Assembly: GCA_017993055.1 (NCBI GenBank)
Contig: JAGONM010000009.1
Coordinates: 33,099 to 97,098 of the forward strand
DNA: 64,000 bases
Direction: 5' to 3'
From: Armatimonadota bacterium
GTDB lineage: Bacteria > Armatimonadota > UBA5829 > DTJY01
The first letter of the stretch is position 1. The number at the start of each line of letters is the position of its first letter. The translations under genes were made by a program, and so were the position numbers. Of the stretch, positions 1-64,000 are shown piece after piece. The notes beneath the pieces were generated by a model. The model was given only the letters and a program-made list of their open reading frames with translations, was not told where the DNA came from and ran no database searches.

Positions 1-1
1 C

Positions 2-193
2 GGTGACGGCAGAGATGAGATATGCGTTGGTGGGGAGGACGGCAGGATTGTCGTGCTGGACAGGGAGGGCCGCGTGACTGCCGAGTGGCGCGCGAGCAGC
101 GGAGTGAAGGCCTTGTCCGTGATATCCGGGGCGCGCGACAAGCTCGCGTGCATCACGGCGGACGGGACTCTAACGGTGCTGGGAGATCATTGA
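2..193 (+). CDS. C-terminal end of a beta-propeller (WD40/PQQ-like) protein, partial
   Basis: The open frame runs in from the left edge and stops with TGA at 191-193. The 63 residues contain two blade-like repeats: GGEDGRIVVLDREG, then CITADGTLTVLGDH at the C terminus. This is the usual ending of WD40/PQQ-type propellers. The rest of the gene lies outside the window, so enzyme versus scaffold cannot be decided. Its last bases overlap the last bases of the convergent STAS gene. Confidence 0.6.
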   Translation, partial: GDGRDEICVGGEDGRIVVLDREGRVTAEWRASSGVKALSVISGARDKLACITADGTLTVLGDH

Positions 194-549
194 CCTGCGG
201 GGCGATCGTTCACTGCAAGCGCCTGCCGCGCCGCATCGAGATCGTTGGTCACTACGAAACCGGGCAGCAGTTCGGGGTGAATCAGGCGGAAGATCGCTTG
301 AACATCCGGGTTCGAAAGGCAGAGCGCCAGTACGCCGTCCTGAGTCCGCAGGCGCTGATAGGCCGATATGACCGCCTGTATGCCGGCGCTGTCAATGTAA
401 GTGACGTCGCACAGGTCCACGAGCACGCCTGTAGGCGATTGGGAGACCGCAACGTCGAGCGCCTCGATCATCCTGCCGACGTTGCTGAGGTCCACTTCGC
501 CGCAGACCTTGACCGCCGCCGGGGTGCCCGGTACTGACTGAACATCCAT
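187..549 (-). CDS. STAS-domain anti-sigma factor antagonist (SpoIIAA/RsbV-like)
   Basis: A 120-residue single STAS domain. The segment YIDSAGIQ carries the conserved phosphorylatable serine (about Ser54) found in anti-anti-sigma factors. In the family, the unphosphorylated protein binds an HATPase anti-sigma kinase and frees the sigma factor. The start is ATG at 549 because GAGG sits 7 nt upstream; a longer frame would add ten residues with no better ribosome site. It is the last gene of a minus-strand operon with a SpoIIE-type phosphatase and an HATPase kinase, which together make a complete partner-switching set. Family assignment is firm; the target sigma factor is not visible here. Confidence 0.88.
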   Translation of the reverse strand: MDVQSVPGTPAAVKVCGEVDLSNVGRMIEALDVAVSQSPTGVLVDLCDVTYIDSAGIQAVISAYQRLRTQDGVLALCLSNPDVQAIFRLIHPELLPGFVVTNDLDAARQALAVNDRPAGQ

Positions 550-620
550 GCTGATACCTCGTCGCCCTCTCTGCGCCAACGGTTATTCTGTTGATCGGAC
601 TCGGACGGAGAGTGCCGGGA

Positions 621-1982
621 TCACCACACGGCGCCGCAACTGTTGCTGGGTAGTCCGGGATGGTCGCCCGCCGGCACAAGCTCCATCTCAAGCCCCACCA
701 CCGTCCCGTCGGGGCCGGTATAGAGATAGACCCTGTCGGCGAAAGAGATCATCACCTTGTAGCCCATACCAAGAGTACCCGCCGTAGAGTACCCGGGGGC
801 CAACGCGACCTCAGGCAGGTTCAGTTCGCCGATGCCAGGCCCCTCGTCGGACACGAGGACTATCACCCGGCCCGCAACCCGGTGCAGAGTCGCCGTGCCT
901 CCACCCGCGTGCTTCAGCGCGTTAGTCAGCGCCTCGCCCAGGCATATCGAGAAACGCGACAGTCTCTCTTCATCCAGCCCGGCCGCCTCGCATGAGTCCG
1001 ATACCTCGCGCCTTATCCGCCCGAGATCGGCCGCCGTCGTGATCGCCCAGCACTCCTCCGGGTAGCCGGCGAGAGTCTCGATGTCGCTCCGATCCATCGT
1101 GAGGAGCTTCCCGCCGGTCGCCGCGAGTAGCGTCCGCCGGTAGAAATCCACCCGCTGATTCTCGACCTCGTGCAGTGCGTCGGCGGCCGCCTTGCGCTCA
1201 GTCACGTCACGGAAGTAGACAGAGAGACCCTCGGCGGACGGGTATGCATGAATCTCGAACCATTTCGCGAACGGAGGATAGTATTCCTCGAATGAAGCCC
1301 TGACGTGCCCTTCCATGGCAGCCATAAGATTTGCTCGTATCGGGGTGCCCGAGACCTCCGGGAACTCTTCCCAGAAGCTGCGCCCGATCAGATCATCGGG
1401 CTCTCGACCTAGCGCCAGTCCGGCCTCGGCATTTACGTAAGTCAACCGCCACTCGGTATCAACGGCAAAGAAGGCATCCGTGATGCTCTCGAATATGTTC
1501 CTGATCCGCTCGTCCGACTCCATGACCCTCAGCGCCAACCTGTGCGCCTTCCTGCGCGAACGGCGAACCATCAGCGCACCGGCAACACCTGCCCCGCTTC
1601 CCAGAAGGAGCGCCACCAGACTCGCCCAGCCTTCCTCGGTTGAAGCGATCGGCCACCATTCGACGCGCATTTCCGCGAAGAGCCCGCTGAAAAGTACAAA
1701 TGAAGCTGCAAAGGCGAGCAAGGCCGGACCCAGACCGAACCAGTACGCGACGGCCGTGGTAGTCAGGAAGTAGAAGACCGGAAAATGCGCTAGGGGCAAG
1801 AACCGGTTGATCAGGAGAAGCGCGGCAGTGAGACCAGCCGGTATCACAAGCGATGCTGCATATGCTATCCACGCCGGCCATTCCTGCCCCTGAAACGCAC
1901 GCCTCAATGCATCGGCAGCCAAGGGCAGACTGCCCGATGCTTCTCGCGTCATCCCTCTCACACGTTCCCCTACACGCTTCAC
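621..1982 (-). CDS. membrane PAS sensor with RsbW-type HATPase domain
   Basis: 453 residues from a GTG start; GGAGG lies 10 nt upstream, inside the end of the preceding gene. Residues about 37-140 hold several hydrophobic segments resembling a DUF4118-type sensor region. A PAS domain follows (about 155-265), then an HATPase_c domain with N box GEALTNALKHA (349-359), G1 DEGPGIG (379-385) and a G2 stretch GTLGMGYKVM. No HisKA/phospho-His motif is evident before the ATPase domain. It therefore resembles serine-kinase anti-sigma factors more than a two-component kinase. It sits between the SpoIIE phosphatase and STAS genes, so it probably phosphorylates the STAS protein. A histidine kinase of unusual type is the alternative. 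Confidence 0.8.
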   Translation of the reverse strand: MKRVGERVRGMTREASGSLPLAADALRRAFQGQEWPAWIAYAASLVIPAGLTAALLLINRFLPLAHFPVFYFLTTTAVAYWFGLGPALLAFAASFVLFSGLFAEMRVEWWPIASTEEGWASLVALLLGSGAGVAGALMVRRSRRKAHRLALRVMESDERIRNIFESITDAFFAVDTEWRLTYVNAEAGLALGREPDDLIGRSFWEEFPEVSGTPIRANLMAAMEGHVRASFEEYYPPFAKWFEIHAYPSAEGLSVYFRDVTERKAAADALHEVENQRVDFYRRTLLAATGGKLLTMDRSDIETLAGYPEECWAITTAADLGRIRREVSDSCEAAGLDEERLSRFSICLGEALTNALKHAGGGTATLHRVAGRVIVLVSDEGPGIGELNLPEVALAPGYSTAGTLGMGYKVMISFADRVYLYTGPDGTVVGLEMELVPAGDHPGLPSNSCGAVW

Positions 1983-1999
1983 CGACTAAGTTCCTCCAC

Positions 2000-3439
2000 T
2001 CACTTACTGGTCTTCTGCAACTCACCAGAGCACTGCTCGACGACGACAACCGCCGAATCGTCCTGCAGCCTCCCGTCGGCATGCTCCCGCGCCGAGTCCA
2101 TTATCGCGGCAGCGAGTTCCTGTATGCTTGATTCGAGTTTCCGGCTGACACACTCGAGCAGCCCCTCCACCCCGAACATTCGCGATCCCCGGCATCTTGC
2201 TTCCGTGATCCCATCCGTCACCAGAACGATCCTGTCGCCCGGGTTGAGGCGAAGGCTGTCCTCGGGGTACTCGATGCTCTCCGATATGCCCAGCGGAAGC
2301 CCGGGAAGCCTGATCGACCGCCAATCACCGTCGGCGGTGATCAACAGCGGCCGCTCGTGGCCCGCGTTCGAGTACGACACGGCACCGATGCGGCTGTCTA
2401 TAACCGCGAAGAAGGCGGTCAGCATCCCGGACTGCTCAAGCCTGTCCCTGCAGAGCGCCCTGTTCGCCAGCGTCATCACACGCCCGGGACGGGGATCGAG
2501 GTAGACGTAGCTCCGGATGGAGTATCGGGCCGCCGCGACCCGTATCGCGGCCTCGAGTCCCTTGCCCGCAACGTCGCCTATCAACACCGCGATTCGCCCA
2601 TGGGCGAGCGAGTATATGTCGTAGAAATCGCCGCCGACGGACGCCTCCTCCAGGGCGGACTTGTACTGAACCGCAAACGCGTAGTCACCGATGCGCTCGG
2701 GTACCTTTGGAGGTATCAGCGCCTGCTGCAGTATCTGCGCTATTCGGTGCTCGCGTTGATAGAGCTCATCGCGCCTACGCTCAATCTCGAACCGCTCGCT
2801 GATGTCGCGGAATATCGTCGCCGCGCCAACCACGCGACCCCGCGAGTCGCTGACCGCCGACGCGCTGACGCTTATCGCTCTTTCGAGCCCGGACGGGCTG
2901 ATCAGCCTGTACCTCACGTCGCGCAGCGTTTCCCCGGCGAGCGCTCGAGAAGTCGCTTCCTCCCGCCTGGACATCGGCCGGCCCGACATCGTCTCGAAAC
3001 GACACTTCTCAACGCACTTCGAGAAGTCCTCGCCATCCGGGGCCTCGAAATATGCGCGAGCGGCGGAGTTCGCAAGCAGCACCTCACCCTCGGTGTCCAC
3101 GAAGATCGCCGCGTCCGTGATGCTCGAAAAAAGCGCTTCCAGTTCCGCAGCGTGCCTGATCGCCTCCGCGCGCACTTTGTCGGAAGCACGTCTGCGCTTC
3201 CTGCCGGGAGCCTCCGCCATTACCGGCGCCCTAGCCAGTATCTGAAACGTCGAACCGTCCAGGGCGGACGGGTCCACTATGACCCTCTCGCATCCACCGG
3301 CATGGTGCCTATCTATAGCTTCCGGCAAGGATGAGACGACCTCGACCCTGGCAATGTCATCAGGATCGAGACCCGCGCGGCCGATGCTTGCCGCGTCGCC
3401 TACGATCAGAATCGTACCCTGCATGGAGTCAGTATCCAC
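2000..3439 (-). CDS. PAS-containing SpoIIE/RsbU-type protein phosphatase
   Basis: 479 residues. A weak N-terminal receiver-like or linker region is followed by a PAS domain (about 95-215) and a PPM/SpoIIE phosphatase domain (about 235-470). Metal-binding motifs are visible: GGDFYD (269-274), GDVAGKG (288-294), LVTDGITEA, and a terminal DDSAVVVV. In RsbU-like proteins this domain removes phosphate from the STAS antagonist. It is the first gene of the three-gene partner-switching operon, 17 nt upstream of the kinase gene. The start is uncertain between GTG 3439 and ATG 3424; neither has a clearly superior ribosome site. Confidence 0.87.
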   Translation of the reverse strand: MDTDSMQGTILIVGDAASIGRAGLDPDDIARVEVVSSLPEAIDRHHAGGCERVIVDPSALDGSTFQILARAPVMAEAPGRKRRRASDKVRAEAIRHAAELEALFSSITDAAIFVDTEGEVLLANSAARAYFEAPDGEDFSKCVEKCRFETMSGRPMSRREEATSRALAGETLRDVRYRLISPSGLERAISVSASAVSDSRGRVVGAATIFRDISERFEIERRRDELYQREHRIAQILQQALIPPKVPERIGDYAFAVQYKSALEEASVGGDFYDIYSLAHGRIAVLIGDVAGKGLEAAIRVAAARYSIRSYVYLDPRPGRVMTLANRALCRDRLEQSGMLTAFFAVIDSRIGAVSYSNAGHERPLLITADGDWRSIRLPGLPLGISESIEYPEDSLRLNPGDRIVLVTDGITEARCRGSRMFGVEGLLECVSRKLESSIQELAAAIMDSAREHADGRLQDDSAVVVVEQCSGELQKTSK

Positions 3440-3662
3440 GGGTGTCTTGCCACCATCTCCAGGCTACCTCGCAAGAGAGTGCTCTGCCGGGTGCTGGAAG
3501 TGCTTGGCGCGCGGGGATGGAAACGGTCGGTGCGAGGTCGGTCCGGTCTCGTTGCGTTTCGCCCGCGGCCAGGCTGTTTCTAAACCTGTATACCCGCCGA
3601 CGGGAGATTCTAACCAGAAGAAGATGAGTTCGGGAGCTGAAGCGGTGCGCCTCTTCGAGGGG

Positions 3663-4676
3663 TTACCTGGCCTGACGGAGAGCCTCGAGAGCGGCCGCGA
3701 GGGCCGCGACTCCATCGGCGCCTGAAGGCAGGCCGCGCAGTTCGCCCGCGCGAACGCTCTCAGCGAATAGGGTATACATGGTATCGAAGGCCTTGGACTT
3801 GCCCTCGACGGGAATACGCCGGCACTCGCCCTTCGTGTAGACGCTCAGTTCCTTGCGGTCCTCGCAGCCTTCGATCGAGCACTGCCAGTCCACCTGGCTG
3901 AGCATTCCCTCCGTTCCGATAAGATCGTAGCGGAGGTTTGCCTCGTGGCAGGGGGTGTTGTGCGTGTAGGCCCAACCGTTTTCGTTCAGGACCAGGACAC
4001 CGTTCTCCATACGGCAGGTTGCGATGACGTGATCAGGGTTCGGCCAGTCCTCGACATACGTCCCTCTGGCGTGGATCTCGGCGTACTCGGACCTGGAGAG
4101 CCAGCGCGCGAGGTCAAAGTAGTGGATTCCGCAGTCAACGATCGGGCCCAGCCCCTCGGTGATCAGCATCTCGTACCGATCTTCACCGGCCCATCGGCCG
4201 CCCATCCAGTTGCCTACACAGCGAATCACCTTCAACTCGCCGATAGCTCCCGAATCGAGGAGACGCTTCATCTCGGGTATCGCCCCGGAATGGCGCAGCT
4301 CGAAGTTGATGGCGAAGAGTTTCCCTGCCTTCTCCATCGCTGCGACCATCTCACTTCCCAACTCGACGGTCGGCGCGATAGGCTTCTCGGCTAAGACGTG
4401 CTTACCGGCGGCGGCGGCATCCATCACGACAGGATGGTGAGCGGAGAGGGGCACAGCTATGCCGACGGCCTCGATGTCATCGCGGGCCAGGAGGTCGTGG
4501 TAATCGGCATAGACGGCATCGAGACCGTAGGTCTGGCTAAGTTCCCGGAGGCAGGCCTCATCGAGGTCGGAGATCGCGACGAGTTCCACCACATCGGAGA
4601 GCGAGGCGAGCGCGGGAAGATGGCCGTAACACGCCACGGTGCCGCAGCCGATCATGCCGATACGCAGTCTATCCAT
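3663..4676 (-). CDS. Gfo/Idh/MocA family oxidoreductase
   Basis: 337 residues. The N-terminal Rossmann fold begins IGMIGCGTVACYGHLPAL, and the family EKP motif appears as AEKPIA near residue 93. The C-terminal alpha/beta domain includes CGIHYFDLARW, typical of NAD(P)-dependent sugar or inositol dehydrogenases. The start is ATG at 4676, with GGGGGG five bases upstream; the longer frame adds 12 residues without support. The substrate cannot be told from sequence. It is a stand-alone gene separated from secG by a terminator. A second member of the family lies at 57.0-58.1 kb. Confidence 0.88.
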   Translation of the reverse strand: MDRLRIGMIGCGTVACYGHLPALASLSDVVELVAISDLDEACLRELSQTYGLDAVYADYHDLLARDDIEAVGIAVPLSAHHPVVMDAAAAGKHVLAEKPIAPTVELGSEMVAAMEKAGKLFAINFELRHSGAIPEMKRLLDSGAIGELKVIRCVGNWMGGRWAGEDRYEMLITEGLGPIVDCGIHYFDLARWLSRSEYAEIHARGTYVEDWPNPDHVIATCRMENGVLVLNENGWAYTHNTPCHEANLRYDLIGTEGMLSQVDWQCSIEGCEDRKELSVYTKGECRRIPVEGKSKAFDTMYTLFAESVRAGELRGLPSGADGVAALAAALEALRQAR

Positions 4677-4715
4677 CTTTGCCCCCCATGCGATGCGCAC
4701 GACGCGCCCCAATCG

Positions 4716-4750
4716 CCAAAAAACCGGCCATCCGCGTGGAAATGACCGGC
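4716..4750 (-). terminator. rho-independent terminator after secG
   Basis: Read on the minus strand, CCGGTCAT and ATGGCCGG (one G-U pair) form an 8-bp stem around a 10-nt loop. Six T residues follow directly (A-run at 4718-4723 on the plus strand). It lies just beyond the secG stop codon and upstream of the dehydrogenase gene start. Confidence 0.85.
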
Positions 4751-4778
4751 TCCTGAGCTTAAGAACCGCAGCCGGACG

Positions 4779-5027
4779 CTACAGGTTGAACTTGACGTGG
4801 AGATAATAGACCAGCGCCGTGAGAACCATGAACGAGATGGCGGCGTATCTTGTGAACAATCCGAGCTTCTCGTCCACTCCGGGTTTTCCTCGGAAGCTGG
4901 ACGACATCTTGCCACCGATCGTGCCGGTAAGCCCCTCACTCTTGGTGGTCTGCAGCATGACCAGGGCAACGAGCGACCCCGCGCTCAGAAGCTGCAAAAC
5001 TGTCAGTATGATCTTGAAGAAACCCAA
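4779..5027 (-). CDS. secG: preprotein translocase subunit SecG
   Basis: 82 residues with two hydrophobic helices (about 3-25 and 58-78) and the SecG-like stretch MLQTTKSEGLTGTIGG between them, followed by a Ser/Gly segment. SecG assists SecYE in protein export at the inner membrane. The start is TTG at 5027; a GAGAGGTG ribosome site lies about 7 nt upstream and no ATG fits the family N terminus. It is followed by a strong terminator and preceded by two Tat genes on the same strand, so this is a small protein-export cluster. Confidence 0.9.
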   Translation of the reverse strand: MGFFKIILTVLQLLSAGSLVALVMLQTTKSEGLTGTIGGKMSSSFRGKPGVDEKLGLFTRYAAISFMVLTALVYYLHVKFNL

Positions 5028-5110
5028 TGCCGTTCACCTCTCAAAAAGGCGACCCCCTGCGCGGAGGTCTATCGCTGGAGTATACCACTTCGGCCGCACC
5101 TTGTCAAACC

Positions 5111-5302
5111 TCAGGCGTCGGACGATTCGTTCTCTTCTTTCTTCTCCGGCTCGTCCGCATCGTCTGCGACGATCTCCTTGGTAGATTTCTTGAACTCCTT
5201 GATCCCCTGTCCGAGCGACTTGCCGAGTTCAGGGAGCTTCTTGGCCCCAAAGAGAACCACTACTATCAACACGATGGGCAACGCTTCCTGCCAGCCAATC
5301 AT
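5111..5302 (-). CDS. tatA: TatA/E-type twin-arginine translocase subunit
   Basis: 63 residues: an N-terminal membrane helix (about 5-20), the [14 protein letters not shown] hinge and amphipathic helix, and a charged acidic tail ([15 protein letters not shown]). This is the standard TatA layout. TatA multimers form the pore for folded Tat substrates. Ribosome site AAGGAAGG precedes the ATG by 8-9 nt. It is the second of two TatA/B-like genes here; no tatC is visible in the window. Confidence 0.88.
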
Positions 5303-5335
5303 AGCGGATACACCTTCCTTCTGCCTGACGCAGGC

Positions 5336-5560
5336 CTAGTCCCTGTCAACCGATGACACATCGTCCGAGACCGAGGCGACTTCATCTTTGATATCGGACT
5401 CCATCTGCTCGATGGATGACGTGAACTCCCGCGCGGCCTTTTTCAGTTCCCTGACGGTACTCCCGATGGTCCGCCCGATTTCGGGAAGCCTCCTTGGGCC
5501 GAACACCAGAAGGGCGAGCAGCATTATGACGATTATCTCCTGGGTCCCGATCGGTCCCAT
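5336..5560 (-). CDS. second TatA/TatB-type translocase subunit
   Basis: 74 residues with one membrane helix (about 7-20), then FGPRRLPEIGRTIGSTVRELKKA and an acidic tail. The FGP motif in place of FGA/FGS, and the length, fit either a TatA paralogue or a short TatB. It is co-oriented with the neighbouring tatA, 33 nt apart. Two paralogous TatA/B genes next to secG suggest an export cluster. The TatA versus TatB choice is left open because the tail is shorter than in typical TatB. Confidence 0.82.
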   Translation of the reverse strand: MGPIGTQEIIVIMLLALLVFGPRRLPEIGRTIGSTVRELKKAAREFTSSIEQMESDIKDEVASVSDDVSSVDRD

Positions 5561-5644
5561 AGCGACTCACCATCCACAGCGCGCGAGCATTGTCACCAGT
5601 ATAGCAGGAAAGCTCGAAAAATGCACGGGGAACGTCGCTGCCGC

Positions 5645-6574
5645 TCAGAGCCGGGTTATCTCGACCTTCTCGGCGAGAGACAGGACGTGCTCGCGGGAGC
5701 AGTATCCCGCCCCGAACGTGGTCGCGTTCGCGGCGCCGGCTGCGGTTCCGAGGCGAACCGCTTCCTCAACCGAACCGCCCTGAGACAGAACGAACACGAA
5801 GGCCGCCGCGAGAGCATCTCCGCTGCCAACAGCGCTCAGGAATTCGATCTCAGGCGGACGCGCCCAGAGCGTCTCGCCGCCTGAGCAGGCCAGACACCCG
5901 TCGCGCCCGAGGGTCACGATCACTATCTCGACTTCGCCGCCGCTCAACCCCCGAGCGACCTCCGCGGTCTCCTCGACGGTGGCGAGTTGGCGGCCGATGA
6001 TGGCGGACAGCTCGTTGACGTTCGGCTTGGCGACGTACGGGTGGGCGGCGAAACCCTTCTTGAGAGGCTCTCCGCTCGAGTCGAGGACGGCGCGGACCCC
6101 GTATTGCGCGGCGACGGCGATCATTTCCGCGTAGATGCCGTCCGGGACGCCAGGCGGGGTGCTGCCGGACATCACCACGTACTCCTTGCCCTGGACGAGC
6201 GCCTCGTACTTCGCCATGAACTGCTCGAGTTCCTCGGCGGACACCTCAGGGCCGACTTCGTTCAGTTCGGTCTGCGTCCTATGCACGGGGTCGAGGATCG
6301 CCACGCAGACCCGCGACTCGCCCCTGATGCGCACAAGGTCGTGCTCGATGCGCTCGTCCAGGAGGCCTTCGATGATCTGCTCACCGTTGTGACCGCCGAC
6401 GAAGCCAGTGACGAACGCCTCTCCGCCCAGTTCATTGTATACGCGCGCGACGTTTATGCCCTTTCCGCCGGCAGTGATCCGCCAGGCGGACGGGCGGTGC
6501 ACGCGGTCAATCCCGAAGTTCTCGACAGTGTACGTCTTATCTACGGCCGAGTTCAGGGTGACGGTAAGGATCAT
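5645..6574 (-). CDS. PfkB-family hexose-phosphate kinase (1-phosphofructokinase/tagatose-6-P kinase type)
   Basis: 309 residues. The N terminus MILTVTLNSAVDKTY, GGKGINVAR (36-44) and the C-terminal GSGD motif (250-253, catalytic Asp253) place it in the FruK/LacC branch of the ribokinase-like fold. These enzymes phosphorylate fructose-1-phosphate or tagatose-6-phosphate in the cytosol. The start is ATG at 6574, because GGAG lies 8 nt upstream; the ATG at 6580 would leave only 2 nt. No PTS genes are adjacent, so the substrate is inferred only at class level. Confidence 0.87.
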   Translation of the reverse strand: MILTVTLNSAVDKTYTVENFGIDRVHRPSAWRITAGGKGINVARVYNELGGEAFVTGFVGGHNGEQIIEGLLDERIEHDLVRIRGESRVCVAILDPVHRTQTELNEVGPEVSAEELEQFMAKYEALVQGKEYVVMSGSTPPGVPDGIYAEMIAVAAQYGVRAVLDSSGEPLKKGFAAHPYVAKPNVNELSAIIGRQLATVEETAEVARGLSGGEVEIVIVTLGRDGCLACSGGETLWARPPEIEFLSAVGSGDALAAAFVFVLSQGGSVEEAVRLGTAAGAANATTFGAGYCSREHVLSLAEKVEITRL

Positions 6575-6632
6575 TGGCATCGCTCCGCACAAGGTCGTTC
6601 GCAGATTCCTCGCTCTGCTCAGAATGACACGA

Positions 6633-6661
6633 TTGACAGGCGACAATCCGTCTGATATACT
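6633..6661 (+). promoter_or_regulatory. sigma-70 promoter of the host tRNA-Leu gene
   Basis: TTGACA at 6633-6638, a 17-nt spacer, TATACT at 6656-6661, 14 nt before the tRNA gene. This near-consensus promoter lies outside the integrated element and is read as the original chromosomal tRNA promoter. No terminator is evident between the tRNA and the integrase gene downstream, so read-through into the integrase is possible. Confidence 0.85.
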
Positions 6662-6672
6662 AGGGCATCAAG

Positions 6673-6764
6673 CGCGCCGAAGTGGCGGAATGGCAGACGC
6701 GCATGGTTCAGGACCATGTACCCGCAAGGGTGTAGGGGTTCAACTCCCCTCTTCGGCACCAACC
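6673..6764 (+). repeat. attL direct repeat (92 bp, whole tRNA gene)
   Basis: This 92-bp block is identical to 18918-19009 and spans the whole tRNA-Leu gene plus 3 bp before and 3 bp after. The flanks diverge immediately outside it. It marks the left junction of the integrative element. Confidence 0.9.
6676..6761 (+). tRNA. tRNA-Leu (anticodon CAG), left copy
   Basis: The acceptor stem GCCGAAG pairs with CTTCGGC. The anticodon stem CATGG/CCATG holds a TTCAGGA loop with anticodon CAG at 6709-6711. A long class-II variable arm (CCCGCAAGGG), a T-arm AGGGG-TTCAACT-CCCCT and an encoded CCA end complete it. It reads CUG codons. The gene is complete and has a consensus promoter. It forms the left boundary of the integrated element and is identical to the copy at 18921-19006. 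Confidence 0.97.
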
Positions 6765-6847
6765 TCCTCATCTTACGCACAAAACCTCCGCCTTGTCAAA
6801 CAAATCCGGGTCCTCGCTGAACCGATGCCGTTGTCCGAAAACGCTGT

Positions 6848-6889
6848 AAGCGTACTTGGTTCCGCGAATTTACGCAAGCGTACTTGGTT
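6848..6889 (+). repeat. paired integrase arm-type site candidates, left end
   Basis: Two exact copies of AAGCGTACTTGGTT, at 6848-6861 and 6876-6889, 28 bp apart, between the left tRNA repeat and the integrase start. The same 14-mer occurs twice at the right end of the element. The position also suits autoregulation of the integrase. Confidence 0.7.
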
Positions 6890-6927
6890 CATTTCCGGCC
6901 TGAATACTCGCAATCGAGGTGCCAGAA

Positions 6928-7878
6928 ATGAACGGTCAGGTTGTCCGAATCCATGCCAGTCTAGCCGACGACATGAACGCCGCAGTTAACGGGTTCATGA
7001 ACTACTGCCGGGCGAAGAACCTTTCGCCGAACACCATCTCCTATTACCGCTACAGGCTGCAGGCTTTCGAGCGGTTCTGCGCGGATTCTCCCGTCGCGCC
7101 CGAGAACGTCACTCCCGAGAGAATCAGGGAGTTCCTTACCGCTGAGGCCGAGGAGAAAAGCGCGACGACAGCCAATCATGCCTACCTCACGCTTCAGGCA
7201 TTCTTCAACTTCCTGGTGAGCGACGGTTTCATCGCCGAGAACCCTATGCAGAGGGTGGACCGCGTGAAACGCCGCAGGACGGTCATAGAGACCTTCACTC
7301 AGGAACAGGTCGAGCGCATTCTCAGCAGTTGCGGGAAGGACTTCGTCGGCGTCAGGGACCGGGCCATGATTCTCGTCATGGTAGATTGCGGACTGCGGGT
7401 CAGCGAACTGTGCGGCTTGACGATGGACGACATCTCATGGACCGAGCAGACGCTTCTGGTGGTCGGCAAGGGTGACATCGAGCGGGTCGTGCCGTTCGGT
7501 CAGGCAGCGAGGCAGGCGTTGACTCAATTCATGGCACGGCGCGGGGCACTGGACACCAAGACGGTCTTCGTCTCGACTCTCGGGCAGCCGTTGAACCGTC
7601 ACCGTGCGCGGGACATCATCAAGGCGCGATGCAAGGAAGCGGGCGTCACCGGGGTCAGATGCTCTCCGCACACCTTCAGGCACACCTGCGCGGTATGGTA
7701 TCTGCGGAACGGCGGGGACGTGTTCTCCCTGCAGAAGCTACTGGGTCACAGCGACCTGACCATGACGCGGCGATACTGCGAACTGTCTCAGACCGATGTG
7801 GCAGATAAGCACCGGCTCTACTCGCCTGCGGACAAGCTGACGAACAAGAACACGTCGGGAAGGAAGCGGTTGAAGTGA
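6928..7878 (+). CDS. int: tyrosine recombinase (XerC/D-like integrase)
   Basis: 316 residues: an N-terminal SAM-like core-binding domain (about 15-105) and a catalytic domain. The full catalytic set is present: Arg157 (GLRVSEL), Lys181, His248 and Arg251 (HTFRHT), His274 (LLGHSD) and nucleophile Tyr283. The start is ATG at 6928, with GAGG 8 nt upstream; the in-frame GTG at 6919 overlaps that ribosome site. As first gene inside the left tRNA repeat, it should catalyse integration at tRNA-Leu. There is no separate arm-binding domain as long as lambda Int's, but the first 15-20 residues could contact arm DNA. Confidence 0.95.
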   Translation: MNGQVVRIHASLADDMNAAVNGFMNYCRAKNLSPNTISYYRYRLQAFERFCADSPVAPENVTPERIREFLTAEAEEKSATTANHAYLTLQAFFNFLVSDGFIAENPMQRVDRVKRRRTVIETFTQEQVERILSSCGKDFVGVRDRAMILVMVDCGLRVSELCGLTMDDISWTEQTLLVVGKGDIERVVPFGQAARQALTQFMARRGALDTKTVFVSTLGQPLNRHRARDIIKARCKEAGVTGVRCSPHTFRHTCAVWYLRNGGDVFSLQKLLGHSDLTMTRRYCELSQTDVADKHRLYSPADKLTNKNTSGRKRLK

Positions 7879-7913
7879 AGGGATGCCCACAGACCACTCC
7901 AGAATGACCGGGA

Positions 7914-7958
7914 AGCCGCCTCTGCCGTAGGACATATCGTCCACATGCAGAGGCGGCT
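7914..7958. terminator. convergent-gene hairpin after int and the R-M operon
   Basis: A perfect 12-bp inverted repeat (AGCCGCCTCTGC, 7914-7925; complement at 7947-7958) with an inner GGAC/GTCC stem lies between the ends of the converging integrase and restriction genes. There is no strong T-run on either side, so it may be an inefficient bidirectional terminator or an mRNA-stabilising hairpin. The right arm touches the stop codon of the small minus-strand gene. Confidence 0.5.
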
Positions 7959-8163
7959 AGTCCTGCGACTTCGGCCTTAGCAGGTTTCGCTTCTGGAGCG
8001 ACTTGACCAGCTTCCACGCACGCACTTTCGCTTCCTTGCTTAGGACCGGATACCGCCGCTCCGGTGACTCGTTCGACGACTGCTCTCCATCGTCTGTTTC
8101 CCCCGCTGAGAATGACTCCTTCGTGTCGTCAGATTGCTCATCGAACCCCTTGCTCGGACTCAC
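7957..8163 (-). CDS. small protein coupled to restriction subunit (unknown)
   Basis: 68 residues from a GTG start. The GTG overlaps the stop codon of the restriction gene (GTGA, 8163-8160), a typical translational coupling. The N-terminal half is acidic and Ser-rich (GFDEQSDDTKESFSAGETDDG), and the C-terminal half is basic and probably helical (KVRAWKLVKSLQKRN). I do not recognise the family. Stop-start coupling argues that it is a real partner of the R-M enzyme, perhaps a subunit, inhibitor or DNA-binding accessory. A spurious frame is less likely because it ends exactly at the convergent hairpin. Confidence 0.6.
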   Translation of the reverse strand: MSPSKGFDEQSDDTKESFSAGETDDGEQSSNESPERRYPVLSKEAKVRAWKLVKSLQKRNLLRPKSQD

Positions 8164-10958
8164 AAGTTCACCGCCTTCTGAATCAGGTCCGGCACGTCGG
8201 AGGGGTAGTGGGACACATCCCATGCCCACCTTCCGAACCGGCCGTCCTGGTTGACCGCCTGCACCCATTCCGCAAGGTACTGCCGCTTCACCCTGTCCTT
8301 CTGGCTGTCCTGCCCCTTCACCTCAAGGACGAGGTGGACTCCGGTGACGAGCCTGATGATGAAGTCCGGGCGGTACTTGTGGACCACTCCCTCGAAGGTG
8401 TAGTAGACCTCGAAGCCGAGGTGGTCATTCTTCACCCATGCGTCAACCTGCGGGCTGTGGTCAAGGTGGAAGGCTTCGCTCGCTTCCCATGTGCTGTCAT
8501 AGACACAGCGGTTAATATGCGACCGCAGGGTGAACTCGTTCGGCTTGCCGGTATACCAGGTCCGCATATCGTCGGTGGAGCGGATTGGGTAGTCCTGGTC
8601 GAAGACGGGGACTATGCTCTCCGTGTTCTGGGAGCGAATGTCATGGAATACATGCTCCACCACCTTGCCCATGTTCAGCGTGAGCAGTATCCGCCTCTTC
8701 AAAGGGTCATGGTAGAACAACTCAGGGGTAATCCGCACCTTATCAGAAGCAAGGAACCTCTCCACGAGCCGTATGACCTGCGCGAGGAGATACTCCCTGC
8801 TGCCGGTCCATGTGGGGTTCACCTGGTCGTATACCCTTGCCGCAGTCTCAAAGGCGATTCTCTGGATTCTGAACTTCCTGCCGAGTTCGGCAAGCTCGAT
8901 TTCCGTCATGTCGCCGATATGCGGCTTACCCTCAAGGACGGCGGCCAGTTCCGCGTGCGTAATGGTGGTAAAGGCGTCAATCGCCAATGGCGCTACGGCA
9001 TCCATATCGAGGGTCAGAACCGGCTTAAAGGTGTGGTCAATGCGGATGATGTTCGGGAAGCTGATTTCGTACTGCCGCTTCTTGGTGTCCGGTTCGATGG
9101 GAGTCTTTGGCGGTGGAGGCGGTGGAGGCGGACCTCCGATTTCCTCATGCGGCAGGAAGGTGAACGGAATCCCGAAGATATTGACGTGCTCGGCCTCGAA
9201 CCTGCCGGTCTCAGGGTTGACCTCATACGACGTGCGGCGCAGACCTCTCCCCACCACCTGCTCGCAGAGAAGCTGGCTTGAGAAGGCACGGAGACCCATT
9301 ATCTGAGTGACCGTCTTCGCGTCCCAACCTTCCGAAAGCATACCGACCGATATGACGTTCTGAATCTGCTCGCCCGGCCTGCCGACTTTTCCTACCGTGT
9401 CAACGCACTGCCTCAGACTCTCCGCAAGCTCCTTCTTCGTCAGCTTTTTCCCGTTCTCCGGTTCTTCGTCGGAATCGCTATCGTCCGGGGTGACCGTGAC
9501 CGGCTCCTCCTGGGATTCGGCCATAGCAAGTACCTTGGAGTCTATGTGCAGGGTCTTGTCAGGAGCGCAAAGCTCCTCGATGAGAACCGCGTTGTGGTCA
9601 AAGGCGTACTTAATCCGTGCTGCCGTCTCTGTCCGGTTGGCTACGGTTATCATTACAGGCGGAGTCTGGAACCCGCGTTCCCTCCACGTCTCAGCCGTCT
9701 CCAACCAGTCCTTGCCGAGAAGGTAGTAGGCATTGGTCACCAGGCTTGGAAGCGTCTCGTGCTCCTGCGCCGGTTTGTTCAGGTTATCCTGCACCTCGGA
9801 GTCTTTGTAGATATGGTAGAGCTTGGACTTGTACTGCGGGTCAAGCTCTCCGTCACTGCGAACAACCATTCTGGGAGTCTTCACCAATCCCGACTCGATA
9901 GCATCCCAAAGCCCGAAGTCGCTGACAACCCAGTCGAAGAGAGCCTGGTCATCGCTCTTCTTGCCGGAGGGAGCGAAGGGAGTCGCTGAGAAGTCAAAGC
10001 AGGCGAGGATACCCCGTGCCTTGTGTATCCGGTCCAGACCGCCGACCCACTTGGTAGCTTCCTCGATTTCGTCCTTCTTGACGCCTTTGACCTTAGACTC
10101 TGCCGGGATTCTCCATGCGTGGTGAGCCTCGTCGTTTATCACCAGCAGGTTTCGGCAGTTGGCAAGCTCCCCGAGGACATCCCGCGCATACGCTTCCAGG
10201 GACTTGACTCCCCGCTTGTCAACGCTCCGCCTCTTCGATGCCTGCGCTTCGGTCTCCCAGTCGAGCTTGTGCCAGTTACGGATGAGCACCTTGCCCTGCC
10301 TGAGCTTGTCTACCAGTCCCTGCGGTACAATCTCGAACTCCCCATAGAAGTTGTTCCTGCCGCTCGGCTGCAGTACCTCAAGACGGCGTCTCACTGTCAG
10401 TCCGGGGGCGACAACAAGCACATGCCTGGAGAACCGCGTATCCTGGGGATACGTGACCTTGTTCAAGACCTGCCATGCTATCAGCATCGCCATGACGACG
10501 GTCTTCCCCGTGCCAGTGGCGAGCTTGGAGCAGAGACGCCGGAACTCCCCACCGTCGGAAGGAATCTCGATTCCGACCTTCTCCGACTCCGGGGCTTCGA
10601 TGAGCCATATCAGCGTTTCCATGGCGTCCAACTGGCAGAAGAAGAACGTGCAGTCACTGTCCCGGGCCTGGAGGTCGTGCCAGTGTTCGAGCAGACGGCG
10701 GGTTATGCCGGTGACGCCGGAGTATCCCGCCTCTCGCCATGCCTTCACACGTGGGCGAATCTGCTCCACCAGCGGCAGAGGCACGAAGATTCCTGGGTCA
10801 TCGAACCGGCGTGAACCCGGAGTGGCGACCACGTATCCAGCCGGACGCCTGCCCTCCGCAAGCGAGAAGAGCCGTGTGGAGGGGTCATGCCTGTAGTGCT
10901 GGCTGGGTACGTCATACGGCGAGTTGATGATAAGCTGTGCTATCGTCCGGCTGCCCAT
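8160..10958 (-). CDS. res: type III-like restriction enzyme Res subunit (SF2 helicase + PD-(D/E)XK nuclease)
   Basis: 932 residues. Helicase motifs: Walker A ATGTGKT (about 147-153), DEAH (about 276-279), FSAT (about 323-326) and QVVGRGLRR. Near the C terminus RPDFII...LEVKGQ is a PD-(D/E)XK nuclease motif (about 864-882). A poly-Pro run precedes the C-terminal region. The layout matches Res subunits, which translocate and cut DNA when paired with the Mod methylase. The start is ATG at 10958, with GAGG 7 nt upstream and overlapping the mod stop (TGATG); GTG 10961 is the alternative. The downstream small gene overlaps its stop. Confidence 0.9.
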   Translation of the reverse strand: MGSRTIAQLIINSPYDVPSQHYRHDPSTRLFSLAEGRRPAGYVVATPGSRRFDDPGIFVPLPLVEQIRPRVKAWREAGYSGVTGITRRLLEHWHDLQARDSDCTFFFCQLDAMETLIWLIEAPESEKVGIEIPSDGGEFRRLCSKLATGTGKTVVMAMLIAWQVLNKVTYPQDTRFSRHVLVVAPGLTVRRRLEVLQPSGRNNFYGEFEIVPQGLVDKLRQGKVLIRNWHKLDWETEAQASKRRSVDKRGVKSLEAYARDVLGELANCRNLLVINDEAHHAWRIPAESKVKGVKKDEIEEATKWVGGLDRIHKARGILACFDFSATPFAPSGKKSDDQALFDWVVSDFGLWDAIESGLVKTPRMVVRSDGELDPQYKSKLYHIYKDSEVQDNLNKPAQEHETLPSLVTNAYYLLGKDWLETAETWRERGFQTPPVMITVANRTETAARIKYAFDHNAVLIEELCAPDKTLHIDSKVLAMAESQEEPVTVTPDDSDSDEEPENGKKLTKKELAESLRQCVDTVGKVGRPGEQIQNVISVGMLSEGWDAKTVTQIMGLRAFSSQLLCEQVVGRGLRRTSYEVNPETGRFEAEHVNIFGIPFTFLPHEEIGGPPPPPPPPKTPIEPDTKKRQYEISFPNIIRIDHTFKPVLTLDMDAVAPLAIDAFTTITHAELAAVLEGKPHIGDMTEIELAELGRKFRIQRIAFETAARVYDQVNPTWTGSREYLLAQVIRLVERFLASDKVRITPELFYHDPLKRRILLTLNMGKVVEHVFHDIRSQNTESIVPVFDQDYPIRSTDDMRTWYTGKPNEFTLRSHINRCVYDSTWEASEAFHLDHSPQVDAWVKNDHLGFEVYYTFEGVVHKYRPDFIIRLVTGVHLVLEVKGQDSQKDRVKRQYLAEWVQAVNQDGRFGRWAWDVSHYPSDVPDLIQKAVNL

Positions 10959-13840
10959 CACTCCACCTCGATGATGCGTAGGCTCTCGATACCCCGGTCA
11001 TCCACTATCTTCACGGCGACCTTCCTGTAATCGCCGGGGTCGAAGGGGAGTGATAACGTTCCCCTGTATGCCTCGATAAGCTCCGGGTCTATCTCCGCCT
11101 TGAGTGTCTTTGCGAGCTTCGACCATCCGTCCTTCTCGCCTGCCATCGGGAAGAAGACCTGTCGGGCGAAGAGACTCCTGCCGTCATAGTCCGTATCGAG
11201 AAGCCAGACCGCGATTCTCTCCGTGCCGCCGGACTCCACCTGCCCGGTCCTGGTATTGTAGTAGTCGAAACCGGCGACCTCCACCTGATACTTGCCCTCA
11301 TGCTCTCCGTCTTTGATTTGCTCAAGTCTGACATCCGGCTGACCGATGAGCCAGAAGCTCTCATTGCTGGCGCGTTTCTTCTTCAAGTCTTCCGTCAGGA
11401 GGTCGGTGCTCATCTGCGCCTTGAGGAGGGTCACGCCGGTCCACTTGGTTTCGTCTATGTCCTTGGCGGCTTCCGGGTCGAACTGGAAGGCGGCGAAGAC
11501 CACTATCTTCGGCTTCGGCCATGTGTTCTGGAATTCATCGAGCGCGAGGGACACCTGCCTCTGCTCTAGCGGGGCATGTTCGGGTCCGAAGGAGATAACG
11601 ACCTTCTGAGGTGTCTCTTCCTTCGTCTCCGCCTCCGCGTGAAGCCATCGAGCGCCGGGAATCGGCTCGACGCGGGAGAACTGAATCGTCTGCCCGCCCT
11701 TGCCCCTGATGCCTGTCTTGAGAAGCTCGTCACGCCATTCCGCCTGCCGGAGCGTCTCCCCGGAGCGGGCGACCGACTGGTCCGCCTCCACGCCTTCCGG
11801 TGCGGGGGAACCCACCTCGGAGAGAGCCTTCACCGCCGGTGCAGGGACCGCTTCAAGGGTGAACGGACCTGTGACCCGGAGCTTTGACTTCTCGATTATG
11901 GGCTGGTCGTAGAGGGTCTCAGGCTCGGCATTCTTCTGAATGCTCTGGTCCATCTTCGTCTGCATCTCCCGCTTGAGCTTTCGGAATCTCTCGAACGGTT
12001 CTCTTGTCCCTTCCGGCCAGTCCTCAGGAATCTGGAAGGGGACTTCCCACTCCTCCAACGACAACCCAGCGACCGCATTAAGCTCTTTCAATGCCGTTTC
12101 TATCGCCGGATGCTGACGCTCATGGATGCGGTCAATCTCCTCGTTGTTGGCGATAGACTTCAGGGTTATGTGCGGCACGGTCTTGTACTTGAACCCGCTC
12201 CCCACTCCTTCCTCCGGGCGGGCAAGCTCGTAGTAGTCGAAAGGCTGCACCATTAGCCTCTGCTTTGCGAGGGCGATGGACACGCGGGAGCTATCGCAGG
12301 TTATCCACCGCCGTCCCCACTGCTCCGCAACGTATGCGGTCGTTCCCGAGCCACATGTGGGGTCGAACACGAGGTCACCGGGGTCGGTAGCTAGCAGCAT
12401 GCACCGCTGGATGACTTTGGAGTTAGTCTGAACTACGTACATCTTGTCACGCATGAAACCACTGGCAGTATCTCGCCAGTCTGCGGTTATGGGCACGCAA
12501 GGGAAATCGTCCAAGAATCTCACATAGAGCAACAGGCTCTCAGATGCATGGCATCGGCCTGCTTTCTGGAGACGTGGTATTCCTTCTGCGGTCGTTGACC
12601 ATCCCCGATTGCCTGTAGGGAAGAATGTCCGTCCGTCGTGCTCGACAGCAAAGTGCATAGCGGTACCTGGTCCCGATGGTCTCCCCTGGCGTTGAGAAGT
12701 CATATCTCCGAGCATAAACGGGCGAGCTCTACGGTCGAACCCAGGGTCGTCCAGGTCTTCCTCTCGGAGAGTAGCTGTCGTTCCGTCGGGTAGTAGCGCA
12801 AACCTGTACCCGGTTCCGCCGTCGCGCAATACCTGTTTCATCTGAAACCCCCGGCGAAACTTCAACTGCTCACGGTTCCTGCCGTACCAGAGGAGATAGT
12901 CGGTCGGATTCGCAAGGAAACCCGAGGTCTGACCTGTTGTGGTTGCGAAGGCAATCAGAGCGACAAAGCAACCAGCCCCAAACACCTCATCCATTATGCA
13001 TCTGACGCGGTGTATGTTCCCATCCGATATTTGCACGAAGACGCTCCCGCTCTCGGAAAGGAGTTCCCTTGTAAGCCAGAGCCTGTCTCGCAGGTATGTC
13101 ATGTAGGAGTGAATCCCAAGCTCCCAGGTATCGCGGAAGGCTTTCAGCATCTCCGGCTCCTGGGTCAAATCCTCATCTTTGCCGTCCTTTACTTCCCGCT
13201 TGTTGATGAACGGCTGGAAGTTGCTGCCGTAGGTGATACCGTAGGGCGGGTCTATGTAGACCATCTGCACCTGACCGCCAAGCCCCTCCTTCTCCAGCAG
13301 GGAGTTCATCACGAGCAGGCTGTCACCGGCTATGAGGCGGTTTGACCACTGGTGGGAATGTTTGTAGAACTCAATGGCCTTCCGTATCGGCAGGTTCTCG
13401 GTGGGAGTCTCGAACAGTGACGGCTGAGCATTCGGCTCGGGCTTCTTGCGAACGGCTTCGATGATGGTCCGGGGGTCAATGCGCTCGTGGACGTGCAGGG
13501 AGACGGTATCCACCTCGAAGGTGGTCCGCTCGGCCTTCCCTGCCCAATTGAGGTAGGGTTCCTGCCGCTTCTTCAGGTCCAGTAGCGCCTTCCGTGCGGT
13601 CTTCAGAGCCTCCACTGCTTCTTCCGGGTCGGTGGTATCGGCGGCCAACCCGTCGTCAATGATTCGCTCGACTTCGCTCCGCTGGGAGTCGAACTGGAGG
13701 GCGGGGTCAATGTGTGGGTCATAGGCATATACCTTCTTCCCGCCGTCCGGGTCGTTCTTGTCATCCACCAGACCGACCGGGGGATTGTTGACGCGTTCCT
13801 TGTCCTTGTGGTCGTACTGCTCGATGGACCTCTTTGGCAT
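10958..13840 (-). CDS. mod: type III-like site-specific DNA methyltransferase (Mod)
   Basis: 960 residues. DPPY (about 197-200) precedes DPTCGSG (about 493-499), the motif order of beta-class N6-adenine/N4-cytosine methylases. The interval between holds the probable target-recognition domain. The N terminus MPKRSIEQYDHKDKER and NNPPVGL look conserved. The start is ATG at 13840, because GGAGG lies about 10 nt upstream; three upstream in-frame starts lack a ribosome site. It is longer than classic type III Mod (about 600-680 residues), with a C-terminal beta-rich extension. It should both protect host DNA and supply specificity to Res, whose gene overlaps its stop codon. Confidence 0.9.
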   Translation of the reverse strand: MPKRSIEQYDHKDKERVNNPPVGLVDDKNDPDGGKKVYAYDPHIDPALQFDSQRSEVERIIDDGLAADTTDPEEAVEALKTARKALLDLKKRQEPYLNWAGKAERTTFEVDTVSLHVHERIDPRTIIEAVRKKPEPNAQPSLFETPTENLPIRKAIEFYKHSHQWSNRLIAGDSLLVMNSLLEKEGLGGQVQMVYIDPPYGITYGSNFQPFINKREVKDGKDEDLTQEPEMLKAFRDTWELGIHSYMTYLRDRLWLTRELLSESGSVFVQISDGNIHRVRCIMDEVFGAGCFVALIAFATTTGQTSGFLANPTDYLLWYGRNREQLKFRRGFQMKQVLRDGGTGYRFALLPDGTTATLREEDLDDPGFDRRARPFMLGDMTSQRQGRPSGPGTAMHFAVEHDGRTFFPTGNRGWSTTAEGIPRLQKAGRCHASESLLLYVRFLDDFPCVPITADWRDTASGFMRDKMYVVQTNSKVIQRCMLLATDPGDLVFDPTCGSGTTAYVAEQWGRRWITCDSSRVSIALAKQRLMVQPFDYYELARPEEGVGSGFKYKTVPHITLKSIANNEEIDRIHERQHPAIETALKELNAVAGLSLEEWEVPFQIPEDWPEGTREPFERFRKLKREMQTKMDQSIQKNAEPETLYDQPIIEKSKLRVTGPFTLEAVPAPAVKALSEVGSPAPEGVEADQSVARSGETLRQAEWRDELLKTGIRGKGGQTIQFSRVEPIPGARWLHAEAETKEETPQKVVISFGPEHAPLEQRQVSLALDEFQNTWPKPKIVVFAAFQFDPEAAKDIDETKWTGVTLLKAQMSTDLLTEDLKKKRASNESFWLIGQPDVRLEQIKDGEHEGKYQVEVAGFDYYNTRTGQVESGGTERIAVWLLDTDYDGRSLFARQVFFPMAGEKDGWSKLAKTLKAEIDPELIEAYRGTLSLPFDPGDYRKVAVKIVDDRGIESLRIIEVE

Positions 13841-13923
13841 GGCTGATTCACCCTCCATATCGGTTGGCATTGCCGGGCGTTCCTTGGGACCGCACAGCAC
13901 TTGGCTGCTCAACCATTATTCGT

Positions 13924-13948
13924 GATACAGGACGGCCATTCCTGTATC
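13924..13948. repeat. inverted repeat upstream of mod
   Basis: GATACAGGA (13924-13932) and TCCTGTATC (13940-13948) form a perfect 9-bp inverted repeat with a 7-bp centre, about 85 bp before the mod start. The place suits an operator or attenuator for the R-M operon. No controller gene was identified. Confidence 0.45.
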
Positions 13949-14120
13949 GAGATGGAACGGGATGGAATCGGATGGAGGCTGAGGCTCTGACCAGGCTTTC
14001 GTTCGACGGACTCGGAGCGCACGTCGAGGGGATGTGCGGGGATAACCCGGGGATGTATAGTGTCCGTCAGACGCAGGAAAATGGGCGTGAAATAACCCGG
14101 CAAAACCCCCCGCAAGAATA

Positions 14121-14150
14121 TTGACACAGCACCACTGCTGAGCTTATAAT
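14121..14150 (+). promoter_or_regulatory. consensus sigma-70 promoter (TTGACA-18-TATAAT)
   Basis: TTGACA at 14121-14126 and TATAAT at 14145-14150 with an 18-nt spacer, among the best promoter matches in the window. The next 420 bp hold no protein gene but do hold a strong terminator, so the promoter seems to serve a non-coding RNA. Confidence 0.8.
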
Positions 14151-14156
14151 GTCGGT

Positions 14157-14370
14157 AGTTCGGAGGCAGTAGGTAGAGCAGTAGACTCCCGGCGTCCGAG
14201 CGGCCAAAACAGAACAGTCTAGCGCGTGCGCTTCGCGGGTGCTTACAGCATCGTCTGCCGGAGTGCCGGACACTTTGAGTCGGCATTACCTAAGGGCACG
14301 CGGTCAAGGACAAATAGGATGCCTGTGCGTCAGTCTGACGCGCGTCCATTCTTGACGGCGTGCCCTTTTT
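14157..14370 (+). ncRNA. candidate structured small RNA of the element
   Basis: It begins about 7 nt after a consensus -10 box and ends at an intrinsic terminator, giving a transcript of about 214 nt. No coding frame with a ribosome site is seen inside. Several local stems are possible, including GCCG/CGGC near 14273-14284 and the self-complementary GCGTCAGTCTGACGC at 14327-14341 nested in the terminator arm. A short stretch near 14170 resembles a tRNA D-arm, but no full tRNA can be folded. Function unknown; antisense control of replication or of the R-M operon, or a leader RNA for the downstream genes, are options. Confidence 0.5.
14292..14370 (+). terminator. long-stem intrinsic terminator
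   Basis: AAGGGCACGCGGTCAAG (14292-14308) pairs with CTTGACGGCGTGCCCTT (14351-14367), 17 bp with one mismatch, and runs into a T tract ending at 14370. The 42-nt loop contains a second small hairpin. It works in the plus direction only. Confidence 0.82.
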
Positions 14371-14401
14371 GTATGTATGGAGGCTGATTGTTGGTGGTTG
14401 T

Positions 14402-14478
14402 CATAAGTAGAGTCTCTGCCAAACTTTGGCGTGCTCAAAATGGCAACATGCATGCTCAACCAAAGTCCATAAGTAGAG
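14402..14478. promoter_or_regulatory. direct repeats and palindrome before the excisionase-like gene
   Basis: CATAAGTAGAG occurs at 14402-14412 and 14468-14478, and a perfect palindrome GCCAAACTTTGGC lies between them at 14418-14430. Such elements upstream of a small HTH gene look like operator sites. The rest of 13841-14571, apart from the ncRNA candidate and the mod-proximal inverted repeat, shows nothing that I can name. Confidence 0.45.
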
Positions 14479-14571
14479 CTTGGCGGCATAGGACAGGCAG
14501 GGCTGGTGTCGTCAAGGCCTCTACAAGATGGGGGCGAGAGTCGCTCTCAAATACACACTGGAGGTGACGTA

Positions 14572-14775
14572 ATGCAGAGTGGTAGTAGCGAGACGGTGGG
14601 CGTCCGCGAGGCTGGCGCAAGGCTAGGCGTTGGGCGATGCACGGTCTACAAGCTCGCGGCGACGGGTTGGCTCGGTCCGGTTCGGGTTCTTCGAGTCGGG
14701 CGGCAATTGCGCGTTCCCCTGCGGGAACTCGACCGGGCTCTCGGGATTCGCGATAAGGAGGAGGAGGTGGTGTGA
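14572..14775 (+). CDS. small helix-turn-helix (excisionase/MerR-like) protein
   Basis: 67 residues with the pattern VREAGARLGVGRCTVYKLAA...LRVGRQLRVPLRELDRAL. This is the winged HTH of Xis/AlpA-type excisionase and helix_turn_helix_17 proteins. The start ATG at 14572 follows a strong GGAGGTGACGTA ribosome site. In an element with a tyrosine integrase such a gene usually bends att DNA to direct excision, or regulates element genes. It heads a run of tightly spaced plus-strand genes (next start 2 nt past the stop). Confidence 0.8.
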   Translation: MQSGSSETVGVREAGARLGVGRCTVYKLAATGWLGPVRVLRVGRQLRVPLRELDRALGIRDKEEEVV

Positions 14776-14776
14776 G

Positions 14777-15223
14777 ATGTGCGCGAGAGGAATAGTGTCC
14801 CACGGTACTCACTTGGCGGCGGGGACCGTGGGACGGAGGCAGACTCCAATGGGTGTGAAGTCTACGTCCGCATTATACCCGACCGGGGTCAATCTGACAA
14901 GTCACGACGGTCGGAGGTCGTTCTCCGCCGGGAAGCTGGTCGGGGGCGTCTTTATCAAGAAGTGCAAGCCCAATCACCTGATGCGTACCCCGCCGGGGAT
15001 TGCGATTCAGGAGGATATCGTCGAGCAGTTGCGCGGGCTGGGATGCAGGCAGATTGAGGTTCTAGTCGAGGATGGGAGAGTCTTCGCGGTTGCCTTCGAG
15101 GACTTCCTCCGCCATGCGTTCCGGCTCGACCGGGGCTTCGGAGCGCAGGAGTGCCTTCCTCTGAAGTATTGGCACGACCCCAACGCTCCGAGGCAGGGGG
15201 AGCTTTTCGAGGAGGCGGGATGA
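14777..15223 (+). CDS. conserved-looking hypothetical protein of the element
   Basis: 148 residues from ATG 14777; GGAGG lies 9 nt upstream inside the preceding gene. I do not recognise a domain. The middle contains FSAGKLVGGVFIKKCKPNHL followed by a segment that could form a small alpha/beta unit (EDIVEQLRGLGCRQIEVLVE). Its stop overlaps the start of the primase-like gene by ATGA (15220-15223), so the two are translationally coupled. A role in replication or in regulating the primase is possible. Confidence 0.7.
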   Translation: MCARGIVSHGTHLAAGTVGRRQTPMGVKSTSALYPTGVNLTSHDGRRSFSAGKLVGGVFIKKCKPNHLMRTPPGIAIQEDIVEQLRGLGCRQIEVLVEDGRVFAVAFEDFLRHAFRLDRGFGAQECLPLKYWHDPNAPRQGELFEEAG

Positions 15224-17352
15224 CGACGACCAGGACGGTATCGGCAGACGAGCAGGAGGTCCGCAGGACGGTGGACCTCCTCCTCGAACCCGGGGAGGTC
15301 GTCGAGCTTCGGGCGTTGGATGTGAGGCGAGGAGGGAACGGGTTCCGGTTCACCGCCTCGGGGTACTTCGACGACCGGGAGAAGCTGGTCGAGGAAGCGG
15401 TGAAGCTGTCCCAGAGGGCGAAGGGCGTCTACCTCGTTCCCAATGTCAAGCCGGAACTGTTGGCGCGGGCGAGCAACCGCGTGCGGGAGTGCGGCAAGGG
15501 TGACTCCTGCACGTCCGACGACGATACTCTCCCCCGGCGGAAGTGGTTCTTTGTTGACTGCGACCCGGTTCGACCGTCCGGCATATCCTCGACCGACCGG
15601 GAGCGCGATGCGGCGGGAGAGAAGGCGCAAGAGGTATGGTCTACGCTACTCGACCTCGGATTCCCCGACCCGGCGATATACGCTTCGAGCGGGAACGGAA
15701 GGCATCTTCTGTATCGCGTTGACCTTCCCGCCGATGATGGCGGACTGCTGAGGCAGTGTCTGGAAGCGTTGGACTTCCGATTCGGTGACGACCGGGTGAC
15801 GGTAGACACATCGGTACACAACAGGGCGCGGCCCCTGCGGTTTTACGGCACTGTGAACCGCAAGGGAGACGACGTGCCCGACCGACCGCACAGGGTCTCC
15901 CGGATAGAGTGGACCCCGCCGGACGGCGCGGAGGTCGTTCGGGTCTCCGCCCTGGAGGAGCTTGCGCGTTGGCTCCCGCAGGAAGAACCTTCGCCGACGA
16001 AGCGCACGGCATCCGGGAAGGCGTTCGACCTCGACGGATGGATACAGGAGCACGGCGTCCCCGTCGGTCCTCCGTCGGACTGGAAGGGCGGGAGGAAGTG
16101 GGTCTTCCCGGTATGCCCGTGGGACTCGGCACACAGCAACCGAAGCGCGTTCATCCTTCAGTTCCCGTCGGGGGGGATTTCGGCGGGGTGTCTCCACAAC
16201 GGCTGTCGGGGCATGGAGTGGAGGGACCTGCGGCTCATCTATGAACCGGACGCATACGAGCATGAGCACGGGGACTCTATTCCCTGCACCGGTGCAGGGA
16301 ATATGGGCGAGGCGGCGTCTGAGGTGGTCTCCTCGATGTCCTCGACGTTGACTCACAAAGACCTCGTGACGGGCGAACTTCCGCCCGTTCCCTGGTTGGT
16401 CGAGGGTCTGATACCGAAGGGCGGTCTCTGCCTGTTGGCGGGTGATTCCGGCGTCGGGAAGTCCTGGCTAGGATTTCATCTCGGGCAGACAGTCGCAAGC
16501 GAGCTTCCCTTCCTCGGGAAGTTTCCGGTCGAGAAGGGAGCGGTCCTCTACCTCGACGCCGAATCGGGCGAGAACCTCATCCGGCGGAGGTTCAAGAAAC
16601 TGTGGAAGGGTCTGGAGGAAGCGAATCCGGACCTCGACCCGGACATACCTTTCAGCGTTCTGTTGTCGGCGGTGGACCTCGACGCTGACGGCCTCCAGGC
16701 GTTGACCGAGCGGATACGCCGGGAGTGCATCCGCCTGGTCGTGCTCGACCCGATGATACACTTCGGCTCCGCCGACGAGAACGACTCCAGAGCTATGGCA
16801 TCCTTCCTCGAAGGCATCCGGCAGGTATCGCGGGATACGGGAGCGGCGTTCCTGCTGGTGCATCACGTCCGCAAGGAGAGCCGACTTGCGAGCAACGCGC
16901 CGGGTCAGATGATTCGAGGCTCATCCGCCATAAGAGCGGTGATGGATTCCGTCCTCTACGTCCGCAGGTTGAACGACGGGAAGCTCCAGGTCGAGCACGA
17001 CAAGAGCAGACAGGCGGAGGCGGTCCCCCGCTTCCTGGTCGAAGTGACCGACCCCGACGAGGAGACGACCTCCATCAGCTATGCGGGTGAATCGGGCACG
17101 GCGGAGAGCCGTCGGGAGCTTGCCGAGGAAGCGATACTGCGGACCATTGCGGACACGGGTGGAACGGCGAAACGTCAACTGATAGTCGAGCAGTGCAAGG
17201 CGGAAGGGGTCTCGGAGAAGACCGTCAATAATACGCTTTCGGCACTGGTCGAAGCGTCACGGCTGACCAAGGTTCAACGAGGTAAACCCGTGTTCTACTC
17301 GCTCCCGGAAACAAGCAATAAGAAGGCTCCGATGCTGGAGGAAGAATGGTGA
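15220..17352 (+). CDS. primase/RepA-like helicase fusion (replication protein)
   Basis: 710 residues. The N-terminal part contains WFFVDCDP and ASSGNGRHLLYRVDLP, as in archaeo-eukaryotic primase-polymerase (prim-pol/RepB-like) domains. A short Cys/His region (VCPWDSAH...GCLHNGCRG, about 302-330) could bind zinc. The second half is an AAA_25/RepA-type RecA-fold ATPase with Walker A GDSGVGKS and Walker B LVVLDP, followed by HHVRK. A winged helix closes the C terminus. Start ATG 15220 overlaps the previous stop. Iteron-like repeats follow directly, so it is probably the initiator and primase-helicase of autonomous element replication. Confidence 0.82.
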   Translation: MTTTRTVSADEQEVRRTVDLLLEPGEVVELRALDVRRGGNGFRFTASGYFDDREKLVEEAVKLSQRAKGVYLVPNVKPELLARASNRVRECGKGDSCTSDDDTLPRRKWFFVDCDPVRPSGISSTDRERDAAGEKAQEVWSTLLDLGFPDPAIYASSGNGRHLLYRVDLPADDGGLLRQCLEALDFRFGDDRVTVDTSVHNRARPLRFYGTVNRKGDDVPDRPHRVSRIEWTPPDGAEVVRVSALEELARWLPQEEPSPTKRTASGKAFDLDGWIQEHGVPVGPPSDWKGGRKWVFPVCPWDSAHSNRSAFILQFPSGGISAGCLHNGCRGMEWRDLRLIYEPDAYEHEHGDSIPCTGAGNMGEAASEVVSSMSSTLTHKDLVTGELPPVPWLVEGLIPKGGLCLLAGDSGVGKSWLGFHLGQTVASELPFLGKFPVEKGAVLYLDAESGENLIRRRFKKLWKGLEEANPDLDPDIPFSVLLSAVDLDADGLQALTERIRRECIRLVVLDPMIHFGSADENDSRAMASFLEGIRQVSRDTGAAFLLVHHVRKESRLASNAPGQMIRGSSAIRAVMDSVLYVRRLNDGKLQVEHDKSRQAEAVPRFLVEVTDPDEETTSISYAGESGTAESRRELAEEAILRTIADTGGTAKRQLIVEQCKAEGVSEKTVNNTLSALVEASRLTKVQRGKPVFYSLPETSNKKAPMLEEEW

Positions 17353-17363
17353 AAAACCGGAAC

Positions 17364-17506
17364 GTCGGCAATACGTCGGCAATACGTCGGCAATGGCGGG
17401 ATGCAGGAATAACGTCGGCAATAACGTCGGCATTCTATATGTATTGCCGACTTGCCGAGGTTCGTTTTCTGGCCTGTCGTCGGCAACGTCGGCAAAGACG
17501 TCGGCA
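17364..17506. repeat. iteron-like GTCGGCA repeats, putative origin of the element
   Basis: GTCGGCA occurs in direct orientation at 17364, 17375, 17386, 17414, 17426, 17479, 17488 and 17500, most followed by A. One perfect inverted copy lies at 17445-17451 and a degenerate one at 17453. Several spacings are 11-12 bp, about one helical turn. It directly follows the primase/RepA-like gene, where replicon iterons normally lie. The remaining non-coding sequence to 17622 holds nothing else that I recognise. Confidence 0.7.
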
Positions 17507-17622
17507 AACATGGCCTTACCGCTCCCCCGCTTTGAGCGGCGGGGGGACGCGGACGGTCGGAGTCATGCGGCGGTACCGACAGGCGAGTAACGCCGGAAAG
17601 ATACGATACCGGGAGGTGCAAT

Positions 17623-17826
17623 ATGTACGATGAGACCTGCTTCGCAATCAGATGGAACAACTGCGCGACTAATGACCCGTGCGCTATATGCGGCGAAAGG
17701 ACGGACCCGGTGGTAGGTCCCGAACTGTTCCTGCGGGACGGTTGGGCTCTGGTATGCTGGCAGTGCGGACGCAAGCATTCCCCGCGACTGACTGCGCTTC
17801 TGGAGTCGGGAGACAAGCGAGAATGA
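17623..17826 (+). CDS. small zinc-ribbon protein
   Basis: 67 residues with two CxxC pairs, CAIC (about 20-23) and CWQC (about 45-48), spaced as in a compact zinc ribbon. A GGGAGG ribosome site lies 6 nt before ATG 17623. It resembles HNH-associated or transcription-factor zinc ribbons common in phage-like elements, but no catalytic motif is visible. Its stop overlaps the next start (ATGA). Confidence 0.75.
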   Translation: MYDETCFAIRWNNCATNDPCAICGERTDPVVGPELFLRDGWALVCWQCGRKHSPRLTALLESGDKRE

Positions 17827-18074
17827 CGCCGAAGGACTTGATGCAGACGATACGTTTCGAGTGGGAGTGCCTGTCGCGGGATGATATGCTCTTTATGAAC
17901 CGGGTATCGGCCCGATGGATTGAGGACGGCGGGAAGTGGTTCACGTTTACCGCCGAGGAAGGGGAGAGGATGCGTCGGCTCTATACCGAGGAGGAGAAGG
18001 AACGCATAGTCGGGATACTCGCCAAGGTTGCCCGATTTCGTGACCCACGACCGGAGCAGCTCGGCATTCAATGA
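17823..18074 (+). CDS. hypothetical element protein
   Basis: 83 residues, coupled to the preceding zinc-ribbon gene by an ATGA overlap at 17823-17826. It is highly charged, probably helical (FTAEEGERMRRLYTEEEKERIV), with a short aromatic N-terminal part. I do not recognise the family. The coupling, not similarity, is the reason to call it. Confidence 0.65.
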   Translation: MTPKDLMQTIRFEWECLSRDDMLFMNRVSARWIEDGGKWFTFTAEEGERMRRLYTEEEKERIVGILAKVARFRDPRPEQLGIQ

Positions 18075-18131
18075 GCACAAACACAGCAACTTGACTGATG
18101 ATTTCGGCAAAAAGGGGCGGGAGTGCGCATC

Positions 18132-18731
18132 ATGGGCGGCCTGGGGTCTGGAGACTGGTACAGGTCTGGCACGAAGGATACGGTGGGGAGCTACCGGGCG
18201 ATTGACGTGAACTTTCTGCATCGGCAGGGATTGCTCCGGGCAGGACGGCTATTCCACCTCTCATGGAGTCGGGGCGGTGAACCGTGTGGAAGCATCGGCG
18301 GATGGGCGGAGCCGGGGCTGGTAATGCTCGACTATCGTATGAGGTCGGACGATGGGGACGGGGAGGAACTGCGGTATGCCGTCCGATTGACCTTTACGCC
18401 CTGCAACTTCGGCGGGCATCGGCCCTGGTTCAAGTGCCCGAGGTGCAATCGGCGCGTCGGGAAGCTGTTCGGAGGGAGGATGTTCGTGTGTCGGCATTGT
18501 CGCGGTCTGGCATACGACTCACAGAACGAATCGCCGTGGGACCGGGCGTTGAGCAAGTGCCAGAACATACGGCGGAAGCTGGGAGGCACGGTCAGCATGG
18601 CAGACTCGTTCCCGGATAAGCCGAAGTTCATGCATTGGCGGACGTACTGGCGACTGTGGGAGGAATACATGCGCCTGGAGCATGAGGACGTGGTGCTCAT
18701 GGCCCGGAGATTTCGATTGCCGGGATACTAG
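18132..18731 (+). CDS. MGGLGSG-type zinc-ribbon hypothetical protein
   Basis: 199 residues starting MGGLGSGDWYRSGTKDTV. A zinc ribbon, CPRCNRRVGKLF...CRHCRGLAYDSQ, lies around residues 102-130. Proteins with this N terminus and ribbon are frequent in mobile elements and many bacterial genomes without known function. GGAG lies 8 nt before ATG 18132; a GTG at 18123 is the rejected alternative. It is the last gene before the right end of the element. Confidence 0.75.
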   Translation: MGGLGSGDWYRSGTKDTVGSYRAIDVNFLHRQGLLRAGRLFHLSWSRGGEPCGSIGGWAEPGLVMLDYRMRSDDGDGEELRYAVRLTFTPCNFGGHRPWFKCPRCNRRVGKLFGGRMFVCRHCRGLAYDSQNESPWDRALSKCQNIRRKLGGTVSMADSFPDKPKFMHWRTYWRLWEEYMRLEHEDVVLMARRFRLPGY

Positions 18732-18753
18732 CGGATGGTTTGCAGATTGGGTA

Positions 18754-18782
18754 TTGACACGAAATTCAACATGGTGTAACAT
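18754..18782 (+). promoter_or_regulatory. outward-facing promoter at the right end of the element
   Basis: TTGACA at 18754-18759, a 17-nt spacer and TAACAT at 18777-18782. In the integrated state it points across the putative arm sites into the right tRNA copy. In an excised circle it would point through the joined att site into the integrase gene. Confidence 0.55.
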
Positions 18783-18801
18783 AATGGCACAGGCTGGCAT
18801 G

Positions 18802-18889
18802 AACCAAGTACGGTTATCAAGGCAGTGCAAGCGTACTTGGTTCAGCGGAATCGGACCTTTGACAAGCGTACTTGGTTTTGAACCAAGTG
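18802..18889 (+). repeat. integrase arm-type site candidates, right end
   Basis: AAGCGTACTTGGTT occurs exactly at 18829-18842 and 18864-18877. An inverted copy with one mismatch is at 18802-18815 and an inverted half-site (AACCAAGT) at 18881-18888. The last two form a palindrome ACTTGGTT-TTG-AACCAAGT. The same 14-mer is at the left end. Confidence 0.7.
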
Positions 18890-18917
18890 AGGAAATCGTG
18901 CGGAAGGCGGGGTACCA

Positions 18918-19009
18918 CGCGCCGAAGTGGCGGAATGGCAGACGCGCATGGTTCAGGACCATGTACCCGCAAGGGTGTAGGGGTTCAACTCCCCTCTTCG
19001 GCACCAACC
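18918..19009 (+). repeat. attR direct repeat (92 bp)
   Basis: Identical to 6673-6764 over 92 bp and covering a full tRNA-Leu gene. Sequence to the right is taken as original chromosome because it begins with an intrinsic terminator suited to the tRNA gene. Confidence 0.9.
18921..19006 (+). tRNA. tRNA-Leu (anticodon CAG), right copy
   Basis: Identical in all 86 positions to the tRNA at 6676-6761, including the encoded CCA. It has no consensus promoter immediately upstream; the nearest is the element promoter about 140 bp away. It does have the terminator. Expression of this copy is therefore uncertain. Confidence 0.95.
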
Positions 19010-19019
19010 CAGCTTCTCA

Positions 19020-19047
19020 GGCCCGGGCAGCCCGTCCGGGCCTTTTT
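19020..19047 (+). terminator. intrinsic terminator of tRNA-Leu
   Basis: GGCCCGG (19020-19026) pairs with CCGGGCC (19036-19042) around a 9-nt loop, followed by five T residues. It lies 13 nt past the tRNA CCA. Confidence 0.85.
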
Positions 19048-19157
19048 GCCGCCTCATTGTACGACCAACGCAACCGGTAGTCAAACGGGATGCTTCGGCA
19101 GCGGGCAGCCCACTGCCGAAGCAGACCGGCAAGACGCGGTTGCAGATACCCGTGCCG

Positions 19158-19966
19158 CTATGCGGGACTAACGGGTTCGGGAGCCGGAGGCGGCGCAGGC
19201 GCAGAGACCGGAGGCTGGCCCTTCAGTCCGACGTAGATATGCGCGAATGCCAGCCAGACGAGCAACCCCGTGACTATGATGCCTATGCCGCAGGCGATGG
19301 CTCCAGCAGCGCCGACCAGACTGAGCACTATTGCGACGAGCAAGAGCTGCGGTCGAATCCCTTCGGTCATATCGCTGCTCTTCTTAAACGACTCCACGAT
19401 CCCCTCGCCATCAGCCGCCGCGTAGTAGGCGAACATGAAACGCAGGGCGACGATGACGTACAGGACCAACGATACGAGGCCGAAGACAATCAGTACTGCC
19501 ATGGCTCCGGCAGGAATGCCTGCCATGCCGACGGGATCGTCGGCATGGCAGGCATTCCCGGAACGCTCGGCATGGAGGCCGCATAGTCCGCGGCCCGGGA
19601 ACTGAACGCCCCCATCCCAGCCGCGATAGCCGCGCCGATGCCGAGAGGGATCATAGTCACCAGTGCGATGGCAACAAAGAGCCAGTACACACCCATCCAG
19701 AGACCGTACTTCTGGAAGCCCGAGAACAGATCACCGAACTCGGGACCCTCGTCCCTGACGGCCTTCAACATGAGCACCATCATGCCCCCCATGAGGGGAG
19801 GAACGACTAGAATCGCGACCAGTGCCCCGACCACGGGGATGCTCCCGCCACCACCTGCGATAATGATGTAGACGAGGAAGGCGCCAATCAGCACGCCCGC
19901 ATACTTGGAGAACGTCGCCCAACCAGCAGAGAGCGACTCGCCGATACCCAGCAATCTGCCTTGCAT
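19158..19966 (-). pseudogene. multispanning membrane protein, frame broken at a hairpin
   Basis: Two overlapping frames seem to form one protein. Frame one (19966 to 19490; AGGAGG 7 nt before the ATG) has about three membrane segments and ends in a Met/Pro-rich tail. Frame two (19526 to 19158), in the -1 frame, continues with FGLVSLVLYVIVALRFMFAYYAA and a Pro/Ala-rich C terminus. It has no ribosome site. The overall shape resembles DUF975-like or glycerophosphodiesterase-type membrane domains. The switch lies at a perfect 20-bp inverted repeat (19513-19532 / 19539-19558). Options are a real frameshift mutation, programmed -1 frameshifting, or a sequencing error at the hairpin. Confidence 0.6.
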
Positions 19967-20211
19967 CACACGACCTCCTGTCTGATTTCCGGGAAAACCC
20001 GGTTCGGCCGAGACAATCTCGCAGTGAAGCCCGGAGTGCCGGCCCTAGCTAGCTCATCCATTATGCTCGCCTTGCCAAATATCCTCCTTCTCTCAAGCCG
20101 CAGGCGCAACGCAACCTTCCGACGCAATCGCGGACGCCGGCGCGAGATCCTTCGCTGTGCTCAAAATGACATCTCGGGACTCAAGGCAGGAGCTGAGGGG
20201 CAAAGTTTGTC

Positions 20212-20240
20212 TTGACAAATCCGATAAGGCAGTATACAAT
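20212..20240 (+). promoter_or_regulatory. sigma-70 promoter of the GH3 gene
   Basis: TTGACA at 20212-20217, a 17-nt spacer and TACAAT at 20235-20240, about 66 bp before the chosen start codon. The rest of 19967-20306 holds a short dispersed-repeat fragment near 20142-20170 and no gene. Confidence 0.75.
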
Positions 20241-20306
20241 ACAATCAGTCGGCTGGTGGATCCCCCCAGCGGCCGGACAATGCCCAACCAGTACCCAAGG
20301 TGCAAC

Positions 20307-22610
20307 ATGAAATACTCCCTCGGACCATCCACTCTGCGCAGACTCATCACCATGGTCGCCCTGCTATCATCCGGATCGGCACACGCGTTGGGCCTCGGCG
20401 CGGCGAAGAGCGCGATACCCGACGGAAGCGCCGTATCGCTTCAGGGCCTCTCAGTAACGGCATCGTTCTCCGGACACGTCTACGTAGAGCAGACCGACCG
20501 CGGGGCGGGTATACGTGTAGACACCGACGGGACTTTCGCGGAGGGCACCCTCGTCAGCGTCCTTGGCACTATCGAGACGGACATCGCCACCGGGGAGCGC
20601 TACATCGCGGCATCACCCGGACACCCGCTGGCGGAGGGCGGCATGAGCATCGTCAAACCGGTGGGCCTGATCAACGCTGCTTTTACCGGAGGCGATTCCG
20701 GCCTGCAGGAGGGGATCGAAGGAGACGGGCACCTGAACACGATCGGACTGCTGGTCACCGTCTGGGGCAAGATCACCGACTATGATCCCGAAGGTGGCTG
20801 CGATTGGTTCAGGATCGGCGCGCCAGGTGAACCGGAGATCAAGGTCGTGGCCCCCGACGGAGCCACTTTCGACAGGGACTGGGCTTACGTCTTGGCTACC
20901 GGCATCTGTACGGCAGAGAAGGTGAACGGCTCGATGATCCGCGTGCTGAAGGTGAGGAGCAAGGCAGACGTCGTATCGCGGCGCACCCGGTCCGAGATCA
21001 GACTGCAGACGATGACGCTAGCCGAGAAGATCGGGCAGCTCTTCCAGATACGGATCGACGGCGACACGCTCGATCAGTCCGAGCGCGACATCATTCTGCA
21101 GAAGCACGTCGGCGGGATCGTCTACTTCCAGTACAACGGCAACATAGACGATCCGGTGCGAACGGCGCAGATGAGCAACGACATACAGGCGTGCGCGATC
21201 GGAGCCGGGGGGGCTGGAGTCCCGATATTGATCTCCATGGACCAGGAAGGCGGCCGAGTGACCAGAATCACGGGCGGAACAGACTTCCCCGGGAACATGG
21301 GCCTCGGCGCGGCGAGAAGCCCGAGCACAGCCTATGCGACAGGAAGCGTGATCGGTTCCGAGATCAGGGCGATCGGCGGGCAGATGGACCTGGCTCCGGT
21401 GCTCGACGTGAACAACAATCCGCTGAATCCCGTAATAGGGGTGCGCTCGTTCGGCGAGCGGGCGGCCCTCGCATCCGAGTTGGGGATCGCATACACTCAC
21501 GGCCTCCAGGGCGCCGGGGTGATCGCGACCGGCAAGCATTTCCCCGGCCACGGAGATACGGCGGTTGACTCGCACACCGGCCTGCCGATAGTGACATACG
21601 ACTTTGCCACGCTCGACAACGTGCACGGCAAACCATTCAGAGACGCGATCGCGGCCGGCCTCGATGCGATCATGAGCGCGCACATCGTGGTGACGTGTCT
21701 CGATCCCGACCGACCCGCAACGCTGTCACCCGCCGTGATGACCGGATACCTTCGGGGCAACCTCGGGTTCGACGGGGTGATAATGACGGACTCGATGGGA
21801 ATGGCGGGGATCACCGCGGGCTACACCGTGGAGCAGGCGACGGTGATGGCAATCCAGGCCGGCGTGGACCTGCTCTCCCTGCCACCGGATCTCAACCGAG
21901 CGACTGCCGCAGTCCAAGCCGCGGTGCAGAGCGGGGACATCACTCAAGCCCGGATTGACCAGTCGGTCGCCAGAATCCTTGCCCTGAAGTACCGCGCCGG
22001 GCTCTTCGACAACCCATACGTGGACCCTCAGGCCGCCGACGACATCGTGGGGTGCGCGGCGCACTGGGCGGCTGAGTTGAGCGCGGCGCGGGCGGCCGTG
22101 ACGCTGGTCAAGAACCAGTCCGGCTTCCTTCCGCTGAACCTCACATCGGGACAGAAGATACTACTGGTTACCGTACAGGCATCCGAGACCACGACGGATG
22201 CGGCGACGAGGTTTGCATCATATATCACGCAGAAGCACTCCAACGTGCAGTCGCTGGCGCTGGCGGTCAACCCGACGTCGTCCCAGAGAGCGACGGTCAA
22301 GACCGCGGCGGCCTCGGCATACGTAGTAGTGATCGGAACGTCGAGAGCGCAGCTCTCGACGAACGCGGGCCAGGCGACCCTGGTCAACGAACTGCTCGCG
22401 ATGGGCAAGCCTGTTGTTGTCGTGGGACTTCGGGAGCCTTACGAGCTTGCGAGTTTCCCCGGGGTCAACGCCTACCTGGCGGCGTACAACTACCGCAACT
22501 GCGGGTTCCAGGCGGCGGCGGACGCGCTCTTTGGAGATATCAATCCGTCGGGCCTTCTGCCCGTTACGGTACCCGGACTCTACTCATACGGCTACGGACT
22601 GAGCTACTGA
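20307..22610 (+). CDS. secreted GH3 beta-N-acetylhexosaminidase-like enzyme
   Basis: 767 residues. A signal peptide (MKYSLGPSTLRRLITMV...SAHA) follows ATG 20307, which has AAGG 6 nt upstream. Residues about 35-175 form an OB-like beta domain. The GH3 barrel then carries the NagZ-type motif KHFPGHGDTAVDSH (about 410-423), whose His/Asp are used by GH3 glucosaminidases as acid/base. The nucleophile Asp lies in IMTDSMGM (about 494). A C-terminal alpha/beta sandwich domain follows. It probably cuts N-acetyl-hexosamine residues from peptidoglycan or other glycans outside the cytoplasm. Unlike classical NagZ, it is exported and carries two extra domains. Confidence 0.87.
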   Translation: MKYSLGPSTLRRLITMVALLSSGSAHALGLGAAKSAIPDGSAVSLQGLSVTASFSGHVYVEQTDRGAGIRVDTDGTFAEGTLVSVLGTIETDIATGERYIAASPGHPLAEGGMSIVKPVGLINAAFTGGDSGLQEGIEGDGHLNTIGLLVTVWGKITDYDPEGGCDWFRIGAPGEPEIKVVAPDGATFDRDWAYVLATGICTAEKVNGSMIRVLKVRSKADVVSRRTRSEIRLQTMTLAEKIGQLFQIRIDGDTLDQSERDIILQKHVGGIVYFQYNGNIDDPVRTAQMSNDIQACAIGAGGAGVPILISMDQEGGRVTRITGGTDFPGNMGLGAARSPSTAYATGSVIGSEIRAIGGQMDLAPVLDVNNNPLNPVIGVRSFGERAALASELGIAYTHGLQGAGVIATGKHFPGHGDTAVDSHTGLPIVTYDFATLDNVHGKPFRDAIAAGLDAIMSAHIVVTCLDPDRPATLSPAVMTGYLRGNLGFDGVIMTDSMGMAGITAGYTVEQATVMAIQAGVDLLSLPPDLNRATAAVQAAVQSGDITQARIDQSVARILALKYRAGLFDNPYVDPQAADDIVGCAAHWAAELSAARAAVTLVKNQSGFLPLNLTSGQKILLVTVQASETTTDAATRFASYITQKHSNVQSLALAVNPTSSQRATVKTAAASAYVVVIGTSRAQLSTNAGQATLVNELLAMGKPVVVVGLREPYELASFPGVNAYLAAYNYRNCGFQAAADALFGDINPSGLLPVTVPGLYSYGYGLSY

Positions 22611-22627
22611 CGCAGGAGTAACCGCAC

Positions 22628-23293
22628 ATGGAAGTGCAACCCCGAGACCGTGTCAGAGAGATCATTGCTGAGCTGCGAACAGCTTTTCCCGACGCGAAGG
22701 TATCTCTGGAGTTCGGCACGCCTCACCAGCTTCTCGTCGCCACGATCCTCTCGGCGCAGTGTACCGACATCAAGGTCAACCAAGTAACGCCCGCGCTGTT
22801 CGCGAAGTACCGATCACCCCAGGACTTCGCCGATGCTGACCCCAGCGAACTCGAGCGCGACGTCCACGCGACCGGCTTCTTCAGGCAGAAGACCAAGTCC
22901 ATCATCGAATCGGCTCAGGACATCGTGCATCTCCACGGCGGAGAGGTGCCGGATTCAATGGAGGAACTGACTCAACTCAGGGGCGTCGGGCGCAAGACGG
23001 CGAACGTCGTCCTCAGCGCAGCGTTCGGGAAGCCGGGCATCATCGTGGACACGCACGTGCTGCGAATCTCCGGCTTGCTCGGCCTCGCGGACCCGAAACT
23101 CGTGGCGAAGAAGGATGCGGACAAGGTCGAGCGGGAGCTGATGGCGGTCGTTCCGGAGGAGGACTGGTCGAACTTCAGCAACCTGATCGTCGCGCTGGGG
23201 CGTTCGATCTGCCCCGCGCGAAAACCCCGGCACGACGAGTGCCCGATACTCCACCTCTGTCCGACCGGTCAGAAGGGAGTGACTGTCGGATAA
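22628..23293 (+). CDS. nth: endonuclease III with a His in place of one cluster Cys
   Basis: 221 residues. The helix-hairpin-helix LRGVGRKTANVV carries the catalytic Lys123, and Asp141 lies in IIVDTHVLR. These are the signature residues of the bifunctional DNA glycosylase/AP lyase that removes oxidised pyrimidines. The Fe-S loop has exact family spacing but reads Cys195-X6-His202-X2-Cys205-X5-Cys211, so the second cysteine is replaced by histidine. The gene starts 17 nt after the GH3 stop with a GGAG-containing leader, so the two may be cotranscribed. Confidence 0.93.
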   Translation: MEVQPRDRVREIIAELRTAFPDAKVSLEFGTPHQLLVATILSAQCTDIKVNQVTPALFAKYRSPQDFADADPSELERDVHATGFFRQKTKSIIESAQDIVHLHGGEVPDSMEELTQLRGVGRKTANVVLSAAFGKPGIIVDTHVLRISGLLGLADPKLVAKKDADKVERELMAVVPEEDWSNFSNLIVALGRSICPARKPRHDECPILHLCPTGQKGVTVG

Positions 23294-23296
23294 GTG

Positions 23297-23325
23297 AAAA
23301 GGGGCAGGAGTGCCACTCCTGCCCC
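23297..23325 (-). terminator. hairpin between nth and a small minus-strand gene
   Basis: GGGGCAGGAGT and ACTCCTGCCCC form a perfect 11-bp stem around GCC. On the minus strand it is followed by TTTT, so it can end the small minus-strand gene. The same palindrome recurs inside the Y-family polymerase gene at 30536-30572. Confidence 0.6.
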
Positions 23326-23377
23326 AACAAATCTCTGCGGGCGGTCAGATGGCGCGGTCTGCTCTCCCGCCCCTAGG

Positions 23378-23581
23378 CTACTTCTCCTGCCAGCACTCGA
23401 TGGTAGTCGCGATGCACTTCTCGATGGCCTCGTCGCCCTCGACATCATGGCTCCGCTCGCACTCATATCGAATGAACACTCTCTCCGGGAACGCGGACCT
23501 GCCTCGCGACTCGAGCTTGTGACGCTCGCGGAGGTGCCTGCACGCGCCCGGCACCGGCTTGATCTCTGTCTGCCCTGGCAT
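23378..23581 (-). CDS. small Cys-containing hypothetical protein
   Basis: 67 residues with four dispersed cysteines and a charged middle (RERHKLESRGRSAFPERVFI). Strong GGAG 7 nt before ATG 23581. It lies 15 nt after the barrel gene, so it is probably cotranscribed. No family recognised. Confidence 0.6.
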   Translation of the reverse strand: MPGQTEIKPVPGACRHLRERHKLESRGRSAFPERVFIRYECERSHDVEGDEAIEKCIATTIECWQEK

Positions 23582-23596
23582 ATTCGCTCTCCTTCG

Positions 23597-25774
23597 CTAG
23601 AACCTCAGACCCAAGTTCGCCTGAGCCTCGTACTCGGTCTTGCCCTCCATGTACATCCGGTTCTCTTCGTAGGTGGTCATGCGGCCGCCCAGGTACAGGT
23701 TGAAATCGGAGCCGACGCGGCGGCTGTACCCAAGCGAGTAGACATTTGTGCATAGAGCAGTCTGCTCTCTATACTGGTCGAGCTTGTAGTTTGTCGTCAG
23801 CATCGAATGGGACGACAACTTGTAGTCCACGCCTACCTCGGTGACTTCGCTGCTCTTGCCCGCCAGGTAGTTGTCCCTCATCGTGAAGCCGCCCTTGAGC
23901 TTCAGCCTGCCGAAGTCCGTCAGCAACCCCAGCTTGCGGTTGTTCTCTCGGAGGACTACGCCCTTTTTGTCCTCAGGATTGTCCTCGTATTCACCGGTGA
24001 ACTTGAAGAAGCCTCCCGGATCGAGCACCATGGCCATCCGATAGCTGTTGACGTCCTCACCTCCGCGATTCTCCCGCTGCTTGAACCCACCCGATAGCTC
24101 CACGAAGTCCGCCGGCTTGGTCGCGGCGCTAACGTCGGTAACCCTGGCGATCACTGCGCCGTCGGACTCAAGTTCGCTGTATCCGCCCGATATCGTGGTG
24201 CGCTCGAAGGGCTTGAGCGCGAGCCTGGCTTCACGTGTCAGGTTTCGATACTCATCGTTATCCTTCAGGCCGATCGCGGCGGAGACGCTGATCATCTTGC
24301 TCGGATCGGCTTTCAACTGGAACATACCGACCTGCTCGTCGCCTCTGATCTCAGAATCGCGGCCCGACCAGTCCATCTGGACGTTCAGATACGAGAGCGG
24401 CGAGGCCAGCACCTTCATCGCATGGCCGAACTCGGAGCCGTCCAGCTCGGAGTCCTGATGAGCGACGTTCATTTCGATGCTCAGCTTGTCTGAGGGCTTG
24501 GCGGTCAGTCTCAGCGACTCGGTCGCATCACTGCCTGATGCATCAGTATCGCGCCTGGCCACAGCCGCCTTGACACTCAAGGTCTTGGACGGAGCGGCGT
24601 CAATATCGAACTTGACGAGCGTGTCCTCACCCGTATCGCTTGAGTCACGCTGAGTCAGATTGCTCTTGACACCGATCTTGTCGCTGACCCTGGCATCCAC
24701 CGCAAGCTGGTTGGTCGTAAGCCTCGAGTCCGAGCCGCCCGCTTCGGTAACGACGTTCTGGTGCGTTGCCACCGCCCTGACACCCGACGAGAGCTGATGC
24801 TCCAACTCGACCTGATCGGTCGTCGTCCTCTGTGAATCCGCGTCCGGGCGGTCCTTCTCGACCTCGGTGCGGGAGACGTTCAGTTTCGGCGCGTTACCAT
24901 CGGCGTAGGCAATCGAGTAGGCGTTGGTGGTCGTAACCTCGCCTTCTCTGGCACCCGCGAGTTCTTCAATGCGTCTAGTAGACGCGCTCAGAGCGAGAGC
25001 GTCACTCGGCTTGAACGCCGCCCCGAAGTCCAACACCTCCGCGCCGGGCTTCAATTTGTACTCCTTCGCGCCCGCGAAGTACTCGCCGATGCGGCTGTAC
25101 GACGTCGTGAGCTTGACACCGCCGACGTCCGTGTTGCCGCCAAACTGCATGGCCGCGCGATCCAGGAAGCCGGCGTCTTTGCCGCCCCCGCCGCTCTCGG
25201 CGCTGAACATGAGGAGCGAGGAGAGCTTGCCCTCGTGAATCTTCGTGTCGCCGGTAAGACCGATCACTGTGAGATCGGAAGTCTGCTTAGGATCGGCGCC
25301 GGCCTGCTTGTAGAGGGCGCTGAACTGAAGCTTGCGGTCAGGCCGCTTTACCAGATCGAAGCTGAGCGGCAGGCTCAGCCCCTGGACGTTCTTGCTCGCC
25401 GTCTTGGGGTTGAATCTGTACTCGACCTTGATCACGCTGCCCGTGGGTATCGGCGAGTTGAACGCCAGGACGCCGGAGGAATAGTCAATCTGATAGTCTA
25501 TGGTTCGCTCGACGCGGTGATTGTTTATAGTAACGGACTCGCTGTTGCGATCAATCGGCTTCCACGACAGAGTGTAGGGCCCCTTGGTATTCTTGCCGAA
25601 GAGGACATCCTGGGTGCCGTCGAACATCTGCATGGGAGCGGCCAGGGAAGACGTGCCGACGAGTTCGGTGTTGGCAACGCGCCCCGGAATCTCCTGGGCG
25701 CAGGCACCGACTGCAAACAGGGCCAATATGAGGATGTGAACCAACACCAGCGCCCGGGCTGGATCCTTGCTCAT
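23597..25774 (-). CDS. outer-membrane beta-barrel protein
   Basis: 725 residues. A signal peptide (MSKDPARALVLVHILILALF..GACAQ) follows ATG 25774; GGAG lies 10 nt upstream, so longer starts are rejected. Residues about 30-130 form a soluble beta domain (FGKNTKGPYTLSWKP..). From about 140 to the end there are regular alternating strands of about 10 residues, with even spacing and repeated K/E-S/T patterns. The final residues AQANLGLRF end in Phe, the outer-membrane insertion signal. It is probably a large porin or channel. The ligand is unknown. It supports an outer membrane in this organism. Confidence 0.75.
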   Translation of the reverse strand: MSKDPARALVLVHILILALFAVGACAQEIPGRVANTELVGTSSLAAPMQMFDGTQDVLFGKNTKGPYTLSWKPIDRNSESVTINNHRVERTIDYQIDYSSGVLAFNSPIPTGSVIKVEYRFNPKTASKNVQGLSLPLSFDLVKRPDRKLQFSALYKQAGADPKQTSDLTVIGLTGDTKIHEGKLSSLLMFSAESGGGGKDAGFLDRAAMQFGGNTDVGGVKLTTSYSRIGEYFAGAKEYKLKPGAEVLDFGAAFKPSDALALSASTRRIEELAGAREGEVTTTNAYSIAYADGNAPKLNVSRTEVEKDRPDADSQRTTTDQVELEHQLSSGVRAVATHQNVVTEAGGSDSRLTTNQLAVDARVSDKIGVKSNLTQRDSSDTGEDTLVKFDIDAAPSKTLSVKAAVARRDTDASGSDATESLRLTAKPSDKLSIEMNVAHQDSELDGSEFGHAMKVLASPLSYLNVQMDWSGRDSEIRGDEQVGMFQLKADPSKMISVSAAIGLKDNDEYRNLTREARLALKPFERTTISGGYSELESDGAVIARVTDVSAATKPADFVELSGGFKQRENRGGEDVNSYRMAMVLDPGGFFKFTGEYEDNPEDKKGVVLRENNRKLGLLTDFGRLKLKGGFTMRDNYLAGKSSEVTEVGVDYKLSSHSMLTTNYKLDQYREQTALCTNVYSLGYSRRVGSDFNLYLGGRMTTYEENRMYMEGKTEYEAQANLGLRF

Positions 25775-25926
25775 GACGCCTGAACTCCTCGTGATCAGTC
25801 TTCCTGCCATAGTGTTTGACGTGCAAGCAGGCCGTGAAGTTTCACAAAACGGACTGATCCGGTTTGCCGGAAAACCCTTTGGTAGTTTACCACAATCGGC
25901 GCTCAATCTCAAGCATTGAGCATTGG

Positions 25927-28900
25927 TCAGACGCCCTGACTCTTGACCCACGACCTCTGCCCGGCGGAACGCTTCCGTTCAGGATACCGCTGCCGGTCGC
26001 CTGAGATGCCCTCATTCCTATGTTCGGGAGTGAGCGGCCATATCTTCCTCGCTATGATTGACAGGCCGCGCTCACCCATCCGCTCGACCTTGCCTTCGAT
26101 GATCAGTCCGGGACTGTTGAAGATCACCGGGCCGTACTGCTCGTAGACCTTCGGGAAAATGACCGTGTCCATCAGGCCGAACTCGTCCTCTAGCGTGACG
26201 AACACCACGATGACCCCTGATTTAGTCGGCGGGCGCATGCACGTGACGACGACTCCCGCGATTCTGACGATTGAGCCGCCGGGTTTTCCCTTCGCTTCCG
26301 TGCTCTTGACTATCCCCGCCTGCGCCAGCGTCTCCCGGTAGAAGACCATCGGATGACATAGAGGCGATAGTCCGAGTATCTCATAATCCATCCGCACTCG
26401 GACGTGCATCGGCGGCTCGGGCACGTCGGGCAGATCGGCGAGTTGGTCATCGGCTTCAACCTCCATTAGCCGGAATGTTTCAACGGACGGGCTCCCCTGG
26501 CGTGTGACACCCAACGTTTTCTCTCCGAGCAACCAGAGCAGTTTCCCGCGCGGATGGCCGAAGCACTCGAACGCGCCGCAGTTGACCAGGTTCTCGATGG
26601 TCGGGCGATCGACACGCGCGCGCCGGCAGAAATCGCTGAACGAGTCGAACTCCCGCTCAGCCCTCGCATCCACGATCGATTTGATCTCCGCATCGCTGAT
26701 CCCCTTCACCTGCATCAACCCGATGCGGATGTTCCCTTCCTCGACACTGAACTTCTTCCGGCTTCGGTTGACATCGACGCCGAGAATGCCGATACCGATC
26801 CGGCGTGCCTCCTCGACGATCACATTCGCCGGGTAGAAGCCCATCGGCTCATTGCAGAGAATTCCGGCGAGGAACTCGGGCGCGTAGTGTGCCTTCAGGT
26901 AGGCGGTCTGGTAGGCGATCTTGGCGAACGAGGCGGCGTGCGCCTTGCAGAACCCATACGCGGCGAACGCCCTGAGCTGCGAGAAGACCTTCTCGGCGAT
27001 CTCCTCATCGACGCCATTTTTGAGCGCGCCACTGACAAACGTCTCGCGGATCTTCTCCATCTCCTCCTGCGAGCGGTCGGTGGTCATCGCGCGCCGGAGC
27101 GAATCCGCCTGGCCGGGGGTGAATCCGGCGAGCGCGCTCGATACCCGCAGGACCTGCTCCTGGTAGAGGATGACGCCGTAGGTCTCCCTGAGCGCCGGCT
27201 CGAGACTCGGATGGAGATACGTGATCGGCTCCTCGCCGTGCCGCCGCTTGATGAACGGATTGATCATATCCGCCTGCATCGGTCCGGGCCGGAAGAGCGA
27301 GATTTGCGCGGTGATGTCGTTGAACCCCGTCGGCTGAAGTCGTCCGAGCAGCCCACGCATACCGGGCGACTCGACCTGGAAGAGGCCGACCGTATTCGTG
27401 GACCGCAGCATCTCGTAGACTTTCGGATCATCGTATGGCAGGTTGTCCACATCGAGGTCGATGCCGTGATTCTCCCTGATCAACACGAGCGCATCCTCTA
27501 TCGCCGAGAGGTTCCGCAGGCCGAGTACATCCATCTTCACCAAGCCGAGCGTCTCGATATCGTCCTTGTCGAACTGCGAGACGATCACGCCCTTCGTCGC
27601 CCACTCCAGCGGCACAAGGTCGGTGAGCAGCCCGCGGCTGATGACAACGCCGCCGAGGTGGACGCTTAGGTGGCGCGGGAAGCCGTCCACCTTCTCGCAG
27701 ATGTCCACCAGCGTCTCCATCTTCTCGATCGAGACGCCGCCGTCTCGAAGCTCGGGCAGCTTGTCCATCGCCTCACGGATGCGCCGAGCCTTCGTGTGAG
27801 GCAGCCCGGATGCCAGTGTGTCGATCTGATCCTGCGGGAAGTCCATCGCCTTGCCGACATCGCGGATCGCCGACTTCGCGCAGAGCGTGCTGACGGTGCA
27901 GACCATCGCCACCTTGTCCTCGCCAAACCGCTTGTAGATGTACTCGATGATCTCGTCGCGCCGGGCGGCGTCGAAGTCGATGTCAATGTCCGGCATACCT
28001 TTGCGCTCGGGGTTGAGAAACCGCTCGAACAGCAGGTCGTGCTCGAGCGGATCTACGATCGTGATGCCCAGGCAGTAGGCGACCATCGAGTCCGCGGCGG
28101 ACCCTCGTCCTGAGCAGCGGATACCCATCTCCCTGGCCTTGCGGACGATGTCCCAAGTGACCAGGAAGTACTCGGCGAATCCGAGTTCGTGGATGATGGT
28201 CAGTTCGTGCTGGAGGCGCTTCGTGGCCTCGGGTGTGATCGGTTTGTACAATCGTGCTAGGCCTTCAAAACATAACTTGCACAGGTAGCTGTATGCCGTC
28301 TCGCCGCTCGGAACCGGGAAGTCGGGGAATCGATACGTGCCGAGTCCGAGGTCGAGGTTGCACTGCGCTGCGATGCTGCCGGCGGTGGTTAAGGCACGCG
28401 GATAGGCGGTGAAGAGGTTCGCCATCGCCTTGGGCGACTTGAGGTAGTACTCGCAGTTCCGCTTGCGGACCGGATGGCGGTCTGCCAGCTTGGTGATACT
28501 CTGCACACAGGCAAGGATATCCTGCACTCTGAAGTCGTCCTTGCGAGCGTAGTGTACGTCGTTCGTCGCCACTGCGCCGAGATTCAGCTTCCGGGCGAGC
28601 GAGCATAGCTCCTGATTGAGGAGAGCCGTTCCGGGCAGGATGTGGTTCTGCATCTCGATGACAAAGCTCTTCCCGAAGATTTCGGCATATCGGGAAGCGG
28701 CCTCCTCCGCGGCCTCGGGACATCCCTCGCGCAGTAGGGAGGTCACCTCACCCCTGCGGCATCCCGAGAGGCAGAAGAGGTCGCCCCTGTGGCGATCGAG
28801 CACTTCGAAGCTCACGGCGGCCTGGCCCTTTTCATGAGAAAGGTGCGCGCGGGTGACGATCTTGCAGAGGTTCGAATAGCCGGAGAGGTTCTTGGCCAGC

Positions 28901-29130
28901 AGCACGATGTGATGGCCGCTCTCCATCGCCATCTCAGCGCCGACGATCGGCTTGATCCCGGCCTTCCGGGCATAGTCGTAGAACCGGACAGCGCCATAGA
29001 GGCCGTTGTGGTCCGTGACGGCGAGCGAGTCGCAGCCGACCTCTTTCGCGCGGTCGACGAGCGCCTCGACCGCGCTCCCTCCGTCGAGGAAAGAGAAGTT
29101 CGAATGTACGTGAAGGTGAGCGAATGCCAT
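25927..29130 (-). CDS. dnaE2: error-prone DNA polymerase III alpha subunit (DnaE2/ImuC)
   Basis: 1067 residues, the length of DnaE2 rather than replicative DnaE1. The N-terminal PHP domain begins FAHLHVHSNFSFLDGG. The polymerase palm motif PDIDIDFD (about 394-401) carries catalytic Asp residues, and a second Asp appears in GLVKMDVLGLRNL. A HhH segment and a C-terminal OB-fold region follow. It acts in SOS-induced translesion synthesis with an ImuB-type partner. It lies downstream of ImuB-like and DUF6504 genes, the usual mutasome arrangement. The ribosome site is weak, and a 160-bp spacer with an inverted-repeat element precedes it. Confidence 0.9.
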   Translation of the reverse strand: MAFAHLHVHSNFSFLDGGSAVEALVDRAKEVGCDSLAVTDHNGLYGAVRFYDYARKAGIKPIVGAEMAMESGHHIVLLAKNLSGYSNLCKIVTRAHLSHEKGQAAVSFEVLDRHRGDLFCLSGCRRGEVTSLLREGCPEAAEEAASRYAEIFGKSFVIEMQNHILPGTALLNQELCSLARKLNLGAVATNDVHYARKDDFRVQDILACVQSITKLADRHPVRKRNCEYYLKSPKAMANLFTAYPRALTTAGSIAAQCNLDLGLGTYRFPDFPVPSGETAYSYLCKLCFEGLARLYKPITPEATKRLQHELTIIHELGFAEYFLVTWDIVRKAREMGIRCSGRGSAADSMVAYCLGITIVDPLEHDLLFERFLNPERKGMPDIDIDFDAARRDEIIEYIYKRFGEDKVAMVCTVSTLCAKSAIRDVGKAMDFPQDQIDTLASGLPHTKARRIREAMDKLPELRDGGVSIEKMETLVDICEKVDGFPRHLSVHLGGVVISRGLLTDLVPLEWATKGVIVSQFDKDDIETLGLVKMDVLGLRNLSAIEDALVLIRENHGIDLDVDNLPYDDPKVYEMLRSTNTVGLFQVESPGMRGLLGRLQPTGFNDITAQISLFRPGPMQADMINPFIKRRHGEEPITYLHPSLEPALRETYGVILYQEQVLRVSSALAGFTPGQADSLRRAMTTDRSQEEMEKIRETFVSGALKNGVDEEIAEKVFSQLRAFAAYGFCKAHAASFAKIAYQTAYLKAHYAPEFLAGILCNEPMGFYPANVIVEEARRIGIGILGVDVNRSRKKFSVEEGNIRIGLMQVKGISDAEIKSIVDARAEREFDSFSDFCRRARVDRPTIENLVNCGAFECFGHPRGKLLWLLGEKTLGVTRQGSPSVETFRLMEVEADDQLADLPDVPEPPMHVRVRMDYEILGLSPLCHPMVFYRETLAQAGIVKSTEAKGKPGGSIVRIAGVVVTCMRPPTKSGVIVVFVTLEDEFGLMDTVIFPKVYEQYGPVIFNSPGLIIEGKVERMGERGLSIIARKIWPLTPEHRNEGISGDRQRYPERKRSAGQRSWVKSQGV

Positions 29131-29180
29131 TTGAAACCGCAGATGAACGCGGATATCGGTACTGGATAATACAACCGTCT

Positions 29181-29278
29181 AGCCCTGAGTGATGCGGAGC
29201 ATCGTATCGAAGGGCGGTCTAGCAGCACAACCGTTGGCCAGACCTGACCGTTCTTCGATACGCTTCGCACTCAGGACT
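29181..29278. repeat. imperfect inverted-repeat element in the mutasome operon
   Basis: A left arm near 29181-29212 (CCTGAGTGATGCGGAGCATC then GTATCGAAG) is mirrored by a right arm near 29253-29278, which on the minus strand reads CCTGAGTGCGAAGCGTATCG then AAG. The left arm carries a small insertion relative to the right. It fills the gap between DUF6504 and dnaE2 and resembles a small REP/MITE-type intergenic repeat. Confidence 0.55.
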
Positions 29279-29291
29279 GGACGGTTACTCC

Positions 29292-29531
29292 TCAATCCTC
29301 CACCCGGTCGAGCAGCCAAGATTGGTGGACGTGATCGTATACAAGCTCGAAGATCCCACCGGTATCCGTCTGCACACGGAAGAAGGTCCGCTCCCCTTCC
29401 CCATCCCACCATGCGCCGAGAAGCCGCCAGCATTCCCGGATGGCGGAGACCCGGTAGAACCTCCCACGCCATCGAAATGCGGACGGCGCGTGCTTACTGC
29501 TGTCCAAGGCTATCTCAACTGAACGGTTCAT
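29292..29531 (-). CDS. DUF6504-like small mutasome-associated protein
   Basis: 79 residues with the pattern FRWRGRFYRVSAIRECW...WWDGEGERTFFRVQTD..GIFELVYD, as in DUF6504 proteins. These usually lie beside ImuB/DnaE2 or Y-family polymerase genes. The start ATG 29531 overlaps the stop of the polymerase-like gene (ATGA), so translation is coupled. The biochemical role is unknown in the family. The context says SOS mutagenesis. Confidence 0.75.
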   Translation of the reverse strand: MNRSVEIALDSSKHAPSAFRWRGRFYRVSAIRECWRLLGAWWDGEGERTFFRVQTDTGGIFELVYDHVHQSWLLDRVED

Positions 29532-30724
29532 GCCGCACCGCATGCGATGGCTCGGTCGCCGAAGCGAGAACGGATCGTCTCCAGCACGGCATCGAGCCGC
29601 ATCCGTCGCTCGGTATCGCCCATGAAACTGAGTTGTATGCCCCCGCCGGATTCCAAGTCACTCAGGGTGAGTCTCAGACCGTGGCAGGCTGACAGGCAAG
29701 ACGCATCCGACGTGTTTGACAGAACCTCCATCAGAATCCGTCGTGCACCTATGTAGATGCCGTGCGCTGAGGAGACCGGCGACTTGAACGCGTAGAACCG
29801 GTTCACGGGCGTCGATCCTTCGTGCTCCAATGAGAGTTTGAGCGACCCCGCACGTCGGCCGCGCTTCCTCATCTGCATTGCCAGCCGCTCGCACATCCTG
29901 AGCATATACGCCTCTACGACCGCAGGCTCGGACGGCTCACCATCGCCGTATGAGAACGTATGTTCGATAATAATAGCCGACGGCGGATAGAGCGCCGCCA
30001 CCGGAGAATGATCAATCCCCTGCGACTGTGTGCGCAGCCTGCTCCCGAGCGCGCCGAACTGCCGAATCAGCAGCCGCTCGGGGATCGCCGCCAGATCGCC
30101 GACGGTACGCACACCGAGCCCCTCCAGCCGCCTAACTATCTTCGGACCCACCCCGCTCAGGACGCCAACTGGTAGCTGCGACATAAACTCGGCCTCCGTG
30201 CCGGGCCGAACCGCCGTGTATCCGCCGGGATTGCACGCCGAGGACGCCGCGCACGCCGACAGCTTGTTCCGCGCGAGCCCGACCGACACCGGCACACCGA
30301 TCTGGTCGAGCACTGTACGCTGGACCTCGCGGGCGATCGTTTTAGGCGACCCGAAAAGTTTTGTACAGCCCGTAACATCCATGTACGCCCTGTCCAGCGA
30401 GTGCGGCTCGAGCAGCGGCGAATACTTCGCGAGGATATCCATCACCGCCCCGGATGCCTCGCGGTAGTGATCCCAATCCGCCGGGATTACAACCGCAGTC
30501 GGGTTGTATCTCAGGGCATGGCGGGCGGTCAACTCATTGTTGGGGCAGGAACTCGACTCCTGCCCCAACAATGGAAGGTCACACTCCACGGATGCCGAGA
30601 CGACGAACTCCCCGCGGCCGGATTTGCGAGTCACCAGCAGCGGCTTCCCAGCGAACTCCGGCCTCCGGATTTGCTCCAGTGCCGCGAAAAACGAGTTGAG
30701 TCGAAAATGGATTATAGAACGCAT
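29528..30724 (-). CDS. imuB: Y-family polymerase-like protein lacking catalytic residues (ImuB-type)
   Basis: 398 residues with the Y-family fold. Of the catalytic carboxylates of DinB (Asp8, Asp103, Glu104), position 8 is Arg (IIHFRLNSFFAALEQ) and the Glu is Arg (SLDRAYMD, Asp111-Arg112); Asp10 is Asn. ImuB proteins are likewise inactive and act as adaptors between clamp and DnaE2. A beta-clamp-like motif QLSFMG lies at 364-369. Residues about 50-64 are encoded by an inserted palindromic repeat. It is the first gene of the mutasome operon. An ImuA/RecA-like gene is not visible. A degenerated DinB is the alternative. Confidence 0.82.
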   Translation of the reverse strand: MRSIIHFRLNSFFAALEQIRRPEFAGKPLLVTRKSGRGEFVVSASVECDLPLLGQESSSCPNNELTARHALRYNPTAVVIPADWDHYREASGAVMDILAKYSPLLEPHSLDRAYMDVTGCTKLFGSPKTIAREVQRTVLDQIGVPVSVGLARNKLSACAASSACNPGGYTAVRPGTEAEFMSQLPVGVLSGVGPKIVRRLEGLGVRTVGDLAAIPERLLIRQFGALGSRLRTQSQGIDHSPVAALYPPSAIIIEHTFSYGDGEPSEPAVVEAYMLRMCERLAMQMRKRGRRAGSLKLSLEHEGSTPVNRFYAFKSPVSSAHGIYIGARRILMEVLSNTSDASCLSACHGLRLTLSDLESGGGIQLSFMGDTERRMRLDAVLETIRSRFGDRAIACGAA

Positions 30725-30774
30725 GTTCGATTACCGCCATGCCAGATTATAGGCATCGAACATCCGTTTGTCAA
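30716..30774 (-). promoter_or_regulatory. SOS promoter with two LexA boxes
   Basis: On the minus strand TTGACA (30774-30769), a 17-nt spacer and TATAAT (30751-30746) form a consensus promoter. The spacer and -35 edge contain CGAACATCCGTTTG (30757-30770), and a second box GAACGCATGTTC (30717-30728) covers the start codon. Both match the Gram-positive-type LexA pattern GAAC-N4-GTTY. LexA binding should block the polymerase directly. Confidence 0.82.
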
Positions 30775-30829
30775 GATGTTTTTTGCGCCCCATGCCTCAA
30801 TACGACTCACTCTGCACAAACGCACCTCT

Positions 30830-30872
30830 GTAAACGTTTACTATTGACGGCCAAGGCCGGGCTTGATATACT
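30830..30872 (+). promoter_or_regulatory. sugar-operon promoter with LacI-family operator
   Basis: The 12-bp palindrome GTAAACGTTTAC (30830-30841) has the central CG of LacI/GalR operators. It lies just upstream of TTGACG (30844-30849), with a 17-nt spacer and TATACT (30867-30872). The regulator gene is not in the window. Confidence 0.78.
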
Positions 30873-30930
30873 GTTTTGCGGTACTGTAGACACCCTCTCT
30901 TGACCGATAAGCACTCTCCAGGAGCAAGAC

Positions 30931-33414
30931 TTGCAGCGACCCATGACATATATCTCGTGCATGCTGGCCCTGCTCGCATTCACGATGCTGCCGCCCGCCC
31001 TTCTTCCGGCCGCGAACGGCTCACCCGTCCAACAGGACGCCATCGAACTCCGCCTATGGGGCGGCGACTGGGGGATCCCGGCGAAGGACTCGACTGACCC
31101 GTGGCGCCGGGCTCAACGCAAGGTCTTCGAGCGATTCGCAGAGCTTCACCCAGACATCAAGATCATCAGCGCGAGCGGTTTGCAGGTGCAGGGACCGGCA
31201 CAGGAATCAGGTCTGCTGATGGCGATGGCGGGCGGCACCGCGCCGGATGTTTTCTACGTCAACTTCAGGAAGCTCGACAACTACATCAACCAGGGATTTC
31301 TTCTCCAACTGGATGAGTATATCAAGAAGGACCCGGAAGTACTCGCGCGGGTACATCCAACGATCCGCGAGGTCATCACCGTTGACGGTCACGTGTACAG
31401 CATGCCGTGGTTCCAGTGCGTGATGGCGCTCTACTACCGCAAGGACCTCTACAAGATCGCCGGCCTAGACCCAAACAAGCCGCCGAGGGACTGGGATGAG
31501 TTCTACGAATACTGCCAGAAGCTGACGATACCCGAGAAGGGCCAGTACGGTTTCGGATTCCAGGCTTCTCCCAGCGGAACGGCATTCCACTGGATCAACT
31601 TCCTGTGGCAAGCAGGCGGAGACGTGGTAGCAAAGGACGAAAAGGGAGAGTGGCACTGCGTCTTCAACGACGAAGCCGGAGTCACCGCGCTGAAGTTCTT
31701 CCGGAAGCTGGTAGTTGACCCCTGGAAGCGTCCCTCGGACGGCAAGATCATTAACGGCGTCGCCTCCCACACCACTACTTACGCGACCGACATCGCTCAG
31801 GACAAGCTGGCCCAGTGGTTCGGATACTCATATGACATGGTTACCAACCGGCAATCGAGCGTGAACCCCAGCCTGATAGGCATTGCGGCGCTGCCCGCGG
31901 GTCCGGCCGGTCGCGCGAACGAGATCAACGCGGGTATGTGGGGCATCAACTCCCAGATCAAGGACAAGCGCACGCGCGATGCCGCGTGGGAGTACATCAA
32001 GTTCATGTCGAGCGACGAGGCCGACCGCATTCGCACGACGGCGTACGTCGAAGCGGGTCTCGGGAAGATGGTCAGCCCGGACAAGCTGGAGCGCTTCGGC
32101 TACAGGGAGTACCTGCGCGGCATACCGAAGGGATGGATCGAGGCCAACAAGGAGGCCTTCAAGCACGGCCGACCCGAACCCCACGGCAAGAACTGCGAGA
32201 TGATATACATCGAGTTGGACTACCCGCTCGTTGACATGAAGCTTCATCCGAACAAGGACCCGAAGGCGATACTCGATGCCGCGGCCAAGCGGATCGACAC
32301 GAAGATGCTCGGGTACGTTGACCCCGACGTCATGAACCGACGGCGAAAGATCGGCTGGGGTGTGTTCGCACTTCTCCTTGTCGCGCTAGGCTCGATAGCC
32401 ACGGTCTCCATACGGAATCTTGCCAGGGCACACTCGGAAGATGCGGCGGACACGCAGCTGGTGCGCGGTAAGGGAAGCAAGATGATCCACGTAGTGGCCT
32501 GGGCGTTCATGCTGCCCGCCGTGCTGTCAATCCTGGTCTGGAACTATGTGCCCCTCGTTCGAGGCATGACGATGGCGTTCCAGGACTACCGCATCCTCGG
32601 CGGCGGTGCGTTCGTCAGCCTCGACAATTTCATCGAGGCCGTGAACTCCGAGACGTTCCGCGTCGGCGTGCTGAACACGCTCACCTACGTTGCCCTGAAC
32701 ATCGGCCTGGGGTTCTGCGTGCCGATCATACTGGCCCTTCTGCTGAACGAGGTTCCCAGGGGCAAGATGCTCTACCGCACCCTGTTCTACCTGCCCGCGG
32801 TGACCAGCTCGCTCGTGGTCATCTTCCTGTGGAAATGGTTCTACGACCCGTCGCCGCAGGGCTTGTTCAACACGCTCATCGGCTACTACAACCAGATGGC
32901 GATGGCCCTGGCCGAGAGCATACACCCGTGGTTGAGCCACCTTCAGATAACCCAGCAGACTTGGCTGTCGGATCCCAAGCTGGCGATGCTCTGCATCATC
33001 CTGCCGGCGATATGGGCGGGGGCTGGACCGGGCAGCATCATATACCTGGCCGCCATGAAAGGCATCCCGGACGACATGTACGAGGCGGCCGACCTCGACG
33101 GCGCCGGAGTCCTCAGCAAGATATGGCGGGTCACGGTTCCGACGCTCAAACCGCTTATCATCATCAACTTCGTCGGAGCGTTCATCGGCTCGTTCAAAGC
33201 CATGGAGAACATCTTCATCATGACCGGCGGCGGGCCTCTGAATGCGACGCATACAATCAGCCTGGAGATCTGGTACAACGCCTTCATGTACCTGAGGTTC
33301 GGCTATGCGACCGCCGCCGCCTGGATCATGGGAAGCATGCTGATCGGTTTCACGATGTACCAGTTGAGGATTCTCAAGAACGTGCGGTTCTCGACGTCCG
33401 GGCGGGAGGAATAG
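30931..33414 (+). CDS. ABC sugar transporter: solute-binding protein fused to MalF-type permease
   Basis: 827 residues from a TTG start at 30931, chosen because AGGAG lies 6 nt upstream. A signal segment (about 5-30) precedes an extracellular binding-protein domain (family 1 type, about 35-465; for example DVFYVNFRKLDNYINQGFL). A membrane helix near 478-497 links to a MalF-like permease domain with about six helices and the EAA loop EAADLDGAGVLSKIWRVTVP, which docks the ATPase. Tethered binding proteins remove the need for a free periplasmic protein. The operon continues with a MalG-type permease; no ATPase gene is nearby, so a shared MsmK-type ATPase is likely. Confidence 0.9.
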   Translation: MQRPMTYISCMLALLAFTMLPPALLPAANGSPVQQDAIELRLWGGDWGIPAKDSTDPWRRAQRKVFERFAELHPDIKIISASGLQVQGPAQESGLLMAMAGGTAPDVFYVNFRKLDNYINQGFLLQLDEYIKKDPEVLARVHPTIREVITVDGHVYSMPWFQCVMALYYRKDLYKIAGLDPNKPPRDWDEFYEYCQKLTIPEKGQYGFGFQASPSGTAFHWINFLWQAGGDVVAKDEKGEWHCVFNDEAGVTALKFFRKLVVDPWKRPSDGKIINGVASHTTTYATDIAQDKLAQWFGYSYDMVTNRQSSVNPSLIGIAALPAGPAGRANEINAGMWGINSQIKDKRTRDAAWEYIKFMSSDEADRIRTTAYVEAGLGKMVSPDKLERFGYREYLRGIPKGWIEANKEAFKHGRPEPHGKNCEMIYIELDYPLVDMKLHPNKDPKAILDAAAKRIDTKMLGYVDPDVMNRRRKIGWGVFALLLVALGSIATVSIRNLARAHSEDAADTQLVRGKGSKMIHVVAWAFMLPAVLSILVWNYVPLVRGMTMAFQDYRILGGGAFVSLDNFIEAVNSETFRVGVLNTLTYVALNIGLGFCVPIILALLLNEVPRGKMLYRTLFYLPAVTSSLVVIFLWKWFYDPSPQGLFNTLIGYYNQMAMALAESIHPWLSHLQITQQTWLSDPKLAMLCIILPAIWAGAGPGSIIYLAAMKGIPDDMYEAADLDGAGVLSKIWRVTVPTLKPLIIINFVGAFIGSFKAMENIFIMTGGGPLNATHTISLEIWYNAFMYLRFGYATAAAWIMGSMLIGFTMYQLRILKNVRFSTSGREE

Positions 33415-33418
33415 CAGC

Positions 33419-35305
33419 ATGGCAATCATCCCAACCGTGGGCCGAAAATCCCTCTCGATGCGTTTGATCATCGCCGGAATCTACCTCGTGCTGTCGGTCG
33501 GCTCGGTCACCATGATCTACCCGTTCCTGGTGATGCTATCAACCGCGGTCAAGAGCAGTGTCGATGTCAACGACTACCGCGTCGTGCCGAAGTACTTCTA
33601 CAGCGAGTCGGCACTCTGCGCCAAGTACGCCGAGATCAAGTTCGCAGGTGACATCGAAGCGATCAACGGATACTACCGAGCCGACTTCGCCAAGCTGGAG
33701 GAAGTCGAAGCCCCGCAGACGGAGCCGCTCAGCCCCGGTCAGAAAACCCTGATCAGAGATTGGACCGAGTTCGGCCGGATTCTGCCGATGACGTACAGGC
33801 AGGCAAATTACTTGCCGATACCCGGCACGTCTCACTGCCCGAGTCTGCTACTCGACGCGTATCGGGCATTCCTTCGAAAGCGTTTTGACAATGACATTGG
33901 CGCCCTGAACAAGCTCTACAAGGAGGAGAACAACGGTTTCGAGACGGTTTTCTCCCCCTTCGAGCGGACGGATCAGCGCGAGTGGCAGCCGGACAAGTCG
34001 GCCAAGATGCAGGAATGGCTGGAGTTCGAACAGTCACTGCCCGTGGACTACACGCGTGTCGTAGGCTGCGAACTCCTGTTCACCAAGTTCCTCAGGGAAG
34101 ACAAATACGATGCGGACATTGCGAAGCTGAATGCCGCCTACGGCACCAAGTACAAGGCGTTCACCGACGTGCACCTCTCCCCCACCCTGCCCGCAAACCC
34201 GAGGGAACGCCCGGACTGGGAGGAGTTCGCACGGAGCACCCTGCCGTTCCGCTTCATGAGAGTGTCCGACGAGGCCACACCTGCGTACAGGCATTTTCTG
34301 TCAAAGCGGTATGTGGGCAGCATCGGCGAAGTCAATCGCGTCTACAAGGCGGACTACGCTTCGTTCGATCAGATCGCGCTACCCACGTCCCTACCGGAGG
34401 AAGGCACTCCGCTCACCGATTGGATGGAGTTCGTATCCCAGGCGGCCCCGGTGACGGCCATTCACGCGCTGAACGCCGAGAACCTGTTCCGGGACCACGT
34501 CATGAAGCGGTACGGCAGCACGGAGGCGGTCAACAAGGCATATGGCGCGAAGATGAAGAGCATCCTCGAACTGGATGCTCCCTATGCTCTCGCAGACATG
34601 CAGTATGTGCAAAACAACCACCGTTTCCTGCGTAAGCATTTCCTCACGCGGAACTACGCGACGGTCATCAGCTACATGGCGCTGCACGGCCGCGCCGTCA
34701 TCAACACCGTCATCTTCTGCGCGGCGGTCATCCTGATCCACCTGATCGTCAACCCGGCATGCGCGTATGCGCTCTCTCGGTACAATCTCAAGTACTCATA
34801 CAAGGTGCTGCTCTTCCTGTTGGCAACCATGGCGTTTCCCGCTGAAGTGACGGCGATCCCGAACTTCCTGATGCTGAAGCAGCTGCACATGCTGAACACC
34901 TTCTGGGCGCTGATCCTGCCGGGAATGGCCGGGGGATTCTCGATCTTTCTGCTCAAGGGGTTCTTCGACAGCCTCCCGAAGGAGTTGTACGAGGCGGCGA
35001 TCATAGACGGGGCGAACGAGCCGACGATGTTCTGGCGAATCACCGTACCGCTCTCAAAGCCTATCTTCGCGGTAATCGCCCTGGGGTCGTTCACGGCGGC
35101 GTACGGCGCGTTCATGTTCGCGTTCCTGGTCTGTCAGAATCAGAAGATGTGGACGATGATGGTGTGGCTCTACGAGATGCAGATACTGGCTCCGAAGTAC
35201 ATCACGATGTCGGCGCTTACCCTGACGGCGTTACCCACGCTGCTGATATTCATCTTCTGCCAGAACATCATCATGCGCGGAATCATCCTCCCGAGCTTCA
35301 AGTAG
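33419..35305 (+). CDS. MalG-type permease with a large repeat insertion
   Basis: 628 residues, over twice the usual 270-300. Helix 1 (about 15-42) is followed by an extracytoplasmic insertion of about 370 residues. The permease then resumes with five helices and the EAA loop YEAAIIDGANEPTMFWRITV (524-543). The insertion holds about five diverged units of 65-75 residues, with cores near 62-98, 145-180, 217-254, 288-322 and 354-389. The unit pattern is DW.EF..xLP, then YR.FL.KRY..DI..LN..Y...Y..F..V.LP. It may bind substrate or the fused binding domain. GGAGG lies 9 nt before the ATG. Confidence 0.88.
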   Translation: MAIIPTVGRKSLSMRLIIAGIYLVLSVGSVTMIYPFLVMLSTAVKSSVDVNDYRVVPKYFYSESALCAKYAEIKFAGDIEAINGYYRADFAKLEEVEAPQTEPLSPGQKTLIRDWTEFGRILPMTYRQANYLPIPGTSHCPSLLLDAYRAFLRKRFDNDIGALNKLYKEENNGFETVFSPFERTDQREWQPDKSAKMQEWLEFEQSLPVDYTRVVGCELLFTKFLREDKYDADIAKLNAAYGTKYKAFTDVHLSPTLPANPRERPDWEEFARSTLPFRFMRVSDEATPAYRHFLSKRYVGSIGEVNRVYKADYASFDQIALPTSLPEEGTPLTDWMEFVSQAAPVTAIHALNAENLFRDHVMKRYGSTEAVNKAYGAKMKSILELDAPYALADMQYVQNNHRFLRKHFLTRNYATVISYMALHGRAVINTVIFCAAVILIHLIVNPACAYALSRYNLKYSYKVLLFLLATMAFPAEVTAIPNFLMLKQLHMLNTFWALILPGMAGGFSIFLLKGFFDSLPKELYEAAIIDGANEPTMFWRITVPLSKPIFAVIALGSFTAAYGAFMFAFLVCQNQKMWTMMVWLYEMQILAPKYITMSALTLTALPTLLIFIFCQNIIMRGIILPSFK

Positions 35306-35370
35306 GGTTGGGGGCGAGGATTCGGAGAGGCAGGGCATTGAGGATCGCGGCGGACTGTCTCGCAGTCGGC

Positions 35371-36009
35371 TCAACCAGCCTTGGCAGATGATAGAAACCG
35401 GCTGAGCGGGCCGAAGACGTAGTCGTAGGCGGCATCCATCTTGCTCTCGATGCCAGTCAGGTCGTCGAACGGCTCGGGATGCTGGACATCGAGTTCGATG
35501 AAGAGCTGGGATGTGTCGTTGAAGAACGGCTCGATCTTCAGTTCGTGAATCCCGTTCTGATGAAGGACGATGCGCAGGCCGGCACCCTTCCTCCCCGGGC
35601 CAAGCAAGTCCCACTGCGAGCCGGTGACGCTCAACATCCTGTCATCTATGAACCTCGCCGCTTCGTCCGGGCCGTCGAGCGGCAGGAAGCATGTCAACTT
35701 CACACCGAACGTCATGAACTGCTTGATATCGAGCCATCCCCGCGCGATCGAGAAGATCTCCAGACTCTTCTCTTTGCTCGCCTCAAAGTGCATGACGTTC
35801 TCGTTCACCTGAATGCGCGCCTGCTGAACGAAACAGTCACTGTCCGCGTTGGCCATGCGGATTCCGTCCGGCAGGTGCTGGAGATTCTGGTACGGAAAGC
35901 GCTCGGTGATCTCAGCGTAGAGGCGGTTGAGGTTTACGTTTTGCAGCGCGATCGGCGGAAAGATCAGCCCGGCGGTCAGTCTTCGGCAGCTTATCAGTTC
36001 AGGGTTCAT
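35371..36009 (-). CDS. hypothetical protein, possible TIGR04255-like
   Basis: 212 residues; ATG 36009 has AGGAG 7 nt upstream. No signal peptide or membrane helix. The sequence alternates hydrophobic and charged stretches typical of alpha/beta folds (IRMANADSDCFVQQARIQVNE). I see a weak resemblance to sporadically distributed TIGR04255-type proteins but cannot confirm it. It converges on the transporter operon and is divergent from the deacetylase gene. Confidence 0.65.
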   Translation of the reverse strand: MNPELISCRRLTAGLIFPPIALQNVNLNRLYAEITERFPYQNLQHLPDGIRMANADSDCFVQQARIQVNENVMHFEASKEKSLEIFSIARGWLDIKQFMTFGVKLTCFLPLDGPDEAARFIDDRMLSVTGSQWDLLGPGRKGAGLRIVLHQNGIHELKIEPFFNDTSQLFIELDVQHPEPFDDLTGIESKMDAAYDYVFGPLSRFLSSAKAG

Positions 36010-36049
36010 CGGAAGGCTCCTGGTGTCCGTGCGTGGAATCTGCAAGTCA

Positions 36050-36058
36050 TGCTATAAT
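36050..36058 (+). promoter_or_regulatory. extended -10 promoter for the deacetylase gene
   Basis: TGCTATAAT (36050-36058) is an extended -10 element with no clear -35. It lies about 63 bp before the start codon, in the short gap between divergent genes. Confidence 0.55.
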
Positions 36059-36121
36059 CACGCCGATTGTAGCACCGACTCCGCCCAGGGTCAAGGTGCG
36101 CGGTCTCAGGAGACGCCGGCT

Positions 36122-36910
36122 TTGCCCAAGCTGCTCATCGGCTATGATACCGAGTGTATGCACGACCCGGAGATCACCCGCGCCTTTCTGAGGAAGGCCG
36201 CGGACGTCCACGCCCGGCACCCGTGTACTCTCTTCCTTGTCGGCAAGGTCATAGAAAGCAACGCCCGCGACCTGGAGCTTCTGGCGGACAATCCGATGTT
36301 CGACTTCCAGCAGCACACCTACTCCCACCAACTGCTGAAGACGGTCTGCATTGACCGGGGCGACGGCAGGACCGAGGTTCACCGAGCGATGCCGCTCTCG
36401 CAGATCGAAGATGAGGTAGGCCGCACGAGCGACCTCATTCGGCGTTACTTCGGCAGGGAATGCACGGGCATCACCGGGCCGTATGCCTACTACAGGGGAC
36501 TCGCGGACAGGCCAGACATACTGGAGATACTGCACGGCCTGGGCATTCGTTTCACACGAACCTACGGGCGGGACCATCACGATTTCCAGCCTGTCTCGTT
36601 CGACATTCAGCCGTTCCGATACGCGCCTCAGGGGTTTCCCGACATGCTGGAGTTCCCAATCCACGGCTGGCAGGATGTGTACTGGCGCGAGATGAACGGT
36701 TGGGGCAACCTGCGCGGATACCGGGAGTATCTCGAAGAATGCCTGAGCCGAACGGCGGAGCAGGGCCTGACGTGGAGTTACGGCTCTCACGACTGGTCGA
36801 GCATACGTGAAGACCCCGACATGACCGTCATGCGATCACTGCTGAGATCCGCGGACCTGATTGGAGTGCCTACCATATCATACCTGGAGTATTACGAGGC
36901 GGACAAATGA
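36122..36910 (+). CDS. polysaccharide deacetylase-like protein (NodB fold)
   Basis: 262 residues from TTG 36122; AGGAG lies 9 nt upstream. A much longer frame would run back over the divergent gene and the promoter, so it is rejected. The first motif reads IGYDTE where NodB proteins have the metal-binding Asp pair. The second, HTYSH, carries the two metal His. GPYAYY may stand in for RxPYG. It probably acts on an acylated sugar or sugar nucleotide in the cytosol, since no signal peptide is visible. Its stop overlaps the start of the aminotransferase gene (ATGA). Confidence 0.8.
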   Translation: MPKLLIGYDTECMHDPEITRAFLRKAADVHARHPCTLFLVGKVIESNARDLELLADNPMFDFQQHTYSHQLLKTVCIDRGDGRTEVHRAMPLSQIEDEVGRTSDLIRRYFGRECTGITGPYAYYRGLADRPDILEILHGLGIRFTRTYGRDHHDFQPVSFDIQPFRYAPQGFPDMLEFPIHGWQDVYWREMNGWGNLRGYREYLEECLSRTAEQGLTWSYGSHDWSSIREDPDMTVMRSLLRSADLIGVPTISYLEYYEADK

Positions 36911-38169
36911 CCGAGAAGCTTGCGATGGACGGCGGAACGCCGGCGAGGAGCAGAACCGAGCCTCCGATGTATCCGGGGGCGATGGAGATTGCGGAGGAAG
37001 AGAAGCGCGCAGTCTGCGAGGTTCTCGATGAGAAGATTCTTTTCCGCTATCACCAGCGTCCGAGCGGCCCCGGACGAGTCGAGGAGTTCGAGGAGAGGCT
37101 CGGCCGTCACCTGGGAGCTGCACACGTCCTCGCCGTCAACTCGGGCACGAGCGCGCTGATATCGGCACTCGTCGCCGCGGGCATCGGTCCGGGAGATGAA
37201 GTGATCATCCCGGCATACACATTCGTCGCCACGCCGGCGGCGGTGATCGCGGCGAAGGCGATTCCGATTATCGCTGAGGTAGACGACTCGCTTACGCTCG
37301 ACCCTGATGACTTCGAGGAGAAGATCACAGATCGCACGCGAGCAGTCATCCCGGTGCATATGCGAGGCGCCCCTTCGGACATGGGCCGCCTCATGGAGAT
37401 CGCCAATGCTCACGACCTCCGGGTGATAGAGGACTCGGCGCAGGCCGTCGGGGCCAGCTACAAGGGTCAGAGACTCGGAACGATCGGCCACGCTGGATGC
37501 TTCAGCCTCCAGATGTCGAAAGTCATCACGTCCGGCGAGGGCGGCGTACTGATCACCAGCGACTCGGGGCTGTACGATAGAGCCCGGATGTACCACGACG
37601 CCGCCGTCAGGTTCTGGGATCAGGACGCGGGGATGCGCGCATTCCCCGGCGTCAATTTCCGCATGAGCGAGGTTGCCGGAGCGCTGGCACTGGTCCAGCT
37701 CTCGCGGATGGAGGGTCTGATCGAGCGCATGAGGGCGAACAAGGCCGCGATCAAGAGCGCGTTAGAGCCGAGAGAGGGGATGGAGTTTCGCAGGATTCAC
37801 GACGACAGAGGCGAGGCTTCGCTGTGTCTGATCTTCTACCTGCCGGATGCAGCCCTCGCGAAGCGGTTCGGTGAGGCGCTTCGCGCCGAGGGAATCGGAT
37901 CCGGAACTATCTACGATCAGGGCATTCCCGACAGGCACATATACACCGCGTGGGCGGAAGTCCTCGCCTATCCTCGCGACGTCCAGAAGGGCTGTCCTTT
38001 CACATGCCCGATGTACAAGGGCAGTGTCCGGTACTCGAGCGATATGTGCCCTCGCACCCTGGACTATCTTGGACGGACGATACACATCAACGTCAGCCCG
38101 ATGCTGACACCCGATGACTGCGCCGAGATCGCGCTCGGCATCAACAAGGTTGCGGCCGCGCTGCTCTGA
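36907..38169 (+). CDS. DegT/DnrJ/EryC1/StrS-family PLP aminotransferase
   Basis: 420 residues. Family marks include the PLP pocket region VNSGTSALISAL, IEDSAQAVGASYKG and the Schiff-base Lys in FSLQMSKVITSGEGG. These enzymes transaminate keto-sugars on nucleotide carriers, or inosose in aminocyclitol pathways. It is translationally coupled to the deacetylase-like gene. The pair suggests modification of an amino sugar. The sequence from about 350 (GCPFTCPMY) has extra cysteines not typical of the family. Confidence 0.88.
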   Translation: MTEKLAMDGGTPARSRTEPPMYPGAMEIAEEEKRAVCEVLDEKILFRYHQRPSGPGRVEEFEERLGRHLGAAHVLAVNSGTSALISALVAAGIGPGDEVIIPAYTFVATPAAVIAAKAIPIIAEVDDSLTLDPDDFEEKITDRTRAVIPVHMRGAPSDMGRLMEIANAHDLRVIEDSAQAVGASYKGQRLGTIGHAGCFSLQMSKVITSGEGGVLITSDSGLYDRARMYHDAAVRFWDQDAGMRAFPGVNFRMSEVAGALALVQLSRMEGLIERMRANKAAIKSALEPREGMEFRRIHDDRGEASLCLIFYLPDAALAKRFGEALRAEGIGSGTIYDQGIPDRHIYTAWAEVLAYPRDVQKGCPFTCPMYKGSVRYSSDMCPRTLDYLGRTIHINVSPMLTPDDCAEIALGINKVAAALL

Positions 38170-38248
38170 ACGTATCTGCTCGGAGGAGTCGCACGCGCCG
38201 CTCGCCAACATATCGTATGTCGAACGCACGACCTATGCGAGGTAGACC

Positions 38249-39556
38249 ATGACCAAGCTGATACAGACATCACTCGCAGCAACGATCGCCGTGATGCTCA
38301 CCATCGGACTCGCGAACGTGCCCGGGCGGCAGCCGCTGGCTGAGGATCAAAGCGCATGCGTGACTTGCCACAACGTCTCCACTCCGGTCATCGTCGCACA
38401 GTGGAAGGAGAGCAGGCATGCCGCTTCGGGAGTTGAGTGCAAGATGTGCCATGTCTCCGAGGAAGGCGCTCCCGGGGCAGAGAAGCATTTCGACGGCAGC
38501 TTTATCATCCCTGCGATCAGCCCGAAGGTGTGCGGCAAGTGCCACTCTGACAAGGAGAAGCAGTTCACCGCGAGCCATCACGCAAGCGGCGCCAAGTTCA
38601 TCGGATCACTCGACAATATCCTGGGCGAGATGGTCGAGGGAGGTCCCGCCGCGAACCTTGGATGCAAGCAGTGCCACGGAAGCACAATCAGGATCGCCGA
38701 GGACGGAAGCCTTGACGCAGAGACTTGGCCGAACTCGGGCATAGGGAGAATCAATCCAGACGGCAGCAATGGCGCGTGCTCCGCCTGCCATTCCAGACAT
38801 ACTTTCTCGGTCGCTCAGGCACGCGAGCCGGAGACCTGCGGCAAGTGTCACCTAGGGCCCGACCACCCGCAGCTCGAGATCTACAACGAATCGAAGCACG
38901 GGGTGCTGTACCGAGCGAACAAGGACAAGATGAACCTGAGCGCAAAGCCGTGGGTCGTCGGGAAGGACTACTCCGCCGCGCCGAACTGCGCCACGTGCCA
39001 TATGTCGGCGACGCCGAGCCAGCCGCTGACGCACGACGTCGGCAAGCGGATAAGTTGGACGCTCCGCCCGGCTATTTCGACCAAGCTCGAGAATTGGGAG
39101 ACGAGGCGAGAAGCGATGCAGGGAGTCTGCAGGCAATGTCATGGACAGAGCTACGTCAAGAGCTACTACAAGCAGTTCGACGCTGCCGTCAACCTGTACA
39201 ATGACAAGTTCGCCAGGCCGGCGAAGGACGCGATGGACAAGCTATACGCGGATAAGTTGCTGACGGATACGCCGTTCGACGAGAAGATCGAGTGGGACTA
39301 CTACCTGCTCTGGCACCACGAGGGACGTCGCGCCCGCCACGGCGCATCCATGATGGGGCCGGACTTCGTGCAGTGGCACGGGTTCTTCGAAGTAGCCGAG
39401 CGGTTCTACAACGAGTTCATCCCTGAGGTCAGGGAACTCAAGCCTGAGTACGCTGAGAGCATACTCAGGCAAGACGACCACAAGTGGAAGTCCGGACTCC
39501 CAAAGGAAGAGCGCGAGAAGATCCTGCAGTACTATAAGGAGCGGTACGGGCAGTAG
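38249..39556 (+). CDS. octaheme cytochrome c of the hydroxylamine oxidoreductase family
   Basis: 435 residues with an N-terminal export signal and eight CxxCH motifs, near residues 37, 64, 95, 139, 177, 197, 247 and 294. The C-terminal region has the HAO-family stretch WHHEGRRARHGASMMGPDF and WHGFFE. Known members oxidise hydroxylamine or hydrazine, or act in reverse as nitrite/hydroxylamine reductases. The direction depends partly on a cross-linking Tyr near the C terminus that I cannot align by eye. GAGG lies 6 nt before the ATG. No quinol-oxidising cytochrome or other nitrogen gene is adjacent. Confidence 0.9.
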   Translation: MTKLIQTSLAATIAVMLTIGLANVPGRQPLAEDQSACVTCHNVSTPVIVAQWKESRHAASGVECKMCHVSEEGAPGAEKHFDGSFIIPAISPKVCGKCHSDKEKQFTASHHASGAKFIGSLDNILGEMVEGGPAANLGCKQCHGSTIRIAEDGSLDAETWPNSGIGRINPDGSNGACSACHSRHTFSVAQAREPETCGKCHLGPDHPQLEIYNESKHGVLYRANKDKMNLSAKPWVVGKDYSAAPNCATCHMSATPSQPLTHDVGKRISWTLRPAISTKLENWETRREAMQGVCRQCHGQSYVKSYYKQFDAAVNLYNDKFARPAKDAMDKLYADKLLTDTPFDEKIEWDYYLLWHHEGRRARHGASMMGPDFVQWHGFFEVAERFYNEFIPEVRELKPEYAESILRQDDHKWKSGLPKEEREKILQYYKERYGQ

Positions 39557-39619
39557 TAAGGCGCGAGACCGAAGGCCGGAGTGAGAGCGGCGCCGTCCCC
39601 GGTGTCTCGTTCTGCCTGT

Positions 39620-40426
39620 TCAGATCAGTTCCATACGCGCGAGCGATAGAAGGTCGCCAGCCTTGAGTCCGTAGAGCGCATCGTAGAGGACCGTATGGAA
39701 CGTGCCCGGCTTGTCGCCCGACACGTGCGCCGCGATCTGACCGGCCACGCCGAAAGCCGTCAGGCCGCCCAGTGCGGCAACGAACCTGTCCGGCTGAACA
39801 GCCGCGAACGCGCCGACTATGACGTTCGACATGCATCCAGTACCGACGACCCGGCTCAGCATCACGTGCCCGTTCGAGACCCTAACGCTCCGTATTCCGT
39901 CGCTGACAACGTCCACGACACCAGTGATGGCCACCGTGCACCCGTAGGTCCCGGCGAACTGCAATGCGATCACCTCCGGCGGTTCGGCCGCCGCGACGTG
40001 CTCCACACCGCGAACTTCGGCCGCGATCCCCGCGAGCGCCGCAACCTCACCGGCGTTGCCGCGAACTATGGATACCTTGACGTCCCGAAGCAGCCGCTTG
40101 CTCGACTCCGTCCGCAGGCTGGTTGCGCCCGCTCCCACCGGATCGAGTATTACGGGGATGCCCCGTTCGTTCGCCGTCTTTCCGGCAACTACCATAGCAT
40201 CCACCCAATCCGGGGTCAGCGTGCCGATGTTCAGCACCAGCGCCCCGGCGAGGCCGACCATCTCCGCAACCTCCTCTATCGCATGCGACATAATCGGCAG
40301 GGCTCCGATGCACAGGGTCGCGTTTGCGGTCTCGTTCATAACTACGAAGTTGGTGATGCTGTGGATGAGCGGACGCTTCTCGCGTACCAGATCGAGGTCC
40401 TCTGCGATTCTCGTGATCAAGTCCAT
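39620..40426 (-). CDS. thiM: hydroxyethylthiazole kinase
   Basis: 268 residues with IHSITNFVVMNETAN, PVILDPVGAGAT and the active-site loop VVGTGCMSN, diagnostic of ThiM. It phosphorylates 4-methyl-5-(2-hydroxyethyl)thiazole in thiamine salvage. GGGAG lies 6 nt before ATG 40426. No thiD/thiE neighbour is present, and I see no TPP riboswitch in the 190-bp upstream region. Confidence 0.94.
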   Translation of the reverse strand: MDLITRIAEDLDLVREKRPLIHSITNFVVMNETANATLCIGALPIMSHAIEEVAEMVGLAGALVLNIGTLTPDWVDAMVVAGKTANERGIPVILDPVGAGATSLRTESSKRLLRDVKVSIVRGNAGEVAALAGIAAEVRGVEHVAAAEPPEVIALQFAGTYGCTVAITGVVDVVSDGIRSVRVSNGHVMLSRVVGTGCMSNVIVGAFAAVQPDRFVAALGGLTAFGVAGQIAAHVSGDKPGTFHTVLYDALYGLKAGDLLSLARMELI

Positions 40427-40615
40427 GGTCTTCTCCCGTTAGCGCCTTGTGTGGCGATTCATTCTACCGGAATCCCTTCGCGCTGACAACCTGCGCGGAC
40501 AGCCGATCCGCGGTCGCCATAATAAACAACAATGACTTATCAAAGTTTACGTTTTGGCAAAAATGGGCAAAATACCTAGGATGAGACAGGCCAGTCCCGC
40601 AGTCCAGGAGTTCCG

Positions 40616-42523
40616 ATGCTGCTGACCTCGCTACATATCCTCAGAAGGTGCTCGCTCGCACTTGCGCTTATTCTTGCGGCGCCTGTCGCGTGCAATGCAC
40701 TAACCGGCGCACCGTTCCAGATAAGGACGAGCCTCAAGAATCCGATAGTGTGGCAGGGCATCGGAAACTGGCTGATCATGACTGAGGACAAGACGAACGG
40801 GCGCGTCTGCTACTTCTATGATCCCGTGATCAAAATCAGTTCGATCCTCATGGAGGGAATGTCGCTTCAGCTCGCACCACTCGGATCTGAGATCAAGTGG
40901 TTGATGTACACCGACTACTACCAGAACCTCGACCGCCTGATGGCGGGCGACGTGGACAACGACAACTTCCACATTGCGTGGCCGAGTAACCTGAAGCAGG
41001 TCGGCTGCGGCATGAAGTACACGAACTGCGTTTTCGGTCAGTACAGGCAGCAGAAGGTCGGAGATCGCTACCCCGTGGACCTCTTCAGCTTCGATGTCGC
41101 CCGCGGAGGCGCCACCCTGATCGTAGGCAGCGACTCCGAGAAATCCCAGTTCGCCCACGATGGCGACACGATAGTCTACCAGGCCAACAACGGATTCGGG
41201 GAGACCGCCATCCGAGCAATCCGGTTCGACAACCCGGCTGAGCAGACCGTATTCGTCGGGCCCGCCTTCGAACCCTCGGTGTGCTACAACCTCGTCGCCT
41301 GGGCGCAGTCCAACGGCCCCGGATTCGACATAATCGCAAAGAACCTCGATACCGGCGAGATCAGGACGGTAGCCTACACCACCGCTAACCCACCCAGGCC
41401 CGAGGCAGGCAGGGGCGCCATATTCTGGCAAGACGCCCGAAACGCCGCCTCCACCGGCATTGATGTATACGGCTACGACTGGGCCACCGCGCAGGAGTAC
41501 TGCGTCACCAATGCAGCCGGCGACCAGTTGAGGCTTCGCGTCTGTGATGACCTCGTCACATGGACGACCGGCACTTCCACCCAGACCCTCTGGGGCGCAC
41601 GGATTCCGACGCCGACAATCGTCTCCGATCTGATCGTCACCCGGGTTACACCGAACTCCGTCTCCCTCGCATGGACTTCAATCGGCGACACCAACAACCC
41701 GGGCGCGTTGTACGACCTCCGATACCGCACCGACGGCCCGATCACAGAGGCCACATGGGCGACTTCAGCTACCGTCGCCGGGCTTCCCATCCCGCAGGCA
41801 GGCGGTCGCAGGGAATCCTTCGCTGTTGACTCATTGTGTTCGGGACGCGTCTATTTCGCGCTCAAGGTGAAGTTCCGGAACAACACATGGTCCCCGCTCT
41901 CCAACTGCGTCAGCGCGTACGTCGCCGACGAGGCCAGCGCGCTCCGGAACGCCGGCGAGGGCGATTCGATCAGCTTCACGGGAGTCGCGAGCGGCATCGG
42001 CGCGGAGGGGGCATTGTACTGCCAGCGCAGCGACCGATCCCAAGCCGTCCGCGTGATTCCGATGTCCGCCGCTTCACCCGCGCTCGGTCAGCGGCTGACG
42101 GTCACGGGCCGGCTGGCACAGGACCCGGAGTTCATGGGACCCGTGCTGGAGGGTGCCGTCGTAGCGCTGAATGAGGGCACTCAGGAGATCAGGCCGCTCG
42201 GAATGCGCCTCGACTCCCTTGGCGGTTTCGATGCCCGATGGGGAGGCGTCGCGGTCGGCGGCCCGTCGAACCTCTGGGCGCGCGTGCGGATATGGGGACG
42301 CGTCACGGGCCTGGCCACGACGGGCGGATGCTCGTTCTTCCTCAATGACGGCTGTGACCTACCCGACAACAATGTCAGGGGCGCGCTCGTGTCGAGCCCG
42401 TTCCCAGCACCGGACGGCCTGGCCGATGGGCGGTACGTCCTCGTCGAGGGTATATGCCGCTTCTCCCGGGCCGACGGCAGACAGATCGAGGTCGTCGAGC
42501 AGTCCGGCATCGTCCTGAGATAG
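40616..42523 (+). CDS. secreted beta-propeller / fibronectin-III / OB-like multidomain protein
   Basis: 635 residues: a signal peptide (LHILRRCSLALALILAAPVACNA), a TolB-like propeller (about 30-335), a fibronectin type III domain (about 338-435, SLAWTSIGDTNNPGALYDLRY) and two OB-like beta domains (GEGDSISFTGVAS..., about 445-630). AGGAG lies 5 nt before the ATG. The OB-like unit also occurs at the N terminus of the GH3 enzyme at 20.3 kb. Probably a surface or extracellular protein; no enzyme motif seen. Confidence 0.75.
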   Translation: MLLTSLHILRRCSLALALILAAPVACNALTGAPFQIRTSLKNPIVWQGIGNWLIMTEDKTNGRVCYFYDPVIKISSILMEGMSLQLAPLGSEIKWLMYTDYYQNLDRLMAGDVDNDNFHIAWPSNLKQVGCGMKYTNCVFGQYRQQKVGDRYPVDLFSFDVARGGATLIVGSDSEKSQFAHDGDTIVYQANNGFGETAIRAIRFDNPAEQTVFVGPAFEPSVCYNLVAWAQSNGPGFDIIAKNLDTGEIRTVAYTTANPPRPEAGRGAIFWQDARNAASTGIDVYGYDWATAQEYCVTNAAGDQLRLRVCDDLVTWTTGTSTQTLWGARIPTPTIVSDLIVTRVTPNSVSLAWTSIGDTNNPGALYDLRYRTDGPITEATWATSATVAGLPIPQAGGRRESFAVDSLCSGRVYFALKVKFRNNTWSPLSNCVSAYVADEASALRNAGEGDSISFTGVASGIGAEGALYCQRSDRSQAVRVIPMSAASPALGQRLTVTGRLAQDPEFMGPVLEGAVVALNEGTQEIRPLGMRLDSLGGFDARWGGVAVGGPSNLWARVRIWGRVTGLATTGGCSFFLNDGCDLPDNNVRGALVSSPFPAPDGLADGRYVLVEGICRFSRADGRQIEVVEQSGIVLR

Positions 42524-42532
42524 CGCGCCGAG

Positions 42533-43522
42533 CTACGCCAGCGCCTCATCAATCGCAGACAGTTCTTCGGGTGCGAAGTCCAGCCGCTCGAGCGCCGCTG
42601 CGTTCTCCTCAATCTGGGATACCTTGCTCGCCCCAATCAGGGCTGACGTCACCCGCTCGTCGCGAAGCACCCATGCGAGCGACATCTGCGCGAGCGACTG
42701 CCCGCGTCCCGATGCGATGTCGTTCAGCTTGCCGACCTTGGCGATCACGTCCTCAGTGATGCGGTCGGCCTTCAGGAATCCCCAAGGCTTCGCGGCGCGG
42801 GAACCCTCCGGGATGCCATTGAGGTATTTCGATGTCAGCAATCCCTGTGCCAGCGGGCAGAACGCGATACACCCGATCCCCTCGGCCTCGAGCACGTCGA
42901 GCAGTTTCTCCTCGATCGAACGGTTGAGCATCGAGTAGCTCGGCTGGTGGATCAGGCACGGCGTCCCGAGCTGCTTCAGGATCTTCGAGGCAGACGCAGT
43001 CCGCTCTGCATCGTATGACGATATACCGACATACAGCGCCTTGCCCTGCCGCACGATCTGATCGAGCGCAGACATCGTCTCCTCCAGCGGGGTCTCGGGG
43101 TCCGGGCGATGGTGGTAGAGAAGGTCCACGTAATCGAGCCCCATGCGCTTCAGCGACTGATCGAGGCTCGCGATGAGGTATTTCCTCGATCCCCAGTCGC
43201 CGTAGGGACCGGGCCACATCCCCCACCCGGCCTTGGTCGAGATGAAGAGCTGATCGCGGTACGGGCGCAGATCCTTGGCCATGACGGAGCCGAACGACTC
43301 CTCTGCCGATCCGGGAGGCGGGCCGTAGTTGTTTGCCAAGTCGAAGTGCGTGATCCCCAAGTCAAACGCCTTGAGGATCATCTCACGGCTGTTCGAGAGG
43401 GTATCCACCCCGCCGAAATTGTGCCAGAGCCCGAGTGAGATCAGAGGCAGCTTGACTCCGCTGCGCCCGCTTCGGCGGTACCGCATTGTATTGTATCTGG
43501 TATCTGACGCCTGATATGACAT
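42533..43522 (-). CDS. aldo-keto reductase, YghZ/L-glyceraldehyde-3-P reductase type
   Basis: 329 residues. MRYRRSGRSGVKLPLISLGL and FDLANNYGPPPGSAEE are characteristic of YghZ-type reductases. The catalytic Asp/Tyr lie in FDLANNY, Lys in FISTKAG and His in YHHRPD. Such enzymes reduce toxic aldehydes and L-glyceraldehyde 3-phosphate with NADPH. GGGGAGGG lies a few bases before ATG 43522, so a longer frame reaching 43681 is rejected. Confidence 0.9.
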   Translation of the reverse strand: MSYQASDTRYNTMRYRRSGRSGVKLPLISLGLWHNFGGVDTLSNSREMILKAFDLGITHFDLANNYGPPPGSAEESFGSVMAKDLRPYRDQLFISTKAGWGMWPGPYGDWGSRKYLIASLDQSLKRMGLDYVDLLYHHRPDPETPLEETMSALDQIVRQGKALYVGISSYDAERTASASKILKQLGTPCLIHQPSYSMLNRSIEEKLLDVLEAEGIGCIAFCPLAQGLLTSKYLNGIPEGSRAAKPWGFLKADRITEDVIAKVGKLNDIASGRGQSLAQMSLAWVLRDERVTSALIGASKVSQIEENAAALERLDFAPEELSAIDEALA

Positions 43523-43543
43523 ATTCCCTCCCCGTCCTGCTAT

Positions 43544-43581
43544 GAAAATGCCCCCGTCTCCCGGTACGGAAGCGGGGGCAT
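43544..43581 (-). terminator. terminator after ferredoxin gene
   Basis: ATGCCCCCG (43548-43556) and CGGGGGCAT (43573-43581) form a 9-bp stem. Read on the minus strand, it ends in TTTT. Confidence 0.75.
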
Positions 43582-43599
43582 CACAGTGATATCCTCCGG

Positions 43600-43782
43600 C
43601 TAGAGCGCGATCGCGCCGGCCGGGCACTCGTCCACGCAGATGCCGCAGTCGGTACACAAATCCGAATCTACCTGCGGACACGTGCCGGGAGCCGACTGAA
43701 CCAGCGCCTCAAACGGGCATGCCGCTGCCGCGGGGCACTCGTCTTCCTTGGTACAGACCTCGCAATCAACAGTAACGGCCAT
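43600..43782 (-). CDS. ferredoxin-type [4Fe-4S] protein
   Basis: 60 residues with eight-plus cysteines. The second set CTDCGICVDECP is a standard [4Fe-4S] motif. The first is altered: CEVCTKEDECPAAAACP, with longer gaps between Cys 2, 3 and 4. AAGGAG lies 12 nt before ATG 43782. A small electron carrier. The partner cannot be told; the nearest redox genes are the reductase at 42.5 kb and the HAO-like cytochrome at 38.2 kb. Confidence 0.85.
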   Translation of the reverse strand: MAVTVDCEVCTKEDECPAAAACPFEALVQSAPGTCPQVDSDLCTDCGICVDECPAGAIAL

Positions 43783-43954
43783 TTCGTTCGTTGTCTCCTT
43801 TTCGCGTATTCTCCACCATGCCGGGGCCGGCATGGGTCAACGGACGTCGTTCAGACGATCCAGTGCACAGTTTACCTCAAGATGCCTATGATTGCAAGCG
43901 ATGGGGCACGGACGAGGTCCATGACCTGGTTGGCGATCTCGATGCGCTTGTCCA

Positions 43955-44275
43955 CTAGCGATAGTCCTCTCTGATCGGGTAGAAGACATCGATGACGTAG
44001 CAGGCGGTCAGCGCCTTGGTGGAGTGCAGCGTGTTCGGCGGGATGATCACTACCGAGCCATCGTGAACGAACTTCGTTTCGTCGCCCACCGTCAGCTCCA
44101 TTCGGCCTTCGATCATGTTGCAGACCTGCTCGTGCGGGTGCGAATGGGACGGCAGGTCCGCGCCCTCCTCGAGGTTCCAGTATGATAGCGTCATGTTCTC
44201 GGAGTGGACGAAGCGCACGTGGCACTTCGGGAAGATCTCCCGCTGCTCGGTGTCATCAAGTTCTGCAAAGGACAT
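43955..44275 (-). CDS. small cupin-domain protein
   Basis: 106 residues, a single cupin with the metal-binding motif PSHSHPHEQVCNMIEGRMEL (His, His, Glu) and a second His near HSTKA. GGAGGA lies 6 nt before the ATG. Possible sugar-isomerase or metal-dependent regulatory role; substrate unknown. The 43834-43954 gap shows no gene. Confidence 0.85.
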   Translation of the reverse strand: MSFAELDDTEQREIFPKCHVRFVHSENMTLSYWNLEEGADLPSHSHPHEQVCNMIEGRMELTVGDETKFVHDGSVVIIPPNTLHSTKALTACYVIDVFYPIREDYR

Positions 44276-44311
44276 GCTCTCCTCCGTGCCCTCCGTGTCC
44301 TCTGTGGTTTT

Positions 44312-45142
44312 CTACTGCTGCACCGCAAACTCCGGCGGCGCCCCCGTCGTGCGGAGATCGACGAACCGGCGGGTGAAGCCGCCGTCGCTGACGGTGAAGA
44401 CCGAGTAGCCGGTAAGCCCCTGGTCGGAGCCGGTCGAGAAGCTGATCGCCGGCGTCGTCAGGAAGGTGATGCCGTAGTACTTGGCCTCCATCGAGCGGTG
44501 GTAGTGACCGGTCAGGACGGCCTCCACCTTGTACTCCCTCAGCAGAGCGAGAATCTGGGCGCGAGCGGGGTTCTCTACCGCGTAGTAGTCGCCGTTCGGA
44601 TCGGCGGGCGTCTTAGTGAAGATCGGGGCATGTTCGAAGACGAAGATGCGCTTGCCCTGAGCCTTCTTCAACTCCGAGTCGAGCCACTGGGACTGGCGCT
44701 CCTCGGCGGCATACCCGGTGTTCCAGAGCGTGTAGTTCAGGCCGATGAACACGCATCCCTCGTGCTCGAACGACACGCGGTCGGGGCCCACGGCCTTCTT
44801 CCAGGCGGCGATCTGACGCGCAGCCTTCACGGCGCCGATGGCCTTCATGTTGAGCAGGTCGTGGTTGCCGGGGGAGACATACATCGGCGCGGCGAGTGAC
44901 TTGCTGATCTCCATGAAGAGCGCGGAGCTCTCCGGCGACCAGACTTCGAGCGCGTCACCGGTGTGGATGACGAACGCGGGTTTCAGCGCGTTCACCTGCC
45001 GGATGACCTCGCGGTATCGGGCGTTATACGCGTCCTTCCCCCTGCCGACATGCGTATCGCTGATCTGCACGAATGTGAAATCTGCGCGCGCACAGGCGGC
45101 ACAGAGAACAAACGTGAGTATCGCGATTGTCTTTCCTACCAT
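44312..45142 (-). CDS. secreted calcineurin-like metallophosphoesterase
   Basis: 276 residues with a signal peptide (MVGKTIAILTFVLCAACARA). Metal ligands are all visible: DTHVG, GDALE, GNHD and GHYHR. Exported phosphoesterases of this type cut phosphomonoesters or nucleotides. GAGG lies 7 nt before the ATG. It is followed closely by the cupin gene, separated by a short C/T-rich dispersed-repeat-like segment. Confidence 0.88.
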   Translation of the reverse strand: MVGKTIAILTFVLCAACARADFTFVQISDTHVGRGKDAYNARYREVIRQVNALKPAFVIHTGDALEVWSPESSALFMEISKSLAAPMYVSPGNHDLLNMKAIGAVKAARQIAAWKKAVGPDRVSFEHEGCVFIGLNYTLWNTGYAAEERQSQWLDSELKKAQGKRIFVFEHAPIFTKTPADPNGDYYAVENPARAQILALLREYKVEAVLTGHYHRSMEAKYYGITFLTTPAISFSTGSDQGLTGYSVFTVSDGGFTRRFVDLRTTGAPPEFAVQQ

Positions 45143-45216
45143 TGCCTTGCCTCGGCTGAGTGATCTCTACTCAGATCATAGTTCGCAGGCACCGGTGGTG
45201 TCAATCTGCACCTGGG

Positions 45217-45263
45217 GACAGGCACAGCCGATAATCGTGGTATAGCGTCAGCGTGTGCCTGTC
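45217..45263. repeat. inverted repeat in the 45.2-kb intergenic region
   Basis: GACAGGCACA (45217-45226) and TGTGCCTGTC (45254-45263) are perfect 10-bp complements with a 27-nt gap, upstream of the secreted Pro-rich protein gene. It could be a transcript hairpin or part of a dispersed intergenic repeat. Confidence 0.45.
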
Positions 45264-45324
45264 ATGCGGCGCGATGAACGGATTGTCTTCCCCGATCATC
45301 CAACTCATCGGTGGTGAGAGTAAC

Positions 45325-46599
45325 ATGCATCTACTGCGAGTCTCCGTCTTCCTGCTCTGTCTGGCTTTCTTTTTGGGCCTGACGCCGTGTGCCGTCCGCA
45401 ACTCCGCCCCAGCCCTGGCCGCGATCGTCGATGTTTCCGGTATCGAGGTGCCGCCTGTGGGCGATCCGGTATGCGCCTACTGCAACGGCTCCGGATGCGA
45501 GCACTGCCAGCCGTCCGAGCCGGACGATGAGCCTGAGCCCGCACCCCAGGCGCAGCCACAGCCGACTCCGCAACCTCAACCCACGCCGGCACCTCAGCCT
45601 GCGCCTGCGCCGCAACCGGCTCCGCAGCCTCAGTTGGTTCCGAAGCCGATCGCTCCGCCCGCGCCGATTCCGGCTCCGGACCCGCAGCAGGTGGCGTTTC
45701 AGCAGGTGAGGCAGGTACTGCTGAATGACTTTCAGCTACCCTCGGCATCGGCGACGGACTTGGATACGGCGCCGGCGGTCAGCATAGATTCAGTCGTGCC
45801 GCTGACGCTCGGCACGGGGCCGGTGCCGATCAACCTCAAGCAGGGCGGACTGACGCAGGAGGAGTGGGACACCGCGCGTGAGTGCCAGCGGAAGATCGAC
45901 CTGCTCAGCCCGAAGTGGCCGCCGAACGCCCAGGAGATCGCGCAGTTGGACCAGCTCATCAGCAAGAGAAACGCCCTGTGGAAGAAGGCAGTCGGTATCC
46001 CCGGCCTGACCGCGGATGAGCGCGAGCGGTTGAGGATCAAGCTCTACACGCGCGATGTCCATGCCACCAATGGAATGCTTCCGACGGTGACATCCGAGCA
46101 GATCAAGACGTGGTCGAAGCCACCGCCTCCCCTGCCCGACCCGAAGCGTCTTCCCGATGAGCCGGCGCCCGAGCAGGTGAACCCTGTCGCGCTCCGATTG
46201 ATCGCCGACTTCACGAACGATCAGATTGAGTCCGAGATCGAGGACCAGGCCTCGGACTTCGCCGAGTCGGAGTTGGGCAAGCTCGGCGAGAAGTTTGGCG
46301 ACTTCCTCAATGTTGGCAAGATCGCGGTCGCGTACAAAGATGGCGGCGCCTCCTCCGCGCTGGCGGAGACGTTCGACATCCTGATCGGCAAGATCCCGAT
46401 CCCGCAGGCGTCGTTCGCCGTCGAGGGCGGAAGGCTGTACTCCAACGTAGTCTACGAGGCGCAGAACAGCTTCATGACAGGCGCGATGAGAGCGACGGGC
46501 GGCGAGTTCAACCGTGAGGAGTTCTGGTCGGAGTTCGACGCGAGCCTTACGGTCTGGCAGAAGGCAGTGAAGGAGTGGGTGTCCTATGGCGAATACTAG
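45325..46599 (+). CDS. secreted Pro/Gln-rich protein (unknown)
   Basis: 424 residues: a signal peptide from ATG 45325 (MHLLRVSVFLLCLAFFL), a CxxC/CxxC segment (CAYCNGSGCEHC, about 52-63), and a low-complexity linker of P, Q and A (about 72-130, repeats of PQPTP/PAPQP). A globular C-terminal half has no family that I recognise. The GGTGAG ribosome site is weak. Its end overlaps by 14 bases the start of the ankyrin protein gene, so the two are likely coexpressed and perhaps interact. Confidence 0.72.
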   Translation: MHLLRVSVFLLCLAFFLGLTPCAVRNSAPALAAIVDVSGIEVPPVGDPVCAYCNGSGCEHCQPSEPDDEPEPAPQAQPQPTPQPQPTPAPQPAPAPQPAPQPQLVPKPIAPPAPIPAPDPQQVAFQQVRQVLLNDFQLPSASATDLDTAPAVSIDSVVPLTLGTGPVPINLKQGGLTQEEWDTARECQRKIDLLSPKWPPNAQEIAQLDQLISKRNALWKKAVGIPGLTADERERLRIKLYTRDVHATNGMLPTVTSEQIKTWSKPPPPLPDPKRLPDEPAPEQVNPVALRLIADFTNDQIESEIEDQASDFAESELGKLGEKFGDFLNVGKIAVAYKDGGASSALAETFDILIGKIPIPQASFAVEGGRLYSNVVYEAQNSFMTGAMRATGGEFNREEFWSEFDASLTVWQKAVKEWVSYGEY

Positions 46600-49159
46600 T
46601 CTATCACTACGGCGCCCGATCGCCCCTCGATACATCCGCTCCGCGGACACTCGGGGTAGTCGGGGTGGAGCTACCACAGACACTCGAGGCAATCGGGGTA
46701 TCGCTGTGATCTTGTCTGTTCTGGCGGTCCTACTGCCGGCGGCGAACTCCCTGTGCGCGGAGAAGCCGATGATCCATCGGGGCATCACCGTCGCACTACC
46801 CAAAGAATGCAGTGTCAAGCTGCGTTGGGTGTGCCCGCCGCTCGATGACAAGGTTGTCGAGGAATCGAAGTGGTACTACGTCAACTTCACCGTGGACAAC
46901 AGCGGTCGCCCGTGGATCGGGCACGATCTCAGCCAGATCATGAGCCCGACTCAGCAGTACCAGTACTCGGTGGACAAGTTCTTCGACAATATGGTCTACC
47001 TGGACAACGGCGCGCTGATCCTCAGCACGACGACGCACATCGGTTCTCCGATGCCGCCCAAGGACAAGGAGTTCGACTATCGCGGTCTGCCCAGAGCATC
47101 GTTCCAGCCGATCGCGCAGATGCCGTTCGCGAACTGCCGGCTCTTCGCCGGCGCGTCGAACTGCCTCTACCTGGTCGGGCACAACCCGGCGACCGAGCAG
47201 AAGGAGGTCTACCTCCTGCGCCCGGAGAAGGGCAGCCTGCGCCAGTACGCGAGGGTGTTCACATCGAAGGATTCCATCGCGTCCGTGACCGGCGACGGCG
47301 AGCGGACCTACATCGCCACGGATCGCGTGGTGCTGAAGGTGCTGACCACAGGGGCGGTATCCAAGGTCTACGTGCATCCCACACAGACCATCAGCGGACT
47401 GGCGTACGATGCGCAGATCGGGCTCTTCTATGCCACCGATACCGGAGTCGGCTTCGTCGGCGCGAACGGGTCAGTCGATCTGCTGGCCGCGCAGGAGCCG
47501 AGAATCTGCCTGCGACAAGGCGCGCTCTACGTCTTCCTCCCGAAGTCTTACGGCGTGCTGGCGCTGGACAACGTCAAGGACCTGAAGCGGTTCAACCTGG
47601 CGTTCAAGGACGTCCCGGCGACGAAGTCGGCCGAGGTCAAGGTCACGGGCATCCGCTTCTTCGAGGGTGGAGAGCCCGCCCCCGAGCCGGAAGCCCGGAG
47701 TTTCGCATTGAAGTTCGATCGCGCCTCGACGAGATACGTCTACTGCCAGGTCGACATGGACAATCTCCTTTACGAGAAGCGCGCTCACAAGCAGGCGCTC
47801 GCCGTCGAGTTCCTCGCCCCCGGCCAGGAGTGGGGCGAACCGGCCAACTGGACAGTCGATTTCACGACGGATATCGCCGGCGTGTGGTCTTGGGCTCGGA
47901 TCGGCGCCGACGAGCCGGGCACGCTCTATCCCGGCGAACACACGGCAAAGATCTATCTCAACGGCTCCAAGATCGACGAGCGCAAGTTCACCATAGAAGG
48001 CGACGCCACCGTGCTGGAGGCAGCCTATTTCAAGGACACCGCACGGCTGAAGTCGCTTCTCGCGAAAGGCGGCGACCCGAACGAGATCGGCGAGGACGGC
48101 CGCACTCCCCTGATGTGGGCTGCGTGGAACAACTCGATCGAGGACGCCGGACTCCTGCTCGCCCGAAAGGCCGATGTCAACATCCGAAGCAGAGACGGCG
48201 ACACCGCTCTCCGACTTGCCTGTTCGCAAGACGACGCCGAAGGGATGGTGCAACTGCTCCTATCACACGGCGCCGACACGGGCACGAGAGACGAGGACGG
48301 CAAGACGGTCCTTCACAACGCGGTGTTCTACGCCAAGCCCGAACTGATACGCCTGCTGCTCGAGCACGGCGCGGACCCTAACGCCAGGGACAACGACGGT
48401 GAAACCGTTCTGCGGAACATGAATCTGATCTACTCCGATCCGACGCTCGCGCCCAAGCTGGAGTCGGTCGAACTGCTGCTCAAGCATGGAGCCGATCCGG
48501 ACGCCAGGAACGAGTACCACGAGACCCCGTTGTTCGACTGCTGCCGGAGCGGAAACGTCGAGGCCGCCCGACTGCTCATCGAGTACAAGGCGGATGTGAA
48601 CGCAGTCAGAAAGGGCACTGAGGGCCTCTCGGACACGAGCCTGCTCGGCCACGCGATCATGGAGTACGGATGGGAGCAAGACCCGGGGATTCGGGATCGG
48701 ATGCGGGTGGTGATCCGGCTACTCAGCGCATCGGGAGCACAGCTTCTCCCCGGCGAGACATCTCTCGCTCTGGCTAAGAGCATCGACGGCCTTCTCGACA
48801 GGAGCGTGATCAAGGCGTGTCTCGAGAAGGACGACCAACTCGTGTTCAGCTACACGCCCGAGGACCCGGCACTGCGCGGGGTCGTGCTCGAACGGCTGAT
48901 GCGGATAGCGTTCTCGGCGATTGCATCGGCGAACTCGGCAGACGGCTTCTCCAAGGCGCTGAACCTCTGCCTCGACGCGCGCGCGAAGGCCGACATGTGG
49001 GGGCTGCTGGCGAAGTACCCGGAGATCTCGTTCGACTGCGGGCTGCTTTGGGTGAGGACCGGAAACCCGTCGAACGCGCGGATGTACCTCGAGGAGTACC
49101 TTCGATTGGCACCGGAGGGAAGTGCCGCATCCAAAGCCGGCGAGCTACTACGGTCTTGA
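46586..49159 (+). CDS. secreted propeller + ankyrin-repeat protein
   Basis: 857 residues. An N-terminal export segment (about 38-58), a propeller-like region (about 70-340), a short beta domain (about 355-470, with AVEFLAPGQEW), then ankyrin repeats from about 475 to 690 (e.g. GRTPLMWAAWNN, GDTALRLACSQD, GKTVLHNAVFY, HETPLFDCCRSG). A TPR-like C terminus follows. GGAG lies 10 nt before the ATG. It probably works as a surface or periplasmic protein-binding scaffold. It is coupled to the upstream Pro-rich gene. Confidence 0.8.
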   Translation: MANTSLSLRRPIAPRYIRSADTRGSRGGATTDTRGNRGIAVILSVLAVLLPAANSLCAEKPMIHRGITVALPKECSVKLRWVCPPLDDKVVEESKWYYVNFTVDNSGRPWIGHDLSQIMSPTQQYQYSVDKFFDNMVYLDNGALILSTTTHIGSPMPPKDKEFDYRGLPRASFQPIAQMPFANCRLFAGASNCLYLVGHNPATEQKEVYLLRPEKGSLRQYARVFTSKDSIASVTGDGERTYIATDRVVLKVLTTGAVSKVYVHPTQTISGLAYDAQIGLFYATDTGVGFVGANGSVDLLAAQEPRICLRQGALYVFLPKSYGVLALDNVKDLKRFNLAFKDVPATKSAEVKVTGIRFFEGGEPAPEPEARSFALKFDRASTRYVYCQVDMDNLLYEKRAHKQALAVEFLAPGQEWGEPANWTVDFTTDIAGVWSWARIGADEPGTLYPGEHTAKIYLNGSKIDERKFTIEGDATVLEAAYFKDTARLKSLLAKGGDPNEIGEDGRTPLMWAAWNNSIEDAGLLLARKADVNIRSRDGDTALRLACSQDDAEGMVQLLLSHGADTGTRDEDGKTVLHNAVFYAKPELIRLLLEHGADPNARDNDGETVLRNMNLIYSDPTLAPKLESVELLLKHGADPDARNEYHETPLFDCCRSGNVEAARLLIEYKADVNAVRKGTEGLSDTSLLGHAIMEYGWEQDPGIRDRMRVVIRLLSASGAQLLPGETSLALAKSIDGLLDRSVIKACLEKDDQLVFSYTPEDPALRGVVLERLMRIAFSAIASANSADGFSKALNLCLDARAKADMWGLLAKYPEISFDCGLLWVRTGNPSNARMYLEEYLRLAPEGSAASKAGELLRS

Positions 49160-50032
49160 GGGCGGTCGTCCTACAACCTCGAGTGCCCTCCACCTACCGT
49201 GATGGCGTCTGGACCGCAACCGCGACCGCTTGAGCGCGAAGACCTCATCGTGGCCGTCGAAACTCACGGTGTCTCCGGCCTCTATGGGCGTCTCTCGTTC
49301 AATGGCATGGGCAGCTACGTTCATGAGGAGGTCGTAGTAATCGTCGCTTAGCGCGTCATCCGAGAACCTCACCTCGAGGTCCGGCAACCCAAAGTACCGC
49401 ATTCCATGAGTATGCAGCCATACGCCCTTGCCCGCAGAGACGAGATGCACCGAGGTACACACGGCCAATAGCAATTGAGGGCTGTGAAGATCATCGTCCA
49501 TGAAGGGTTCGACTCGACTGCGCTGGTAGTACACCTGCGCCGAGGCATTGGCATAGCCGACCCCCGGATACAGCTTCATCAGAGTGATCAGCATCCTTGC
49601 GACCGAGCGGACACACTGGACCGCATGTTCGGGGTCAGGGACGGACTCGATGGTGAGCACGGCGGTGTGAAACTCCAGGTCGTCCCTCTCCTGGTTCGTG
49701 AGAGCGTGGGACGTCATCAGGGCGAGTCTGGTCAACCGCTTCGGGAGGGGTATGGCATAGTCGGAGATCACAGCTTTGCTCACGCCGTCGTCCACGGCAT
49801 ATCGGCGCACCTGATCCTTCTCGTCGGCCCAGTCCGGGTTCTCGTCGCAGGTAGTGTCCCCGCCCCACTGCTCCCGGAACGCCCGTGTGAACGCGGTCGG
49901 ATCGAACTCGACCGGCTCGGGCAGAGGCACGACGAACCGGAGAAAGGACTCGTCGATCTCGGCACGCTTTCTGCCGGACCAGTACATGTAGGCGAGCAGC
50001 AGGACGATGACGGCGATGAGGACGTATTGCAC
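49148..50032 (-). CDS. membrane-anchored DUF4261-like protein
   Basis: 294 residues from GTG 50032; AGGAG lies 7 nt upstream and the longer frame only mirrors hydF. An N-terminal helix (about 3-18) anchors a domain with HTHGMRYFGLPDLEVRFS, as seen in DUF4261 proteins. Function unknown. The gene begins 10 nt after the hydF stop on the same strand. Its end overlaps the end of the convergent ankyrin gene by 12 bases. Confidence 0.7.
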   Translation of the reverse strand: MQYVLIAVIVLLLAYMYWSGRKRAEIDESFLRFVVPLPEPVEFDPTAFTRAFREQWGGDTTCDENPDWADEKDQVRRYAVDDGVSKAVISDYAIPLPKRLTRLALMTSHALTNQERDDLEFHTAVLTIESVPDPEHAVQCVRSVARMLITLMKLYPGVGYANASAQVYYQRSRVEPFMDDDLHSPQLLLAVCTSVHLVSAGKGVWLHTHGMRYFGLPDLEVRFSDDALSDDYYDLLMNVAAHAIERETPIEAGDTVSFDGHDEVFALKRSRLRSRRHHGRWRALEVVGRPPSRP

Positions 50033-50042
50033 GGAAGGTCTC

Positions 50043-51338
50043 CTAGTTGCTCGTCCTCGCGATCCTGAGTTTCGGCTTCGTGTCGGAACATTCCCTCTGC
50101 TCCCAGAGGGTCTTAGCGAGCGGGAACGGGTCGAGAGCTCGGTCGAGTATGCCGTGGACATACGCGAGGGTTACGCCGTAGTTGGTCATAGGGACGCCGG
50201 CATCCTTCGCGACCTGCTGACGGTAGCAGACCTCGCGCCGGTTGAGCGTGCATGCGCCGCAGTGGATGATAAGATCGTAAGTCTTGAAGTCCGCCGGGAA
50301 CTCGATCCCTGAGCTGAACCCGAACTCGAGCTCGCCGCCGACCATCTGCCTGAGCCACCGGGGGATCTGCACCGTGCCGATGTCGTCGCCCTGCCGGTGG
50401 TGCGTGCAGCCCTCGGAGATGAGCACCCGGTCGCCGATCTTCAGCCGCCGGAGCGCCTTCGCTCCCCGCACGAACTCGGCCAACTCGCCCTTGTAGCGGG
50501 CCATCAGGATCGAGAAGCTCGTCATCCAGACCTCCTTCGGGGTGTCTGCGGCGACTTTGAGGAAAGCCTGGGAGTCGGTGATGACGATCTTCGGCTTGCG
50601 GTTGAGGTTCCCCAGGGCGCTCTTCAACTCGCGCTCCTTGACGACCATCGCGTAGGCATCGTGATCGAGCGCGTCGCGGAGGGTCATCACCTGCGGGAGG
50701 ATGAGTCGTCCCTTCGGCGCGGCCTTGTCTATCGGCACGACGAGGACGACGATGTCGCCGGGGACGATCAGATCGCCGATGATCGTCGGCTCGGCGAACC
50801 CCGCGGGCGCATTAGAGATGAGCGCCTGCTTGAGGGCATCGATGTTCTCGCCGGTGACCGCGGAGACGCCGACGAACGGCAGGCCGTTCTGCTGAGCCCA
50901 GGCGGCCGCCGGACCGATCTGACCAGGCGGACCTTTCGGACGAAGGTCTATCTTGCTCTCCACCGCCACCATCGGGATCTTGCGCTCGCGGACCATATCG
51001 GCAAGCTTGTCCTCCCAGTCGGATGGAGCGCTCCCGGCTTCGATGGTCAGTACGGCGAGGTCGGTCTTCTCGAGGACCCTGAGCGTCTTCTCGACCCGCA
51101 GCTCGCCGAGCGTGCCGACGTCGTCGATCCCGGCGGTGTCCGTAATGACGACCGGCCCGATCGGCAGAATCTCCATCGCCTTGGTGACCGGGTCGGTCGT
51201 CGTGCCGGCTACCTCGGAGACGATGGCGACCTTCTGCCCGGTGAGAGCGTTGATCAGGCTCGACTTGCCGGAGTTCCGCCGCCCGAAGATGGTTATGTGC
51301 ATCCGCTCCCCGGATGGGGTCTGGTTCAGACTCGTCAT
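50043..51338 (-). CDS. hydF: [FeFe]-hydrogenase maturation GTPase HydF
   Basis: 431 residues. The GTPase domain has GRRNSGKSS (19-27), the switch region GTTTD and DTAG. The C-terminal metal-binding domain carries CTHHRQ and HCGACTLNRREV, the Cys/His set that holds the [4Fe-4S] cluster on which the 2Fe subcluster is assembled. HydF transfers that subcluster to hydrogenase. hydE, hydG and the hydrogenase itself are not in this window. Confidence 0.94.
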   Translation of the reverse strand: MTSLNQTPSGERMHITIFGRRNSGKSSLINALTGQKVAIVSEVAGTTTDPVTKAMEILPIGPVVITDTAGIDDVGTLGELRVEKTLRVLEKTDLAVLTIEAGSAPSDWEDKLADMVRERKIPMVAVESKIDLRPKGPPGQIGPAAAWAQQNGLPFVGVSAVTGENIDALKQALISNAPAGFAEPTIIGDLIVPGDIVVLVVPIDKAAPKGRLILPQVMTLRDALDHDAYAMVVKERELKSALGNLNRKPKIVITDSQAFLKVAADTPKEVWMTSFSILMARYKGELAEFVRGAKALRRLKIGDRVLISEGCTHHRQGDDIGTVQIPRWLRQMVGGELEFGFSSGIEFPADFKTYDLIIHCGACTLNRREVCYRQQVAKDAGVPMTNYGVTLAYVHGILDRALDPFPLAKTLWEQRECSDTKPKLRIARTSN

Positions 51339-51490
51339 GCGTCGTGCTCCTGCAGCACCCGTGCTCGACCCAGAAGATGAAGTACGGGGGGATCAGTCAG
51401 TTAAGTGCGGTTCATCCCCGCAAGCCCTATTATATCACGCCGGGCGACGGCAGGTGAATGCAGGCGCGTTCCATGCGGATACTCCGAAAA

Positions 51491-51536
51491 ACTGGTAATA
51501 GTACCAGTTGACAGCTATATACTATAGGCTTATCCT
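51491..51536 (+). promoter_or_regulatory. promoter with palindrome, PEP-CTERM gene
   Basis: TTGACA (51508-51513), a 17-nt spacer and TATCCT (51531-51536). The hairpin ACTGGTA-ATAG-TACCAGT (51491-51508) touches the -35 box and could be an operator. The rest of the 51339-51694 gap shows nothing else. Confidence 0.5.
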
Positions 51537-51694
51537 GTTAGGTAATACTGCGTTAGCCGGATAGATCTGGCCCTATGTTGTGGGCCATACGGACAGACGG
51601 GCTCGGAAAGATAAGGGCAACCGTCGGCCGGAAACATCTGCTCTGCGCGATCTCGCCCCAGATGGCGGCGCGACATGAGCGGAAGGAGAAAGAG

Positions 51695-52303
51695 ATGAAG
51701 CGTTCCAATGCAGCAGTACTTTCAGTACTGCTCTGTTTGGCAACATTCGGACTGGCACAGGCTGATCCCTGGCCCGACTACTCCTCGCACACCGACTACG
51801 TCCCGTACGTCGAGGTGTTGACGATCAACACCACCAACAACCTCTGGGACTATCTCGTCACCGTGGGCCAAGGATCATCCGAGCCGGAGCATGGAGGACT
51901 CGCCGGCGTGAAAGCCTTGGCGGTCTTCCCGAACGGGGGGAATGCGGAGCCAGCGCTTGACGGCTGGACAGGTGACTCGTCGTATGTGCGCCCGAACTGG
52001 GACACGAACGGCGGATGGCATACTCAGCAGGGTGCGTTCGGCTATCGCACGAGCGCTCCGTCCTGTTACATCAAGCCCGGACAGCCGAACGTGTTGCCAG
52101 GAACCGCAAGCTTCCCTTCCGGATACGCCCCGCCGAGTCAGGTATACCTGGTGCATGTGGCATGCAACGATGGGTATACTTACTGGGCCCGGCCTGGTGT
52201 GGTGCCCGAACCTGCAAGCGGAGTTGCCCTTGCAGCGGGATTCGTCACACTTCTCGGGATGATTCGCAGGAAGAGTCGCTGGACCTCTCGACATCCTTCC
52301 TAG
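51695..52303 (+). CDS. PEP-CTERM sorting-domain protein
   Basis: 202 residues. A signal peptide (MKRSNAAVLSVLLCLATFGLAQA) follows ATG 51695, with AAGGAG 6 nt upstream. The C terminus VVPEPASGVALAAGFVTLLG then MIRRKSR is a PEP-CTERM signal: the motif, a membrane helix and an Arg-rich end. Exosortase removes it and attaches or releases the protein at the cell surface. The exosortase gene is not here. The body has no known domain. Its last 59 bases overlap the antisense end of the next gene. Confidence 0.85.
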   Translation: MKRSNAAVLSVLLCLATFGLAQADPWPDYSSHTDYVPYVEVLTINTTNNLWDYLVTVGQGSSEPEHGGLAGVKALAVFPNGGNAEPALDGWTGDSSYVRPNWDTNGGWHTQQGAFGYRTSAPSCYIKPGQPNVLPGTASFPSGYAPPSQVYLVHVACNDGYTYWARPGVVPEPASGVALAAGFVTLLGMIRRKSRWTSRHPS

Positions 52304-53207
52304 CTGCGGCGACCTGCTCTATGGCGGTGACGTGCTTTTCGCGCCACCTGGGGGTAGTCTGACGCCAGATCGTCTGGAGGAAGCCCTTCAGCCGCTCGGG
52401 AGCGATGTTCTCCCGGGCAAACTTCACCGTGTCGCCATAGTTGGTGTCGCACGACCAGTTCGCGCCGGTCGGGACCTGGTCGTAGCCGTGCTCCTCGAGG
52501 TCTAGGTAGGCCTTCACGTAGGTGTCCTCTCTGTTGAACGGCTCGCCGTAGTACCAGTTGCTCTGGAGGACCGATTTGGGCATCTTGTCCCAGAAGACCT
52601 CGGGGTGATGCCAGAGGTAGTCCGACCAGACCCACGGCCGCACGCCGCCATCCTCGACCTGCTTGAAGAGGAAGTAGATGTCGTGCCACCAGAGGTCGAA
52701 CTGGCGGATGGTGACGTACTCGAAGTGCTGCTGGTGGGCATACGTCTCCTCGTCCATGCCGAGGTGGAAGAAGCGCGGCGTGTCGAAGATGCCGATGATC
52801 TCGCCGATGAGGTCCTTGCAGACGGCGTAGTAGGTGTCGGTCGAGAGCATCCGGGAGTATGGGCCGAGCCATGCGTCGTGGCACGCGGAGAAGTTGAGCT
52901 TCGGGTTCGGCTCGATGCCGAGCTCGCGGAGGCGCGCGATCTCCTGCTTCATCCGGTCGACGGTCCACGCGCCCTCGACGGCGATCTCGGGGTGGCTGGC
53001 GTACTGGATGGCGTCGCCCAGATCGAGGACGACCATGTTGACCCCGGCCTCGACCATGCGCCCGACGAGTTCGTTCCAGAGGTTGGAGTCGAAGCGCAGG
53101 TGGGGACTCACGACATGATCGTGGTCCCACCGGGAGTCCTCGCGGTCGATCCACATGTTGGTGCTGAGGTGTATCAGCTCCGCCCAGATGAGTTGGCAGT
53201 TCGTCAT
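52245..53207 (-). CDS. GH20-like TIM-barrel hydrolase
   Basis: 320 residues with beta/alpha-barrel patterns: GVNMVVLDLGDAIQY, IEPNPKLNFSACHDAWLG and the acidic pair region FFHLGMDEETYAHQQ (about 167-181), which may hold the catalytic Asp-Glu of family-20-like enzymes. AAGGAG lies 8 nt before ATG 53207, whose ATGA overlaps the stop of the upstream membrane protein gene. No signal peptide, so it acts in the cytoplasm. The family number is an inference. Confidence 0.7.
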   Translation of the reverse strand: MTNCQLIWAELIHLSTNMWIDREDSRWDHDHVVSPHLRFDSNLWNELVGRMVEAGVNMVVLDLGDAIQYASHPEIAVEGAWTVDRMKQEIARLRELGIEPNPKLNFSACHDAWLGPYSRMLSTDTYYAVCKDLIGEIIGIFDTPRFFHLGMDEETYAHQQHFEYVTIRQFDLWWHDIYFLFKQVEDGGVRPWVWSDYLWHHPEVFWDKMPKSVLQSNWYYGEPFNREDTYVKAYLDLEEHGYDQVPTGANWSCDTNYGDTVKFARENIAPERLKGFLQTIWRQTTPRWREKHVTAIEQVAAARKDVERSSDSSCESSREV

Positions 53208-54040
53208 GCATCCTCTCCTTCCGGCGTCTGGATGCTGAGAGAGCCTCCGACCATTCGCTGGAGGCTGGCTCTAAGTTCGTCAAGACCTTCGAAGAACGGA
53301 GGGATGAGTACGGTCTTGCCGTTGGCCAGTCGAATCGCCGCGCCCCTAGGCATTGACGGAGATATCTCTCGCTCCAAATCGAGCGATTCGATATCTGATC
53401 CGGATATGTGGAGTTCCTTCCCGAGAAGATGGCAGACGATCACTCGCTCGTCAGTGAACTCGACACGCGACGGGTAGAAGTTGAGCACGTAGCCGATCAA
53501 TACCAGGACTGTGCCTATAAAGGCAAACGGTAACCAGTTCGGAAGTATCCCCATTCGCGACATCGGTACGAGCACGACTAGGGGTCCCAGCGGACCGACT
53601 ACAGCCATTGCAGCGAACCGATAACGCCAGCGCGCGGTCCAGCGAAAGGTCAAGTCACCAGAGGCATGAGGCACAGGCTCGGCCTTTTCATCTGCTGACG
53701 GCATCGCCAGCGTATTAACCACAATGACCAGCGCCACCATCGGCCACACCATCTGCATCAGTCCAAAACCAGCGAACGCAAGGTCATGACCGAAACGCCC
53801 CAGCAACGCGGCTGCCAGAAGATAGCTCGCCCACTTCATTCGCGCGGCCGCGATGCCGGCGGCAGCCACAGCGAGACTCCAGAATGCAGTCATGCCGGGC
53901 GTTTCGCCGTACCATGCCCACATCAACCGGTGAGAGAAAGCGTAAGCGTCACGCCATGTCAGAAGTGTCACCAGCAACTGCAGCAAGGCGGAGACTGCCA
54001 GAAGCCATATGAACAACATTGAGATCGTATCTCTTCGCAT
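53204..54040 (-). CDS. membrane protein with PH-like C-terminal domain
   Basis: 278 residues from ATG 54040 (GGAG 9 nt upstream). About six hydrophobic segments fill residues 5-215, then a soluble domain about 220-278 (VEFTDERVIVCHLLGKELHISG) similar to bacterial PH domains. Coupled to the hydrolase gene (ATGA). Role unknown. Confidence 0.7.
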   Translation of the reverse strand: MRRDTISMLFIWLLAVSALLQLLVTLLTWRDAYAFSHRLMWAWYGETPGMTAFWSLAVAAAGIAAARMKWASYLLAAALLGRFGHDLAFAGFGLMQMVWPMVALVIVVNTLAMPSADEKAEPVPHASGDLTFRWTARWRYRFAAMAVVGPLGPLVVLVPMSRMGILPNWLPFAFIGTVLVLIGYVLNFYPSRVEFTDERVIVCHLLGKELHISGSDIESLDLEREISPSMPRGAAIRLANGKTVLIPPFFEGLDELRASLQRMVGGSLSIQTPEGEDA

Positions 54041-54069
54041 GCGTGTATTCTCCCGTTGCTCGTCCTTCT

Positions 54070-55194
54070 TCAGCCGTCCCGATCGCTGTATGCCTCGAAA
54101 GCCGATACCAACCGGCGGCCGATATCCCGATAGCCATCGATGTCGAGCCGGCGGCCCGCAAAGCTCTGGTAGCTGGTCTCGATGGATGCGGCGGGTGTGT
54201 GATCGAGACGATCCCAGGCCCAACTCACGAAGGTAGCATCCACGCCCCAGCGGCTTGCGTAATTCGTCTCACGCTTCAGCTCCGAAGCTTCGACCTCCGT
54301 GAAGACGGAAGCCAGCACCGAGGCTATGCTTTCGGAGACCACACGCTGGGCGGCCGGCCTGTGCGATCTCGGCATAAAGACCCAGAGTCCGTCCTCCGCG
54401 TGGCCGGGCGCATGCAGGTCAATCAACAGTCTCTTCGGGTACCGTGACGCGAACCTGTGCAGGTCGGCCTGGATGCTGAGCACCTCCGGACGCATCGGCA
54501 TCTTCTCCCACGCGCGGTTGAAGTCCCAGGGATGCGCGTCCTTGCCGTAGTCGCCGTTCTCGACGCCGTCCAGATCCACGAACGGCACGATCCACCAGTC
54601 GAATTCCCCGGGGCCGTCCTTCGCCAGAGCGCGGATGAGTCCGTCGAGCACCCACGAGCCGGGCGTCTCTCCGGCGTGCTGGCGGGCCATGAGGTACACG
54701 CCGGCCCCACCGGAACCCGGGAGCCTCAGGCGAGGAAGCGGACGCCCCTGCCCCGTTATGCCGATGGTAGCGGGCGCGGGCAGTCTCGTCTCGTCGAGGG
54801 TGAGTTGGAAGTGATCCGAGCAGTAGGGATAGCAGAAGGCGACGGCGACCCGGTCTGAGGGCCGGTTGTGCTCGAATGCGAGTTCGAGCCGACCGTCATC
54901 GGCGGTCACGACCTCCACCTCCAGGCAGCGCATCCATCCTCCGCCGGACACCCTCAGCACCGGGCGTATGTTCCCCAGAGCCCCGGCGTTCCCGAGCGTG
55001 TGATCCGCGTTCATCCAGACGAACCGCACCGGCTTGCCCTGGAGGTTGTCGGCTTCCAGACTAAACCACAGCGACTGCGGGCTCGTGCGCGGCTCTGATA
55101 GGAACCGAACGACCCAACGACCGTCCTCCCACGTCACCTCGTGGACGACACCGTTCCCGCTCTTCAATGCGCGTCGTACACGCGGCTCGGACAT
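54070..55194 (-). CDS. M14-type zinc carboxypeptidase, cytosolic
   Basis: 374 residues. A beta-rich N-terminal domain (about 1-140) precedes the M14 domain with ARQHAGETPGSW (Zn His and Glu) and LLIDLHAPGH (third Zn His). SIETSYQ may hold the catalytic Glu. GAGGAG lies 5 nt before the ATG. The N-domain is as in AGBL/Nna1-like carboxypeptidases. Possible peptide or murein-peptide trimming. Confidence 0.85.
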   Translation of the reverse strand: MSEPRVRRALKSGNGVVHEVTWEDGRWVVRFLSEPRTSPQSLWFSLEADNLQGKPVRFVWMNADHTLGNAGALGNIRPVLRVSGGGWMRCLEVEVVTADDGRLELAFEHNRPSDRVAVAFCYPYCSDHFQLTLDETRLPAPATIGITGQGRPLPRLRLPGSGGAGVYLMARQHAGETPGSWVLDGLIRALAKDGPGEFDWWIVPFVDLDGVENGDYGKDAHPWDFNRAWEKMPMRPEVLSIQADLHRFASRYPKRLLIDLHAPGHAEDGLWVFMPRSHRPAAQRVVSESIASVLASVFTEVEASELKRETNYASRWGVDATFVSWAWDRLDHTPAASIETSYQSFAGRRLDIDGYRDIGRRLVSAFEAYSDRDG

Positions 55195-55209
55195 GATCGC
55201 TCCTCGGAC

Positions 55210-55950
55210 TCAGTAGCCGACCTTGTTGTACTCCGCAAGCGACTTCTCGTTGAACTCCGGGCCGCCCTCGCGGTTGTGGCTCATGTAGACGTGCGGCGTG
55301 AGGCCCTTCGCCAGCATCGCCTCGATCGCCTCGCCGCAGATCGCCCAGAGACATGCGATGAACCCGATCCCCGAAACCGGGAGCGCCTTGACCGCCAGCC
55401 CCTCGACCTTCTGAGAAGCATCGCCATAGGGAGCGCAGATGTCGATCACGAGATCGCCGACGTCAGCGAGTTTCTTGCCGGACGGATGCGCCGAGGTGAC
55501 GTTCGCCGTGTACCGCAGAGCGGTGAGCACGATCACCTTCGCGCCGATCTCCCGGCACTGGATCGCAAGCTCGATAGGCATCCGGTTCCGGCCCGAGACG
55601 GAGCCGACGAGCACGACGTCCCCTGCCCTGAGCTGGCTCGTGCGGACCGCGCACCGGATGTGCTCCAGGTCGGGCTCAATTGGCTCTGGGCGCGGGCGGT
55701 TCTGCATACACTCCGCGATCCCATTGTCGAGGTTCATGCCGAAGTGGAAGCGGCGGAGCGACATCAGCCCGCCGGCGCGGTTGGTCATCTCGGAGGCGGT
55801 GCCGTGGCCCATCTCGGTAATGAAGACCGATCCGCCGGACTCCCAGCAGTCGGCGATCATCCGCCCGGCCTTCTCGATGTTGGCGACCTGCTCCCGCTCG
55901 ATGCTGTTCAGCAGGTCGTGTATGGCGTTGAGGTAGCGCGTTGCCAGCAT
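55210..55950 (-). CDS. SIS-domain sugar isomerase-like protein (UPF0309 type)
   Basis: 246 residues. The pattern GGSVFITEMGHGTASEMTNR and VLVGSVSGRNRMPIELA corresponds to the phosphosugar-binding SIS fold, as in UPF0309 proteins. AGGAG lies 6 nt before the ATG. Located 9 nt after the GlcNAc-kinase-type gene, it may act on the phosphorylated amino sugar, as MurQ-like or isomerase proteins do. The reaction is inferred from context. Confidence 0.78.
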   Translation of the reverse strand: MLATRYLNAIHDLLNSIEREQVANIEKAGRMIADCWESGGSVFITEMGHGTASEMTNRAGGLMSLRRFHFGMNLDNGIAECMQNRPRPEPIEPDLEHIRCAVRTSQLRAGDVVLVGSVSGRNRMPIELAIQCREIGAKVIVLTALRYTANVTSAHPSGKKLADVGDLVIDICAPYGDASQKVEGLAVKALPVSGIGFIACLWAICGEAIEAMLAKGLTPHVYMSHNREGGPEFNEKSLAEYNKVGY

Positions 55951-55959
55951 ACGTCTCTC

Positions 55960-56919
55960 CTATTGCCGATCAAGTTTGTCGAGGAACGGCTTCTGGGTCT
56001 CCTCGATCCGAGCTAGCAGATCCGGAGTCCATGAAACGCCCATATCCTTCAGCGCGAGCAGGCCCGCACCAATGCAAGGGCGGACCATCGGCCGGACCGG
56101 GCGCAGGTTCGGGGCGATGGCGAGTGCCCGCTCACAGACCCGGTCCCAATACATCGCGCAGGTCTGGGCGATCCCGCCGGACGCAACCAGCGCATAGTCC
56201 GACTCCTGCAGGCTCATCCTTGCGATGACGTCGGCAAGCGTCTCCGAGATGTCATCGGCCGCCTGCAGGACGATCTCCCCGGCGACGCGGTCTCCATCCT
56301 CCGCCGCGTCGATCACCGCTTTCGCGGCGGATGCGATCCGCGACCGGCCGATCTGTTCGTAGTAGACAAGGTTGAACACCTCGTTGGCGTTGGCGACACC
56401 AAGGCCGAGGGGCACGGCCTGCTCCAGTACAGTTGCGCGCTCCGGCCCCCACGACGCGGTCATCGCGGCGCGCATGCCCATGAGCCCGATCTGGTAGCCG
56501 CTACCACGGTCGCCGAGCACCGGGCCGAGGCCGTCGAAGGTGAGATGCTCTCCGGTCTCGGTGAGAGCCGCGACGAAGGCCCCAGTCCCGGAGAGGACAA
56601 GGATTCCGTGGGTGACCATGCCGGTGGCGAGGCCGCGGGTGAGCTCGCCCGCGCGTACCCAGTGGATCTCGGTCTTCTTCAGGTCGAGCAGATCGAGCAC
56701 GCGGTCGTACAGGCCGGCGACCCAGAGATCGCGAGGCCTACGTCCGCCGAGCGCGTCCCGAACGGCCAGCGAGTAGTTCTCCAGCGCGGCATCGTGCCCG
56801 GCCCAGAGACCCTGGCCGGTCCCGCTTCGGCCCCAGCCGAGAACCGCGCCTTGTTCGTCCATGAGGACGGCATCGCTCTTCGTGCCGCCACCGTCTACGC
56901 CGAGTGCAAGTCTTTCCAT
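55960..56919 (-). CDS. BadF/BadG-family ATPase, N-acetylglucosamine kinase-like
   Basis: 319 residues of the actin-like ATPase fold: GVDGGGTKSDAVLMD (phosphate 1), LSGTGAFVAAL (phosphate 2), GPVLGDRGSGYQIG and VASGGIAQ. This arrangement is typical of eukaryote-like GlcNAc kinases and BadF ATPases. It probably phosphorylates GlcNAc or another amino sugar after uptake. The ribosome site is weak. It pairs with the SIS gene downstream. Confidence 0.82.
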   Translation of the reverse strand: MERLALGVDGGGTKSDAVLMDEQGAVLGWGRSGTGQGLWAGHDAALENYSLAVRDALGGRRPRDLWVAGLYDRVLDLLDLKKTEIHWVRAGELTRGLATGMVTHGILVLSGTGAFVAALTETGEHLTFDGLGPVLGDRGSGYQIGLMGMRAAMTASWGPERATVLEQAVPLGLGVANANEVFNLVYYEQIGRSRIASAAKAVIDAAEDGDRVAGEIVLQAADDISETLADVIARMSLQESDYALVASGGIAQTCAMYWDRVCERALAIAPNLRPVRPMVRPCIGAGLLALKDMGVSWTPDLLARIEETQKPFLDKLDRQ

Positions 56920-57009
56920 CGTCAGGCTGCAGCTGTGGGGTGGTTGTCATGCCGAACGTCATTCAGCATGGCGGCAGCCAACACGCCACTGCTCCATCAC
57001 TCCATTCTG

Positions 57010-58110
57010 CTATTCGTCCAGCGTGCCGTGCCGGAGCCCGAGCGGGAGAGGTGCGGGCTGCGCGACGGTACTCTCGAGCATTATGTGCTTGCCCTGGTTT
57101 GACGCGTCGTGGAACGCATGCATGACGTCGAGCACGTGGTATGCCAGGTCGCCGCTAGCGCGGTGCGGTCTGCCGCTTCGGATGGAATACGCCATGTCCG
57201 CGACGCCGACGCCTCTGCTGTTCTCCGCGTAGCCGTGAGTCAGCGGCACATCGCTCCACTCATTCGCGCCTTCGCGCCTCACGCGGACCGGTCCGCCGAA
57301 GCTGTTCGGGTCGGGGACGCTGAGGGTGCCCTCGGTGCCGTAGATCTCGATCCGCGGAAGCTCGGCCGCCCAGACATCGAACGTGGTGATGATGTTGCCG
57401 ACCGCCCCGCTGGCGAAGTCCATGACGCCGACGACGTGCGTTGGCACGTCCACCTTGATGACCTGACCGCGCTTCGGCTCGCTCCCGATGACGCGCTCGG
57501 GGAAGGTGATGCGGGTCGCGCCGGTAACCCGCTTCACCGGGCCCATGAGGTTCACGAGCGCGGTGAGGTAGTACGGACCCATGTCGAACATCGGGCCGCC
57601 GCCGGCCTTGTAGTAGAACTCGGGATCGGGATGCCAACCCTCGTGGCCATGGCACATCATGAACGCCGTCGCGCCGATCGGTTTGCCGATCCATCCGTCG
57701 TCGATGAGCTTCCGACAGGTCTGGATTCCGCCGCCCATGAAGGTGTCCGGCGCGCATCCCACCAGTACGCCCTTCGCCTTCGCGGTATCGAGCAGCTTGC
57801 GTCCGTCCTCACGAGTAATCGTGAGCGGCTTCTCGTTGTAGACGCTCTTTCCGGCCTCGACAGCCTTCTGCGCGACCGACGCGTGCGCGATCGGGATGGT
57901 CAGGTTGATGATGATCTCAATGCTCGGATCGGCAAGCACATCCTCAACGGTGATCGCCCCACACCCGTACTCCTCCGCTTTGGCCTTCGCGCGCTCCGGG
58001 ATTATGTCGGCAGATGCGACGATGTCCAGAATCTCGAACGTACGCCCGGCCTGGAAGTAGATGCCCGATATGTTTCCACATCCGATGATGCCGACTTTGG
58101 TTGGTTTCAT
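57010..58110 (-). CDS. Gfo/Idh/MocA family oxidoreductase
   Basis: 366 residues; [14 protein letters not shown] (dinucleotide binding) and NEKPLTI (EKP motif, about 93). The pocket region [19 protein letters not shown] is as in sugar dehydrogenases. AAGGAG lies 6 nt before ATG 58110. It is followed on the same strand by GlcNAc-kinase and SIS genes and preceded by a ThuA gene 10 nt upstream, a frequent pair in sugar-use operons. Confidence 0.88.
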
Positions 58111-58120
58111 TGCTCGCTCC

Positions 58121-58765
58121 TTACTTCGCCGCCCAGATCGCGCCGCGCCTGATGATCTCCATCACCTCGGGTACCTGGAAATCCGATGCCACATGGCCGA
58201 GCGACATGTAGAAGACCTTGCCCGCGCCGTACATGCGCTTCCAGACCGCCGGCATGACAGTGCCCGCGACCCACGGATAGGTGTCGCCGCTCACGGTCGT
58301 CGTCGCCAACACCTCGTTGCCCGGGTCGGTGTGCATGTAGTACTGCTCGGACTTCATCTTGAAGCTGCCCAGCCCCGCCACGATCGGGTCCGACGGCTTG
58401 GTGATATCCACCGTGTAGTCAATGATCCCGCCGGGGTGCTCGACCCACTGGCCGCCGACCATGAACTGGTAGCCGGTGTTGTTGCGGAACGAGTCGCCCA
58501 TCCCGCCGTGCCAGCCCGCGATGCCGACACCCCCTCGGACTGCCTGCAGGAGTCCGTTCGACTGCTCGCCCGAGATCTCGCCCATCGTCCAGCAGGGGAC
58601 GACAAGATCTATCGAACCCATCAGATCGGCGTCCGTGTAGGAATCCATCGTGTCCGAGATGATCGTCTCGAAACCGTTCGCCTGCAGAACAGGAGCGACC
58701 GCCTCCACGCACTGCTTCGGCTCATGGCCGTCCCATCCGCCCCAGACCATCAACGCCCGCTTCAT
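58121..58765 (-). CDS. ThuA-like trehalose-utilisation protein
   Basis: 214 residues: [36 protein letters not shown]-like stretch and [11 protein letters not shown] are typical of ThuA (class I glutamine amidotransferase-like fold). GGAGG lies 7 nt before the ATG. ThuA proteins act with Gfo/Idh/MocA oxidoreductases on disaccharides, though the exact reaction is unclear. The divergent gene starts 160 bp away; the gap holds a short CTTGCC/GGCAAG palindrome only. Confidence 0.85.
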
Positions 58766-58924
58766 ACCTTAGCCTCCATCGTTTGTGCCTCTTGCCAACC
58801 GGCAAGGGAAACCTTCGCCCCGCATGGAATCTGAGTGTGATGCGAGGCACACTGCGCACAGGTTAGCACAGATTCTGCGCATGGTGCAAGGGTAGATTGC
58901 CGACTCTGCGCCGGAGGTGTTGAT

Positions 58925-61639
58925 ATGCGAGAACTGCTGGTCCTGATCGTTTTGCTGACTGCTCTCTGCCATACGCAGGCGGCCGATATCGTGAAGAACC
59001 CTCTATTCCTCGACGTGCTCCCGGACAAGACGCCCGCGAACTGGCAGTTCTTCTCCGAGGGAACGGGCACAGGCCGATGTGAACTGGTCACCAAGGGATC
59101 GACACGTCTGGTCAAGGTCACACGCGATACGGGCGGTGACTACACCGGAGTCAGGCAGCGGCTCGATGGGTACCAGGTCGATCCCACGAAGGACTACTGC
59201 ATCTCCGGCGCGTACGGCAGTCAGGTGGACGGCCTTGCGCATCCCTGCGTCTACTACCTCAACGAAAACGGGCAGTTCCTCGGAGCCTATGAGTTCACCC
59301 TCTCCGCCGCCCGCGATGAGCAGGGCTTCAAGAGGCGGTTCCGACCGCATCCGGATACCAGGCACTTCGAGATTCAGCTTCGGGCGCAGGGCAAGCAGGG
59401 CGAGGTACGCTTCTACCGCTGTAACCTCTGGGAAGGGAACCACTCGGACCGCATCATGAAGCTGAAGGACCTGGCTGCCAAGATGCCGGTCTCCGGCGAG
59501 GCAGCCCGATACGCCGTCCTGAACCCCGGCACGAACTTACGGGTCACGGTTCTGGGTGACACAGGAGCGGAGGTGTATGCTGACTACGGCGATCTCAGCC
59601 AGTTCCTGAGCTACCATCCTCGCATACCAGTCACCGTCGACGGAGAAACCCTGGACCCGATCGTCCTAGTCTATGGGCTGCCCACGCTATGGAAGCGCCT
59701 CTGTGAGACAGGCCGGGAGAAACACACGCTCGAAGTCACCGCGCCTAGCGATGGCCCCAGCTTCCCGCTTCTAGTCGGCATCAGACCCGCCGAGGGAGTA
59801 CGCCTCAAGCCGCTCTCCGTCGAGTTCGGCGGATGGGAGAACGGCAACTTCTCTGCGAAGGCACAGTGGATCGGCGATTCGGAGAAGCTGATCGCCGAGG
59901 ACATCGACCTCGCCACCGCCGAGGCGATGCAGTCGCTAAACAACCATGGCACGAGCCCGTACATCGTCGAGAGCAGCCTCATGAAGCCGGTGAGAGGCGA
60001 CATCGTCCGCCGATACATCCTTGGGACCGAGAAGCCGTCATGGGGCATAAACCTTCGGGCCGCGCAGGGCGAGTCAGAGGCGTGCCAGGTCGTTATCCTG
60101 CCGGATGCGAACGGCAAGGCCGAGGTATCTGACGTCGAGTGCACCGGCCTCACCAGCCCCGCAGGGAGGAAGATCAGTTCCTCCGCCGTCCATGTATACC
60201 GCGTCGGATATGTCGATGCTCCCTGGGGCGAACGAATCCCCGATCCGCTGTTCCCCGATCTCAAGCAAGGCGGTCCGACAGACCCTGTCGTCCTCCTGGT
60301 CGAGATTCGCGCCCCCAAGGCGATCGTCCCACGCAACTACCACGGCCACCTGACTATGACGGTCAACGGCAAGGCGACAGAGGTTCCTATCCGGCTGACC
60401 GTCCGGGGCTTCGCTGTTCCGCAGGAAAATCATCTGAAGACGTGCTTCTGGTTCTTCCGCGGACAGATCAGGCGCCACTACGGCATGGACCGCGATCCCA
60501 AGTGGGAGGAGTACCGCCCGTACCTCGACATGTCGCTGAGGTATCGGCTCACTCCGGTCGACTGCAATGAGGGGAACGTCGAGCCGCTCTTCCAGGTCTA
60601 CCGGGAGTCCGACGGCACGTTCTCGATCGACTGGACCGAGTTCGACCGGTTCGCGGAGTACATACTTGCCCGGGGAGCGAACGTGCTGCACCTCGCGCCG
60701 ACTCAGTGGTTCGCCTACTGGTTCAGCGACAAGCTGAAGGGCGCGTACAACCCGGAGACGTTCACCGATCGGGCGACCGGCAAGGTCGAGACGTTCGCCT
60801 ACCCCTACCTCTCCGACGAGCACAAGAAGATGCTCCAGTGGTATCTCCGCGGGGCCTGCGACCATTTCGAGAAGAAGGGATGGCTGAAGTACGCCTATCT
60901 CCAGCCGTTCGACGAGGTGGGCGAGAACCCGGAGGTCTTGAGCATCCTCAAGACGTGCGAAGAGGCCGATCCGCGAGTCAAGATCCTCATGGACGTCCTG
61001 CGCCCCGGCGACTCGAAGGCGATGACCGACGTGATCGACATCTGGTGCCCGCTCTCGCCGAACCTCCCGGGCGGCGGGTTCGATCAGGTGCGCAGAGAGG
61101 GAGACGAGGTCTGGTGGTACGTTTGCATCGGCCCTAAGAAGCCGTATGCGAACCTCTTCACTAACTGGTCAATGGTGGAGCACCGGCAGCTCTTTTGGCA
61201 GTCGTGGAAGTATGACGCAGAGGGCCTGCTCTACTGGGGCATCAACTTCTGGAACTGGTGGGGAACGGAGAAGCCGTACGACAGGCAGATCGCCTGGCCC
61301 GCCGGAAGTTGGACATCCTCGACCACGAGCCAGGACACGGTCGGCGACGGGTACTTCATCTATCCCGGGCCGAGCGGCCCCCTGCCCTCGCTCCGTCTCC
61401 AGGCGATCCTCGACGGCATCGAGGACTACGAGTACCTCTGGCTGCTCAACGATCTGGTGAAGAAGGCCGAGGCCAAAGGCGTCCCGGCATCCCAGTTGAG
61501 CGAGGCCAAGCGGCTGCTCGCGGTGCCGGAGAGCTTCTGCAAGTCGCTCACCGAGTATTCCCTTGACCCGAGGGACCTGGCCTCCCTCCGAGAGCAGGTG
61601 GCGGCCGAGATCGAGCGGCTGAGCCGCAAGCCGAGGTGA
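58925..61639 (+). CDS. secreted GH123/DUF4091-like glycosidase
   Basis: 904 residues: a signal peptide (MRELLVLIVLLTALCHTQA), a CBM-like beta domain (about 25-170), a middle beta domain and a (beta/alpha)8 region. A DUF4091 segment follows (GDGYFIYPGPSGPLPSLRLQ, DGIEDYEYLWLL) as in GH123 hexosaminidase-type enzymes. QPFDEVGENP near 660 may hold the Asp-Glu pair used in substrate-assisted catalysis. GGAGG lies 7 nt before the ATG. Probably removes N-acetylgalactosamine-type residues from external glycans. Confidence 0.83.
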   Translation: MRELLVLIVLLTALCHTQAADIVKNPLFLDVLPDKTPANWQFFSEGTGTGRCELVTKGSTRLVKVTRDTGGDYTGVRQRLDGYQVDPTKDYCISGAYGSQVDGLAHPCVYYLNENGQFLGAYEFTLSAARDEQGFKRRFRPHPDTRHFEIQLRAQGKQGEVRFYRCNLWEGNHSDRIMKLKDLAAKMPVSGEAARYAVLNPGTNLRVTVLGDTGAEVYADYGDLSQFLSYHPRIPVTVDGETLDPIVLVYGLPTLWKRLCETGREKHTLEVTAPSDGPSFPLLVGIRPAEGVRLKPLSVEFGGWENGNFSAKAQWIGDSEKLIAEDIDLATAEAMQSLNNHGTSPYIVESSLMKPVRGDIVRRYILGTEKPSWGINLRAAQGESEACQVVILPDANGKAEVSDVECTGLTSPAGRKISSSAVHVYRVGYVDAPWGERIPDPLFPDLKQGGPTDPVVLLVEIRAPKAIVPRNYHGHLTMTVNGKATEVPIRLTVRGFAVPQENHLKTCFWFFRGQIRRHYGMDRDPKWEEYRPYLDMSLRYRLTPVDCNEGNVEPLFQVYRESDGTFSIDWTEFDRFAEYILARGANVLHLAPTQWFAYWFSDKLKGAYNPETFTDRATGKVETFAYPYLSDEHKKMLQWYLRGACDHFEKKGWLKYAYLQPFDEVGENPEVLSILKTCEEADPRVKILMDVLRPGDSKAMTDVIDIWCPLSPNLPGGGFDQVRREGDEVWWYVCIGPKKPYANLFTNWSMVEHRQLFWQSWKYDAEGLLYWGINFWNWWGTEKPYDRQIAWPAGSWTSSTTSQDTVGDGYFIYPGPSGPLPSLRLQAILDGIEDYEYLWLLNDLVKKAEAKGVPASQLSEAKRLLAVPESFCKSLTEYSLDPRDLASLREQVAAEIERLSRKPR

Positions 61640-61745
61640 CAGACTCCGAGTCTCCAGAAGGAGGCTTCGCGCAGTCGCCGCCGCGGTCCCGACCTCCACC
61701 CCCTGCGGAACTCGGGCCAAGACTCCGAGATTCTGCGCGCCCGGT

Positions 61746-61774
61746 TTGACTTAGGGCAGCGGAAGCTGTACCAT
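61746..61774 (+). promoter_or_regulatory. promoter upstream of the GH20 gene
   Basis: TTGACT (61746-61751), a 17-nt spacer and TACCAT (61769-61774), 36 bp before the start codon. Moderate match. Confidence 0.5.
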
Positions 61775-61810
61775 TGGGCCGACCTACTCGCAGACCCGTT
61801 CGGAGGAAAC

Positions 61811-63676
61811 ATGACAGAAGGCGCCGATCTTCACCTCGCCCCCATACCGAAGAGGCTGTCGCCTAGACAGGGGACATTCATATGGACTGACACAGACCCG
61901 AAGCGGTATATCAAGCTCGAGGCGGATCAGCCGCAGACGCTCGTCGCCGCTGCCAGGAAGACCGGACTGCCGTGGGAGATCACTGCAAGCCCGAGGGCTT
62001 CGAGAGGACAGACCGGGCTGATCATCAGGCTCGACGCGAGCCGAGGCATCCGAACCGAGGGGTACAAGCTGATCATACGACCCGAGAGGATCGAGATCGC
62101 GGCATCCGATCCCGCCGGCGCGTTCTACGGGGCGTGTACGCTGGCGCAGATAGTGAGGCAGTGGCGGCAGACCACTCCCCGGTCCACCCTGCCTCGGGGA
62201 GGGAACTTTGAGCTTCCCTGCCTGACAATCTCCGACTGGCCGGACTTCCCCACGCGAGGCGTGATGCTCGACATCAGCCGGGACAAAGTGCCGACGATGG
62301 AGACACTCTACCATCTCGTGGACCTGCTGGCCGAGTGGAAGATCAATCAGTTTCAGCTCTACACTGAGCACACGTTCGCCTACCTCTCCCACCCTACGGT
62401 CTGGGAGAACGCCGACCCGATGACCGGCGAGCAGATCATGGCGCTCGACATGTACTGCCGGGAGCGCTTCATCGAACTGGTGCCGAACCAGAACTCGTTC
62501 GGCCACATGGAGCGCTGGCTCAAGCACGACAAGTATCGTCCCATTTCGGAAGCGCCGTACGGGTGCGACACGGCATGGGGACGCTTCGACAACCCATTCA
62601 GTCTCTGCCCGACCGACCGGCGCAGCCTGCCGCTGGTCAAGGGGCTCTACGAGGAACTGCTGCCCCACTTCACAAGCGGGATGTTCAACGTCGGCTGCGA
62701 CGAGACCGTTGACCTCGGGCGCGGGCGGAGCGACAAGGCCTGCGAGGAGCGCGGAACCGGGCGAGTGTACCTGGATTTCCTGTTGGAGATCTACAAGCTG
62801 GTGCAGGCGCACGGCAAGACGATGCAGTTCTGGGGCGACATCATCATCAAGCACCCGGAACTGATTCCCGAGCTGCCGAAGGACGCCGTCACTCTCGAGT
62901 GGGGCTACGAGGCCGACCACCCGTTCGCAGACCATGGGGCGAAGTTCGCCGCGTCGGGCATACCGTTCTATGTCGCGCCGGGCACGTCGAGCTGGAATAC
63001 GATCGCGGGGCGGACTGAGAACGCGATCGGGAACATCACGAGCGCCTGTCGGAACGGCCTCAAGCTCGGAGCGATCGGCGTGCTGAACACCGACTGGGGC
63101 GACTTCGGACACTGGCAGCCGCTCTCGGTCTCCTACCTTGGGTTCATGGTCGGCGCGATGGCCTCGTGGAACGCCAGGGCCGACGTGAAGAAGGGCCTCG
63201 CCGAAACGCTCTCCCTGCACGCATTCGGCGACCCGACCGGCAAGGCTGGCCGCGCCTTCTACGACTTGGGCAACGTGTACCTGTGCTTCAAGAAGAAGAC
63301 GTTCAATTCGACCGTGCCCTGGCAGATGCTCTTCCGCGAGTTGAGGGAAACGAAGTGGTCCGAAGACCTTAGGGCCGCTGAGTTCCAGGCGATGGAGAAG
63401 CGGCTGGAGGAGATCGAGACGGCGTTCGAGGGCGACGGTATGACCTCGCTGGACGCCGAGACCGTGCGCGAGGAGGTCGATCAGGTGATCCGGATGCTCA
63501 GGCTGGGGTCGGCGGTCGGCAAGTGGAAGCTCGGCGGCCGCGTACCGAAGGACCTCGATGCGAGGATCGAGGAAGTGAAGCTGGAGCACGAACTCGTCTG
63601 GCTGATGCGCAACCGGCCCGGAGGACTGCACGACAGCGAGAAGAAGATCAAGGCAGGGCAAGAGATGAAGAGTTAG
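61811..63676 (+). CDS. GH20 beta-N-acetylhexosaminidase-like enzyme
   Basis: 621 residues. An N-terminal GH20b-type domain precedes the barrel with LSISRDKVPT-like entry (GVMLDISRDKVPTMETLYHLVD) and NVGCDETVDLGRGRS (about 296-310), which carries the Asp-Glu catalytic pair of GH20. GGAGG lies 7 nt before ATG 61811. No signal peptide, so it may act on imported oligosaccharides. Long helical C-terminal tail (about 510-615). Confidence 0.87.
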   Translation: MTEGADLHLAPIPKRLSPRQGTFIWTDTDPKRYIKLEADQPQTLVAAARKTGLPWEITASPRASRGQTGLIIRLDASRGIRTEGYKLIIRPERIEIAASDPAGAFYGACTLAQIVRQWRQTTPRSTLPRGGNFELPCLTISDWPDFPTRGVMLDISRDKVPTMETLYHLVDLLAEWKINQFQLYTEHTFAYLSHPTVWENADPMTGEQIMALDMYCRERFIELVPNQNSFGHMERWLKHDKYRPISEAPYGCDTAWGRFDNPFSLCPTDRRSLPLVKGLYEELLPHFTSGMFNVGCDETVDLGRGRSDKACEERGTGRVYLDFLLEIYKLVQAHGKTMQFWGDIIIKHPELIPELPKDAVTLEWGYEADHPFADHGAKFAASGIPFYVAPGTSSWNTIAGRTENAIGNITSACRNGLKLGAIGVLNTDWGDFGHWQPLSVSYLGFMVGAMASWNARADVKKGLAETLSLHAFGDPTGKAGRAFYDLGNVYLCFKKKTFNSTVPWQMLFRELRETKWSEDLRAAEFQAMEKRLEEIETAFEGDGMTSLDAETVREEVDQVIRMLRLGSAVGKWKLGGRVPKDLDARIEEVKLEHELVWLMRNRPGGLHDSEKKIKAGQEMKS

Positions 63677-63688
63677 GGGGCAAACGCC

Positions 63689-64000
63689 ATGAACTACGAC
63701 GTGATTCTGATCGGACAGCCGGGGCTTGGTGCAGGCGATATGCAGCTCGGTGGGCTGCTGCTGGCGAACTTCCTGCGGCTGCTGGGTGAGCGCGACGACA
63801 ATCCCGAGTATGTCATCCTCTGGAACGAGGGCGTGCGCGTCGCGGTCGAGGGCTCGAACTGGATCAACCACCTCAAGAAGCTCGAGGAGCAGGGCGTGAA
63901 GATCGTCTGCTGCCAGACATGCATCGAGTTCCTCGGCCTCGAGGGACAGATCGCTGTCGGCGTGATCGGCAACATGCCCGGCATTCAGGAGATTCTGTTT
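63689..64000 (+). CDS. DsrE/YedF-like protein, truncated by the window edge
   Basis: 104 residues visible from ATG 63689 (GGGGG about 8 nt upstream). YDVILIGQPGLGAGDMQLGG, then a Cys pair CCQTC and VGVIGNMPGIQEIL, resemble DsrE-like domains of YedF selenium/sulfur-handling proteins. The C terminus lies beyond the window. Confidence 0.75.
   Translation, partial: MNYDVILIGQPGLGAGDMQLGGLLLANFLRLLGERDDNPEYVILWNEGVRVAVEGSNWINHLKKLEEQGVKIVCCQTCIEFLGLEGQIAVGVIGNMPGIQEILF

Follow-up and report, generated by a model that had tools for sequence, protein, structure and literature searches.

The window, a stretch of 64,000 nucleotides from an Armatimonadota bacterium, carries on its forward strand an open reading frame (33419..35305) that encodes a 628-aa MalG-type permease, exactly where the original prediction had placed it. 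The permease domain PF00528 was detected on residues 456-622 (51.1 bits against a cut-off of 26.4), and the protein contains the EAA-loop sequence ELYEAAIIDGA; it combines the BPD_transp_1 membrane domain and EAA loop of MalG/UgpE-type (CUT1) permeases with the six-helix MalG fold. The nearest NCBIfam models were UgpE and MalG, and both full-length equivalog scores lay far under their cut-offs (76.4 of 297 bits and 63.6 of 261 bits, respectively), so the permease is a subfamily relative to which these models assign no substrate. The first transmembrane helix (33464..33520, forward strand, residues 16-34 by hydropathy) corresponds to an AlphaFold2 (AF2) helix at residues 12-43, and the second (34694..34750, forward strand, about residues 426-444) to one at residues 424-454. 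Reading frame, hydropathy and AF2 model agree that some 370 residues separate the two helices, as had been claimed. This extracytoplasmic insert was cut at residues 44-422 (33548..34684, forward strand) for alignment A2 and for a second fold prediction. The 628-aa permease belongs to a known type, whereas its outer domain is new and widespread; the membrane part is the more conserved portion, with a mean column identity of 0.758 versus 0.41-0.52.

Directly upstream on the same strand (30931..33414) lies the partner gene, coding for an 827-aa protein in which a solute-binding protein (SBP) is fused to a MalF-type permease. PF01547 was found on residues 63-364 of the fusion (129.4 bits) and PF00528 on residues 595-810 (49.1 bits), and hydropathy revealed an extra transmembrane helix at residues 474-492 that joins the SBP and MalF parts. 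The transporter parts match sugar families. In the PDB the fused SBP is related to various sugar-binding proteins, MalE3 being the best match (E 2.5e-23), and hence no substrate can be named. The surrounding genes gave no substrate clue either: beyond permease and fusion no family was common to the loci compared, the next real family occurring at 6 of 80. The eight other neighbours scanned in the window included no ABC ATPase and comprised DnaE-like and ImsB/DinB-like proteins, a polysaccharide deacetylase, a DegT aminotransferase, a multihaem cytochrome, a hydroxyethylthiazole kinase and two proteins with no Pfam match. Elsewhere in the window, a 635-residue protein at 40616-42523 had no Pfam match at E <= 1e-5, and two genes for tRNA-Leu, both with anticodon CAG, lie about 12 kb from each other (6676-6761 and 18921-19006).

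The same genome holds 30 PF00528 matches, two SBP-MalF fusions (on contigs C9 and C32) and only two permeases that match the insert. The second of these, L002 (G000:C33:9903-11753), is 47% identical to the first, and no MalF, SBP or fusion was found within its fetched 1.5 kb flanks; its neighbours are, by our own reading, presumably glutamate racemase-, RNase PH- and HypE/SelD-like. A further frame of 585 residues (G000:C62:7871-9277) contains two permease-domain matches and is likely, judging from these matches, a MalF-MalG single-chain fusion.

The insert is built of five repeat units that follow one another on the forward strand: unit 1 at 33578..33733 (residues 54-105), unit 2 at 33734..34000 (residues 106-194), unit 3 at 34001..34207 (residues 195-263), unit 4 at 34208..34402 (residues 264-328) and unit 5 at 34403..34594 (residues 329-392). 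About five diverged copies of one unit between helices 1 and 2 had been proposed, and both shuffling and profile-profile tests bear this out. Nine of the 10 unit-pair alignments scored above all 300 shuffles, and for the remaining pair, units 2 and 5, 10 of the 300 shuffles scored at least as high. Profile-profile comparison of the five units gave E-values of 8.5e-8 to 2e-19 (probability 94.4-99.2), those between unit 1 and the other units ranging from 8.5e-8 to 7.1e-10. The repeats themselves thus stand, and the even size of 65-75 residues expected for them does not: the units measure 52, 89, 69, 65 and 64 residues, as the first helix is missing from unit 1 and additional residues occur at two places in unit 2.

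A profile HMM of the unit was trained on the units of alignment A1 (the window protein and 92 of the 120 homologues listed), so that neither the window units nor their near relatives are independent of it. The five cut window units scored 49.8-88.2 bits against this HMM, with 49.8 bits for unit 1, 82.1 for unit 3, 78.3 for unit 4 and 64.5 for unit 5. In the whole proteins of other genomes, where the count took in 78 of the 80 loci, the HMM found five copies in 58 proteins, four in 16, three in 2 and six in 2; it had zero matches in 80 shuffled proteins and zero in 56 SBP-MalF partners. Single copies of the motif are present in glycoside hydrolase (GH)-like proteins. In one family of genomes (f20, e.g., L132) only about two units can be detected in the shortened inserts, and the SBP-MalF fusion is retained; the permeases there are of reduced length, and their matches to the A2 profile fall mostly in its first part. 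Alignment A2 was made from the window protein, L002 and 26 of the 29 loci L020-L048.

Structure prediction returned neither disorder nor a known domain devoid of repeat symmetry, the outcomes named beforehand as speaking against the repeats. AF2 folded the insert alone into an ordered structure with a mean pLDDT of 89.7 and a pTM of 0.85, and the fold was confident both with and without the membrane part. According to DSSP, a full unit in this model consists of a helix, a short strand and a helical hairpin. The insert is accordingly predicted by the model to be an ordered, rigid extracytoplasmic domain. A fold search with the insert alone yielded unit-sized matches only, and none of barrel size.

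By its Pfam, profile and fold matches, the unit is a recognizable motif. What units 2-5 each resemble is a single helical hairpin that GH42/GH14-type enzymes carry downstream of their catalytic acid/base, and the likeness of unit 1 is to the other units. PF02449 matched the insert alone with an E-value of 3.3e-11; the best PF02449 stretch in the permease pairs residues 283-341 (unit 4) with profile positions 147-211 of 376. The profile stretch 170-226 (unit 3) resembled residues 168-230 of the GH42 enzyme 4oif_A (E 7e-4), and stretch 303-342 (unit 5) residues 187-226 of the beta-amylase 3voc_A (E 1.4e-3). On the GH42 enzyme BiBga42A, the VIA match covered residues 166-237 (8ibt_A) or 166-241 (8ibr). 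Across sequence and structure, the likeness was confined to carbohydrate-active enzymes.

Since PF02449 scores above its cut-off and three of the 120 homologues listed (P0028, P0051 and P0113) are named beta-galactosidase by a source, the insert might be taken for a glycoside hydrolase, as the databases call some of its homologues. These names probably stem from the PF02449 match itself, and we consider an enzymatic identity highly improbable. A whole (beta/alpha)8 GH42 domain is not what the insert contains: positions 147-211 represent the best coverage of the 376-position profile, DSSP delineates five units, and the fold search gave no barrel. Nor are the GH42 catalytic acid/base and nucleophile found in it, as the match begins downstream of the former and the region of the latter is unmatched. 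The acid/base of BiBga42A is given as Glu-160 in PMC10688820, and the matched segments run from residue 166 onward. A loose acid/base-like NE pattern occurred three times, in only two of 56 inserts.

The same source describes the hairpin as extending into the active site of the neighbouring subunit: long helices of domain A carry Trp-200 and Phe-221 at their tips, and these residues form the substrate site of the neighbouring subunit in the trimer (PMC10688820). Taken together with the position of Glu-160, a match from residue 166 onward means that the matched piece is an arm reaching another chain and lacks the acid/base. The repeats might also form a lid or a glycan-binding array, as originally suggested; in such an array each hairpin would keep part of the sugar affinity of its enzyme relatives and concentrate or thread oligosaccharides towards the SBP. 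The confinement of the likeness to carbohydrate-active enzymes, the contribution of the GH42 hairpin tip to a sugar site and the sugar families matched by the transporter parts are all consistent with such an array. However, the repeat profile does not contain the tip insertion with the Trp of the aligned GH42 enzymes (4oif and L009, the latter from the same genome), a residue that we infer to correspond to Trp-200, and no conserved aromatic residue common to all insert tips was demonstrated. Aromatic tips are not wholly absent from the inserts: by a loose count, 51 of the 280 tips picked out by pattern have a Trp within 9 residues. As far as the aligned sequences indicate, the missing tip insertion speaks against a simple retention of the GH42 sugar contacts. 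Glycan binding is a rather unlikely function in our estimation, and it is the main rival to the docking role discussed below.

The insert is by no means a peculiarity of one protein, as it had appeared to be at first. A homologue search returned 1675 proteins at E <= 1e-3, the window insert as query matched in 160 of 291 Armatimonadota genomes at E <= 1e-3, and the A2 profile in 159 of the 291 at E <= 1e-6. A scan of genome contigs, of which the best 80 of 380 relatives were kept, spanned seven phyla, to judge from how the records are titled (Armatimonadetes, Firestonebacteria, Elusimicrobia, Lentisphaerae, Kiritimatiellaeota, Verrucomicrobia and Planctomycetes), with one record among these 80 titled Actinomycetota. 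All of these 80 loci matched the insert, a figure that is partly the result of selection, since they were ranked by similarity to an insert-bearing query; they had been found with the full permease as query and with patterns in the membrane part. In the literature searched, which was open-access, with subscription papers largely missing, we found an insert of this kind nowhere described.

The original prediction had further linked the insert to the fused binding protein, and the genome comparisons uphold this link. With presence called at E <= 1e-80 for the fusion and E <= 1e-15 for the insert profile, 134 of the 291 Armatimonadota genomes contained both, 139 neither, 4 the fusion only and 14 the insert only; these genomes are related to one another, and the Fisher p-value of the association therefore does not measure independent events. 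A single-sequence insert query gave a similar partition (both 127, neither 142, fusion only 11, insert only 11). The discordant genomes that are >=90% complete and <=5% contaminated were G030 for the fusion only and G106, G128, G131, G241 and G244 for the insert only. In G128, G241 and G244, a single reading frame beside the insert permease matches both SBP and MalF, which implies that the fusions there fell below the threshold. Of the best 80 loci of 380, 61 had the fusion on the permease's strand within the flank that was fetched (58 upstream, 3 downstream). When the remaining 19 genomes were searched, 16 contained it (9/9 and 7/10), which makes 77 of 80 loci that have a fusion either next to them or at another place in their genome; G301 yielded a fusion fragment, and the genome search found no fusion in G300 and G305. 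Permease and fusion are unlinked in G080, where they lie about 89 kb apart on one contig, and in G008, where they occupy different contigs. The association of the insert with SBP-MalF fusions is thus strong, and it extends to pairs whose genes are not neighbours.

Distance trees, built from the window protein and 55 of the 80 loci, showed a positive correlation between insert and SBP in the full data; once lengths were matched this no longer stood out, the insert following the membrane part of its own protein no less closely than the SBP. The latter result would equally suit a structural element that stabilizes or spaces the MalF-MalG pair, or that anchors it to material of the envelope, and has no direct part in docking the SBP, and so would the loss or shortening of units in some lineages while the membrane part is more conserved. 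Such a role leaves unexplained why the insert occurs with SBP-fused MalF and not with the unfused permeases of the same genome, and it appears to us improbable.

We are inclined, with some reserve, to regard the repeat insert on the P1 loop of MalG as an extracytoplasmic domain that docks the tethered SBP over the pore. The insert would represent an enlarged first outer loop (P1) of MalG. The tethered SBP may swing on its MalF anchor, and the hairpins of the insert would grip it over the pore, acting as a large docking or scoop device, so that the released sugar could enter the channel without escape. The arm that reaches a neighbouring subunit in GH42 enzymes might here have been amplified into several copies that grip an adjacent protein. 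The title of Daus 2007 already names an interaction of MalE with P2 of MalF and P1 of MalG, and the N-lobe of MalE is described as interacting mainly with MalG. In the dipeptide importer, according to PMC12136057, a helix-loop-helix following the first transmembrane helix of DppB enters the cleft of DppA and seals the cavity, and deletion of this scoop impaired growth and transport and lowered ATPase activity. For a series of hairpins in the position of the DppB scoop, retained alongside a tethered SBP, a device for docking or scooping is the reading we prefer. It is conceivable, though we hold it only tentatively, that copies of a glycosidase's inter-subunit arm came to form a five-arm outer domain, near-obligatory with SBP-MalF, in which a caged SBP hands the sugar from arm to pore without release, and which would constitute a new class of SBP docking.

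If this holds true, a piece of an enzyme has been turned into a repeat scaffold on a transporter. The tethering of the SBP and an enlarged loop on the SBP side co-occur here in a natural system, also across unlinked genes, and this co-occurrence makes substrate escape in type I importers testable by deleting one domain. The analysis also corrects the database entries in which such permeases are named beta-galactosidase, and flags a common, uncharacterized design of sugar uptake in Armatimonadota and PVC bacteria.

In OpuA and GlnPQ, the binding domain is covalently tied to the membrane subunit, as in the SBP-MalF fusion described here; to our knowledge, these systems have no partner permease bearing a repeat insert. 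In MalFGK2-MalE of E. coli and Salmonella, MalG carries no repeat insert and MalE is free, whereas the SBP is fused to MalF in the present system; the large MalF-P2 region, delimited as residues 91-271, has no counterpart in the 827-aa fusion by our reading of its hydropathy. The hairpin arm of GH42 enzymes (BiBga42A 166-241) appears to share with the repeat unit the short strand and the helical hairpin and reaches a neighbouring chain, but it is a single copy within a catalytic barrel and has the Trp tip insertion, whereas the permease has tandem units and no barrel. The DppB/OppB scoop of the dipeptide importers, for which the available part of the report mentions no resemblance to an enzyme (PMC12136057), is likewise a helical element directly after the first transmembrane helix of one permease; it comprises about 30 residues and one hairpin in a peptide family, in contrast to the approximately 370 residues and five units of the insert described here.
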